NCBI GenBank assembly: GCA_027063785.1
Contig: JAMORC010000017.1
Coordinates: 1 to 42,013 of the forward strand
DNA length: 42,013 nucleotides
Source of the DNA: Desulfurobacteriaceae bacterium
Lineage (GTDB): Bacteria > Aquificota > Aquificia > Desulfurobacteriales > Desulfurobacteriaceae
Reading direction: 5' to 3'
Shown piece after piece: positions 1-42,013 of this stretch. A model generated the notes under the pieces. That model made no database searches. It worked only from the letters and a program-made list of their open reading frames with translations, and was not told the origin of the DNA. Positions within the stretch are counted from its first letter, which is position 1; each line of letters starts with the position of its first letter. Made by a program: the position numbers and the translations under genes.

Positions 1-50
1 CTCCCATTCCCCACGACGGTTGCAGACCACCAAAGAGAAGAAGGGTTTAA
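1..50 (+). CDS. rpsK: 30S ribosomal protein S11, C-terminal end (partial)
   Basis: Only the last 15 complete codons lie in the window. The frame starting at base 3 reads PIPHDGCRPPKRRRV and then TAA at 48-50. This is the highly conserved C-terminus of bacterial S11, which binds 16S rRNA in the platform of the small subunit. It lies 12 bases before rpsD in the same direction, as in the usual rpsM-rpsK-rpsD-rpoA-rplQ order. The start is outside the window. Confidence 0.93.
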   Translation, partial: PIPHDGCRPPKRRRV

Positions 51-62
51 CGGAGGTAGTAG

Positions 63-689
63 ATGGGTAGGTATACAGGTCCTAAGTGGCGTATTGCCAG
101 AAGGCTCGGCGTTAACATATACGTTGGAGAGGAAAAATCCCAGAAGGGTAAGTCTATCCTTGACAGGCGTCCTTACCCGCCAGGACAGCACGGCCGTTCA
201 AGGAGGAAGATTTCCTACTACGGCCGTCAGCTTATGGAGAAGCAGAAGGTTAAGTACTACTACGGCGTAAGGGAAGAGCAGTTCAGGCGCTTCTACGAGA
301 TGGCCGAGAGGATGAGGGGGCAGACCGGTGAGAACCTGTTGAAGCTCCTCGAGAGCAGGCTCGATAACGTCGTTTACAGGCTCGGTTTCGGTAAGTCCCA
401 CAGGCACGCAAGGCAGCTTGTAGTTCACGGTCATATCCTCGTAAACGGGAAGAAGGTTGACAGGCCTTCCTACCTTGTTAAGCCCGGTGATGTCATTGAA
501 GTCAAGGAAAAGAGCAGGGACATTCCTCAGATTAGGGAAGGAATGGAGCTTGCCCAGAGGAGGGGAATTCCTTCCTGGCTTGAGCTTGATGCCGAGAACT
601 TTAAGGGAATCGTTAAGGCTGAGCCTACAAGGGAAGAGATAGAGATTCCGATTGAAGAACACCTCATCGTTGAGCTTTACTCCAAGTAA
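63..689 (+). CDS. rpsD: 30S ribosomal protein S4
   Basis: 208 residues, the normal length for S4, a primary 16S rRNA binding protein that helps nucleate the 30S body. The N-terminal part carries the S4-typical segment [10 protein letters not shown]. The S4 RNA-binding domain covers about residues 95-160 and includes [20 protein letters not shown]. No zinc-binding cysteines are seen in the N-terminal part, so this is the cysteine-free form. The ATG is preceded by GGAGG at 52-56. It sits between rpsK and rpoA in one operon. In other bacteria S4 represses this operon; no such site is evident here. Confidence 0.98.
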
Positions 690-716
690 TAGCTAACGCT
701 CTCTTTGGAGGAGATA

Positions 717-1682
717 ATGGTTGAATTTGTAACTCCGGATAAATTTGTCTGGGAGGAGCATTCGGATACATACGGAAGGTTTGTTGTCGAGCCGCTTGAA
801 AAGGGCTACGGCGTAACTATAGGTAACGCCCTCAGGAGGGTTCTTCTCTCCTCCATAGAGGGAGCGGCTCCTACGGCTGTAAAGTTTGAAGGGGCTTACC
901 ACGAGTTTACTACGCTTCCCGGCGTTGTTGAAGATGTTACTGAAATCGTCCTTAACATAAAGAGGTTGAGATTTGTTCTTCACGGGGAAGGTCCTGTGTT
1001 TATTGAACTTAAAAAGAAAGGTCCCGGCAAAGTTTATGCAAGGGATTTTGACCTTCCCGCACAGGTCGAGCTTTTGACTCCCGACCAAGAAATAGCCACC
1101 CTCGACAACGAAAGCGCGGAGATTGAAATCCACCTGAGAATAGATAAAGGTAAGGGATTTATCCTTTCCGAAGACATCCAGGAAATATTCGACATTACAA
1201 CTCTCGGTTGGATTCCCCTTGATGCTGACTTCTCCCCCGTAAAAAAGGTTGCCTTTAAGGTTGAGGATACGAGGGTCGGAAGGAGAACCGACTACAACAA
1301 GCTGACGATGGAAGTCTGGACTGACGGAAGTATCTCTCCCAAGGATGCCGTCGTCAGGGCTTCCAACATACTCATTGACCACTTCTCAATGATAAGGGAC
1401 AGGCTTGTTGAAGCCCTCTTTTCAATGGCTCAGGTTCAAACAACTTCGGAAGAAGGAAAAGCCGTTAAAGGAGACGTTCTTTCAAAGGCGCTGGAAGATG
1501 CCGGGCTTTCCGGTAGGGCTTTAAAGGTCTTAAAGGAACACGGTATAGAAACCGTTGAAGACCTTATTAAGCTTTCAAAGAAGGAGCTTGAAAACCTCAA
1601 AGGAATCGGTAAGAAGTCCATTGCAGATATAGAAAAGTTCCTTGCTTCTCTCGGACTTGAACTCGGAGGTGGGAAAGAATGA
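717..1682 (+). CDS. rpoA: DNA-directed RNA polymerase alpha subunit
   Basis: 321 residues from the ATG at 717. An in-frame TTG at 705 overlaps the ribosome-binding site (TTTGGAGGAG at 704-713) and is therefore not the likely start. The N-terminal domain (about 1-230) dimerises and scaffolds the beta subunits; motifs GNALRRVLLSS and LEKGYGVTIGNALRR are visible. A linker leads to the C-terminal domain (about 250-315) with helix-hairpin-helix character (LKGIGKKSIADIEKFL), which contacts UP elements and activators. The stop overlaps the rplQ start by four bases (ATGA), so translation of the two is probably coupled. Confidence 0.98.
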   Translation: MVEFVTPDKFVWEEHSDTYGRFVVEPLEKGYGVTIGNALRRVLLSSIEGAAPTAVKFEGAYHEFTTLPGVVEDVTEIVLNIKRLRFVLHGEGPVFIELKKKGPGKVYARDFDLPAQVELLTPDQEIATLDNESAEIEIHLRIDKGKGFILSEDIQEIFDITTLGWIPLDADFSPVKKVAFKVEDTRVGRRTDYNKLTMEVWTDGSISPKDAVVRASNILIDHFSMIRDRLVEALFSMAQVQTTSEEGKAVKGDVLSKALEDAGLSGRALKVLKEHGIETVEDLIKLSKKELENLKGIGKKSIADIEKFLASLGLELGGGKE

Positions 1683-2071
1683 GACATAGAGTAAAAGGAA
1701 AGAAACTGGGAAGGCCTACAGAGCACAGGCTTTTGATGCTCAGAAACCTTGTTACCGACCTTATGGAGCACGGCAAGGTTGTAACGACAATTGCAAGGGC
1801 AAAGGAACTCAGGAGGCTTGCCGATAAGGTGATAACCAAGGGCAAGCAGGAGGATAAAGTCAAGGCGATAAGGGACGTTCTCAGGATAGTCACGAAGAAG
1901 GATATTGCTTACAAGGTAGTTAACGAGATCGCTCCCAAGTACAAAGACAGGAACGGCGGATACACGCGCCTCTACCACTACGGCTTCAGGAAAGGCGATG
2001 CCGCTCCGACTGCCATCGTTATGCTTGTAGAAACTGAAGAAGTTGTAGAAAACGCTTCTGACTCCGAATAA
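1679..2071 (+). CDS. rplQ: 50S ribosomal protein L17
   Basis: 130 residues. The start MRHRVKGKKLGRPTEHR and the motif LMLRNLVTDLMEHGKVVTT identify L17, a large-subunit protein near the tunnel exit. The C-terminus ends in an acidic tail (ETEEVVENASDSE). It overlaps rpoA by four bases and is the last gene of the operon, followed directly by a perfect-stem terminator. Confidence 0.97.
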   Translation: MRHRVKGKKLGRPTEHRLLMLRNLVTDLMEHGKVVTTIARAKELRRLADKVITKGKQEDKVKAIRDVLRIVTKKDIAYKVVNEIAPKYKDRNGGYTRLYHYGFRKGDAAPTAIVMLVETEEVVENASDSE

Positions 2072-2096
2072 AAAGGCCCCGAAAGGGGCCTTTATT
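2072..2096 (+). terminator. Terminator of the rpsK-rpsD-rpoA-rplQ operon
   Basis: Perfect 9-base-pair stem AAAGGCCCC / GGGGCCTTT with a GAAA loop (2072-2093), followed by TATTT. It starts just after the rplQ stop. A-rich sequence on the other side means it could also stop transcripts of the convergent porin gene. Confidence 0.9.
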
Positions 2097-2121
2097 TCCC
2101 CCCTCCCCGCATAAATACTCT

Positions 2122-3411
2122 TTAGAAAGAAAACTCAGCCCTTACCATTCCGGCAAAGATGTTATCGTTATTAGAGTTCCCGTGAGGATTTGTCACAAAC
2201 TGAATGTCCGGAGTAATTGCAAGGTTTTCTGAAATCTGGAATTTGTAATATCCCTCAAAGTGGTATTCAGTGTCGTCGTTTTGTAGCTTGTCGTTCGGAA
2301 TAACTGCTGCCACTCCGAAGCCCAGGGTATCGTTCGGTCTTGAGTTAAAGATCCCTGTAATGCTGATCCCCGCCGAGTAGAACTGCTCAATTTCGTAAAC
2401 GTCGTCGTTTGTCCAGGAAGCTCTTGCAAATATCCCTAAGTTTTCTGTAATCATCTGGTCAATTGAAATTCCAACTCCCCAGCCGTCATCTGTTGATGGT
2501 TTCTTTTCTTGATTGTCTGCAGGCTGACCGATTTTTATGTGGTCTGCCGAATCGTCCCAGAAGTAGAACCTGTAGTTCCCGGGTAGTCCGTTAAACTCGG
2601 CCGAGTACTTAAGCTGAACTGCGTAAAACGGATTGTCAAATATGTCATCGTAAACGCTCTTTTCTTTTGTTACCCACTCTCCTCCCTTCCATTCAATTCC
2701 CGTTGACTGGTTGCTCTGGACGAGTGCCGAGATTTCAAGGTTTTCGATTGGAGAGAATGTAACTGCAATCAGCGGTGCGTACTCGTCTTCTCCGTCAATT
2801 ATCGGGTTGTTTACGAAAGGCTTTCCTACAAACTGTGCGGCCTCGTCGTTTGCAAACTCGTTATCGTCGACAAAAGCAAGTGGTTCCGTTTTACCGACCG
2901 TTAAAGAAAGTTTTCCGTTAAAAAGCCTGTGGGTATAGTAAGCCTCAAGGAGGTTAAAGGTGTTATCATCCGGGTTATCGTCTGCGATTGTGTTAAGGTT
3001 TGCAAAAAGGTTTTCTGCAAGGTCTTTGTCTGCTCCCGTTCCTTCTCCTGCGTGGAGTCTCATGTAAAACTCCCCGTTCTCGTGGGGTTTAAATGAAACT
3101 TCAAGGTCTGCAACGTAACCGCTTCCGGATGGATTTGAGAAGTTCTGATTGTCAATCTTGTCAACGTTTGCTCCCTGGTAGTAGATTACGGCTCCTCCGT
3201 GGATTTCAAGGCTTTCGAGCTTCTCTTTAAGCTCCGCCACCTCTTTTGCGATTTTCTCTTCGCTTTCGGACTTCTCCTTTAGCTTCTTCTCGAGAAGTTC
3301 CACCCTTTGCTTTAGGGCTTTAAGTTCCCTCAAAAGCTCCTCATCTGCCGAAAGGGCAGGGGTAGAAGAAACGATGAGGGCAAGCGTTGAGAGAGAGAGT
3401 AACCTTTTCAT
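2122..3411 (-). CDS. OprB-like outer-membrane porin with N-terminal coiled coil
   Basis: 429 residues. An N-terminal signal peptide (MKRLLSLSTLALIVSSTPALS, cleavage about residue 22) is followed by a charged coiled coil (about 25-70, ELKALKQRVELLEKKLKEK). The rest looks like an outer-membrane beta-barrel of alternating polar and hydrophobic strands, and the protein ends in phenylalanine (AEFSF), the usual barrel C-terminus. Segments such as LEAYYTHRLFNGKLSLTVGKTEP and NPIIDGEDEYAPLIAVTF resemble the carbohydrate-selective OprB-type porins of Aquificota; the substrate cannot be read from sequence. An AGGAGG site lies about 9 bases before the ATG. It has its own sigma-70 promoter and a palindrome in the leader, so it is probably regulated alone. 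Confidence 0.8.
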   Translation of the reverse strand: MKRLLSLSTLALIVSSTPALSADEELLRELKALKQRVELLEKKLKEKSESEEKIAKEVAELKEKLESLEIHGGAVIYYQGANVDKIDNQNFSNPSGSGYVADLEVSFKPHENGEFYMRLHAGEGTGADKDLAENLFANLNTIADDNPDDNTFNLLEAYYTHRLFNGKLSLTVGKTEPLAFVDDNEFANDEAAQFVGKPFVNNPIIDGEDEYAPLIAVTFSPIENLEISALVQSNQSTGIEWKGGEWVTKEKSVYDDIFDNPFYAVQLKYSAEFNGLPGNYRFYFWDDSADHIKIGQPADNQEKKPSTDDGWGVGISIDQMITENLGIFARASWTNDDVYEIEQFYSAGISITGIFNSRPNDTLGFGVAAVIPNDKLQNDDTEYHFEGYYKFQISENLAITPDIQFVTNPHGNSNNDNIFAGMVRAEFSF

Positions 3412-3492
3412 CTCTTCGACCTCCTGTCAGAGTTCTTCTTTTGGTTGTAAGTTTTCCGTTTCTGCGAGATCTTTTAGAAATAGGAGTGTTTA

Positions 3493-3506
3493 TTAGTATA
3501 TACTAA
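3493..3506. promoter_or_regulatory. 14-bp perfect palindrome in the porin leader (possible operator)
   Basis: TTAGTATATACTAA is a perfect palindrome about 11-24 bases downstream of the predicted porin start point. This position suits a repressor operator. No regulator gene lies next to it. Confidence 0.4.
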
Positions 3507-3524
3507 CTTTAGTCGGTATTACGA

Positions 3525-3552
3525 ATTGTAGTGGTATTTCTCTTTTTGTCAA
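3525..3552 (-). promoter_or_regulatory. Sigma-70 promoter of the porin gene
   Basis: On the minus strand, TTGACA (3552-3547), a 16-base spacer, then TACAAT (3530-3525). Predicted start is near 3518, giving a leader of about 105 bases before the porin ATG. Confidence 0.7.
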
Positions 3553-3659
3553 GTGGAAACGGTTCTGTTGACTACAGATAAACGGTCGGAAGTCATTACA
3601 CTGGCGGATTTATAAATGAAGAGGGACCGCGCGGGCTTTTTGAGAAGTTTTGTTAAAGG

Positions 3660-3917
3660 TTATTTTTCTTTTACGGGAACTTCAATCTCGATCTTTTCTC
3701 TTTCCTCCCCGTTTTCTGAGATGTTTATGTTTACTCCGTTTATGTCAATAAAGGGGAAGTCCTTTAAAGCCTCAAGTATTGCATCCTTTACGGCATTTAT
3801 TGCGTTCGGCGGAAGACCTGCCCTGTCGTATTTCAGAATTAATTCAAGCCTCTTTTTGGCTACCTCACTTGCCGGCTGGCTCCCGAAGGTCTGCCTGATT
3901 TTATCAAGTAGTCCCAT
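3660..3917 (-). CDS. minE: Cell division topological specificity factor MinE
   Basis: 85 residues. The short amphipathic N-terminus (MGLLDKIRQTFG) fits the MinE membrane-targeting segment. AKKRLELILKYDRAG matches the MinD-contact region, and the C-terminal half (about 35-80) the topological specificity domain. MinE stimulates MinD ATPase and drives MinCD oscillation or redistribution, so division occurs at mid-cell. It overlaps the minD stop by one base (TAATG), making it the last gene of a minC-minD-minE operon. Confidence 0.92.
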   Translation of the reverse strand: MGLLDKIRQTFGSQPASEVAKKRLELILKYDRAGLPPNAINAVKDAILEALKDFPFIDINGVNINISENGEEREKIEIEVPVKEK

Positions 3918-4714
3918 TAACTACCTCCAAAAAGCTTCTTAATCTTCTCAAGGAATCCCTCTTCAACCCGGATGTCCATAAAGGGCACTTCCTTTCCGAG
4001 GAGCCTCTCGGCCACGTTCCTGAGGGCTTTACCGGCTATTGACTCCTCAAACAGGACTGCCGGTTCTCCCCTGTTTATGTAGGAAACCATGTTGGGATCT
4101 TCGGGGACTATGCCTAAAAGTTCGAGGCTCAGTATTTCCACTACATCGTTAACGTCAAGCATATCGCCCCTTGCCACTTTTTTGGGGTCTATCCTGTTGA
4201 CTATCAGTTTGGGTTCCGGTTTGCCCATTGCCTCGCAAATTCCGGTAACCCTGTCTGCATCCCTGATGGAGGCCATTTCTGGATTTGCTACGACGATGAT
4301 AGTATCGGCGGGCGTAACGGCTGTTTTAAATCCCTCCTCTATTCCCGCCGGGGAGTCGATGAAAATGAAGTCAAACTTATCCCTCAGCTCTTCGACGATC
4401 TTTACCATGTCCTCGGGTTTTACGGCACTTTTGTCCTTTGTCTGAGCAGCGGGAAGCAGGAATAGGTTTTTGGTTCTTTTATCCTTTACTAAAGCCTTTT
4501 CTGCGGGAATTACACCCTGTACGACGTGCACTATGTCGTAAACTATCCTGTTTTCAAGGCCGAGGACAAGGTCAAGGTTCCTCAGTCCTATGTCGGCATC
4601 TATCGCTGCTACCCTGTATCCCTTTGCCGCTAAAGCAGTTGCAACGTTTGCAGTTACCGTGCTTTTTCCCACTCCTCCCTTTCCGGACGTTACGCATATT
4701 ACCTTGTCAGCCAT
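3917..4714 (-). CDS. minD: Septum site-determining ATPase MinD
   Basis: 265 residues from the ATG at 4714; a TTG three bases earlier is also in frame but lies closer to the GGGGAG ribosome site. Deviant Walker A motif GKGGVGKST near residues 10-18, IDADIGLRNLDLVLG as the A-prime/switch I region, and IDSPAGIE as switch II. The C-terminal amphipathic helix EGFLEKIKKLFGG is the membrane-targeting sequence. MinD recruits MinC to the membrane. The start overlaps the minC stop by one base (TGATG). Confidence 0.96.
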   Translation of the reverse strand: MADKVICVTSGKGGVGKSTVTANVATALAAKGYRVAAIDADIGLRNLDLVLGLENRIVYDIVHVVQGVIPAEKALVKDKRTKNLFLLPAAQTKDKSAVKPEDMVKIVEELRDKFDFIFIDSPAGIEEGFKTAVTPADTIIVVANPEMASIRDADRVTGICEAMGKPEPKLIVNRIDPKKVARGDMLDVNDVVEILSLELLGIVPEDPNMVSYINRGEPAVLFEESIAGKALRNVAERLLGKEVPFMDIRVEEGFLEKIKKLFGGS

Positions 4715-5358
4715 CAAGCTCCCCTTTTAAGGTGGTCTATTTTAAGCTTACCCTCTTTAACTTTTGCTCTAAAGTTAATGTAGTGTTCTTTCCTTTCAAA
4801 CTCTGCCGTTTTACCGCAAATTTCAAGTCTCGGAGCTTCGAAGTAAACAGCCCTTACTTCCCCTTCCCTCTTCCCTATTCCGGCCCTTACAAATCCCCTG
4901 ACTGATCCCATTACGTAGACGTTCCCTCCGGCTTCTACTTCGGCTCCCGGGTTTACATCTCCCATTATTATCAGGTCTCCCGTTGAAGTTACCTTTTCAC
5001 CAGACCGAAGGGTTTTCCTCACGATTTTTACTTCCTCGGTGGAAGCTCTTCCCCCTTCCGACTTTTCCGTTAACAGGTCGCAGGGGACGTTGAACTTTAT
5101 GCATAGTTCCCTGTTCGCCTTGACGTTTGTTTTAAACCCGCAGAAGGTAATGCCGGACAATCCCTTCAAGAACTCAAGAAGTTCCTCAAGTTCCTCCTCT
5201 TTAAGTTCTCTGTTCTCAACTGATATTATAAACCTTGCACCTTTTAGCAGCTGTTCTTTCTCTTTCAGGAAAGACTTGACCTTCTGGAGATTAAAATTTT
5301 CCCCGACTATCAGCTCTATGCCGATAACGTTGGTTCCCCTGAGTTTGAACTCTTCCAT
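4714..5358 (-). CDS. minC: Septum site-determining protein MinC
   Basis: 214 residues. The N-terminal FtsZ-inhibiting domain covers about 1-105. The C-terminal beta-helix (about 112-205) contains the classic RSGEKVTSTGDLIIMGDVNP and GAEVEAGGNVYVMGSVRG repeats that bind MinD. First gene of the minCDE operon, and divergent from speB across 54 bases. AGGAAT about 9 bases upstream is a modest ribosome site. Confidence 0.93.
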   Translation of the reverse strand: MEEFKLRGTNVIGIELIVGENFNLQKVKSFLKEKEQLLKGARFIISVENRELKEEELEELLEFLKGLSGITFCGFKTNVKANRELCIKFNVPCDLLTEKSEGGRASTEEVKIVRKTLRSGEKVTSTGDLIIMGDVNPGAEVEAGGNVYVMGSVRGFVRAGIGKREGEVRAVYFEAPRLEICGKTAEFERKEHYINFRAKVKEGKLKIDHLKRGA

Positions 5359-5412
5359 CTTTGTACAATTCCTTGAAGTTTAATTCCTTATTCTAACACT
5401 AACGGAGGTTAA

Positions 5413-6222
5413 ATGAGGTTCCTATCCTCTAAGGAATTTGGAGATGTAGTAATTTTGGGCGTTCCCTTTGACTCTACCACGTGCTTCAGGCCGGGTGCGA
5501 GATTCGGGCCCGACGGGATAAGGTTTTTTTCTGAGAACCTTGAAGAGTTCAGCCCTTCTCTGAAGAAAAGCCTGGCTTCTGTTGAGTTTACCGATGCGGG
5601 AAACGTTGAGGTTCCGGCAGATCCGGAAGGAATGGTTGATGCTGTTTACTCTTTTTTAAAAGAGAAAGAAATTACTTTTCCGGTTGTACTGGGGGGCGAT
5701 CATTCGGTCACCTATCCTGTTGTCAAGTACTTGGCCGAAAAGGTGCAAAAGCTGACCGTTGTTCACTTTGATGCCCACGCCGATTTAAGGAATGAGTACT
5801 CGGGAACGCCGTTTTCCCACGCTTGTGTGATGAGGAGGGTTCTTGATCTTGGAGTTGATATTGTTCAGGTAGGGATCAGGAGTATGACAGAAGAGGAATT
5901 CAGCTTAAGGAAGGAAAGCGATAGAATAACAACTGTTGAACGTTTAGAGGAGCTTCCAGCCCTTCTTTCACAAATTAAAAGTCCTGTATACTTCACGGTT
6001 GATATAGATTTCTTTGACCCTGCCTTTGCTCCGGGTACGGGTACTCCGGAGCCTTGCGGTGCTTCTCCTGTTGATTTCTTTGAAACTCTCTATAAATTAC
6101 CGACCGTCGAAGTTTTGGGCTTTGATGTTGTTGAAGTTTCACCTCCTTACGATCCATCGGGAATTACGCAGGCCCTCGGGGCCAAGATTGTGAGGGAGTT
6201 TATCCTGAAGTTCTGGGGGTAG
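5413..6222 (+). CDS. speB: Agmatinase / aminopropylagmatine ureohydrolase
   Basis: 269 residues of the ureohydrolase (arginase/agmatinase) fold. The binuclear manganese ligands are all present: GGDHS (His97), DAHAD (Asp120, His122, Asp124) and DIDFFDP (Asp197, Asp199). The enzyme hydrolyses a guanidino group and releases urea. Because it is next to an aminopropyltransferase and bpsA, the natural substrate may be N1-aminopropylagmatine, giving spermidine, as shown for the Thermus pathway; that is inference. Ribosome site GGAGG at 5404-5408. The gene runs into speE with a two-base gap. Confidence 0.92.
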   Translation: MRFLSSKEFGDVVILGVPFDSTTCFRPGARFGPDGIRFFSENLEEFSPSLKKSLASVEFTDAGNVEVPADPEGMVDAVYSFLKEKEITFPVVLGGDHSVTYPVVKYLAEKVQKLTVVHFDAHADLRNEYSGTPFSHACVMRRVLDLGVDIVQVGIRSMTEEEFSLRKESDRITTVERLEELPALLSQIKSPVYFTVDIDFFDPAFAPGTGTPEPCGASPVDFFETLYKLPTVEVLGFDVVEVSPPYDPSGITQALGAKIVREFILKFWG

Positions 6223-6224
6223 CG

Positions 6225-7088
6225 ATGCTCTGGTTTACCGAGTACTACGGCGGGGAGGGAATGGACCTCAAGGGAACCGGCCTCACCTTTAAGGTTAGAA
6301 GCGCTTTTTCAAAAAAGACCCGATATCAGGAACTTTTACTCCTTGACACAGAGGACTGGGGGAAAGTTCTCGTTCTCGACGGTGCGGTTCAAACGACCGA
6401 AAGGGATGAGTTTATATACCACGAGATGATAGTTCACCCTGCCTGCTTTACCTTTGTCAGGAAGATAGAGAAAGTTCTCGTTATCGGAGGAGGGGACGGA
6501 GGAACGGTAAGGGAGCTGTTAAAGCACAACCCCCTGTCTGTGGATATGGTCGAAATAGACAGGGAAGTTGTAGAGTTCTCTAAAAAGGAACTTCCCTCAA
6601 TTTCCTTTTCCCTCGGGGACGAGAGGGTTAACCTGATCTTCGGTGACGGCAGGGAGTTTGTAAGGGATAAGGAAGGAGTTTACGACCTCATAATCGTTGA
6701 CTGTTCCGATCCTGTTGGCCCGTCAAAGGTTCTTTATGAGGAGTCGTTTTACAGGGACTGTAAGAAAGCTTTGAAGGACGACGGTATTTTCGTTACACAG
6801 TCGGAATCCCCTTTTGCCCAGAGAAGGGTTCACAGGCAAGTGGTAAAAGAGCTTGAGAAGGTATTTAAGATAGTCAGACCATACCTTGCCTTTATTCCGA
6901 CATATCCTTCCGGAATGTGGAGCTTCACGATGGCTTCTGACAGGCTTGACCCCCTCGGAGCTGCCCCGTCTGCCCTCGGTAGGCTTTACAGGGAATTTGT
7001 TGAGAAAAACGGTAATCTCAAATACTACAACCCCGAAATTCACTACGGCGCTTTTGCAATACCAAACTTCGTATATATGGAGGAGTAA
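6225..7088 (+). CDS. speE: Polyamine aminopropyltransferase (spermidine synthase family)
   Basis: 287 residues. It transfers the aminopropyl group of decarboxylated SAM to an amine acceptor. The nucleotide-binding motif VIGGGDGG is at residues 86-93. VDCSDPVGP (about 158-166) carries the catalytic aspartates. The N-terminal acceptor-domain motif LVLDGAVQTTERDEFIYHEM is intact. Length is normal. In Thermus-type pathways the acceptor is agmatine, which would explain the adjacent ureohydrolase. It sits between speB and bpsA in one operon. Confidence 0.93.
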   Translation: MLWFTEYYGGEGMDLKGTGLTFKVRSAFSKKTRYQELLLLDTEDWGKVLVLDGAVQTTERDEFIYHEMIVHPACFTFVRKIEKVLVIGGGDGGTVRELLKHNPLSVDMVEIDREVVEFSKKELPSISFSLGDERVNLIFGDGREFVRDKEGVYDLIIVDCSDPVGPSKVLYEESFYRDCKKALKDDGIFVTQSESPFAQRRVHRQVVKELEKVFKIVRPYLAFIPTYPSGMWSFTMASDRLDPLGAAPSALGRLYREFVEKNGNLKYYNPEIHYGAFAIPNFVYMEE

Positions 7089-7089
7089 A

Positions 7090-8145
7090 ATGGAGATACT
7101 TGAGCAGATTGCCAGAGAGGCCGAAAAAAGGACACAGGTTCCCGCTTATCCCAGGAGCGTTGAGAAGGTAATTGCAGCAGTCATGTCTTCCCCTAACTTC
7201 TGGAGAATCGTTGACCTTTCCGACGAACCCCTTCCCCTTGTTGCCGAGATTCTCAAGCTTCTAAAAGAGCACGACCTTGTTATTTTTGAGGGGACGCAGA
7301 TTCTCTTAACAGAGGCCGGGGCCGAGCTTGCAAAGAAGCTCGGGATAGAAGCCTTTGTTTCTCACAGGTGTCCGACCTGCAAGGGAAGGAGCGTTGTTAT
7401 CGACGACTCCCTCAAATCCGCCTTTGAGAAGTTCCTCAAGATTCAGGAAAACAGGCCTCCTGCAATACACCAGTTTGACCAGGGATACGTAACTCCGGAA
7501 AACACCTTTGCAAGGGTTGCCCTTGCGGACGACAGGGGAGATTTGAGGGGGAAGAAAGTCATAGTTCTCGGTGATGACGACCTTATGAGCATAGCCCTTG
7601 CCCTTTCTGGACTTCCACAGAAGGTAACTATTCTCGAAATTGACGAGAGGCTCGTAAACTTCATAAAGGAAGTTTCCGACGAGTACAACCTGAACATTGA
7701 TGCAAGGGTTCACGATCTGAGACAGCCGTTACCCGAAGATGTAGTCGGCGCTTACGATACCTTCTTTACAGACCCTCCCGAAACCGTTGAGGCCATAAAG
7801 GCCTTTGTCGGAAGGGGCGTTGCGACCTTAAGGAGCGAGAGGTGCGCCGGTTACTTTGGCGTTACGAGAAGAGAGTCATCCTTGGACAAGTGGCGCAGGA
7901 TTCAGGAAGTTCTCATCAACATGGGACTTGTAATTACTGATCTCCTCCACAACTTTAACGAATACGTTAACTGGGACTACTACGAAGAGATGAGGGGCTG
8001 GCAGCTTACTCCCGTCAAGGAACCTCCGAAGGATATATGGTACAGGTCAACCCAGTTCAGGGTTGAGACCGTTAGGGGATTCAAGGGCTTCAACGACCCG
8101 ATTGTCGGCGACATTTACAACGACGCGGAAAGTTCTACTACTTAA
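7090..8145 (+). CDS. bpsA: N4-bis(aminopropyl)spermidine synthase (branched-chain polyamine synthase)
   Basis: 351 residues from the ATG at 7090, one base after the speE stop and preceded by GGAGGAG at 7079-7085. An upstream in-frame extension overlaps speE and is not used. The BpsA hallmarks are GDDD at residues 161-164 and the Asp-containing FFTDPP at 225-230. An N-terminal winged-helix-like region (about 1-90) and a CPTC pair (Cys94, Cys97) precede the methyltransferase-like Rossmann domain. BpsA adds two aminopropyl groups to the central nitrogen of spermidine. The product is known in thermophilic archaea and bacteria, where it stabilises nucleic acids at high temperature. The operon ends with a terminator. 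Confidence 0.9.
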   Translation: MEILEQIAREAEKRTQVPAYPRSVEKVIAAVMSSPNFWRIVDLSDEPLPLVAEILKLLKEHDLVIFEGTQILLTEAGAELAKKLGIEAFVSHRCPTCKGRSVVIDDSLKSAFEKFLKIQENRPPAIHQFDQGYVTPENTFARVALADDRGDLRGKKVIVLGDDDLMSIALALSGLPQKVTILEIDERLVNFIKEVSDEYNLNIDARVHDLRQPLPEDVVGAYDTFFTDPPETVEAIKAFVGRGVATLRSERCAGYFGVTRRESSLDKWRRIQEVLINMGLVITDLLHNFNEYVNWDYYEEMRGWQLTPVKEPPKDIWYRSTQFRVETVRGFKGFNDPIVGDIYNDAESSTT

Positions 8146-8152
8146 CCTTCCC

Positions 8153-8176
8153 GCCCCCTTTCGGGGGCTTTATGCT
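8153..8176 (+). terminator. Terminator of the speB-speE-bpsA operon
   Basis: Perfect GCCCCC / GGGGGC stem (8153-8158 with 8163-8168) around a TTTC loop, followed by TTTATGCTTTTT. It lies 8 bases after the bpsA stop and 40 bases from the convergent response-regulator gene. Confidence 0.85.
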
Positions 8177-8215
8177 TTTTCTTGCCTTTGGATATTTCAA
8201 ACGGCCTCAGGAGGG

Positions 8216-8893
8216 TCACTCTCTCGTCAACTTGTAACCCAGCCTCGGCAAAGTCTTGAGGTACTTCCCTTTCTTCCCCAGCTTCTTCCTGAGCCTGCTT
8301 ATGTAAACGTCAACAGTCCTGGTTGTCTCGTTGTGGTCAGCGCCCCAGATGTTCTCCAGAAGCTCTTCCCTCGAAAAGAGCTGTTCCGGGTGCTCCAGGA
8401 AAAACTCAAGGAGCTGAAGCTCCGTTTTCGTCAGGTATATGGGCTTACCGTCGACCGTCACGGTCTTCGACTTCTTGTTCTCAACAATTCCTTCAAACTC
8501 GAGAATATCCCTGCTGGCATAGCCGGTTCTCCTGAGAACAGCCTCAATTCTGGCAAGAAGCTCTTTCATGCTGAAGGGCTTGGTCACGTAATCGTCAGCT
8601 CCGGAAGAAAAGCCGGCAACTTTAGTATCCTCATCAGAGAGGGCAGTAAGGACTATTACCGGCGTTTCCCTGTTTATCGTCTCTTTTCTTATCTTCTTAC
8701 ACAGGTCGAGTCCGCTCATTCCGGGGAGCATGAGGTCAAGAATGATTATGTCGTACCTTTTGGCCTTCAGCTTCTCAAGCGCTTCCTTTCCGTCAAGAAC
8801 CCAATCAACGCTGAAATTCTGCTTTTCCAAGTTGTACTTAACAAGCTCTCCGAGATCCTCGTCATCCTCAATGAGCAGAACCCGAACGTTCAA
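8216..8893 (-). CDS. PhoB/OmpR-family response regulator
   Basis: 225 residues. The receiver domain (about 1-120) has the acidic pair DD near residue 10, phospho-acceptor Asp53 (IILDLMLPG), a Thr in LTAL and Lys in VTKPF. The C-terminal winged-helix domain (about 130-225) has the OmpR-type LTKTELQLLEFFLEHPEQLFSRE and VDVYISRLRKKLG signatures, so it should bind DNA when phosphorylated. I chose the TTG at 8893, because AGGAGG (8904-8899) gives it a 5-base spacing; a GTG at 8899 overlaps that site. No histidine kinase gene is nearby, so it is an orphan here. It is the last gene of the prtase-cdd operon. Confidence 0.9.
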   Translation of the reverse strand: MNVRVLLIEDDEDLGELVKYNLEKQNFSVDWVLDGKEALEKLKAKRYDIIILDLMLPGMSGLDLCKKIRKETINRETPVIVLTALSDEDTKVAGFSSGADDYVTKPFSMKELLARIEAVLRRTGYASRDILEFEGIVENKKSKTVTVDGKPIYLTKTELQLLEFFLEHPEQLFSREELLENIWGADHNETTRTVDVYISRLRKKLGKKGKYLKTLPRLGYKLTRE

Positions 8894-8902
8894 GGCCACC
8901 TC

Positions 8903-9277
8903 CTAAAGCTTGAAGTTATAAGGTAACAGCTTCCCCAGGGAAAACCTTTCCTCTTTACTTCCGTTCGTCACGATTATCTCAAAATCCTTTTTAAAAAACT
9001 CGGCCATGACCTGCCTGCACGCACCGCAGGGGTAGGGCATTCCGTCGGGGGAGTAGATGAAAATCCCGTCAAAATCCCTTTTTCCTTCGGAAACGGCCTT
9101 AAAGACGGCGACCCTTTCGGCGCAGACGGTAAGGCCGAAAGAAGCATTCTCAACGTTTACCCCGACGACCGGTTCGCCACAGCCGAAAAGGAGGGCTACG
9201 ACCCGAAAACCGGAATAGGGAGCGTAGCAGTGCTTTACAGCTTCCTTGGCAACTTTCAAGAGATCTTCAGACTTCAC
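8903..9277 (-). CDS. cdd: Cytidine deaminase
   Basis: 124 residues, the length of the small tetrameric enzymes. Zinc ligands and catalytic glutamate are present: CAE (Cys52, Glu54) and PCGACRQ (Cys84, Cys87). YAPYSGFRV and NVENASFG are substrate-pocket signatures. The enzyme deaminates cytidine and deoxycytidine for pyrimidine salvage. The GTG start overlaps the stop of the upstream phosphoribosyltransferase gene (GTGA) and has GGGAGG about 5 bases before it. Pairing with a phosphoribosyltransferase suggests nucleobase salvage. Confidence 0.93.
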   Translation of the reverse strand: MKSEDLLKVAKEAVKHCYAPYSGFRVVALLFGCGEPVVGVNVENASFGLTVCAERVAVFKAVSEGKRDFDGIFIYSPDGMPYPCGACRQVMAEFFKKDFEIIVTNGSKEERFSLGKLLPYNFKL

Positions 9278-9930
9278 GCTTCCTCCCAGTAGAGCAGTCC
9301 TCTTTCTTTTAAGTCTTCAACGTAAGAGAGAACTTCTTCATCCGTAAGGTCGTGGAAGTCTTCATAGAATGAAGCCACGGCGAAGGGAAGATCCCTGCTC
9401 TCGACGAGGCAGTATACGGCGTCAAAGAACCTTTCCAAGAATTCCTTTGTGTGAACGGGACAAACAGGGGCAACCGCAACAATGGCGTCGGGGTTAAGTC
9501 TTTTAAGGAAGTGGTAGGCGGCGACTGCGGTATAACCGGAAGCGAAACCGTCGTCGACGACAACGGCCACCTTTCCGGTTAAGTCCCTGTAACCTCTTCC
9601 TTCCCTGTAAACTTCGTTCCTCCTGATCACTTCCCTGTGAACGACTTTTGCCGTCTCTTCCACCGTTTTACCGTTGAGGTATTCCTTAAAATCGGGGTTG
9701 AGTATGACGTTTCCGTCAAGGGTTATGGCACCAAAGCCCGCTTCCGGATTCCAGGGTATCGGAAGCTTTCTGACCACAACGATATCAAAAGGAATTCCTT
9801 TTGAAACCGAAAGGGCATAGCCTACCGGAACACCGCCCCTCGGTATTGCAAAGACGACGCTGTTTTCAGGGAGCTTAACTTTCTCCGCCAGCCTCCTCCC
9901 CGCATCGATTCTGTCTCTAAATGTGGCCAT
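9274..9930 (-). CDS. Phosphoribosyltransferase-family protein
   Basis: 218 residues. The PRPP-binding loop VVVDDGFASGYTA is at about 122-134. The N-terminal AIPRGGVPVGYALS and VVVRKLPIPWNPEAGFGAI match the type-I PRTase family COG1926, often annotated only as predicted phosphoribosyltransferase. The base substrate cannot be assigned. The ATG has GGAAGG about 5 bases upstream. It is the first gene of an operon with cdd and a response regulator, and diverges from the gene at 9986 across 55 bases that hold an inverted repeat. Confidence 0.85.
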   Translation of the reverse strand: MATFRDRIDAGRRLAEKVKLPENSVVFAIPRGGVPVGYALSVSKGIPFDIVVVRKLPIPWNPEAGFGAITLDGNVILNPDFKEYLNGKTVEETAKVVHREVIRRNEVYREGRGYRDLTGKVAVVVDDGFASGYTAVAAYHFLKRLNPDAIVAVAPVCPVHTKEFLERFFDAVYCLVESRDLPFAVASFYEDFHDLTDEEVLSYVEDLKERGLLYWEEA

Positions 9931-9948
9931 TTCACCTTCCTTCCATTA

Positions 9949-9967
9949 ATTTTCACTAATTGAAAAT
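9949..9967. promoter_or_regulatory. Inverted repeat in a divergent promoter region
   Basis: ATTTTCA and TGAAAAT flank a CTAAT spacer: perfect 7-base arms. It lies in the 55-base gap between two divergent operons and could be a shared operator or part of the promoters. Confidence 0.35.
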
Positions 9968-9985
9968 AGACCGGGAGCCTGCATT

Positions 9986-10414
9986 ATGAAAGCTGTGAAA
10001 GTTGTTTTCAAAGACGGCGTTTTTGTTCCGGTAGAACCTTGCTCTGCCGAAGAGGGATGTGAAGGGATTGTTGTCTATAGTCCTTGTGCCGATAATAAGC
10101 CCCTGTGGTGGGAAAAAATTTCCGTGCCGGAAGAAAAGAAGGAAGCCCTGAAGCTGTTTTCCGAGAGAGTGGTTTCAAAGGTAGTCCCCGACGACATTAA
10201 AGTGGTGGTTAGGGAAGAAGAGTTCGAAGTCTTTGTGCTTGTTCCCGATGAGACAACGGCACTGAAGCCGATAATGGAAGAGGCTTTGAGGCTGTATGAG
10301 GAGAGGAGAGTTTACATTCCCGTTCAGGTAATTTCGAGAAAACGGCTCAAAAGGTGGGAAGAGCAGGGGAATCAAGTTTTTAGGGAAATAAGCGAAGGGG
10401 TATCAATAAAATGA
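9986..10414 (+). CDS. Unknown protein with DUF104-like N-terminus and NTase-like C-terminus
   Basis: 142 residues. The first ~30 residues (MKAVKVVFKDGVFVPVEP, followed by EG) look like the AF2212/DUF104 antitoxin-type beta-strand module. The C-terminal part (about 85-138, VPDETTALKPIMEEALRLYE, then PVQVISRKRLKRWEEQGNQVF) resembles the C-terminal half of MNT nucleotidyltransferases, but no GS...DxD catalytic motif is present. Function is unknown and both similarities are by eye. GGGAG lies about 12 bases upstream of the ATG. It overlaps the following spoVG by four bases. Confidence 0.7.
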   Translation: MKAVKVVFKDGVFVPVEPCSAEEGCEGIVVYSPCADNKPLWWEKISVPEEKKEALKLFSERVVSKVVPDDIKVVVREEEFEVFVLVPDETTALKPIMEEALRLYEERRVYIPVQVISRKRLKRWEEQGNQVFREISEGVSIK

Positions 10415-10755
10415 CGCGCAAGGAGATAGAAAGGCTTCCCGTCTCAGGACTTGAGGTAACGGAAGTTAAAATCTACCCCTTCGACACCACCGGCATCGGA
10501 GGCAACGTAAAAGCAGTGGCAACGGTAAAAATCAACGACATTCTGGAAATAAGGGACATAAAGATCATATATTCAAATGAAGGATATTTCATCCAAATGC
10601 CTTCAAGAAGGACGCGGAGTGGAGAGTTTGTCCCGATCGTTAACCCTTTACACAGGGATCTTCTCCGCCACATAAGAAGGAAAGTCCTTGACGAGTACAA
10701 CCGAATAGTGGAGAAGTACAATGAAAAGCTTAGGGAGTTTACTGCTGGGAGTTAG
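10411..10755 (+). CDS. spoVG: SpoVG family protein
   Basis: 114 residues. The SpoVG core runs from about residue 13: LEVTEVKIYPF, NVKAVATVKINDILEIRDIKI, then FIQMPSRRTRSGEF and a C-terminal helix. SpoVG proteins bind nucleic acid and act as global regulators in Firmicutes and spirochaetes; the role in this non-sporulating diderm is unknown. The ATG overlaps the previous stop (ATGA). The next gene starts 35 bases inside its 3' end. Confidence 0.88.
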   Translation: MTRKEIERLPVSGLEVTEVKIYPFDTTGIGGNVKAVATVKINDILEIRDIKIIYSNEGYFIQMPSRRTRSGEFVPIVNPLHRDLLRHIRRKVLDEYNRIVEKYNEKLREFTAGS

Positions 10756-11068
10756 CCTCTTAACGGCAGTATCCGGGTGCACGTCAACACAGCTCTCAAA
10801 GCAGGACGCTGCACTCCTCGGTGCCCTCGGAGGAGCGGCGGTGGGAGCAGCAACCCACAAGCACTACAAGGCTTCAGCGAAAGATGCGGCCATCTACGGG
10901 GCAATCGCCGGAGGCATTATCGGATATGTTGTCGGCAGCGATCAGGAAAACCGCCACACCGTCAAAGCAGACACGGAATACGACGTTAAAACAAAAGACG
11001 GGAAAGTAATTCACGTTCGCGAAGGCTGGTACACTGTTGACAGCCAACCCGCCCCGGCGGCCAAGTAA
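10721..11068 (+). CDS. Glycine-zipper lipoprotein
   Basis: 115 residues. The lipoprotein signal peptide ends at the lipobox VSGC (Cys20), so the protein should be lipidated. A glycine-zipper region follows (about 32-75: LLGALGGAAVGAATHKH, then IYGAIAGGIIGYVVGSD), as in the SlyB/OsmB/YMGG-type envelope lipoproteins. A hydrophilic C-terminal tail ends in PAPAAK. It starts inside spoVG in another frame, overlapping by 35 bases, and is the last gene of this small operon. Exact role unknown. Confidence 0.85.
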   Translation: MKSLGSLLLGVSLLTAVSGCTSTQLSKQDAALLGALGGAAVGAATHKHYKASAKDAAIYGAIAGGIIGYVVGSDQENRHTVKADTEYDVKTKDGKVIHVREGWYTVDSQPAPAAK

Positions 11069-11250
11069 TCTTTCTTCTGAACTCTCCTCCGGCTTCAGCA
11101 GTAAAATCTTATCCCGCACAAAGCAAACAGACGGCACTCCCCTTCACCGATTGCCGGACTTTTTATCGAACCTCCCCGCGTCCGGAATGAATTTCATGAT
11201 ACCATTAAGTCAATTTCCGGAAGTAATACAGATTCGAAAGGAGGGACACC

Positions 11251-11982
11251 GTGGAAAGGAGGAAGTTCCTTAAAGACGCTCTCAAGGCAGGAGTCGGAAT
11301 GGCTGTAGGTCTTACAATTCCTGAAGTTGCATCAGCAAAAGGTGCAGGAAAAGCGCCGCCGCTTCCTTGGCCTTATGTTAAGCTCGATCCCAAAAAGGTT
11401 GCCGATAAAGCCTACAGGGGCTACTACGAACATGAGTGCTGTGACGGCGTTTTTGCAGCGATCATAACCGAACTTCAGGAAAAGGTAGGAGGTCCTTATC
11501 TTGGATTACCGCTGACGATGATGTGGTACGGAGGAGGAGGAGTTGCCGGTTGGGGAACGATATGCGGAACCCTTAACGGTGCAGCCCTCATTTTTAACCT
11601 GACCTGTAAGGACTTCAAGCCCATGATAGACGTCCTCTGCGAGTGGTATCAGACAACGCCACTTCCTACCTACGTTCCCTGTGAAGGTCCTTACTGCAAG
11701 AAACCTTTCCCGAAATCGGTATCTCACTCACCCCTCTGTCACGTTTCCGTTCAAAGGTGGTGTAAGATTGCCACCGTTTATTTTGGAGAGACCGTTCCTT
11801 ACAACAGCAAGAAGCGTTCCGAAAGGTGTGCAAGGCTGACGGCAACGGTTGCGGCAAAAACGGTGGAACTTCTCAACGCCTACCACTTTGAGGGCTTCAG
11901 GCCGAAGAAAATTAAAGGAAAGCAGAAAACAAAAATGGACTGCAGGCTCTGCCACGAAGTTACGATGAAGGAGCTTTCCTGA
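11251..11982 (+). CDS. Tat-exported split-Soret-cytochrome-like C_GCAxxG_C_C family protein
   Basis: 243 residues from a GTG, with GGAGG about 6 bases upstream. The N-terminus ERRKFLKDALKAG followed by a hydrophobic stretch is a Tat signal, so the protein is exported folded. The core has the C_GCAxxG_C_C-type motif WGTICGTLNGAA (about 108-119) and many cysteines (ECCDG, FNLTCK, DVLCEW, PCEGPYCKK, LCHV, RWCK, ERCARL). Near the end, CRLCH (Cys231, Cys234, His235) is a c-type heme attachment motif. Tat signal, this cysteine fold and one C-terminal CxxCH together resemble the split-Soret cytochrome c of sulfate reducers. It is probably a periplasmic electron carrier or sensor. The 182 bases upstream hold no gene. 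Confidence 0.78.
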   Translation: MERRKFLKDALKAGVGMAVGLTIPEVASAKGAGKAPPLPWPYVKLDPKKVADKAYRGYYEHECCDGVFAAIITELQEKVGGPYLGLPLTMMWYGGGGVAGWGTICGTLNGAALIFNLTCKDFKPMIDVLCEWYQTTPLPTYVPCEGPYCKKPFPKSVSHSPLCHVSVQRWCKIATVYFGETVPYNSKKRSERCARLTATVAAKTVELLNAYHFEGFRPKKIKGKQKTKMDCRLCHEVTMKELS

Positions 11983-11983
11983 G

Positions 11984-12000
11984 GGGGGAGCTATTCCCCC
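11984..12000. terminator. Hairpin terminator between convergent genes
   Basis: GGGGGA (11984-11989) pairs with TCCCCC (11995-12000) around a 5-base loop, followed on the plus strand by TTCTT. It separates the cytochrome-like gene from the convergent DsrE gene and may serve both. Confidence 0.65.
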
Positions 12001-12003
12001 TTC

Positions 12004-12360
12004 TTAAAATGTTAAAACCCTATCGCTGTCGATAACCCATTCGGCAAGGTCGTTCATCGTTGCCTTTTCGGCACCCTCAAAGTAGGGTTTTCCTTTGTGG
12101 ATTCCGCACCTTGCCATGCATGTTCCGCAAACCTTTACGGGAACTCCTTTCTGGATAAGCTCTTTCAACATAGCAACGAGATCTTGGTCGTAGCTGTCGG
12201 GCTTAACCGTCTCGTTCCTTGCAAGGTCAACCGCATCGTTCATCAGGAAAATCCTCACAATTGCTCCTTTTTCAAGGAGCTTCCCCGCAAACCTCAGGGC
12301 GTTCCAGGTAACGTCAGTTCCGTCGTAGGGCTGCCTGTTGAGGATGATAAGAACCTTCAT
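12004..12360 (-). CDS. DsrE-family protein
   Basis: 118 residues, one DsrE/DsrF-like domain: MKVLIILNRQPYDGTDVTWN at the start, MNDAVDLARNE in the middle, and a cysteine cluster GVPVKVCGTCMARCG (about 72-86). Such proteins carry persulfide sulfur or act in sulfur relay; CGTCMARCG gives three candidate sulfur-carrying cysteines. The start overlaps the HEPN stop (ATGA) and GGGGGAGG provides the ribosome site. It is last in a chain uvrA-MNT-HEPN-dsrE. Confidence 0.85.
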   Translation of the reverse strand: MKVLIILNRQPYDGTDVTWNALRFAGKLLEKGAIVRIFLMNDAVDLARNETVKPDSYDQDLVAMLKELIQKGVPVKVCGTCMARCGIHKGKPYFEGAEKATMNDLAEWVIDSDRVLTF

Positions 12361-12821
12361 TGCCTCCCCCTGAGTTTAGGTATCAGAGAGTCTTCAATGT
12401 AACTAAGAGCCTTTTCAGAAATCGCAAGTACTTCCTTGGAAGCTTCAACTACTTCCGGAAGTCTTTTTAAAAGCTCTTCACCAACGTACTCGTGGGAAAG
12501 CTCATTCCTTAAATCCTTCAGGGCTATTAGCTTTCTATAATCCTCAACAAACCCTCTCTTTTCGGCTCTTATAACGATATCAAGCTTTGTTCCGACATCC
12601 TCCAGTTCAAGAAGGTCTATTCCCCTGAGAATCCTGTTCATCAGCATATCAACCGTCCTTGAAAACCTTGAAAACAGCACCTCAACTTTCTCAAAGTCCT
12701 CCTCTTCCGGCTTTTCGCGTTTGGAAATATCCGCAACCTTTTCAAGTCCTCTTTTTAACCAGTAAAGGCTTCTTTTAAAATCTTCAAGATTTTTCAAAAA
12801 AAGCTCTTCCTTTGGAGTCAT
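12357..12821 (-). CDS. HEPN-domain protein, HepT-like toxin of an MNT/HEPN pair
   Basis: 154 residues, mainly helical. The HEPN nuclease motif R-x4-H is present as RNELSHEY (Arg105, His110). HepT-type toxins are RNases or tRNA-targeting, and are neutralised by the paired minimal nucleotidyltransferase, which in characterised systems adds AMP groups to the toxin. Its ATG overlaps the MNT stop (ATGA) and its own stop overlaps the DsrE start, so all three are translationally linked. The catalytic pair is intact, so the toxin is probably functional. Confidence 0.82.
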   Translation of the reverse strand: MTPKEELFLKNLEDFKRSLYWLKRGLEKVADISKREKPEEEDFEKVEVLFSRFSRTVDMLMNRILRGIDLLELEDVGTKLDIVIRAEKRGFVEDYRKLIALKDLRNELSHEYVGEELLKRLPEVVEASKEVLAISEKALSYIEDSLIPKLRGRQ

Positions 12822-13108
12822 ATCCTAACACCTTCCTCCCGTGCAAGTCTCACAATTGGCTCGTTGCTCCGTTTCCCCCTAACGATAAGGTCGATTTTCC
12901 TGTCTCCCAAAGTCTCTATAAGGCCAACCCTTATGGCTCTCCTTTCCCTCCAGCCTATTTTATCCGACAAAATCAGGAGATCTAAATCTCCGCCTTTTCT
13001 GTTCAAATCAGCCCTTGAGCCGAAGACAAAGATTTCAGCCTCCGAATCAAAGGTTTCTACCAGTTCCTTTATCTTCTTTACTTCCTCATTTGTCAATCTA
13101 ACCTTCAC
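12818..13108 (-). CDS. Minimal nucleotidyltransferase, MntA-like antitoxin
   Basis: 96 residues. The nucleotidyltransferase signature [16 protein letters not shown] (Gly30-Ser31, Asp41, Asp43) is intact, with a third strand KIDLIV supplying the last acidic residue. These proteins partner HEPN toxins, as here. The GTG start overlaps the uvrA stop (GTGA), with GGGAGG just upstream inside uvrA. This places the antitoxin under uvrA expression, which is unusual. Confidence 0.85.
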
Positions 13109-15912
13109 AGAACCTCCCTAAGGAACTTGCCCGTCCAGGTATCGGTCTTTGCGACGTCTTCGGGAGTCCCGGTGGCAACCACCTGTCCGCCGGCATCTCC
13201 CCCTTCGGGCCCCAGGTCTATTATCCAGTCTGCACACTTTATAAAGTCAAGGTTGTGTTCGATGACTATTACGGTGTTTCCCCTGTCAACGAGTCTTTGA
13301 AGAACTTCTATGAGCTTTTTAACGTCGTGAATGTGAAGCCCCGTCGTCGGCTCATCAAGTATGTAAACGGTGTTGCCGGTAGCCCTCTTTGAAAGCTCCT
13401 TCGCGAGCTTAACCCTCTGGGCTTCTCCGCCCGACAATGTAGTTGCCGGCTGTCCCAGTTTTATGTAGCCGAGTCCCACGTCATACAGGGTTTTCAGCTT
13501 GTTAAATATCTTCGGGTGATTTTTGAAAAACTCCATAGCTTCTTCGACGGTCATTTCAAGGACTTCATAGATGTTTTTCCCCTTGTAGGTAATTTCAAGG
13601 GTTTCCCTGTTGTAGCGCTTTCCGCCGCAGACGTCGCAGGTAACGTAAACGTCGGGAAGGAAGTGCATTTCTACCCTTATGACGCCGTCTCCCTTACAGG
13701 CTTCACACCTTCCGCCGGGAACGTTAAAGGAAAACCTTCCCTTCTTGTATCCCCTTGCCCTTGCTTCCGGGGTTGCGGCAAACAGCTCCCTGATGTGGGT
13801 AAAGACGTCTATGTAAGTTGCGGGGTTTGAGCGGGGAGTTCTTCCTATGGGAGACTGATCGACTCTAACAACTTTATCGACAAGCTCGATCCCCTCTACC
13901 CTATCGTGCTCTCCCGGCACCACCTTGCTCTTGTAAATTTCCCTTGCCAGAACCTTGTAGAGTATCTCGTTTACTAAAGTTGACTTACCGGAACCGGAAA
14001 CGCCGGTAACGCAAACAAAAAGCCCCAGGGGGAATTCAACCGTTACGTTTTTCAAGTTGTGTTCCCTTGCCCCGACAATCCTGATCCACCCCTTCTCGGG
14101 CTTCCTCCTCTTTTCGGGAACGGGGATCGAAAGCTTGCCCGAAAGGTACTTCCCGGTAAGGGAGTTTTCGTTCTTCTTTACCTCTTCGGGAGTCCCGGCT
14201 GCAACGACTTCACCTCCGTGAACTCCCGCTCCGGGCCCCATATCTATCACGTAATCTGCGCTCTCTATGGTTTCTATATCGTGCTCAACGACTATAACGG
14301 TATTGCCGAGATCCCTCAGACCTTTCAGCGTCTCTATGAGCCTCCTGTTGTCCCTCTGGTGAAGGCCGATGCTGGGTTCGTCGAGGACGTAGAGAACGCC
14401 GGAAAGCCTCGAGCCGACCTGGGTGGCAAGCCTTATCCTCTGGGACTCGCCCCCCGAAAGGGTGGAAGTCCTCCTGTCGAGGGTCAGGTAGTCAAGGCCG
14501 ACATCCATGAGAAACTTAAGCCTGTTTCTTATCTCTTTTAAAATCCTTTCGGCTATAACCGCTTTCTTTCCTTCAAGTTTAAGGTCTTCAAAAAAACGGT
14601 AACACTCCTTTACGCTGAGAGCTTCAACCTCCGCTATGTTAAGCCCTCCCACCCTGACGGAAAGCGCTTCCCTGTTAAGCCTTTTCCCGCCACAGAGGGG
14701 ACAGGATACTTCCCTCAGGTAAGGTTCTATCAGCTCCTTCACGTAATCCGACTCCGATTCCCTGTAGCGCCTCTCAAGGTGCTTCAAAATCCCCTCGAAG
14801 TAGTAAGGCCTGTAGTTCCCCCTGCTGTAAGGAACGGTGTTAAAGACCCTGAGAGGCTGCTTTTCGGCGTAGAGGAGGAACTCCTTTTCCCTCTCGGTAA
14901 GTTCCGAAAACTTCTTGAAAGAGGAAATTCCAAGGTATTCACATCCCGTCTCTATAAGGTCTTCCAGGTACTCGAACTTTGCCTTTTGGGTGAGTTCGAA
15001 AGCTTCTATGACGGGTTTATCCGGGTCTATCAGGAGGTCGGGATCAACGGCAAGCTTAAATCCCAAGCCTCCGCACTCCGGGCAGGCCCCGAGGGGGCTG
15101 TTGAAAGAAAATAGCCTCGGGGATATTTCCCGGTAGCTGAAACCGCAGATGGGGCAGGAACCCTTTGTTGAAAAAAGCTCCTCCTCTCCCGTCTCGTAAT
15201 CCCTGACAATAACAAGGCCCTCTGAAAGGGAAACGGCAATTTCAACCGAATCGGCAATCCTCGTTTTCGCCTTTCCGGAGACCTTTATCCTGTCGACAAC
15301 AACCTCTATCGTGTGCTTAACCTTCTTTTCAAGTTTAAGGGCAAGAGCTTCTTCCATCCTGTAATCCTTTCCGTCTATCCTGACCCTCAGGAAGCCCTGC
15401 CTGGAAAGCCTCTCGAGCAGTTCCCTGTGTTCTCCCTTCCTCTCTCTAACAACGGGGGAAAGGAGGACTATCCTCTTTCCTTCTTTCTTCAGAATCCTGT
15501 CAACTATCTCCTGAACGGTCTGAGGTTCTATCGGAACGTTGCAGTCCGGACAGTAAGGAGTGCCCGCCCTGGCAAAGAGAAGTCTCAAGTAATCGTGAAT
15601 TTCCGTCGTTGTTCCCACGGTAGAGCGGGGGTTCTTCGAGACCGTCTTCTGTTCAATGGAAATGGCCGGAGAAAGCCCCTCAATCAGGTCTACATCGGGC
15701 TTTTCCATAAGTTCGAGGAACTGTCTGGCGTAAGCCGAAAGGCTTTCTACATACCGCCTCTGTCCCTCTGCGTAGAGCGTATCAAAGGCCAGAGAGGACT
15801 TTCCCGAACCGGAAACGCCGGTGATGACGACAAGCTTGTTCTTGGGTATTTCAAGGTCGATGTTTTTGAGGTTGTGCTGTCTCGCTCCTTTAATTACTAT
15901 TCTGTCCTTCAT
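13105..15912 (-). CDS. uvrA: Excinuclease ABC subunit A
   Basis: 935 residues, normal length. Two ABC ATPase modules: Walker [13 protein letters not shown] near residue 32 and [15 protein letters not shown] near 638, with signatures [13 protein letters not shown] and [13 protein letters not shown]. Zinc-binding pairs CPDC, CPIC/CPEC and CEAC/CDVC are present. UvrA recognises bulky DNA lesions and loads UvrB. I prefer the ATG at 15912 (GGAG just before) over an in-frame TTG at 15924. The gene is followed without a gap by a toxin-antitoxin pair; an IS element lies upstream. Confidence 0.97.
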
Positions 15913-15988
15913 AGCTCCGTTCAAAAAAATTTCAGTAGGGTAAATTTATGATTGAACCTGCAGAACAGAAAGGAGTACCGGGATATCG

Positions 15989-16013
15989 CCGGCAGGTAGG
16001 CTTGCCCTGCCGG
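15989..16013. repeat. Strong hairpin upstream of the IS200/IS605-type element
   Basis: CCGGCAGG (15989-15996) pairs perfectly with CCTGCCGG (16006-16013) around a 9-base loop. It lies between the uvrA start and the transposon genes. It could be part of the IS left end, or a hairpin from the older uvrA-upstream region; the sequence alone does not decide. Confidence 0.5.
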
Positions 16014-16098
16014 GAGTGAAGCTTTGCTCTCAAGGGTTTTAATTTTATAGAAAAACAACGGGCTAAACAGGAGCTTTTCAAAGCGGGGATACAGCCCG

Positions 16099-16116
16099 AC
16101 ACCCTCGAAGGGGTGT
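16099..16116 (+). repeat. Left-end hairpin of the IS element
   Basis: ACACCC (16099-16104) and GGGTGT (16111-16116) form a short stem, 35 bases before the tnpA ATG. A subterminal hairpin like this is the usual TnpA recognition structure. Confidence 0.5.
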
Positions 16117-16150
16117 TGACTTTGACTCAGCGATAATATACCATAAGACT

Positions 16151-16552
16151 ATGATAGAAGCTAAACGCACCAAGGGTTGTGTCTATCATACAGCATACCA
16201 TATAGTTTGGATACCGAAATACAGGAAGTCAATTTTGGTAGGAAAAGTAGCAGAAAGACTGGAAATCCTAATTCACGAGATAGCGGATAAATATGGTTTT
16301 GAGATACTTGCACTTGAAATAATGCCCGACCACGTTCACCTTTTCGTTTCTGCTCATCCAAAATTTGCTCCAGCTACCCTTGTAAAGCTGTTCAAAGGAA
16401 TAACAGCAAGAAAACTGTTTAAGGAGTTTCCAGAGCTTAAGAAAAAGCTTTGGGGTGGACACCTTTGGACACCATCCTATTACGTTGGAACTGCTGGAAA
16501 TGTATCTGCTGAAACGATTAGGAGATACATAGAGGAATGTCAAGGAAAGTAA
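16151..16552 (+). CDS. tnpA: IS200/IS605 Y1 transposase TnpA
   Basis: 133 residues, full length. The HUH motif is PDHVHLFV (His61, His63) and the catalytic tyrosine is in IRRYIEEC (Tyr126). TnpA cuts and rejoins single-stranded ends after recognising hairpins. LWTPSYYVGTAG is the conserved strand before the tyrosine helix. Nothing is missing, so the element may be mobile. It overlaps the tnpB start by 16 bases. Confidence 0.95.
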   Translation: MIEAKRTKGCVYHTAYHIVWIPKYRKSILVGKVAERLEILIHEIADKYGFEILALEIMPDHVHLFVSAHPKFAPATLVKLFKGITARKLFKEFPELKKKLWGGHLWTPSYYVGTAGNVSAETIRRYIEECQGK

Positions 16553-17961
16553 AAAGAGCGATAGTTTTTGAACTAAAGCACTTAAGTATAGAACAGCAGA
16601 TAATACTCGGATACCTCACCTACCACGCTGGAAGGCTCTGGAATCAAGCTAACTACCTTGTGAAGAACAGATTAGCAAAACCGGACTACATAGACCTATA
16701 CAACAAACTCAAGGACACATCCTTACACCTACGTTCCCTTCAGTCCCGCTCTGCTCAGATAGTCCTTGACGAACTGTCAAGAGGGTGGAAAAACTTTTTC
16801 AACTTTTTAGGAAATCCCGAAAAATTTAAAAAGAAGGGAATAAAAACCGTCAAACCACCGAGTTACGTAAATCCCGAAACACCTCACAGAGTGGTAACAT
16901 GGGACAAAACAGGATTCAAGATAGAGGGGAACAGGATAAGACTCTCACTATCAAAGAGCTTAAAAGAACACCTACTCAAGAAATTTGGATTTTCTCCTGA
17001 ATACCTGTGGATAGAGACGGGATATAAGGACTTAGAAAACCTTGAAGTTCTTAATGTTCAAGTAGTTCCGTATAAGTCCTACGGTTACGTAAGCTTTAAG
17101 ATGGTGGTAGTGTATGAAAAAGAAGTTCCAAAAGTTGAAGCCGAAGGAGATAAGGTATTAGCGATAGACTACGGAATTTCAAACTTTGCAACCTGCGTGG
17201 TAGAAGGGAATCCAGTTTCCTACATCATAGACGGTAGAGGATTAAAGACACTTCTCAGGAAAAAGCTCAAAAAGATATTTAACCTTCAAAAAAGACTTGA
17301 CAACCTTAAGAACAAAGGACTCCTGACGATTCAGTTAGAGAGGAAACTCCACAAACTTTGGAAAAGCGTTAAGAACCTTTTAAGGGACTACGCACACAAA
17401 GTAAGCAGTCTCATAGCAAAACTTGCGGTTTTAAACAACGTCAAGACGGTAGTGATAGGGAAAGTTCAAGAGTCAAAGAACAAAGAGAACAATCTACCTG
17501 ACCTTGTGAATCAGATGTTCAAGCTGTTACCTCACGGGAAAGTAACGGAATACTTGACATACAAGCTTAAAGAGTTAGGGATAGAAGTTAAGCTGATAGA
17601 CGAGAGTTATACTTCCGTTACCGACTCCTGCGATAGAGAAGCGGGAGTTAAAAAGAAAAGTAAGGGTAACGGAAGGAGGATAAAGAGGGGACTTTTCCTG
17701 TCTCCGATAAAAGGACTCGTTAATGCGGACGTTAACGGAGCGAGGAACATTTTGAGAAAGTTCAAGAAGAAATGGTTTGACCTTGTAACGGGACTCAAAA
17801 AAGTGGTCAGGGTAAGAATTTACGAGTTAAACGAAGGTATCTCCGAATCTCTGCTGTATGCAGGGATAGGAGTAGAGGGTGGCGTGAACCCGCCCGGAGG
17901 GATAAGGGTAGGGGTAACCTACCAAGCTCCCTCAGAAGCCTACGACTTTAGTCGTAGGTAG
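16537..17961 (+). CDS. tnpB: RNA-guided endonuclease TnpB (IS605 OrfB) with atypical RuvC site
   Basis: 474 residues. The first RuvC aspartate is Asp211 (LAIDYGISN) and the last is Asp398 (LVNADVNGARNIL). At the usual position of the catalytic glutamate the sequence is TVVIGKVQ (Gly308), not IED. A glutamate occurs later in LIDESYTS (Glu356). The CxxC zinc finger normally between these motifs is absent; a single Cys365 remains, with KSKGNGRRIKRGLF in its place. This matches TnpB subgroups described with a rearranged active site. The final codons run through the right-end hairpin, so coding sequence, IS end and guide-RNA scaffold overlap. Confidence 0.93.
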   Translation: MSRKVKRAIVFELKHLSIEQQIILGYLTYHAGRLWNQANYLVKNRLAKPDYIDLYNKLKDTSLHLRSLQSRSAQIVLDELSRGWKNFFNFLGNPEKFKKKGIKTVKPPSYVNPETPHRVVTWDKTGFKIEGNRIRLSLSKSLKEHLLKKFGFSPEYLWIETGYKDLENLEVLNVQVVPYKSYGYVSFKMVVVYEKEVPKVEAEGDKVLAIDYGISNFATCVVEGNPVSYIIDGRGLKTLLRKKLKKIFNLQKRLDNLKNKGLLTIQLERKLHKLWKSVKNLLRDYAHKVSSLIAKLAVLNNVKTVVIGKVQESKNKENNLPDLVNQMFKLLPHGKVTEYLTYKLKELGIEVKLIDESYTSVTDSCDREAGVKKKSKGNGRRIKRGLFLSPIKGLVNADVNGARNILRKFKKKWFDLVTGLKKVVRVRIYELNEGISESLLYAGIGVEGGVNPPGGIRVGVTYQAPSEAYDFSRR

Positions 17962-17970
17962 TTCACTTCA
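17860..17970 (+). ncRNA. Candidate omega-RNA (TnpB guide RNA) at the IS right end
   Basis: TnpB guide RNAs come from the 3' end of tnpB and the element's right end. Three hairpins occur in order here: GGCG/CGCC near 17881-17894, GGTAGG/CCTACC (17907-17912 with 17918-17923), and CCTACGAC/GTCGTAGG (17939-17958). The guide segment would be the flanking DNA just past the right end, i.e. the 3' end of the chemoreceptor gene. Boundaries are estimated. Confidence 0.42.
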
Positions 17971-17980
17971 AACCGGCTGA

Positions 17981-20674
17981 CTACACGCGGAACTTTGAAA
18001 GCTGTTCCTCAAGTTCCTCTATCCTTTCGGCCAACTTCTTTATGCTCTCTGCAACTTCCGAAAGTTTCTCCATGTTCTCCCTTGCCATTTTCGAAACACT
18101 TCGAATAGAGTCCGCCACTTCCCGTGCCGAAACAGAACTTTCCCTGGCTTCCGACGAAATATCGGATACGAACTTCTCGATTTTGTTCATAGCCTCTTTT
18201 ATTTCACCGAAAGTCGTAAAGATCTCTTCCAGAACCCTGCTTCTAATATCGGCGTTTATATTTTCGATTACTTCCCTTATCTGTTCGGTGGCTTTTGCCG
18301 TTTTTTCCGCCAGCTTCCTCACCTCATCGGCAACAACGGCAAATCCCCTTCCCGCCTCTCCTGCCCTTGCAGCTTCGATGGCAGCATTAAGTGCAAGGAG
18401 ATTTGTCTGTTCGGCAATTTGAAGTATAAGCCCGACGATGGAGTAAAGCTCTTTTGTTCTTTTATCTATAGTATCCTTTATTTCCTGAAGCTGTTCTTCG
18501 GAACTAATCACATTCTCCGTAGTCCTGTAAGCCAGCTCGTTGAGTTCTTCCATCGATTCGGCAAGTTTCTGTACATCTCCGGCAAAGGATTCAACAGAAG
18601 AAGAAGCCTTTTCCGTATCTTCTGTTTGACGGGATATTTTCTCGACAACATCAGAAAGGTTGTTAACACGCCTGTCAAGTTCTTTAACCGCCTCATCGAG
18701 AGTTTTTATTGAATATCCTATGGATTCCCTTAAGGATTTTATTCCTTCGTTAAAGGAAGTAGCTATTTCCTTCAACTCCCCTTTAAGATGTCTTTCATCC
18801 ATTTCTACCAGGAGATTTCCCCTCTCCAGCTCCTTCGTGGCACTTGCTACCATTCTTTTTATAGTAACCAAGGTAGAACGTATAGCAAGAAGAGATTCTT
18901 TGAGTTTTGAAAGCGAACCGATAAACTTACCGTCATCCAGATCTGCCTTTAGGTTACCGTTTTCAAGCTCCTGTATGAATGAGTCAACTTCGCTTATCAC
19001 CGACTTCATAGTCCTCCTGAACTCGTTGGCCGCTGCTGCAAGCTTCCTCAGCTCTCCCGAAAAGGCAGTTTCGTCGATGTTTCTGTCAATGTCGGCCGCC
19101 CTAAGCATTTCCGATATCGTTTCAACAGCCCGCTTTACCTTGTTTGAGGCATCGTTGAGGTTTTTAATGATCTCAGAAAGGTCTCCCGGCAGTACGGAGG
19201 GATCGTAGCTTTCAAACTTACCCTCTTTCAGGTCGGCAGAAATCTCGTCCATCATTGATGCCAGTTTCTTGAAGTTTTCAACAATTCTGCCGAGTCCTTC
19301 GGCTATCCTTTTATAGCCTCCGCTGAACTCTTCGGGGTTTATGTTAATGGTGAGGATGCCTTTCGAAAGACTGTCTGTAACCCTATCCAGCTCTTCCATA
19401 AAGAGCTTAATGTTCTTGACAACTCTCTCGGCGTTAGCCCCGAGTTCTTCAAGCTCCCCGACAAAAATCTCCTTCTTTATAAGGTTTCCCGACAGCTTTC
19501 CTTCGGCCAGCTTTGCAAAAATAGCGTCTATCTGCATAAGTATTGATTTAAATAAGTCAACAAGTTCTACAACCCCTCTCTGAATATCTCCGAACTCGTT
19601 TTTCGGGAATTCCTTTTTCTCTACGCGGAAAATGCCCCTCTTCAGCCTACCCAGGACTTCTTCTATCTCCCTGAGGGAAGTGCGAATCTCTCTTCTTATC
19701 AGAACGAGTGAGGGGAGTGAAACAAGTAGCATAACGCCCAAAACGGCCAGGTTAACAAGACTAATGACGGCAGATTTGTAAACTGCACTTGCCGCGGAAT
19801 TCATCCGGTCAAGCAAAGAAGCCTGAAGGTCTTTAACTACTTTCAGTAAATCGGTATAAACCTGGAAAACTTCCAGGGGTTCTGTGTAAGAAAGCTCTTC
19901 AAAATTCCTGTTCTGAATGAGCTTCCTGATTCTTTCTATCTGCTTGAATTCCGGAGCCGACTTGATGGAAGTCACCAGATCCCTGGCAGAGGGAATAGCC
20001 GTTTCCTCGTAAAGCCTTTCAAAAACTGATTCTTCTCCCCTCGTGACTCCAAAAGCAATAAGGAGAGATTGAGAAACTTCTCCCTTTCTCGCCTGAGCCG
20101 TTATGCTCGATGCAAGGGCCCTTTCAACGCCGATCCGGTCTTTTAAGCGAAGGAAGGATTCAAGGGCTATTATGGATTCCTTCAAGTAAGTGCCCTTTAG
20201 TTTTTTTGCAGTTCCCTCTTCGATAAAGGAATCAATAATTTCATCAACCAGGTTGGTGTATCTTTTAAGGACTTCCAGGGGAGGGAGTTCTCCTCTGTCA
20301 ACCTCTTCTCTCAAGCTCATAAGGATTGCTTTCAGTTCTTCTAAATTTACGTTGAGATGTCTTCTGTCGATGGAATCTTTTACCTTTTTCAGATCGATAA
20401 GGACTTTTTTTCGCTGTTTTTCAAGTTTTTCGTAAACGGGTAGGTTTTTGTTTCCTCCCTGAGAGATAAATACCGTTGATAAACCCCTTTCCACGGCAAG
20501 CTCATGCAGAAGGTCAGAGATTACCTCAAGGACCGGTATCGATTCTCGAAGCTCTCTGGCCGGCAGGTACTTCCCCCGAAATACATCTTTCCCGAGAACT
20601 ACTAAAGTGAAAAGCGAAAACAAAATAGCCGTGATAATAAGGGCAAGCTGGAAGGAAACTCTCCTAAACCCCAT
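17981..20674 (-). CDS. Methyl-accepting chemotaxis protein with NIT sensor and HAMP-like repeat array
   Basis: 897 residues. Membrane segment 1 is about 7-28, and membrane segment 2 about 300-325. The periplasmic part (about 45-290) begins with [17 protein letters not shown], the signature of the NIT (nitrate/nitrite-sensing type) domain. From about 330 to 690 there are about seven helical repeats with HAMP-like spacing, each with a pattern like LxxGxL...F.GEL..L...N. The cytoplasmic signalling domain (about 690-890) has the conserved hairpin tip [20 protein letters not shown], then [14 protein letters not shown]. No C-terminal CheR/CheB pentapeptide is present. No other chemotaxis genes are nearby. 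The IS element lies just beyond its 3' end. Confidence 0.92.
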
Positions 20675-20717
20675 TACTCTTACTCCCCCAAAAATTCAAT
20701 GAGAAATTTAATAAAAA

Positions 20718-20746
20718 ATTAAATCAGACTTTATCATTTAAATCAA
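20718..20746 (-). promoter_or_regulatory. Possible sigma-70 promoter of the chemoreceptor gene
   Basis: On the minus strand TTGATT (20746-20741), 17 bases, then TTTAAT (20723-20718). It lies about 44 bases before the start codon in an A/T-rich region. A flagellar-type sigma-28 promoter was looked for and not found. Confidence 0.4.
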
Positions 20747-20881
20747 GATATTTTTTAGTTTTATTGAAATACATAAGATCCATAATGTTGTAGGGTGCTC
20801 TGTTCTTTGAGAGCCGGTCGGGCTTCTGCTTTTTTAAGGCACGTGAACACGGCTTTGCTATGTATTGAACTCGAACACAAG

Positions 20882-20910
20882 TTGACAGGAGTTAGGAGGA
20901 AGCTTATATT
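20882..20910 (+). promoter_or_regulatory. Sigma-70 promoter of tRNA-Leu(GAG)
   Basis: TTGACA (20882-20887), a 17-base spacer, then TATATT (20905-20910). Predicted start near 20917, eight bases before the mature tRNA. Confidence 0.75.
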
Positions 20911-20924
20911 ATGCATCGTCCGTT

Positions 20925-21011
20925 GCGGGAGTGGCGGAATCGGCAGACGCGCCGTCTTGAGGGGGCGGTGCCCTTACGGGCGTGCGGGTTCAAATCCCGC
21001 CTCCCGCACCA
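20925..21011 (+). tRNA. tRNA-Leu (anticodon GAG)
   Basis: 87 bases including an encoded CCA. The acceptor stem GCGGGAG pairs with CTCCCGC. The anticodon stem CCGTC/GGCGG encloses loop TTGAGGG, giving anticodon GAG, which reads CUC and CUU. A long variable arm (GCCC TTAC GGGC) shows a class II tRNA, and the T-arm GCGGG-TTCAAAT-CCCGC is perfect. It ends 4 bases before the stop of the convergent potassium channel gene. Confidence 0.95.
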
Positions 21012-21015
21012 CTAA

Positions 21016-22071
21016 TCAATCTTTCTTCTCTCCCGATACCAGTTTTCTCAGCTTTTCCGCCTGTTCTTTCGTTCCGATGATTATGAGAGAATCCCCCTCC
21101 AGAACCATTGTCGTCGAAGTCGGGTTAAGTATAAAAGAACCGTCCTCTCTCCTTATTCCTATCACAATGACGCCGGTTTTCTTCGGTATATCAAGCTCCT
21201 TTAAGAGTTTTCCGTGAAACGGAGATCCTTTGGGAACTACCACCTCCTCAAGCCTGAGGTCGATTTCACCGTGGTGCGTAACGATGTCGAGGAAGCTGAC
21301 GACGCTGGGCCTTATAGCCAGCGATGCCATTCTTAGTCCGCCTATGACGTTGGGGAGTATGACTTCGGAAGCTCCGGCCCGTTTCAGCTTGAGTATGTTT
21401 TCCTCCCTGTTCGCCCTCGCTACTATCCTGAGTTTCGGGTTGAGGTTCTTTGCAGAGAGAGTTATAAACAGGTTATCCGCATCATCCGCCGTAGCAACTA
21501 TCATGTTTGAAGCGGACTTCACTCCCGCCTTTATAAGTGTCTCATCCTGAGTGGCATCACCGTGGATGTAGATGAGATCGGGATAGTTTTCCTTAACTTC
21601 CTCAATTTTCGATTCATCCTTCTCAATGACGACAAAGGGTACCTTTTCCTTAATAAGTTCCTTTATTGCCGCCTGCCCCGTTCTGCCCAATCCGCAGACG
21701 ATTGTGTGGTTTTTCATCCTCGATACCATCTTTTCCATCCTCTTTACCGTAAAGAATTTCCTGATTTCTCCCTCAAAGAGCATAGCAGCAACTGCTGAAA
21801 CACCGTAGGCGAAAACGGCAAAGGCAAATACGATGAAAACCATTGTAAAAGCCCTGCCGGCAGGAGAAAGGGGGTGAATCTCACCGTAACCCACAGTGGA
21901 AATGGTTATTACGACGTGCCAGAGGGAATCAAACCAGCTCCACCCCTCTATTAACTTTATCCCGGTGGTTGCGAAAATTACTAAGAAGATAAGAGTTGAT
22001 AGAATTAAGACGAACTTTCTGATCGTATGGTTCTGAATTGCAGTTCTCTTTCCAAATGAGAATCTGTACAT
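21016..22071 (-). CDS. Two-TM potassium channel with RCK/TrkA domains
   Basis: 351 residues. Membrane helix 1 is about 18-40, the pore with selectivity filter TVGYGE is at 59-64, and membrane helix 2 about 72-98. The RCK_N (TrkA_N) domain starts at IVCGLGRTGQAAI (about 119), with VIEKDESK and HGDATQDETL as nucleotide or ligand-binding loops. The RCK_C (TrkA_C) domain covers about 265-345 (VPKGSPFHGKLLKELDI). The architecture is that of MthK-like channels gated by calcium or nucleotide. It diverges from the RusA-like gene with only 28 bases between. Confidence 0.93.
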   Translation of the reverse strand: MYRFSFGKRTAIQNHTIRKFVLILSTLIFLVIFATTGIKLIEGWSWFDSLWHVVITISTVGYGEIHPLSPAGRAFTMVFIVFAFAVFAYGVSAVAAMLFEGEIRKFFTVKRMEKMVSRMKNHTIVCGLGRTGQAAIKELIKEKVPFVVIEKDESKIEEVKENYPDLIYIHGDATQDETLIKAGVKSASNMIVATADDADNLFITLSAKNLNPKLRIVARANREENILKLKRAGASEVILPNVIGGLRMASLAIRPSVVSFLDIVTHHGEIDLRLEEVVVPKGSPFHGKLLKELDIPKKTGVIVIGIRREDGSFILNPTSTTMVLEGDSLIIIGTKEQAEKLRKLVSGEKKD

Positions 22072-22099
22072 GGCCTTTCAAGTTTAGCAGGAGTTAAAG

Positions 22100-22606
22100 G
22101 TGAAGTTCAAGTTCTTTTTTGTAGGGAAAATCCCGAGCAAGGCAAACTATAAAAAGATATCCCACAGGAGGATAAACGGGGAAATTAAGCCCTTTATAAT
22201 AAACAACCCGGAAGTCCTGAGGGCGCAGAACGAGGCACTTTGGCAGCTTCACATCCAGAAAATAGATTACGGGCTTGAGAACTTTCCCATTAAGAAACCG
22301 GTAAAGATCTCGCTGACCTTTTACCTGAAAGGGAGGGTTAAGCAGAGGGATATAGACAACGCGGAGAAGTTTGTCGGAGACATTCTCGAAAAGGGAGGAG
22401 TGCTTAAAAGGGATTCCCTCATATACCGAAAAGAACTGGTCGAGAAAAGGATAGGAATTAAAGGACTTGAAGAGATTATAGCGGTGGAAATTGAGGAACT
22501 CCCTCCCCAAACGGTTGAGGAGATGGAAAGGGGCAGGCCGGACTTCCCTAAAGAGCTGATTAATTTTCTCAAAAAGCTAAAAGTGGAGATACCGGATGAA
22601 AGTTGA
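22100..22606 (+). CDS. RusA-like Holliday junction resolvase family protein
   Basis: 168 residues from a GTG, with CAGGAG about 6 bases upstream. The RusA fold is suggested by IPSKANYKK near the N-terminus and the acidic cluster KQRDIDNAEKFVGDIL with RDSLI (about 79-107), which supplies the metal-binding aspartates of RusA. RusA resolves four-way DNA junctions; the family is common in phages but also occurs in chromosomes. A C-terminal extension of about 45 residues (from LPPQTVEEMERG) is unlike short RusA proteins. It overlaps the next gene by 11 bases. Confidence 0.75.
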   Translation: MKFKFFFVGKIPSKANYKKISHRRINGEIKPFIINNPEVLRAQNEALWQLHIQKIDYGLENFPIKKPVKISLTFYLKGRVKQRDIDNAEKFVGDILEKGGVLKRDSLIYRKELVEKRIGIKGLEEIIAVEIEELPPQTVEEMERGRPDFPKELINFLKKLKVEIPDES

Positions 22607-24164
22607 AGTGGCGGTAAGAGTTCCCCTCGAAAGAGAGCTTAAGGAGGTTTTGGAAGAACTCGGAATAACCGAGTTTCGGGTTATAAGGAAGTCTATAGAT
22701 GCCAGGAAGAGCCCCGTTTTTGTTTACAAAGTAGTTGTAGACCTTCCGGAGGAAAAGGCAAAAGAGCTTATAGAAAAGGGAACGGCAGTCCCTTACAGGC
22801 CGGTTGAACCCCTTACCATTCCGAAAGCCCGTTCGAGCAAGAAAGTACTCGTAGTCGGCAGCGGTCCGGCAGGCCTTTTCTCTGCCCTCGTTCTTTCGCA
22901 GGCCGGTCTAAAAGTCATCGTCGTAGAGAGGGGAAAACCCGTTGAGGAAAGGGAAAAGGACGTTGCCCTTTTCTGGAAAGAGAGGGTGCTCGATGAGAAT
23001 TCCAACGTTCAGTTCGGAGAAGGGGGAGCGGGAACATTTTCAGACGGTAAACTGACAACGAGGGTGAAAGATAAGAAGAAGCACTTTGTTTTTAAAGTTC
23101 TCGTTGAATGCGGTGCCCCTCCGGAAATACTCTACTTGAACCGTCCTCACGTGGGAACCGACAGGTTAAAAATCGTAGTCAGGAACCTCAGGGAAAAACT
23201 TAAGTCAATGGGGGTTGAGTTTCGGTTTTCGACGCTGTTCAAAGGACTAAACGTAGAGAATGGAAGGGTAACTTCTGTTCTCCTTAAAGACCTCAAGACG
23301 GAAAGGGAAATGCTGGAGGAGTTTGACTATATCTTCCTGGCCGTAGGGAACAGTGCCAGGGATACGTTTCTAACCCTTTCAAAATCGGGAATTAAGCTCG
23401 AGGCAAAGCCCTTTGCCGTAGGGCTCAGGGTTATCCACAGGCAGAGGACGATAAACAGGATACAGTACGGTAGGAAGTGGTTTAAACATCCGAAACTTCC
23501 GCCCGCAGAGTACGCATTCACGTATAGGGGAAAGGGCAGGAACGTCTATTCATTCTGTATGTGCCCCGGAGGCTATGTAATTTGCGCCTCATCTGAAAAA
23601 GAATCCGTCGTCACCAACGGGATGAGTAACTATGCAAGGGACAGCGGTTACGCTAACAGCGCAATTGTCGTTCAAGTTTTCCCGGAAGATTTTGAAAACG
23701 ATCCTTTTAAGGCAGTGGAGTTCCAGAGGGCGCTTGAAAGGGCAGCTTTCGTGATGGGAGGCAGTAACTACACAATGCCAGCCCAGAGGGTTGTCGATTT
23801 CCTGGAAGGAAGAAGTTCAACCGAACTGATTGAGGGCGGTTACATACCGGAAATTAAAAGCGCAAGGCTCGACAGGCTTTTGCCCGGGGAAATCACCGGA
23901 GCTTTAAGGAAAGCTTTTCTCTACTGGAAAGAGAAAATTCCCTTCTTCGTGCCGGCCAATGCAACCTTGGTCGGTGTTGAGACAAGAACTTCCTCTCCCG
24001 TTAGAATCGTAAGGAAGGAAGACTACACCTCCGTTTCGGCCGATAACCTCTATCCGATAGGAGAAGGAGCCGGCTACGCCGGCGGTATAACCAGTTCCGC
24101 CATAGATGGAATTAACGCCGCGATGTCGCTCCTTGAGAGGATTAATCATGAAAAGGTTTTCTGA
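22596..24164 (+). CDS. FAD-dependent dehydrogenase (COG2509-type)
   Basis: 522 residues. An N-terminal segment of about 80 residues (VAVRVPLERELKEVLEELG) precedes the FAD-binding Rossmann motif VLVVGSGPAGLFSALVLSQA (about 84-103) and VVERG. Then come NVQFGEGGAGTFSDGKLTTR and later FDYIFLAVGNSARDTF. The C-terminus has IGEGAGYAGGITSSAIDGI, the second FAD contact. This pattern matches the uncharacterised dehydrogenases of COG2509; substrate unknown. It starts inside the RusA-like gene and is followed by a BASS transporter that starts inside its end. Confidence 0.88.
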   Translation: MKVEVAVRVPLERELKEVLEELGITEFRVIRKSIDARKSPVFVYKVVVDLPEEKAKELIEKGTAVPYRPVEPLTIPKARSSKKVLVVGSGPAGLFSALVLSQAGLKVIVVERGKPVEEREKDVALFWKERVLDENSNVQFGEGGAGTFSDGKLTTRVKDKKKHFVFKVLVECGAPPEILYLNRPHVGTDRLKIVVRNLREKLKSMGVEFRFSTLFKGLNVENGRVTSVLLKDLKTEREMLEEFDYIFLAVGNSARDTFLTLSKSGIKLEAKPFAVGLRVIHRQRTINRIQYGRKWFKHPKLPPAEYAFTYRGKGRNVYSFCMCPGGYVICASSEKESVVTNGMSNYARDSGYANSAIVVQVFPEDFENDPFKAVEFQRALERAAFVMGGSNYTMPAQRVVDFLEGRSSTELIEGGYIPEIKSARLDRLLPGEITGALRKAFLYWKEKIPFFVPANATLVGVETRTSSPVRIVRKEDYTSVSADNLYPIGEGAGYAGGITSSAIDGINAAMSLLERINHEKVF

Positions 24165-25080
24165 TTTGCTGTGGCTTTGGACGCTCCTGATAGTCCCTTT
24201 CGGGCTTAAGTTTCCTTCCCTTTTCTTACCGTTCAAGCCTGTTATAAAGCCTCTTCTGGGGAGTGTTATACTGGCCATGGGGCTGACGCTGAAGCTGGAG
24301 GATTTCAAAGCGGTCATACTGAAACCGTCGACAGTAATTGTCGGTATACTCACCCAGTACTCCGTCATGCCCTTCCTGGGATTTGTTACCGGATACCTGC
24401 TCTACGGACAGGAGTTCAAGGAATTCCTGGCCGGACAGGTACTGACAGGCTCGTGTCCAACGGGCGTTGTCTCAAACGTTTACAACTTCCTGGCAGGAAC
24501 AAACGTGGCCCTTTCGCTCTCCCTATCCGGAGTTAACACCTTTATCTCTCCCGTTCTAACTCCCGTTCTTACAAAGGTTTTTACTTATAAGGTTGTAACG
24601 GTAGATGCTGGAAAGCTATTCCTCGACATGGTACAGGTAACCCTCCTGCCCGTTGCGGCAGGCATAGCCGTGAACAGCCTTTTTCCGGAAAGAGTGGAAA
24701 GGTTAAAGGGATGGCTTCCCGCTTACTCTACCGCAGCCGTGGTCTTAATCGTCGGTTTCGTGGTCGCCGCGGGTCACGGGAAGATAGCAAGCCTGCCGGG
24801 GAAAGCTTTCTTCCTGCTGATACTGGCTTCCCTGATCCACCTTCTGCTCGGTTTCTGGTTCGGATACGTAATACCGAGGATATTGGGAGTTCCTCAAAAA
24901 GAGCGAATAACGATATCCATAGAAACGGCGATGCAGAATTCGGGCTTGGCCACCGTCCTGGCAATTTCCCAGTGGGGACCTTTGGCAGCCCTGCCGGCCG
25001 TTACCTACAGCGTCGTTCAGAACCTTGTAGGTCCTTTTGTGGTGAAGCTTTTCAGGTGGCTTATGGCTTCTAAAGCCTGA
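24148..25080 (+). CDS. Bile acid:sodium symporter (BASS) family transporter
   Basis: 310 residues with about nine or ten hydrophobic segments. The BASS signatures are LTGSCPTGVVSNVYNFLAG in the first half and ISIETAMQNSGLATVLA in the second; both line the sodium/substrate site. Family members move bile acids, pyruvate, pantoate or other organic anions with sodium, so the substrate is open. I use the ATG at 24148 with GAGAGG upstream; longer readings overlap the FAD gene. It overlaps the convergent yedF end by 11 bases. Confidence 0.88.
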   Translation: MKRFSDLLWLWTLLIVPFGLKFPSLFLPFKPVIKPLLGSVILAMGLTLKLEDFKAVILKPSTVIVGILTQYSVMPFLGFVTGYLLYGQEFKEFLAGQVLTGSCPTGVVSNVYNFLAGTNVALSLSLSGVNTFISPVLTPVLTKVFTYKVVTVDAGKLFLDMVQVTLLPVAAGIAVNSLFPERVERLKGWLPAYSTAAVVLIVGFVVAAGHGKIASLPGKAFFLLILASLIHLLLGFWFGYVIPRILGVPQKERITISIETAMQNSGLATVLAISQWGPLAALPAVTYSVVQNLVGPFVVKLFRWLMASKA

Positions 25081-25666
25081 TAACCGAGTCGGCGTTAACG
25101 AGGGTCTGCACCACATCGTATGCGTTCGACGCCACGCCTACCTCAAGCTCTTCGAGTAGGCCGAAGTAATCCAAGCACGTTCCGCAACAGATGACCTTAC
25201 ACCCCTTTTCTGACAGCGACTTGAGTGCGGAAAGAATTTCCTCGTCACCTCCCCTACAGGCAAGCTTCACTGCCGTGTTGATGAGAACGACTGCAGAGGG
25301 AAGAGGACCCGCATTTAAAAAGGTCTTTATGAAACCCTTAATGAGTATCTTACCCAGTTCCGGATCTTCGCCGACTGTCGATGAGGCTATAAGGACCACC
25401 ACGTTTTTTTTCCTGTTCGGGCTTTCTTCTTCTTTTTCCGCCCTTGATACTGATTTCCCTTTTGTTATTATGATCCTGAAAAGGCTTCCTTCCTCCTTAA
25501 CTTCAACAGAACACCCGACCTTTTCGGCAAACCTTTTCACATTTTCCCTTGAAGCTTTGTTATCAACGATAACTTCTACCTGCCCGCTCTCCAGCGACTC
25601 TAAAGCTTCTTTCGTCTTTAAAACAGGAATCGGACAGGCAAGTCCCCTGCAGTCAACTATTTTCAC
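25070..25666 (-). CDS. yedF: YedF-type TusA-DsrE fusion, sulfurtransferase-like protein
   Basis: 198 residues. The N-terminal TusA/SirA domain (about 1-70) has the sulfur-carrying CPIP motif (Cys11, in CRGLACPIPVLKTKEAL). The C-terminal DsrE-like domain (about 88-198) contains CKVICCGTCLDYFGL and ends in VASNAYDVVQTLVNADSVI. This architecture matches the YedF family linked by genome context to selenium metabolism; no selD or selA is in this window, so that link is inference. Last gene of the leuS-lptE operon direction. Its start overlaps the small gene upstream by 14 bases. Confidence 0.88.
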   Translation of the reverse strand: MKIVDCRGLACPIPVLKTKEALESLESGQVEVIVDNKASRENVKRFAEKVGCSVEVKEEGSLFRIIITKGKSVSRAEKEEESPNRKKNVVVLIASSTVGEDPELGKILIKGFIKTFLNAGPLPSAVVLINTAVKLACRGGDEEILSALKSLSEKGCKVICCGTCLDYFGLLEELEVGVASNAYDVVQTLVNADSVIRL

Positions 25667-25970
25667 CTTTCACCTCCAGAAGCTTCCTGAAGTTTTCAAG
25701 CCTTTCAAGAGTCAGCCCCATTTCGGCCGTGGAGTTTCGCCACTTTAAAACTTTCCTTTCAAAAAACAGCAAAAGTTCACAAGGAAGACAAAAATTTTCA
25801 TCCTCTTTATGCTTTTCCCAAAGAAAGTCCAAAGGAACTTCTTTTTCGAGAAGACAAAGGGACTGAGTCCCCTCTTTGAAGTCCTCGAGGTATAAAAACC
25901 TGTTTCCCTCCCACTCGGCTTCAACCACCCGGTAACTGCTGTCACGGAACTCTCTTACTACCTTCAACAA
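25653..25970 (-). CDS. Hypothetical protein
   Basis: About 105 residues from a TTG at 25970, with GAGAGG a few bases upstream (another TTG at 25967 is also possible). No ATG is available. It begins inside the lptE end and runs into yedF, so it is likely translated as part of that operon. The sequence is charged with aromatic patches (LKVVREFRDSSYRVVEAEWE, then FCLPCELLLFFERKVLKW). A CxxC-like pair (FCLPCE) is visible. No family recognised. Confidence 0.6.
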   Translation of the reverse strand: MLKVVREFRDSSYRVVEAEWEGNRFLYLEDFKEGTQSLCLLEKEVPLDFLWEKHKEDENFCLPCELLLFFERKVLKWRNSTAEMGLTLERLENFRKLLEVKGENS

Positions 25971-26457
25971 AGAGCCTCTCCCCGATTTCTCTGAATATCT
26001 GGTTTGCAATTCTCTCGATGCACTTCTTCCTTTTCTGCTCTACCGCCGTAGCCGTTCCGTAAGTGTCGTAGAAGTCGTACCTTTCAACGGAAAACGTATA
26101 GAGGGGTTTTTTAAATCCGTACTTAAAGACTTTTACAGTGGCCCTTATCGACATTCTGTATTCCCGGGCAACATCTTTCCTGTCAAAACCTACGGCAAAG
26201 GTGGAAATGGAATCAACGGACGGCTTTATTACCAGCGTTCTGTCGGGCACGGGAACGAGATCAACGTCAAAGCGGGGATCGGAGTAAAAGAACTTGTCGG
26301 CAACCCTCGTGAAAATAACGTCAAGTCCTTCTTCTCCCGTCCTGTTTGTAACCGGTTCAAGGTAAACGTGTTCCACTTTCCGCGGTAACTTTGCCTTTCC
26401 TACCGTAGCGCAGGAGGAAAGGAAAACCGCAAGGAGAATAAAAAGCAATCTTTTCAA
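25942..26457 (-). CDS. lptE: LPS-assembly lipoprotein LptE
   Basis: 171 residues. The signal peptide ends at lipobox LSSC (Cys16), so it is a lipoprotein. The body matches LptE: an early VEHVYLEPVTNRTGEEGLD strand region, then RMSIRATVKVFKYG and a C-terminal helix with IANQIFREIGERL. LptE plugs the LptD barrel and delivers lipopolysaccharide to the outer leaflet. It lies 3 bases after leuS, the same neighbour order as in E. coli; lptD is elsewhere in this window (33029-34978). Confidence 0.82.
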   Translation of the reverse strand: MKRLLFILLAVFLSSCATVGKAKLPRKVEHVYLEPVTNRTGEEGLDVIFTRVADKFFYSDPRFDVDLVPVPDRTLVIKPSVDSISTFAVGFDRKDVAREYRMSIRATVKVFKYGFKKPLYTFSVERYDFYDTYGTATAVEQKRKKCIERIANQIFREIGERLFVEGSKRVP

Positions 26458-26460
26458 CTG

Positions 26461-29205
26461 TTACCTCGCAACAAAGTTTACTATCCTACCCGGCCTATAT
26501 ATGAATTTAACTACCTCCTTACCCTCAAGCGCCTTCCTTACCTTTTCACTCTTTAAAGCGATTTCTCTGACGGTCTCTTCGTCGGCATCTGCAGGAACAA
26601 CGACCGTGTCTCTCAGTTTACCGTTGACCTGGACGGGAAGCTCTACTTCTTCCCTCTGCAGTGCCGATTCATCAACCTCCGGCCACCTTTCTTCGGAGAC
26701 TAAAGTTGTGTGACCGGTAACCTGCCACAGCTCTTCTGCTATGTGAGGAGTGAAGGGGGAGAGCATGATTATGAGAAGCTCGACGGCTTCCTTGAGGACA
26801 GCCCTGTCGCCCTCTGCTTCGGGACGGAAGGAGGAGACCGCGTTAAAAAGCTCCATTATCGAAGCTACAGCCGTGTTCAGCTTAAACCTTCCGGAAAGTT
26901 CTTCTGTTACTTTCTTGAGCGTTTCGTAAACCTTTCTCCTGAGTTCTTTGGCCGATTTCGAAAGCTCTCCTTTTATCTCTTCCTCAAAAAGGTTCCTGTT
27001 TTCAACTACAAACGCGAAGACCCTCTTGAGGAACCTGAAAGCTCCTTCAATCCCTTCCGTTTTCCATTCAAACTCCGCCTCGGGAGGAGCTGCAAAGAGG
27101 ACGTAAAGCCTCGTCGCATCAGCACCGTAACGCTCAATCATGTCTTTCGGATTGACGATGTTCAGCTTCGATTTACTCATCTTGGCGGATTCACCGTACT
27201 TCTTTTCAAGTTCCTCAAGCAGCTCATCAACGTTGTCTATGAACTTCCTTACTTCCTCGGCAGAAAGGAGTAAAACGATGTTGTCGCCGACGGATATGTG
27301 GTTTCTCCTCATAATGGAGCCCAGAGTTTCCGAAGCAGCGACGTCCTTGCCGGTAACGGCCTTAATAAGTGCAGAAAGGGGGCTGGTTTCATCGAGGTTA
27401 AACACCTCGAAAAGCTTTTTCACGCTTACCCACCTCTTGTTGACCATCCCCTGGGTGAGGAGGTTCTGGAAAGGCTCTCCGGCCTTGAAAAACTCCTCTT
27501 GAGGATCTCCGCTTTCGGCCTTAAAAAGCCCTATGTCCCTCAGGACTTTCGTGAAAAAGCGGGAATAGAGAAGGTGGAGAACGGCGTGTTCGATGCCTCC
27601 TATGTACTGGTCAACAACCATCCAGTATGAAGCATCTTCCGGATTGAAGGGCAGGTTGTTCTCCTTCGGCGAGCAGTACCTGAGGAAGTACCAGGAAGAG
27701 TCGAAGAAGGTATCCATCGTGTCCGGGTCTCTCTTTGCGTCACTACCGCAGACCGGACACTTGACATTAATGAATTCTGGAACCCTTTCAAGGGGCGAAC
27801 GGCCTTCCCCGAGGAGCGGAGCGTTTTCCGGAAGCTTTACGGGAAGGTCTTCTTCCGGCACGGGAACTATCCCGCACTTCGGACAGTGAATAACCGGTAT
27901 GGGAGTTCCCCAGTAGCGCTGTCTGGATATGTTCCAGTCCCTGAGCCTGTACTGGACGGCCTTTTTACCTTTCCCGAGAGCCTCCAGTTTCTCGGTTATT
28001 TTCTCTTTTGCTTCCTCACTCTTCAGTCCCGTAAACTTCCCGCTGTTTACGAGGACGCCCGGCGCCGTGTAAGCTTCTGCCATTTCCTCCGGGCTTAGTT
28101 CCTCTCCTTCGGGGACTATGACAACCTTAATCGGCAGTCCGTATTTCCTTGCAAACTCAAAGTCCCTTTGGTCGTGAGCGGGAACGGACATAACTGCCCC
28201 TGTTCCGTAGTCCATCAGGACAAAGTTGGCGGAGTATACAGGCACTTTTTCTCCGGTCAGGGGGTGAACGGCATAAACTCCGAGGAAAACGCCTTCTTTT
28301 TCAAGCTCCCCGCTTTCCCTCTTTCTCCTGTCCACTTTTTTCATCTTCTCAACGAAACTCCTAACCGCCTCCTCCTGCTCGGTACCGGCGGAAAGCTTAA
28401 GGGTAAGGGGATGTTCGGGAGCGAGGACGATGTACGTAACACCAAAGAGGGTATCGGGTCTGGTGGTGAATACCTTTATAACTTCGCCTTTTTCGGGAAC
28501 TTCAAACTCAATCTCAGCCCCGACGCTTTTGCCTATCCAGTTTTTCTGCATCGTTATTACAGGTTCTGGCCAGTGGCCTTTGAGGAGTTCAAGGTCGGTG
28601 AGAAGCTCTTCGGCGTAGTCGGTTATCCGCAGAAACCAGCTATCTATTTCCCTCTGCTCGACCCTTGTTCCGCACCTCCAGCATCCCCCTTCCTCGTCAA
28701 CCTGCTCGTTAGCAAGGACAGTCTGACAGGAAGGACACCAGTTGACCCTGGCCTTGGCCCTGTAAGCTATACCTTTCTCAAGCATCTTAAGGAATATCCA
28801 CTGGTTCCACCTGTAATATTCGGGGCTGTAGGTTGCAATCTCCCTGTCCCAGTCGTAGGAAAAACCGAGCCTTTTAAGCTCGGACTTCATGTTTTCAATG
28901 TTCTGGAGCGTCCAGTCCTTCGGGTGAACTCCGCTTTTAATCGCGGCATTTTCGGCCGGAAGGCCGAAAGCATCCCATCCCATGGGGTGAAGGACGTTGT
29001 AGCCGGCCATTCTCTTAAACCGGGCTATTACATCTCCTATGGAGTAGTTCCTTACGTGTCCCATGTGTATCTTCCCGGAGGGGTAGGGGAACATTTCGAG
29101 GACGTAATACTTCCTTTTCCCTTTTTCGGCCTTTGACTTAAAAGATTTCCTCTCTTCCCAGACTTTCTGCCACTTTTTTTCGATATCTTTAAAGTTGTAC
29201 TTCAT
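26461..29205 (-). CDS. leuS: Leucyl-tRNA synthetase (single chain)
   Basis: 914 residues. The class I signature is [10 protein letters not shown] (about 40-49), and KMSKS is near residue 678. The editing domain lies about 225-420 ([20 protein letters not shown]). Zinc-type pairs CPSC/CWRC and CPKC/CPVC are present. A long insertion precedes KMSKS ([20 protein letters not shown] onwards, with VSVGDN-like IS), fitting an enlarged leucine-specific domain. In Aquifex aeolicus this enzyme is split into two chains; here it is one. GGGAGG precedes the ATG. Downstream genes lptE, a small unknown gene and yedF follow closely. Confidence 0.97.
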
Positions 29206-29254
29206 TGAATCCTCCCGAACTTTTTGTGGCGGATTAATTTTACCTTTATCTTTA

Positions 29255-29663
29255 TCAAAGGCCGGCTTTAACGGCAGACAGCACTTCTTTCATTGCCTCG
29301 AAGTGGTCTTTAAGCCTCTAGGCTATTTCTTCAGCGACTTCCTCTCTATAAGTGTGGACTGTCAGGTTTCTGTCCTCGAGAGTTTTCATTAACATTACTG
29401 CAGTTTCTTCTCCTATTAGTCCGACGGAAAAAAAATTCCCTTATGCAGGATCTCGGACTTCTGCAGGTAATTCCTTCCCGCTCCAAGTACGTCTTAACCG
29501 TTTTCCACATTATTTCGAACGTGAACTTAAATCTCTGTATTGATGAATCCCTGAAGAAAGGGTAATCGTCGCTCTTCCTGTTTTTCTCCAGTTTCTTAAT
29601 CGCTTCTTCCAGCCTCTTTAAGGAGTGTTCGAAGTCGTTAACTACCCTGTTAAGTCTATCCAA
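29255..29663 (-). pseudogene. HI0074-like nucleotidyltransferase substrate-binding protein, frameshifted
   Basis: The first 78 residues or so match the HI0074/HepT-type partner of MNT proteins: DSSIQRFKFTFEIMWKTVKT, YLEREGITCRSPRSCIRE. At a run of eight T (29428-29435, read on the minus strand) the frame is lost. Removing one T restores FFSVGLIGEETAVMLMKTLE and DRNLTVHTYREEVAEEIA, the expected RN...HTY motif. A second defect, an in-frame TAG at 29318-29320, then cuts off about 18 residues before a TGA at 29255-29257. As it stands the first frame ends at 29346. It overlaps the NTase gene and precedes leuS. Confidence 0.75.
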
Positions 29664-29953
29664 ACTATTCCCTCTCTTATTTCTTCTTTAAATCTGTCGT
29701 TAACTTTTGAAAAGATAATCAGGTCAACCTTTTGGGGAAGTGGGGACTCTTCCATCAATTCCCTCAGCTCTCTAACAGCTTTTTCCAGGTTTTCCCGGCT
29801 GTCAAAAGCAAGGTCTATGTCGGAGTGTTCCGTGTGGGTGCCTCTTGCCTTGGAGCCGAAGAGGATAACTCTGACAGGAATGTCCCTGGATTTAAAGAAA
29901 TTTTCGAGGAAATCCTTTAACTCTTCCACTTTTAAAGGAAGGCGGGCGGGCAA
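29642..29953 (-). CDS. Minimal nucleotidyltransferase (MNT)
   Basis: 103 residues from a TTG at 29953, chosen because AGGAGG lies just upstream with 4-base spacing; a GTG at 30004 would add 17 residues without a good ribosome site. The motif GSKARGTHTEHSDIDLAF (Gly33-Ser34, Asp45, Asp47) is intact, and KVDLIIF gives the third acidic position. It normally pairs with the HI0074-like gene that follows, but that partner is frameshifted. First gene of a minus-strand run leading into leuS. Confidence 0.82.
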   Translation of the reverse strand: MPARLPLKVEELKDFLENFFKSRDIPVRVILFGSKARGTHTEHSDIDLAFDSRENLEKAVRELRELMEESPLPQKVDLIIFSKVNDRFKEEIREGIVWIDLTG

Positions 29954-30055
29954 GAAACCTCCTGAATACGTAGAGTTTTCAATTCTCCCGGAAAAGAAAA
30001 TCACGGAAAGACATAATATATATAATTGTAGCCAATTACGGAACCGGAGGTTCAG

Positions 30056-30484
30056 ATGGCGATTCCCGAACCGCTCCTGAAAGTTGCGGCCGTTTTCTTC
30101 GACGTGATTTTCGTTCTCCTTTTTACCTACTTTATCTTCGTAATCGGCCTCAGGCTGTACTGGAAAAGGAAGGCAAAGAAGATGAAGGGAAGGCCCGTTC
30201 CGACAAAAGGGGAATTTATGAGGCTAAAGAAAGGGAAAGGAGTGGTTTACTTCCACGCTCCAAACTGCCGTCCTTGTGCCTTCGTTGACCCGGTAATAAA
30301 GAAGCTGTCAAAGGAAGTTAAAGGCGTTCACTTTATAAAAGTGAACGTTGCAGAAAAACCAGAAGTTGCACGGGAATTCGGCATACTTGCAACCCCGACG
30401 GTGGTAATAACGGAAAACGGCACTGTTAAAGAAATCCTTATGGGCCCCGTTACGGAGGGAACCCTCAGGGAGAAGCTAAAGTGA
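30056..30484 (+). CDS. Membrane-anchored thioredoxin-family protein
   Basis: 142 residues. One N-terminal membrane helix (about 8-33) is followed by basic residues RLYWKRKAKK, so the thioredoxin domain should face the cytoplasm by the positive-inside rule. The thioredoxin domain (about 55-142) has active site CRPC (Cys71, Cys74) in VVYFHAPNCRPCAFVDP and the cis-proline segment ATPTVVI. GGAGG is 6 bases before the ATG. A TATAAT at 30021-30026 gives a possible start near 30033, without a good -35. It overlaps the next gene by four bases. Confidence 0.88.
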   Translation: MAIPEPLLKVAAVFFDVIFVLLFTYFIFVIGLRLYWKRKAKKMKGRPVPTKGEFMRLKKGKGVVYFHAPNCRPCAFVDPVIKKLSKEVKGVHFIKVNVAEKPEVAREFGILATPTVVITENGTVKEILMGPVTEGTLREKLK

Positions 30485-31863
30485 AAATCACGTTTAACGG
30501 AGCTGCAAGGGTAGTTACCGGAAGCTGCCACTTAATCGAAACAAACGGCGTTAAGTTCTTGCTCGACTGCGGCCTTTTTCAGGGAAGAGAAGAGCTGGAA
30601 GACCTTAATCCGAAATTTTCCTTTGACCCAAAGGACATCGACTTTGTAATCCTCTCCCACGGCCACCTCGACCACTGCGGAAGGCTTCCGTACCTGGTTA
30701 AAAGAGGATTCAGGGGAAAAATCTACGCTACACCCGGAACGGTAGACATAACAAGGCTCATCTTGATGGATGCCGCTCAGGTTCAGGAGGAGCACATAAA
30801 AACCCTCAACAGAAAGAGATTGCGGGAGGGGAAAGAACCGAAAGAACTTCTCTACACGCTGGATGACGTCTTCGACACATTCGGCCACTTTTCTCCCGTA
30901 AACTACCACGAGTGGAAAGAAGTAAAAGGAGTAAAGTTCCGGTTTCTCGATGCGGGGCATATCCTATGTTCCGAATCCGTAGAAGTCGTAGTTGAAGGGA
31001 AAAGGCTGCTTTTCAGCGGTGACATCGGAAATGCCGGGAAGCCCTTAATAAGGGATCCTGAACCGCCACCGAAGGCCGATATCGTAATGATAGAAACAAC
31101 CTACGGAGACAGGAAGCACAAAAGCCTCAAGGAATCGATAGAGGAATTTAAAACAGCCGTTCTCGACACGTTTGAGAGAGGCGGACTTGTTCTGATACCG
31201 ACATTTGCCCTGGAAAGAGCGCAGGACATTCTTTACATCTTAAAGCAGATGTATGAAAAAGGAGAACTGCCTCCCTGCAGGGTTTTCCTCGACTCCCCCC
31301 TGGCAATTTCGATAACTCAGGTTTTCAAGCGCCATCCGGAGTGCCTCGACGAAAAGGTCGTGAAGGAAATGAGAAAAGGAGACCTTTACAAGTTTCCTTA
31401 CCTGAAGTTCACAAGAACTGTCGAAGAGTCAAAGAAGATCAACGACTATAAAGGAAGGGCTGTAATAATTGCCGGAAACGGCATGTGTACGGGAGGCAGG
31501 ATTCTCCACCACTTGAAACACAGGATATGGGACAAGAAGAACTCAATAATCTTTGTCGGCTATCAGGCAGAAGGAACAATCGGCAGGCAGATAATAGAGG
31601 GAGCAAAGAAAGTAAAAATTTTCAACGAAGTTGTTGCCGTAAAGGCTTCCGTTTATACCATAAACGGATTTTCCTCTCACGCCGATCAGCCTCAGCTCTT
31701 GTCGTGGCTTAAAAGAGCTATTCATAGAAAGAGTAAGATTATATTGATCCACGGTGAAGAGAAGGTGGTTAAAAATTTCAGTAATTTAGTAAGAGAAATC
31801 TTTAAAATGGAACCTATAAGCCCAAAGCTTTATGAAAGTTTCAGATTTGATCATTGTAATTAA
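30481..31863 (+). CDS. MBL-fold / beta-CASP ribonuclease-family protein
   Basis: 460 residues from a GTG overlapping the previous stop (GTGA). The metallo-beta-lactamase motif is LSHGHLDHCGRLP (His60, His62, Asp64, His65), with further ligands in LDAGHILCSESVEV and FSGDIGN. The beta-CASP part follows (about 205-400, TYGDRKHK, IPTFALERAQDIL, MCTGGRILHHL), and the C-terminal motif FSSHADQPQLLSW supplies the last histidine. The family (COG1236, YSH1/CPSF73-like) contains RNA exo- and endonucleases. It may form an operon with the membrane thioredoxin. Confidence 0.9.
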   Translation: MKITFNGAARVVTGSCHLIETNGVKFLLDCGLFQGREELEDLNPKFSFDPKDIDFVILSHGHLDHCGRLPYLVKRGFRGKIYATPGTVDITRLILMDAAQVQEEHIKTLNRKRLREGKEPKELLYTLDDVFDTFGHFSPVNYHEWKEVKGVKFRFLDAGHILCSESVEVVVEGKRLLFSGDIGNAGKPLIRDPEPPPKADIVMIETTYGDRKHKSLKESIEEFKTAVLDTFERGGLVLIPTFALERAQDILYILKQMYEKGELPPCRVFLDSPLAISITQVFKRHPECLDEKVVKEMRKGDLYKFPYLKFTRTVEESKKINDYKGRAVIIAGNGMCTGGRILHHLKHRIWDKKNSIIFVGYQAEGTIGRQIIEGAKKVKIFNEVVAVKASVYTINGFSSHADQPQLLSWLKRAIHRKSKIILIHGEEKVVKNFSNLVREIFKMEPISPKLYESFRFDHCN

Positions 31864-31889
31864 GTACATAAAAGTAACTTCAACTAGAA

Positions 31890-32369
31890 TTATCTGGAGT
31901 AATCAAGGACTTTCCAACCATTACTTGCAGTAAAATCCTTGTTTTTCGTAGCATTCGGACAGTCTAAGTCATGAAGTTCATAACCTTTTTGGCTTTCTTT
32001 GTAATAAAAGACATCAGTTTCACTTTCATATCCATAAATTTTATCACCCCACTTATGCTTTGTGCAGACATTTGCATACCAGCCATCCACTTTTGCGGTA
32101 GACTTTATGCCTTCCGTTAGGTATTTATGTTCAAAGCTACCGATTCTTATTACTCTTTCCGTTATATCATCTGTAGAAAAACCAATAAATTGTTGTGTAA
32201 CTGCAAAGTAAGATAGTTCATCCTCTATTAGATTCTTAAGATCGTAGAGAGCGATGTTGTTGTAAGCCTGTGTTTTATATGAAGAAAAGTTCGGAATAAC
32301 TATGGAAACTAGTATTCCAACTATAACTAAGGTAATCAGAATTTCCAGCAAGGAAAATCCCTTAGTCAT
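31890..32369 (-). CDS. Type IV prepilin-like protein
   Basis: 159 residues. The prepilin signal MTKGFSLLEILITLVIVGIL has the processing site G|F with Glu at +5, followed by the hydrophobic helix. The globular part has two cysteines (VCTKHKW and DLDCPNA) likely forming the D-loop disulfide, and many aromatic residues. It lies 83 bases downstream of the first pilin and beyond a strong hairpin. The ribosome site (AAGGGTA) is weak, so it is probably a minor pilin or expressed at lower level. Confidence 0.85.
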   Translation of the reverse strand: MTKGFSLLEILITLVIVGILVSIVIPNFSSYKTQAYNNIALYDLKNLIEDELSYFAVTQQFIGFSTDDITERVIRIGSFEHKYLTEGIKSTAKVDGWYANVCTKHKWGDKIYGYESETDVFYYKESQKGYELHDLDCPNATKNKDFTASNGWKVLDYSR

Positions 32370-32410
32370 ATATTTACCCTTAATTCAATTTTGCAGTATT
32401 CAGGAATTTG

Positions 32411-32435
32411 AAGCAAGGGGGGGGGCCCCTTGCTT
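32411..32435 (-). terminator. Hairpin between the two pilin genes
   Basis: AAGCAAGGGG (32411-32420) pairs perfectly with CCCCTTGCTT (32426-32435) around a loop of five identical bases, giving nine consecutive G on the plus strand. It starts 18 bases after the pilA stop on the minus strand and lacks a clear U-tract, so it may be an attenuator or an RNA-stabilising end rather than a full terminator. Confidence 0.6.
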
Positions 32436-32452
32436 AAGCAGTAATAGTCATT

Positions 32453-32860
32453 TTATGGACAAGAAATAGTTGAGTTAGAAACTTCCTTAGGAGCTGAATA
32501 TTCTGTGCTATTACAAGAACAATATGCAATATATGGTCCATTTGGAATATTCTTATGCTTAAGAACAAAATAGTATCCGGGAGTGCTACCACATGCAGTA
32601 GCGTTAACATAACCATGCGATTCAAAATCTACATTTTTAGACAGCTTTATACCTAGGTTGTCCTCAGTTGGATTAACATAATCATCATGTTCTGCAAAAT
32701 AAGCTTCTTCAGCAGCTATAATATTGTGAGCATCAGACCTCATAGCTGCTACATAAGCCCTCTTTTTGTACTTCGAAAACTGAGGAATGGCGATAGCCGC
32801 CAGAATGGAGATGATCGCAATGACGATCAGCAGCTCCACGAGCGTGAAACCTCTTCTCAT
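32453..32860 (-). CDS. pilA: Type IV major pilin PilA-like
   Basis: 135 residues. The prepilin leader MRRG|FTLVELLIVIAIISILA is a textbook N-methylated pilin start with Glu5. It is followed by the AAIAIPQFSKYKKRA helix and a short globular domain with four cysteines (ATACGS, YCSCNS, ISCP). A strong AAGGAGGT precedes the ATG, and the gene has its own sigma-54 promoter, typical of major pilins. A terminator-like hairpin follows. The short size resembles compact bacterial pilins. Confidence 0.9.
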   Translation of the reverse strand: MRRGFTLVELLIVIAIISILAAIAIPQFSKYKKRAYVAAMRSDAHNIIAAEEAYFAEHDDYVNPTEDNLGIKLSKNVDFESHGYVNATACGSTPGYYFVLKHKNIPNGPYIAYCSCNSTEYSAPKEVSNSTISCP

Positions 32861-32893
32861 GACCTACCTCCTTAAAGTGGTTTTTTTTTTCAA

Positions 32894-32915
32894 TTCTACC
32901 CAATTTTGGGTAGAA
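32894..32915. promoter_or_regulatory. 22-bp inverted repeat over the pilA start point
   Basis: TTCTACCCAA (32894-32903) and TTGGGTAGAA (32906-32915) are perfect 10-base arms with two bases between. The predicted sigma-54 start (32904) is at its centre, so the transcript would not contain both arms. A DNA-binding operator is therefore more likely than an RNA hairpin. Confidence 0.5.
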
Positions 32916-32930
32916 GCAAGTTTTATGCCA
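32915..32930 (-). promoter_or_regulatory. Sigma-54 promoter of pilA
   Basis: On the minus strand the sequence TGGCATAAAACTTGCT matches the -24/-12 consensus TGGCACG-N4-TTGCW, with GG and GC correctly spaced. Predicted start near 32904, giving a 44-base leader to the pilA ATG. Confidence 0.8.
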
Positions 32931-32980
32931 ATCGAAGTGTGAAAGAAGGTTCTTGTTATAAGGATACTGCTCCGGTACTT

Positions 32981-33010
32981 CTGTGACGAATTTTGTCAGC
33001 TGCTGTGACG
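32981..33010. promoter_or_regulatory. Upstream activator sites of pilA (direct repeats)
   Basis: CTGTGACG occurs at 32981-32988 and again at 33003-33010, 22 bases apart (two helical turns), at about -77 to -106 from the predicted pilA start. This position and spacing suit a PilR-type sigma-54 enhancer-binding protein. No pilR gene is in the window. Confidence 0.5.
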
Positions 33011-33028
33011 TAAATGGGCAGATATTTC

Positions 33029-34978
33029 TTACTTTTTCCTCCCCGTCAGCTGGTATCCGTAACTTCCGAGTTTCAGCAGATTAATGGTAAGGGTGATCTG
33101 ATAGTCTATGGTATCGTCGTAGTTCTTAACCCACCTGTAGGAGAGGCTGCCGTTCCAGCATCCCCTGTTGACCCTCAGGCTGTAGCTCCTTTCGCGGTCT
33201 TTTGAGTTGAGCAGGTCGTAGCGCTGGCTGTAGCTAAAGGAAAAGTACCTTCCCAGAGGAACGCTTGTCCCCCACCTGAGGTAGCTTATCTCCTCTTCAA
33301 ACTGTCTGTAGTAGTTTGTCCAGACCGTTGCAAAAGGGAAGGAAAAGTTCAGGTAAGTGTTGGAGTTTTTAAGCTCTCCGGATTCGATGGAGTACGAAAA
33401 GGTTTCTCTCAAGGAAACAAAATCCGCAGGAATCAGGTCGGCATCAAACCTAAAGTCTTTCCAGGCATTTTCGCTTCCCAGCAGGTAATCCGAGGAAAGA
33501 GAAATCCTGGCCACCCTGCCTTTCTTCCCGTAAAGGTAAGCTTCCAGGGAAGGAGATATTCTCCTTTCTCCCTTTATCCTGTCGCTGATGTCGTAGTAGG
33601 GATTGTCGTCCTGGTTTTCGGACTCGATGTAGCTGAACTCAAGTTCAGGGTTGAGAGACAGAGAATAACCGCTCTGCAGGGGAAAGAAGCTGTTAAACGC
33701 CAGCCTGTCACTGAAGTAAAGCTGTTTTCTGTCCCCGGACAGCTGGTAGTAGGTGTAAAGGTAGGAAAGTTCTGCGCTGTTTTTAAAAGTTCCGAGCTGA
33801 CGGACAAACCTTACTCCGGGCTTAAGGTTAACCCTGTAGCTGCTTCCGCCGGCTTTCCTGTAAAAGTAGGTGGATTCGAGGTCAAAGTTAAAGGTAAAGG
33901 GAGTATTCGGCAGGGGCACGTCCATCAGGTAGAAGTTGAGGTTCGGGAGCTTCTGATAAATCCTATCAGAAGACCCGTCAAGGTAACGCAGGTAAACGGC
34001 GTTTGCGTTCAAAATTGCGTGCTCCCAGAGCTTCGAAACCGCCAAATCCGACTTCGTATAAAGCCTAGTCTGCGCCTCAACGTCAAAACCCGAAGCGGCC
34101 TTGTAGTAAGTCCTGTTGCTTACGACCTCACTTCTCAAGCTTCCGTAAAGGTAGTCAGACGGCCTGTAGGTGTGGGACAGCTTAACATTCCAGTCCTTTT
34201 CGTTCCTCCTGTCTATCTGGTTGTAAAAAAGATTCCCGTAGTTGTTAACCCTGCCGAGAACGTACCTAAGCTCTGCCGACTTCGCAGAACCGTCCCTAAA
34301 CCTTTTCTCATAGGAAACTGTAAGGTCTGCGCTTCTTCCGAGGACAAGATAAAAGGGCTGTCTGTAAGTAAATCCGTCGTCGCTCCTGTAACCGAAGCGG
34401 GGAAATAGGAAGCCCGAAGACCTTTCCCTTTGAATCGGGCCGCTCAGGAAAGGCGTAACCAGAACCGGAATTTCCTTAACCCTGAAGGTAACCCACTTAC
34501 CCGAAAAGGATTCCCCCAGAAGTATCTTAAACTTCTTAGCTCCCACCGACCAGTCGGGACAGTCGTTCTTACAGGGAGTGTAAATTCCGTCGTAAGCTAT
34601 CCACTCCTTCTCCGACAGCCTTTCTATCCTGTCCGCCTTAATCCTGTCGGTGGGGGAAAGCCAGCCGTCGGCCTTCTCTATAACTGCTCTTTTCCTGTTC
34701 AAGTCGTAAATAATCCTTTCGCACTTAAAGTGGGCGGGAGGCTCCCTTACCTCAACGTTTCCCCAGAGGCGGAGAATTCCCGCACCTTTGTCGTAAAAGC
34801 CTTTGTCGGCAGTTATAACAACGTCGCCGTAAACTACCTTAACCCTTCCCTCTGCTGTAAGCTGAGAGTTGACGTTTCCGTAAAGCCTATCGGCCGTCAT
34901 CTCCACGGGAATTCGGTCGTCTGCCGGTGAAGAGACGGGAAGAAGGATTAAAGACAAGGCCAGCAAAGCGGTTCTCAA
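33029..34978 (-). CDS. lptD: LPS-assembly protein LptD
   Basis: 649 residues from a TTG with AAGGGG upstream. A signal peptide (about 1-18) is followed by the OstA/LptA-like beta-jellyroll (about 22-125: VEMTADRLYGNVNSQLTAEG, then VVYGDVVITADKGFYD). The long C-terminal part forms the outer-membrane beta-barrel. The conserved region YTPCKNDCPDWSVGAKKFKI (two cysteines) and VPVLVTPFL-like IPVLVTPFLSGPI mark the barrel start. LptD inserts lipopolysaccharide into the outer leaflet together with LptE. It is shorter than the E. coli protein, as is usual in deep-branching phyla. It diverges from the phasin-like gene. Confidence 0.88.
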   Translation of the reverse strand: MRTALLALSLILLPVSSPADDRIPVEMTADRLYGNVNSQLTAEGRVKVVYGDVVITADKGFYDKGAGILRLWGNVEVREPPAHFKCERIIYDLNRKRAVIEKADGWLSPTDRIKADRIERLSEKEWIAYDGIYTPCKNDCPDWSVGAKKFKILLGESFSGKWVTFRVKEIPVLVTPFLSGPIQRERSSGFLFPRFGYRSDDGFTYRQPFYLVLGRSADLTVSYEKRFRDGSAKSAELRYVLGRVNNYGNLFYNQIDRRNEKDWNVKLSHTYRPSDYLYGSLRSEVVSNRTYYKAASGFDVEAQTRLYTKSDLAVSKLWEHAILNANAVYLRYLDGSSDRIYQKLPNLNFYLMDVPLPNTPFTFNFDLESTYFYRKAGGSSYRVNLKPGVRFVRQLGTFKNSAELSYLYTYYQLSGDRKQLYFSDRLAFNSFFPLQSGYSLSLNPELEFSYIESENQDDNPYYDISDRIKGERRISPSLEAYLYGKKGRVARISLSSDYLLGSENAWKDFRFDADLIPADFVSLRETFSYSIESGELKNSNTYLNFSFPFATVWTNYYRQFEEEISYLRWGTSVPLGRYFSFSYSQRYDLLNSKDRERSYSLRVNRGCWNGSLSYRWVKNYDDTIDYQITLTINLLKLGSYGYQLTGRKK

Positions 34979-35050
34979 CCCGATTCCCCTTTCTCTTTCT
35001 GTGGGAATAATTTTAACCGATAGAAATCAAACAGCTAAAGGGAGGAAAAG

Positions 35051-35356
35051 ATGAGAGAAGCAGCCAACCTTATCAGGAAGCTTGCCCTTTTGCAGATAGG
35101 GGCGATAGCCGTGATAACCGAGAAGGTTGAAAACCTCATCGAAGAACTGGAAGAGAAGGGAAAGCTCACGGAAGAGGAGGGCAAGAAGTTTATCAAAGAG
35201 CTAAAGGAAAAGGCAGAAAAGCAGAAAGAGGAGTTTGAAAAAGAGGTTCTCAAAATCCTCAAAGAACTTAAAGTTGCAACAAAGGAGGACGTAGAAGAAC
35301 TCCGCAGGGAGGTGGAGGAGCTTAAGAAAAAGCTGGAAGAAACTTCAACAAAGTGA
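35051..35356 (+). CDS. Phasin-like coiled-coil protein
   Basis: 101 residues, almost entirely helical. A short hydrophobic stretch (IRKLALLQIGAIAVI, about 8-22) is followed by a long charged coiled coil (about 22-98). The N-terminal region and overall layout resemble small phasin-family proteins that associate with granules or membranes. Its stop overlaps the next ATG (TGATG), coupling it to a UbiB-family kinase. GGGAGG is 9 bases before the ATG. Confidence 0.72.
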   Translation: MREAANLIRKLALLQIGAIAVITEKVENLIEELEEKGKLTEEEGKKFIKELKEKAEKQKEEFEKEVLKILKELKVATKEDVEELRREVEELKKKLEETSTK

Positions 35357-36876
35357 TGGAGTATTTAAAAAGGCTGTGGCAGATTTCCGCCTTCCTATAC
35401 TTCTGTGCCTTTGAGCTTATAGCTTCTAAAATCACGACACCTGTGGCCAAAGCCGCAGGTTTTGTCTTCTTCTTTCCCTACAGAGACCTCATCAAACTCC
35501 CTCCCCCGAAAAGGTTAAGGGTAGCTTTTGAAAGGCTCGGTGCCGTTTACATTAAAATCGGACAGCTCCTGTCAACGCGGGTCGACATATTACCGCCGGA
35601 GTTCATAAAAGAACTCGAAAAACTGCAGGACAGAGTGCCTCCTCAGCCGATAGAGGAACTCCTTTCTAGCTATCCCTTTATTAAGAAATACTTTGAAGAA
35701 ATCGACCCATTTCCCATCGGTTCCGGGTCGGTTGCTCAGGTTCACAAGGGAAGGCTGAAGTCGGGGAAGGAGGTTGCGGTAAAGTTTATAAGGCCGGGAG
35801 TGGAAGGCGAAGTAAAGAAAGACCTGAAAGTCCTAAAAGTTGCCGTCAACATCCTTTCCTCCTTCGTTCCCTTCTTCCGTGAGTTCAGAATCCCCCGCAT
35901 CGTTGATGAGATAGAGAGAATGCTCCTGTCAGAGCTTGACCTGACGACAGAAGCCGCCTATGCAGAGCTTTTCAGGAAGTTTTCGGAAAAAGAGAAAAAC
36001 CTCTACATTCCCGCCGTCCTGTGGGACATTTCCGACCCGAAAGTTCTCGTTACGGAGTTTGTAAGCGGGAAAAAACTTACGGAAGAAATACCGATGTCTC
36101 CCGAAGAGAGGAAAACCCTCGCGGAGCGGTTTGTCAACATAGTTCACAGAATGGTGTTTGAGCTGGGAGTCTTTCACGGAGACCTCCATCCGGGAAACAT
36201 CTTCCTCCTTCCCGACGGGAGGTTTGCTTTCGTTGACTTCGGAATAGTGGGCAGGCTTTCCCCCGGCACTCTGTCTCAGTTCTTCTTCTTCTCCGTGGGG
36301 GTAATGAACAGGGATCCAGACCTCATAGTCGGAGCGCTGAAAAGGATAGGAGCACTGCCCGAAGGAATTAACGAAAACCTGCTAAAGAGGGAGATAATGA
36401 CCTTCCTCGACAGGTACTACAACAGACCCCTTTCCCGAATAGACGCAGAAAAGCTGTTTTACGAGGAGCTTTCAACGGCAAGGAAGTTCAAAATTGTTCT
36501 GCCGGAGGAGCTGGTAATCCTCATGAAGACAATAGCCCATACAGAGTCCATTGCAAGGCTCATATATCCGGATTTCAGGCTTCCTCCTATTCTGAAACCA
36601 TACCTTAAAAAGCTGGCTCCGAAAGTGGCCGCAAAAGAACTGAGGAGGAAAGTCCTGAACCTTGTCACGGCCTACGGAGAACTTATCGAGGAAGCACCGG
36701 AACTCATTAAAAGGGCGTCGCGGAAAGAAGAAAGATCACAAAGGGAAATCTTCTACGGCCTTTTCCTCGTAGGAATTGCGGTACTGCTTTCCTTTTCTCC
36801 AAAACTTCTTATCCTCTACCTTCCCTCTGTCTGGATTTTTAATAAACTTTTGCCGAAAGAAAAGGAAAGAGGTTAG
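35356..36876 (+). CDS. ABC1/UbiB-family atypical kinase
   Basis: 506 residues; ATG at 35356 overlapping the previous stop, with an in-frame GTG three bases earlier. UbiB hallmarks: the KxGQ motif in YIKIGQLLSTRVDILPPEF (about 68-86), the glycine-rich loop GSGSVAQVHKGRL, catalytic lysine in VAVKFIRPG, then FHGDLHPGNIFLL and FVDFGIVGRL. Two membrane helices are at the C-terminus (about 463-500). The family supports ubiquinone biosynthesis or lipid extraction from membranes; in anaerobes the role is less clear. The adjacent phasin-like protein suggests a joint membrane function. Confidence 0.92.
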   Translation: MEYLKRLWQISAFLYFCAFELIASKITTPVAKAAGFVFFFPYRDLIKLPPPKRLRVAFERLGAVYIKIGQLLSTRVDILPPEFIKELEKLQDRVPPQPIEELLSSYPFIKKYFEEIDPFPIGSGSVAQVHKGRLKSGKEVAVKFIRPGVEGEVKKDLKVLKVAVNILSSFVPFFREFRIPRIVDEIERMLLSELDLTTEAAYAELFRKFSEKEKNLYIPAVLWDISDPKVLVTEFVSGKKLTEEIPMSPEERKTLAERFVNIVHRMVFELGVFHGDLHPGNIFLLPDGRFAFVDFGIVGRLSPGTLSQFFFFSVGVMNRDPDLIVGALKRIGALPEGINENLLKREIMTFLDRYYNRPLSRIDAEKLFYEELSTARKFKIVLPEELVILMKTIAHTESIARLIYPDFRLPPILKPYLKKLAPKVAAKELRRKVLNLVTAYGELIEEAPELIKRASRKEERSQREIFYGLFLVGIAVLLSFSPKLLILYLPSVWIFNKLLPKEKERG

Positions 36877-36879
36877 GTA

Positions 36880-37434
36880 ATGGCCGTATACACAGCGCTC
36901 CTCCACTACCCGGTTTACAACAAGGAAAGAAGAGTTGTAGCCACATCACTCACGACCCTTGATATTCACGACATAGCAAGAGCTTCAAGAACCTACGGAG
37001 TAAAACGCTACTACGTCGTCCAGCCCATCGAAAACCACCTCTGGCTTGCAAGGAAACTCCTTTCCTTCTGGCAGGGAGGCCACGGCAGGGAATACAACCC
37101 CAAAAGGTGGGAAGCTTTGAAGCTTGTCAAAGCAGTCCCTTACTTTGAAGACGTCCTGAAAGACATAGAAGAAAGGGACGGAGTAAAGCCGAAAATCGTC
37201 GTTACCACGGCCAAAAAGCGGGAAAGGGCATTGAAGTTCAAGGAGCTTCGAGCCTTAATAGAAAGCGGAACCGACGTCATCATATGCTTCGGAACGGGAT
37301 GGGGACTCACGGAAGAGTTTATCAGCTCCGCCGACTTCGTGCTTGAGCCAATAGAGGGAGCAACCGACTACAACCACCTGTCGGTCAGGTCGGCCGCATC
37401 GATAATCCTCGACAGACTTCTCGGAACTAAATAA
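36880..37434 (+). CDS. SPOUT-type RNA methyltransferase (Methyltrn_RNA_4-like)
   Basis: 184 residues. The sequence begins VYTALLHYPVYNKERRVVAT and continues SLTTLDIHDIARASRTYGV. The C-terminal knot region contains IICFGTGWGLTEEFI and LEPIEGATDYNHLSVRSAASI. This pattern matches a family of predicted SAM-dependent RNA methyltransferases often located near trmD or ffh. The RNA target is unknown. It starts 3 bases after ubiB, and overlaps the end of convergent ffh by 8 bases. Confidence 0.85.
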   Translation: MAVYTALLHYPVYNKERRVVATSLTTLDIHDIARASRTYGVKRYYVVQPIENHLWLARKLLSFWQGGHGREYNPKRWEALKLVKAVPYFEDVLKDIEERDGVKPKIVVTTAKKRERALKFKELRALIESGTDVIICFGTGWGLTEEFISSADFVLEPIEGATDYNHLSVRSAASIILDRLLGTK

Positions 37435-38773
37435 ACGGAAACGGGAAGCCTCCGCCTTTCTTTGCCATTTTTTTCCTCATTTTCTTCATCTGCTTCATGG
37501 CAAGCTTGGCCTGGGCAAACTGCTTCAGGAGGGCATCTACTTCCTTTACGGAAGTTCCGCTTCCCCTGGCAATTCTCCTCTTCCTGCTGGCGTTTATTAT
37601 GGTGTGGTCCCGCCTCTCCTCGGGGGTCATTGAGTTTATAATCGCCTCTATCCTCTTCAGCTTCTTATCATCTATTACCTGTTGAAGCTGTTTAAGCATT
37701 TTCTGACTTCCGAGTCCCGGAATCATCCTTATTATCTGGTGAAGAGGGCCGAGCCTCTGAATCATCTTCAGCTGCTGTCTGAAATCCTCAAGGGTAAACT
37801 CACCTGAAAGGAGCTTCTCCTGCATAGAGAGGGCTTCCCTCTCGTCAATTACCTCTTGGGCTTTCTCAACGAGGGAGACAATGTCCCCCATTCCGAGTAT
37901 CCTCGAAGCAACCCTGTCCGGGTAGAAAGGCTCAAACTGATCGACCTTCTCACCTACCCCGGCAAACTTTATGGGCTTTCCGGTAACCCCCTTTACCGAA
38001 AGGGCCACCCCTCCCCTTGCGTCCGAATCCATCTTCGTAACAATAATACCGGTCATACCGACGGCTTCGTCAAAGGATTTGGCTATGTTTACCGCCTCCT
38101 GACCGGTCATGGCATCAATCACAAAGAGGGTCTCATCGGGAGTTACTTTTTCCTTTATCCTCCTTGCCTCCTCTAAAAGCTCCTCGTCTACGTGAAGCCT
38201 ACCGGCAGTATCAACGATGAGAACGTCGTAACCTTCCTCTTTTGCCTTCTTCAGGGCGTCTTCGGCTATCTTTACTGCATCCTTTTCCCCTTCCTCAAGG
38301 AAGACGGGAACGCCTATCTGGTCTCCCAGCTTTTTGAGCTGAAGCATGGCGGCAGGCCTGTAAACGTCGGCAGAAGTCATCAAAACTTTCTTACCCTGCT
38401 TTTTCAAGTAGTTTGCAAGCTTTGCCGCCGTTGTCGTCTTTCCCGAACCTTGAAGACCTATGAGGAGAATCACCGCAGGCTTGCTCTTTAAAGAAAGCTT
38501 CGTTCCTTCTCCTCCCAGAGTTTCGACAAGCTCGTCGTAGACTATCTTAACGAGCTGCTGGGCAGCATTTACCCCCCTCGTTACCTTTGCACCGAGGGCT
38601 TTTTCCCTTATATCCTTAATGAACTTATTAACCACTTTATAGTTAACGTCCGCCTCAAGCAGGGCCAGTTTTATTTCTCTGAGCCCCTTATTTAAAGTCT
38701 CCTCGTCGATTCTTCCCTTCCTGCCGATCTTCTCTATTGCAGACTGAACTTTTTCTGCAAGGGCGTCAAACAT
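37427..38773 (-). CDS. ffh: Signal recognition particle protein Ffh
   Basis: 448 residues. The NG GTPase domain has GLQGSGKTTTAAKLANYL (about 105-122), DVYRPAAMLQL, DTAGRLHVDE and TKMDSDARGG. The methionine-rich M domain (about 300-448) binds 4.5S RNA and signal peptides: RIARGSGTSVKEVDALLKQF and a C-terminal MKQMKKMRKKMAKKGGG tail. Ffh targets nascent membrane proteins to FtsY. The ATG directly follows the MBL-gene stop (TAAATG), with GGAGG inside that gene. Confidence 0.97.
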   Translation of the reverse strand: MFDALAEKVQSAIEKIGRKGRIDEETLNKGLREIKLALLEADVNYKVVNKFIKDIREKALGAKVTRGVNAAQQLVKIVYDELVETLGGEGTKLSLKSKPAVILLIGLQGSGKTTTAAKLANYLKKQGKKVLMTSADVYRPAAMLQLKKLGDQIGVPVFLEEGEKDAVKIAEDALKKAKEEGYDVLIVDTAGRLHVDEELLEEARRIKEKVTPDETLFVIDAMTGQEAVNIAKSFDEAVGMTGIIVTKMDSDARGGVALSVKGVTGKPIKFAGVGEKVDQFEPFYPDRVASRILGMGDIVSLVEKAQEVIDEREALSMQEKLLSGEFTLEDFRQQLKMIQRLGPLHQIIRMIPGLGSQKMLKQLQQVIDDKKLKRIEAIINSMTPEERRDHTIINASRKRRIARGSGTSVKEVDALLKQFAQAKLAMKQMKKMRKKMAKKGGGFPFPFI

Positions 38774-39493
38774 TTAAGCCTCCTCAAGGGGGATTTCCAC
38801 TCCTGCGGCTGCCGGTATGAAGCGCTCTTTCCAGGACGTTCTGAAAATCTCAATTGCCTCCTCTCCCGTGCAGTGGCAGGGAGCGACAAAGCGTGTCAAC
38901 CTTTTAAGCTCTTCCGAGACTTCCTCAATCTCTTCCCTGTCTGCCCTGTAGAGGTGAAATCCTCCTACAATCAGGAAAAGCTCTTCACCCGTCAGGGAAA
39001 CTGCCTTCTTCGCTATGTCAACAATTCCCGGGTGGGAACAGCCCGTTATCAGAACCGGCCCCGGCTCTCCCAAGACTATCATGGAATGTTCGTACTGCGG
39101 CGACTCAAGCCCCGTCGCCATTATTCCGGTCGAGAGAACCCTTTCCGTTATGTAGGTGGGGGAGGAAACGGGAACGCATATGGAGCTTTCTGGTATTCTC
39201 TCCTCAAACTCTAAACAGTCGGGTTCGGGGACGAAAAGCTCAAATTCGGCATTTTTCTCAAGGATGACCGGAAGTCCTCCGGTGTGGTCCCAGTGATTGT
39301 GGGATATAAAGACGATATCGATCTCTTCCGGATCGACACCGGCTTTGTCCATGTTTTCCCCGAGGATTTCCGGCTTTGCACCGGTATCAAAGAGGATATC
39401 CCTGTCATCAAGTTCAACAAGCAGGGAAAATCCCCAGTCTGCTTTAAAACCGTCAACTGCTCTGTTGTCGTAAAGAACGGTCAACCTTTCCAT
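38774..39493 (-). CDS. Metallo-beta-lactamase-fold hydrolase (COG1237-type)
   Basis: 239 residues from the ATG at 39493 with GGAGG 6 bases upstream; a longer in-frame reading from 39511 includes that ribosome site and is not used. The metal motif is ISHNHWDHTGGLP (about 72-84), preceded by ILFDTGAKPEIL. Downstream, ITGCSHPGIVDIAKKA and VGGFHLYRAD, then VAPCHCTGEEAI, supply further ligands. The pattern fits the COG1237 family, some members of which act in methanopterin-like cofactor synthesis; function here is unassigned. It is upstream of ffh with no gap. Confidence 0.85.
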   Translation of the reverse strand: MERLTVLYDNRAVDGFKADWGFSLLVELDDRDILFDTGAKPEILGENMDKAGVDPEEIDIVFISHNHWDHTGGLPVILEKNAEFELFVPEPDCLEFEERIPESSICVPVSSPTYITERVLSTGIMATGLESPQYEHSMIVLGEPGPVLITGCSHPGIVDIAKKAVSLTGEELFLIVGGFHLYRADREEIEEVSEELKRLTRFVAPCHCTGEEAIEIFRTSWKERFIPAAAGVEIPLEEA

Positions 39494-39516
39494 ATTTGCC
39501 TCCGGAAACAAGCCTC

Positions 39517-39549
39517 AATATATGCATTCCGGGATAAATTGCATATATT
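39517..39549. promoter_or_regulatory. Inverted repeat between the MBL gene and tRNA-Leu(CAG)
   Basis: AATATATGCA (39517-39526) and TGCATATATT (39540-39549) are perfect 10-base arms 13 bases apart. Each arm ends in TATATT read outwards, so they could be mirror-image -10 elements for the divergent MBL gene and tRNA-Leu, or an operator. No good -35 is visible on either side. Confidence 0.4.
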
Positions 39550-39565
39550 ATAGTTGCAAGCAAGT

Positions 39566-39652
39566 GCCCGGGTGGCGGAATTGGCAGACGCGCAGGACTC
39601 AGGATCCTGTGGCCGCAAGGCCGTGCGGGTTCAAATCCCGCCCCGGGCACCA
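39566..39652 (+). tRNA. tRNA-Leu (anticodon CAG)
   Basis: 87 bases including encoded CCA. The acceptor GCCCGGG pairs with CCCGGGC. The anticodon stem CAGGA/TCCTG holds loop CTCAGGA, giving anticodon CAG, which reads CUG. A long variable arm (GGCC GCAA GGCC) confirms a class II tRNA. The T-arm GCGGG-TTCAAAT-CCCGC is identical to that of the tRNA-Leu at 20925. Foreign-looking genes begin about 160 bases after its 3' end. Confidence 0.95.
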
Positions 39653-39754
39653 AGAAAATAAAAGCTTTCACGACATTCAACCCTCAATCAAGAGCGGAAT
39701 TTGTGTCTCATTTGTGCCATCTCAACAGCACTGTGCCTTTCCTTGCGCCAATAG

Positions 39755-39783
39755 TTGAGCTTTTCAATCAAAAGATTTAAAAT
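39755..39783 (+). promoter_or_regulatory. Promoter and operator of the repressor gene
   Basis: TTGAGC (39755-39760), 17 bases, then TAAAAT (39778-39783). A 22-base site (39762-39783, core ATCAAAAGAT) fills the spacer and -10. It matches 19 of 22 bases of the site at 40449-40470, with the same geometry, so the repressor probably controls its own gene. Confidence 0.6.
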
Positions 39784-39812
39784 ATAAGAAACATAACGGG
39801 TGGAGGAATCTC

Positions 39813-40445
39813 GTGAAAAGCGACATAGGCAAAAGACTACTCAAACTCAGACAAAAGAAAGGAATCTCTCGACTTCAACTTGCTAAAGAACTAATAGAGC
39901 AAGGGTATATTGACTACGAATCCCCCGAATCTCTCAATCAATATCTCTATATGATAGAAAAGGGAAAAAGAAATCCGAAAGATGAAACTTTAAAACCAAT
40001 AGCTGAATACTTTAACGTACCTATACAGTGGCTCAAAGGAGAAATAGCCTACATCCCTATAGTTGGAGGAACTCAAGCCGGAAGTTTTGGTGGACATATT
40101 GCGGATGCTGAAAGTTACTTTCCCCTACCAGCATTTCTCATTCCTCTTCCAGAACCAGAAGAACGCACTTTCTTCATGGAAGTAGAAGGCGACAGTATGT
40201 ATCCTCTGTTTGAACCAGGGGATCTTGTTCATTTAGCTGATCCTTCTTTTATCTCTCCTAAAAATGGAGATGAGGTTGTTGTTATTAAGGACGGAGAAGC
40301 AACTTTAAAAAAATACTACACCGATGGAAATAAAGTAAAACTCATTCCTTTAAATGAAGTCTATAAACCAATAGAGTTAACTCAAGAAGATTTAAGAGAC
40401 GTAATGATCTTTAAGGTCATCGGCGTTTACAAAAGGAATCGTTGA
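39813..40445 (+). CDS. CI/LexA-like phage repressor (XRE HTH + peptidase S24)
   Basis: 210 residues from a GTG with GGAGG upstream. The N-terminal helix-turn-helix (about 3-68) runs IGKRLLKLRQKKGISRLQLA to MIEKGKRNP. The linker has Ala89-Gly90 (GTQAGSF), a plausible self-cleavage site. The S24 domain has catalytic Ser128 (VEGDSMYPLFEPGD) and Lys166 (GEATLKKY). Such repressors hold a prophage silent and self-cleave with RecA after DNA damage. The catalytic residues are intact. A/T content is higher than in the housekeeping genes. It lies just past a tRNA-Leu. Confidence 0.88.
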   Translation: MKSDIGKRLLKLRQKKGISRLQLAKELIEQGYIDYESPESLNQYLYMIEKGKRNPKDETLKPIAEYFNVPIQWLKGEIAYIPIVGGTQAGSFGGHIADAESYFPLPAFLIPLPEPEERTFFMEVEGDSMYPLFEPGDLVHLADPSFISPKNGDEVVVIKDGEATLKKYYTDGNKVKLIPLNEVYKPIELTQEDLRDVMIFKVIGVYKRNR

Positions 40446-40470
40446 CAATTTAAATCAAATGATTTAAATT
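40442..40470 (+). promoter_or_regulatory. Promoter and operator downstream of the repressor gene
   Basis: TTGACA (40442-40447, overlapping the repressor stop), 17 bases, TAAATT (40465-40470). A perfect inverted repeat AATTTAAATC-AAAT-GATTTAAATT spans 40447-40470. It drives the genes at 40511 and 40767 and should be closed by the repressor. Confidence 0.65.
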
Positions 40471-40510
40471 TGACTGTGGAAAATAAAAAACCCGTAAATA
40501 GGAGGTTGCA

Positions 40511-40702
40511 ATGGGAATCAAAAAAGTGCTGCAAAACATGTTGGACGGAACCCTAACAATTACGGTAAGCGGACAAGGTGTAAAAGCAATTGTAGAAGAC
40601 CAAGGAGTTTGCCAAGTTTATACAGCAGACACAGTAGAGGAACTCCTTGAAAAGCTTTCATTTTTTGATCCCATCAAAATTCTTACCAAGAACCTCAATT
40701 AG
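40511..40702 (+). CDS. Small hypothetical protein of the phage-like region
   Basis: 63 residues. AGGAGG lies 6 bases before the ATG. The sequence MGIKKVLQNMLDGTLTITVS continues with a mixed strand/helix pattern and the segment TADTVEELLEKLSFFDPIKI. No family recognised. It is the first gene of the operon under the operator-controlled promoter at 40442. In phages this position often holds early or regulatory genes, which is only context. Confidence 0.65.
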   Translation: MGIKKVLQNMLDGTLTITVSGQGVKAIVEDQGVCQVYTADTVEELLEKLSFFDPIKILTKNLN

Positions 40703-40721
40703 GCACTTAATTTGCCTAATT
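40697..40721. repeat. Hairpin at the end of the 40511 gene
   Basis: AATTAGGCA (40697-40705) pairs perfectly with TGCCTAATT (40713-40721) around 7 bases, overlapping the stop codon. TTGACA at 40720-40725 directly follows and may be a -35 for the next gene, so this could be an operator, an attenuator, or both. Confidence 0.45.
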
Positions 40722-40766
40722 GACAAAGCAAATTATTGGTATTAACCTTAATGGATGGAGGAAGCG

Positions 40767-41591
40767 ATGGCAGAGGTCAAAACAATTGAACAGGTGAGAA
40801 TCAAAGTTGCAGAGGAACTACAGGAACAGTGGCTTGACCTGACGAAAATTAAAGGATGGCTGAAAGGACATAGAGGAATCCCGGAGAAAGCACAGGAGCA
40901 TCTCGCACAACAGATAAGAGCTCTTTTCGCTGAGTTTGGTCTCCGTCCAGATTTGGGACACATAATCGTAATGGGTGATAGACCCTACGTAACGAAAGAG
41001 GGACTTATTTACTATGCCCAAAAAAGCGGACAGTTAGCCGGGATAGAAGTAGAGATTGTAGAAAGAACGCAAGATTTTTGCCTAATAAAAGCAACAGTGA
41101 GAACCAAGGATGGTGGAAAATATGAAGCATACGGCGATGCAGATAAAAACAACACCAATCGCATGGTAACTCCTCACTTAATCAGAATGGCAGAAACCCG
41201 TGCAGTAAACAGAGCATTGAGAGTTGCTTTTCCTATCGGTTTAACTTCCTATGAAGAACTTGCTGAGCAGGATATCCTTTACGACCCTGAAACTGGAGAA
41301 GTAATTGAAGAAATCAGGAAAAGCAACAACGGAAACGGACATGCAAGCGATAGACAGGTCAATGCTATAAAAACCATAGCAGAAAAACGCAAGTTGACAG
41401 AAGAGCAATTAAAAGAACTCCTCAAAAACCTTGTCAATAAAGAAAATCTGGAGGAGTTAAGTAAAGAAGAGGCTTCAACGGTAATCTCAGGATTAAACAA
41501 ATTGGCTTCCAAGCAACTACTTATAGAGATCCAAAACCTTCTCAAAGAGTTGGGAATAAAGAACGGAGAAAGAAGCTCTACCATGAAGTAA
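40767..41591 (+). CDS. Phage annealing-protein-like gene, apparently frameshifted near the end
   Basis: 274 residues as it stands, from the ATG at 40767; GGAGG at 40757-40761 supports this start over an ATG at 40755. The core has MVTPHLIRMAETRAVNRALR (about 132-151), like the helix common to Rad52/ERF-type phage single-strand annealing proteins. The C-terminal part (ASDRQVNAIKTIAEKRKLTE, then LEELSKEEASTVISGL) resembles the tail domain of phage recombination proteins. Assignment is tentative. At about 41569-41575 the frame ends in RSSTMK and a stop, while the -1 frame continues coherently to 41749 with an acidic DIEF tail. One extra A would join them. Confidence 0.7.
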   Translation: MAEVKTIEQVRIKVAEELQEQWLDLTKIKGWLKGHRGIPEKAQEHLAQQIRALFAEFGLRPDLGHIIVMGDRPYVTKEGLIYYAQKSGQLAGIEVEIVERTQDFCLIKATVRTKDGGKYEAYGDADKNNTNRMVTPHLIRMAETRAVNRALRVAFPIGLTSYEELAEQDILYDPETGEVIEEIRKSNNGNGHASDRQVNAIKTIAEKRKLTEEQLKELLKNLVNKENLEELSKEEASTVISGLNKLASKQLLIEIQNLLKELGIKNGERSSTMK

Positions 41592-41749
41592 TTGGTAAAA
41601 GCACTTTTAAGCTCTTCACTATGGAAGAAGCAAAGAAATTTCTTGCCTATCTGGAGGAGATTAAAAAGCAAGGTAAACCAGAGGATAAGGATGCTGGAGA
41701 AGAAAAGAAAAAACTGTTTGAAGAAAGTAAAGAAGACATTGAGTTTTAA
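41575..41749 (+). pseudogene. Out-of-frame continuation of the annealing-protein-like gene
   Basis: Read in the -1 frame relative to the gene at 40767, this stretch encodes KLYHEVIGKSTFKLFTMEEA, then KKFLAYLEEIKKQ and a charged tail ending SKEDIEF before TAA at 41747-41749. The segment repeats the LT/SxEEA...L pattern of the preceding domain, and the acidic, aromatic C-terminus is like those of phage SSB and annealing proteins. An independent start (ATG 41621) has no ribosome site, so a frameshift is more likely than a separate gene. Confidence 0.6.
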
Positions 41750-41750
41750 T

Positions 41751-41769
41751 GAGGGGCTTTTAGCCCCTC
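41751..41769 (+). terminator. Hairpin terminator after the annealing-protein-like gene
   Basis: GAGGGGC (41751-41757) pairs with GCCCCTC (41763-41769) around TTTTA. It lies one base after the stop of the frameshifted continuation, which supports 41749 as the original gene end. No U-tract follows. Confidence 0.6.
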
Positions 41770-41804
41770 CCGACGATGGAAAACCAAACCGTGGAGGCGC
41801 TTCC

Positions 41805-41855
41805 ATGGAGGTGCGGAAACGCCTTGGCGGCTTGTTTACTAATTTAGGCAAATAA
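41805..41855 (+). CDS. Very short ORF next to the IS end (possible leader or truncated gene)
   Basis: MEVRKRLGGLFTNLGK, 16 residues. GGAGG (41793-41797) is 7 bases before the ATG, a good spacing. The stop comes 8 bases before the likely IS end at 41863. An imperfect stem (41796-41804 with 41815-41823) would place the ATG in its loop. It may be a leader peptide, the broken start of a phage gene, or chance. Confidence 0.25.
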   Translation: MEVRKRLGGLFTNLGK

Positions 41856-42013
41856 ATCGTATTGTCAAGGAAGTGTTAGAGTTCACTACATGGTGGACAC
41901 CTTGACGACCTCTAATATATTCCTCAAACTTCTCAGCAGGAGTTTTATACTTCAACGACTGATGAGGCCTAAGGAAGTTGTAAATCTTTAAGTACTCAAA
42001 AAGTTTCTCGTTC
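41839..42013 (-). CDS. IS481/IS3-type transposase, C-terminal part (partial)
   Basis: Minus-strand frame open from the window edge to TAG at 41841-41839, 57 residues visible. It begins NEKLFEYLKIYNFLRPHQSL and continues KYKTPAEKFEEYI. The RPHQSL...YKTPAE pattern is the end of the integrase (rve, DDE) domain of IS481/IS3-type transposases. The last visible residues (VHHVVNSNTSLT) reach the IS end at about 41863, after which IRFICLN and the stop come from flanking DNA. The N-terminal part and DDE residues are outside the window. Confidence 0.8.
   Translation of the reverse strand, partial: NEKLFEYLKIYNFLRPHQSLKYKTPAEKFEEYIRGRQGVHHVVNSNTSLTIRFICLN
41863..42013 (-). mobile_element. End of an IS481/IS3-like insertion sequence (partial)
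   Basis: The likely terminus is TGTCAAGG at 41863-41870, starting with TGT as in these families. A matching CCTTGAC at 41900-41906 forms a subterminal inverted pair. The element extends beyond the window edge, so the other end and target duplication cannot be seen. It interrupts or borders the phage-like region. Confidence 0.65.

Follow-up and report, generated by a model that had tools for sequence, protein, structure and literature searches.

Control of the pilin gene pilA by PilS/PilR and RpoN has been described in Pseudomonas aeruginosa and Geobacter sulfurreducens (PMC6058289, PMC2725144), and the sensor kinase PilS has six transmembrane segments (PMC6058289). In commensal Neisseria, pilE is controlled by Nps/Npa and RpoN, and this control requires bending by IHF between the upstream activator sequence (UAS) and the promoter (PMC6528607). 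In the qrr genes of Vibrio, sigma-54 enhancers are reported to carry a fingerprint of insertions and deletions that span whole helical turns (PMC4740811). Repression through a palindrome is known from Ralstonia eutropha, in which the palindrome-binding regulator PhaR represses one phasin promoter (PMC12849132). Here we analysed a pilin promoter within a window of 42,013 nucleotides (the whole stretch of DNA under study) from a Desulfurobacteriaceae bacterium. Judged by its sequence and by comparison with related genomes, the architecture of this promoter is genuine and conserved, and it belongs to the known PilR/sigma-54 kind.

The pilin gene and its sigma-54 element

The pilA-like gene (32453..32860, minus strand, ATG at 32860) encodes a type IV pilin of 135 aa with the N-terminus GFTLVELLIVIAIISILAAIAIPQF; it matches Pfam N_methyl (8.5e-9), and an NCBIfam prepilin domain exceeds its cut-off. 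Its ribosome-binding site, AAGGAGG, was read from the sequence at 32867..32873 (minus strand), and AGGAGG is also found 5' of the pilin genes of relatives. Upstream lies a gene for an LptD-like outer-membrane protein (33029..34978, minus strand; NCBIfam LptD, under cut-off), which is on the same strand and ends 168 nt from the pilin ATG, and downstream lies a second pilin-like gene (31890..32369, minus strand; 159 aa; Pfam N_methyl). When public genomes were queried with the pilin protein, only distant pilins were recovered, none of them recognisably of the same family; the Pseudomonas and deltaproteobacterial comparators discussed below come from this search.

The initial annotation had described an exactly spaced -24/-12 element upstream of pilA, and it is indeed present on the minus strand at 32931-32915 (TTGGCATAAAACTTGCT). 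The element is consensus-like, its GG-to-GC spacing is exact, and it scores 16.1 bits with a sigma-54 matrix modelled on a published compilation. In a pattern scan of the 1.57 Mb genome, the exact sequence TTGGCA-N6-TTGCT occurred only once, at the pilin promoter. If the C of the -12 GC (32916) is taken as -12, the predicted transcription start (+1) of pilA lies at 32904, +-2 nt, on the minus strand.

Several other features of the window were observed. Between the two pilin genes, 3' of pilA, lies a strong G/C-rich hairpin with a C9 tract (32410..32434, minus strand; RNA fold -16.4 kcal/mol, z -3.5); it has no T-run and was not called in a terminator search, and it may stabilise the pilA message or lower the expression of the second pilin. 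A beta-CASP metallo-beta-lactamase nuclease is encoded at 30481-31863 (plus strand), with scores under the cut-offs for type VII Cas14 (438.9 bits, cut-off 800) and aCPSF1 (316, cut-off 580), and a nucleotidyltransferase gene adjoins its substrate-binding-like partner at 29346-30004 (minus strand; MNT/HEPN-type pair). The region 39566-40755 contains a tRNA, a gene with HTH_3 and S24 peptidase domains (LexA/CI-like) and then two perfect inverted repeats (40447-40470 and 40695-40723) that precede a gene without a Pfam match; it may be a regulatory or mobile-element remnant.

Putative activator dyads and candidate regulators

The genome encodes one RpoN, on contig C49 (Sigma54_DBD 1.7e-51), and two strong bEBPs, on contigs C8 and C39. 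The gene for the C8 protein (1029-2432 of that contig) lies beside a kinase gene whose product has an N-terminal hydrophobic, membrane-spanning region, a membrane-kinase layout that matches PilS. Thus, both rpoN and a PilR-like gene, on whose presence the initial annotation had made its reading depend, are found in the genome, the latter as part of a PilS/PilR-like pair. Most members of the family and part of a second family have an orthologue of the C8 protein (E below 1e-150), and the kinase, bEBP and pilin genes stand side by side, in pilS-pilR-pilA order, in two relatives (G059 and G025). A plasmid search for a named PilR returned generic annotations only.

Two direct repeats of CTGTGACG had been proposed as upstream sites. 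These octamers are present on the plus strand at 32981-32988 and 33003-33010, 22 bp apart and at -77 to -106 from +1, so that the repeats and their spacing stand; however, they are not the unit, as each forms one half of a 15-bp dyad. Alignment on the -12 element of 27 pilin promoters (that of the window and 26 from relatives) gave TGACAAAATTTGTCA as the conserved unit. In the window, the proximal PilR-type dyad TGACAAAATTCGTCA (32984-32998, minus strand) is centred at -87 with 1 mismatch to this unit, and the distal, degenerate dyad TGCCCATTTACGTCA (33006-33020, minus strand) is centred at -109 with 5 mismatches; the two are 22 bp apart centre to centre, and the proximal one is the single strong copy. 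It is also the genome's best match to TGACAAANTTTGTCA, tied with one other site.

About 25 related genomes have the same dyads at their pilin promoters, and the comparison with relatives, which the initial annotation had named as a check, shows that sigma-54 elements and dyads alike have been kept there. Across 45 dyad copies, A3 and C4 never vary, and the remaining positions of TGAC/GTCA seldom do; because this collection was selected for few mismatches, the independent evidence lies in positions and spacings only. Most pilin promoters carry two copies, spaced by 21-23 bp or 41-42 bp, and the proximal dyad is found at -73 to -76, -85 to -87, -96, or -132 to -137. These positions appear to step by roughly one helical turn, as in the published enhancer fingerprint of the Vibrio qrr genes (PMC4740811). 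Circular statistics were strong at periods of 10-12 bp, with the exact period left unfixed and with relatives that are non-independent. Within genus g7 (L022, L032, L033 and L036), the dyad pairs are 41-42 bp apart rather than 21-23, and two of the pairs lie about 50 bp further upstream; on sequence grounds, these layouts are whole-turn rearrangements of one enhancer.

A dyad followed after 36-62 bp by a sigma-54 element was found in 14 of 136 genomes of the class, with one match each, whereas the reversed pattern used as control gave 0, and all 14 matches coincide with pilin promoters already seen in relatives. Single dyads, in contrast, were not enriched genome-wide over the control; the site therefore looks dedicated to pilA in this genome and not part of a broad regulon.

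The distribution of the regulator agrees with that of the sites. Of the genomes with a C8 orthologue whose pilin promoter could be read, all 25 carry one or more dyads there, and the sigma-54 score is at least 12 in 22 of them and 7.4-11.1 in G025, G041 and G052, whereas the dyad/sigma-54 arrangement is missing from 11 of 11 genomes without the orthologue. The association persists with genera as the unit of counting (12 versus 6, one genus being on both sides), although counts at either level are not phylogenetically independent and carry no correction for phylogeny. Within the same family, the pilin loci of G001 (L010 and L179) and G013 (L180) have no C8 PilR orthologue, dyads or pilin sigma-54 element, as if pilin control had been rewired there; G013 is 89% complete, and its pilin is close to a contig end.

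Similar sites are also found beyond these relatives. When a Pseudomonas genome was searched with the C8 protein, the best match lay at a locus that encodes a membrane kinase and a bEBP whose sequence ends in SFRSMRYRLKK and that has a pilin gene nearby; we take this pair to be PilS-PilR. The C8 protein ends in SFREFRYRYDK, and the two proteins have the same type of recognition helix (SFRSMRYR versus SFREFRYR). Of 150 Pseudomonas genomes, 49 contain TGACA-N5-TGTCA followed after 60-88 bp by a sigma-54 element (control, 0); a pilin lies downstream at 20 of the 20 loci read, and the dyad centres of -107/-108 correspond to the position of the distal site (-109) in the window. The PilR sites of P. 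aeruginosa are TGTC-type elements that lie from about -80 to -120, and this dyad would hold such elements as its half-sites. In a deltaproteobacterial genome, such a bEBP is likewise encoded upstream of a pilin that has a sigma-54 element and a related dyad.

Activation by the NtrC-like C39 regulator instead of the C8 protein has to be considered, since these are the only two strong bEBPs in the genome and their matches to the Pseudomonas PilR are close (333 bits for C8 and 323 for C39, a modest separation at that distance). We regard it as very unlikely. The C39 protein, which ends in IHRNTLRKKIKE and whose gene has a kinase gene just before it, carries an NtrC-type recognition helix (IHRNTLRKK) and has the better NtrC family score; C8 orthologues adjoin pilA in relatives; and G001 has retained two other bEBPs but neither a C8 orthologue nor dyads.

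Control of pilA by PilR and sigma-54, which the initial annotation had put forward, is thus well supported by rpoN, the PilS/PilR-like pair and the conserved sites, and further by the co-occurrence with PilR orthologues, the pilS-pilR-pilA synteny in two relatives and the Pseudomonas sites. The window very probably contains a PilS/PilR-controlled, sigma-54-dependent major-pilin promoter. We propose that sigma-54 RNA polymerase would sit closed on the -24/-12 element, of which the sequence is seen and the binding inferred, and that PilR, as phosphorylated dimers, would occupy both TGACA-N5-TGTCA dyads, which at a spacing of 22 bp share one face of the helix; binding would be strong at -87 and weak at the degenerate site at -109. 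As in the bEBP family generally, a short in-phase loop in the DNA would then bring PilR to the polymerase, and PilR would open the promoter through ATP hydrolysis. Orthology and synteny point to the PilR-like protein G000:C8:1029-2432 and its adjoining membrane kinase as the regulator, with its binding predicted.

The palindrome at the predicted start point

A perfect 10+10 inverted repeat centred on the predicted +1 had also been reported, and it exists at 32894-32915 (TTCTACCCAA-AA-TTGGGTAGAA), with its centre at -1/+1 and arms that are 100% complementary. Its proposed role as an added repressor layer is speculation, as the palindrome is unconserved, unrepeated in the genome and without a candidate regulator. 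Scans of the genome that specified 20 or 16 bases and allowed 3 mismatches gave no second copy. Among 20 pilin promoters of relatives, all of other genera, no perfect inverted repeat with an arm of at least 8 occurred near +1, and an arm-7 repeat was present in only 1. Elsewhere in the class, matches within two mismatches equalled the control level; the best of them, in G004 with two symmetric changes, was rejected as it lies inside a coding ORF.

Other identities for the palindrome were also considered. It was rejected as an intrinsic terminator, as there is no T-run after the stem on either strand and no terminator-like site, and searches for an RNA hairpin or an Rfam family gave nothing. 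TACCC-N6-GGGTA resembles CsoR-type operators, a reading that was dropped as there is no second site. The palindrome was also rejected as a PilR site, since it does not preserve A3 and C4, the invariant positions of the dyad half-site.

A neutral origin of the palindrome, by a mutation such as a template switch that copied one arm from the other or by coincidence, is in our view reasonably likely. Such a repeat would be tolerated, since few bases between -11 and +10 are required, and the stretch from -11 to -1 indeed varies freely among relatives. A singleton that is restricted to one lineage is what a neutral origin predicts, and the window holds other perfect 10+10 repeats, two of them inside predicted genes. 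The naive chance of a palindrome of this size at this exact place (+-2) is nevertheless low (2 of 40,000 simulated promoters, ~5e-5, in a post hoc test under a simple Markov model); anywhere in the 168-bp intergenic region, it arose in 9 of 4,000 simulations, also post hoc, and looking at the scale of a genome makes one such coincidence plausible. The same low chance, together with the centring of a perfect 22-bp dyad on the bubble region, is what favours a repressor operator that occludes the start or jams the poised sigma-54 polymerase, an off-switch atop PilR activation. This reading is unlikely given the scans of the genome, the relatives and the class described above and the lack of a regulator gene near the palindrome; a repressor with a single target would be compatible with the lack of a second site, but a genus-specific protein of this kind that holds the sigma-54 polymerase or the bubble shut is itself improbable. 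If it were true, pilin expression would answer two signals, activation by PilS/PilR and local de-repression.

A role without a protein is similarly doubtful, whether the DNA itself affected melting of the promoter or transcripts that read through from the lptD-like gene formed a hairpin. That gene lies 168 nt upstream in the same orientation, and read-through RNA would fold the palindrome into a stem of 7-8 bp; however, an RNA begun at +1 contains one arm only and folds no better than shuffles, the fold of the 190-nt region is only 1.3 sd below shuffles, and the stem lacks the T-run of a terminator. We therefore rank the neutral origin first, with a private repressor site and an effect at the DNA or RNA level about equal. 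The +1 palindrome lies outside the conserved machinery and is most likely an accident of sequence in one lineage or a hypothetical local operator.

Comparison with known systems

Our analysis extends PilR/sigma-54 control of pilins to a bacterial family for which we found no such report in the literature. The operator TGACA-N5-TGTCA, phased by helical turns, recurs in Pseudomonas and gives a basis for predicting PilR targets in other phyla. If functional, the palindrome at +1 would give a sigma-54 promoter an off-switch of an unusual kind; such a palindrome was found neither in relatives nor in the literature consulted. PhaR of R. eutropha serves only as an example of palindromic repression, as it has repeated sites and a known regulator, whereas there is one site here.

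The control of pilE in commensal Neisseria is alike in its two-component bEBP, upstream activator sequence and RpoN promoter, but differs in that IHF bending is needed between the UAS and the promoter. The PilS/PilR systems of P. aeruginosa and G. sulfurreducens are closest, alike in the sigma-54 promoter, the NtrC-family response regulator, the membrane sensor kinase and the pilin target. In contrast to these systems, pilS-pilR and pilA lie on different contigs here and the distal dyad is degenerate; nevertheless, Pseudomonas genomes share with the promoter of the window the same type of operator dyad and the same distal position.
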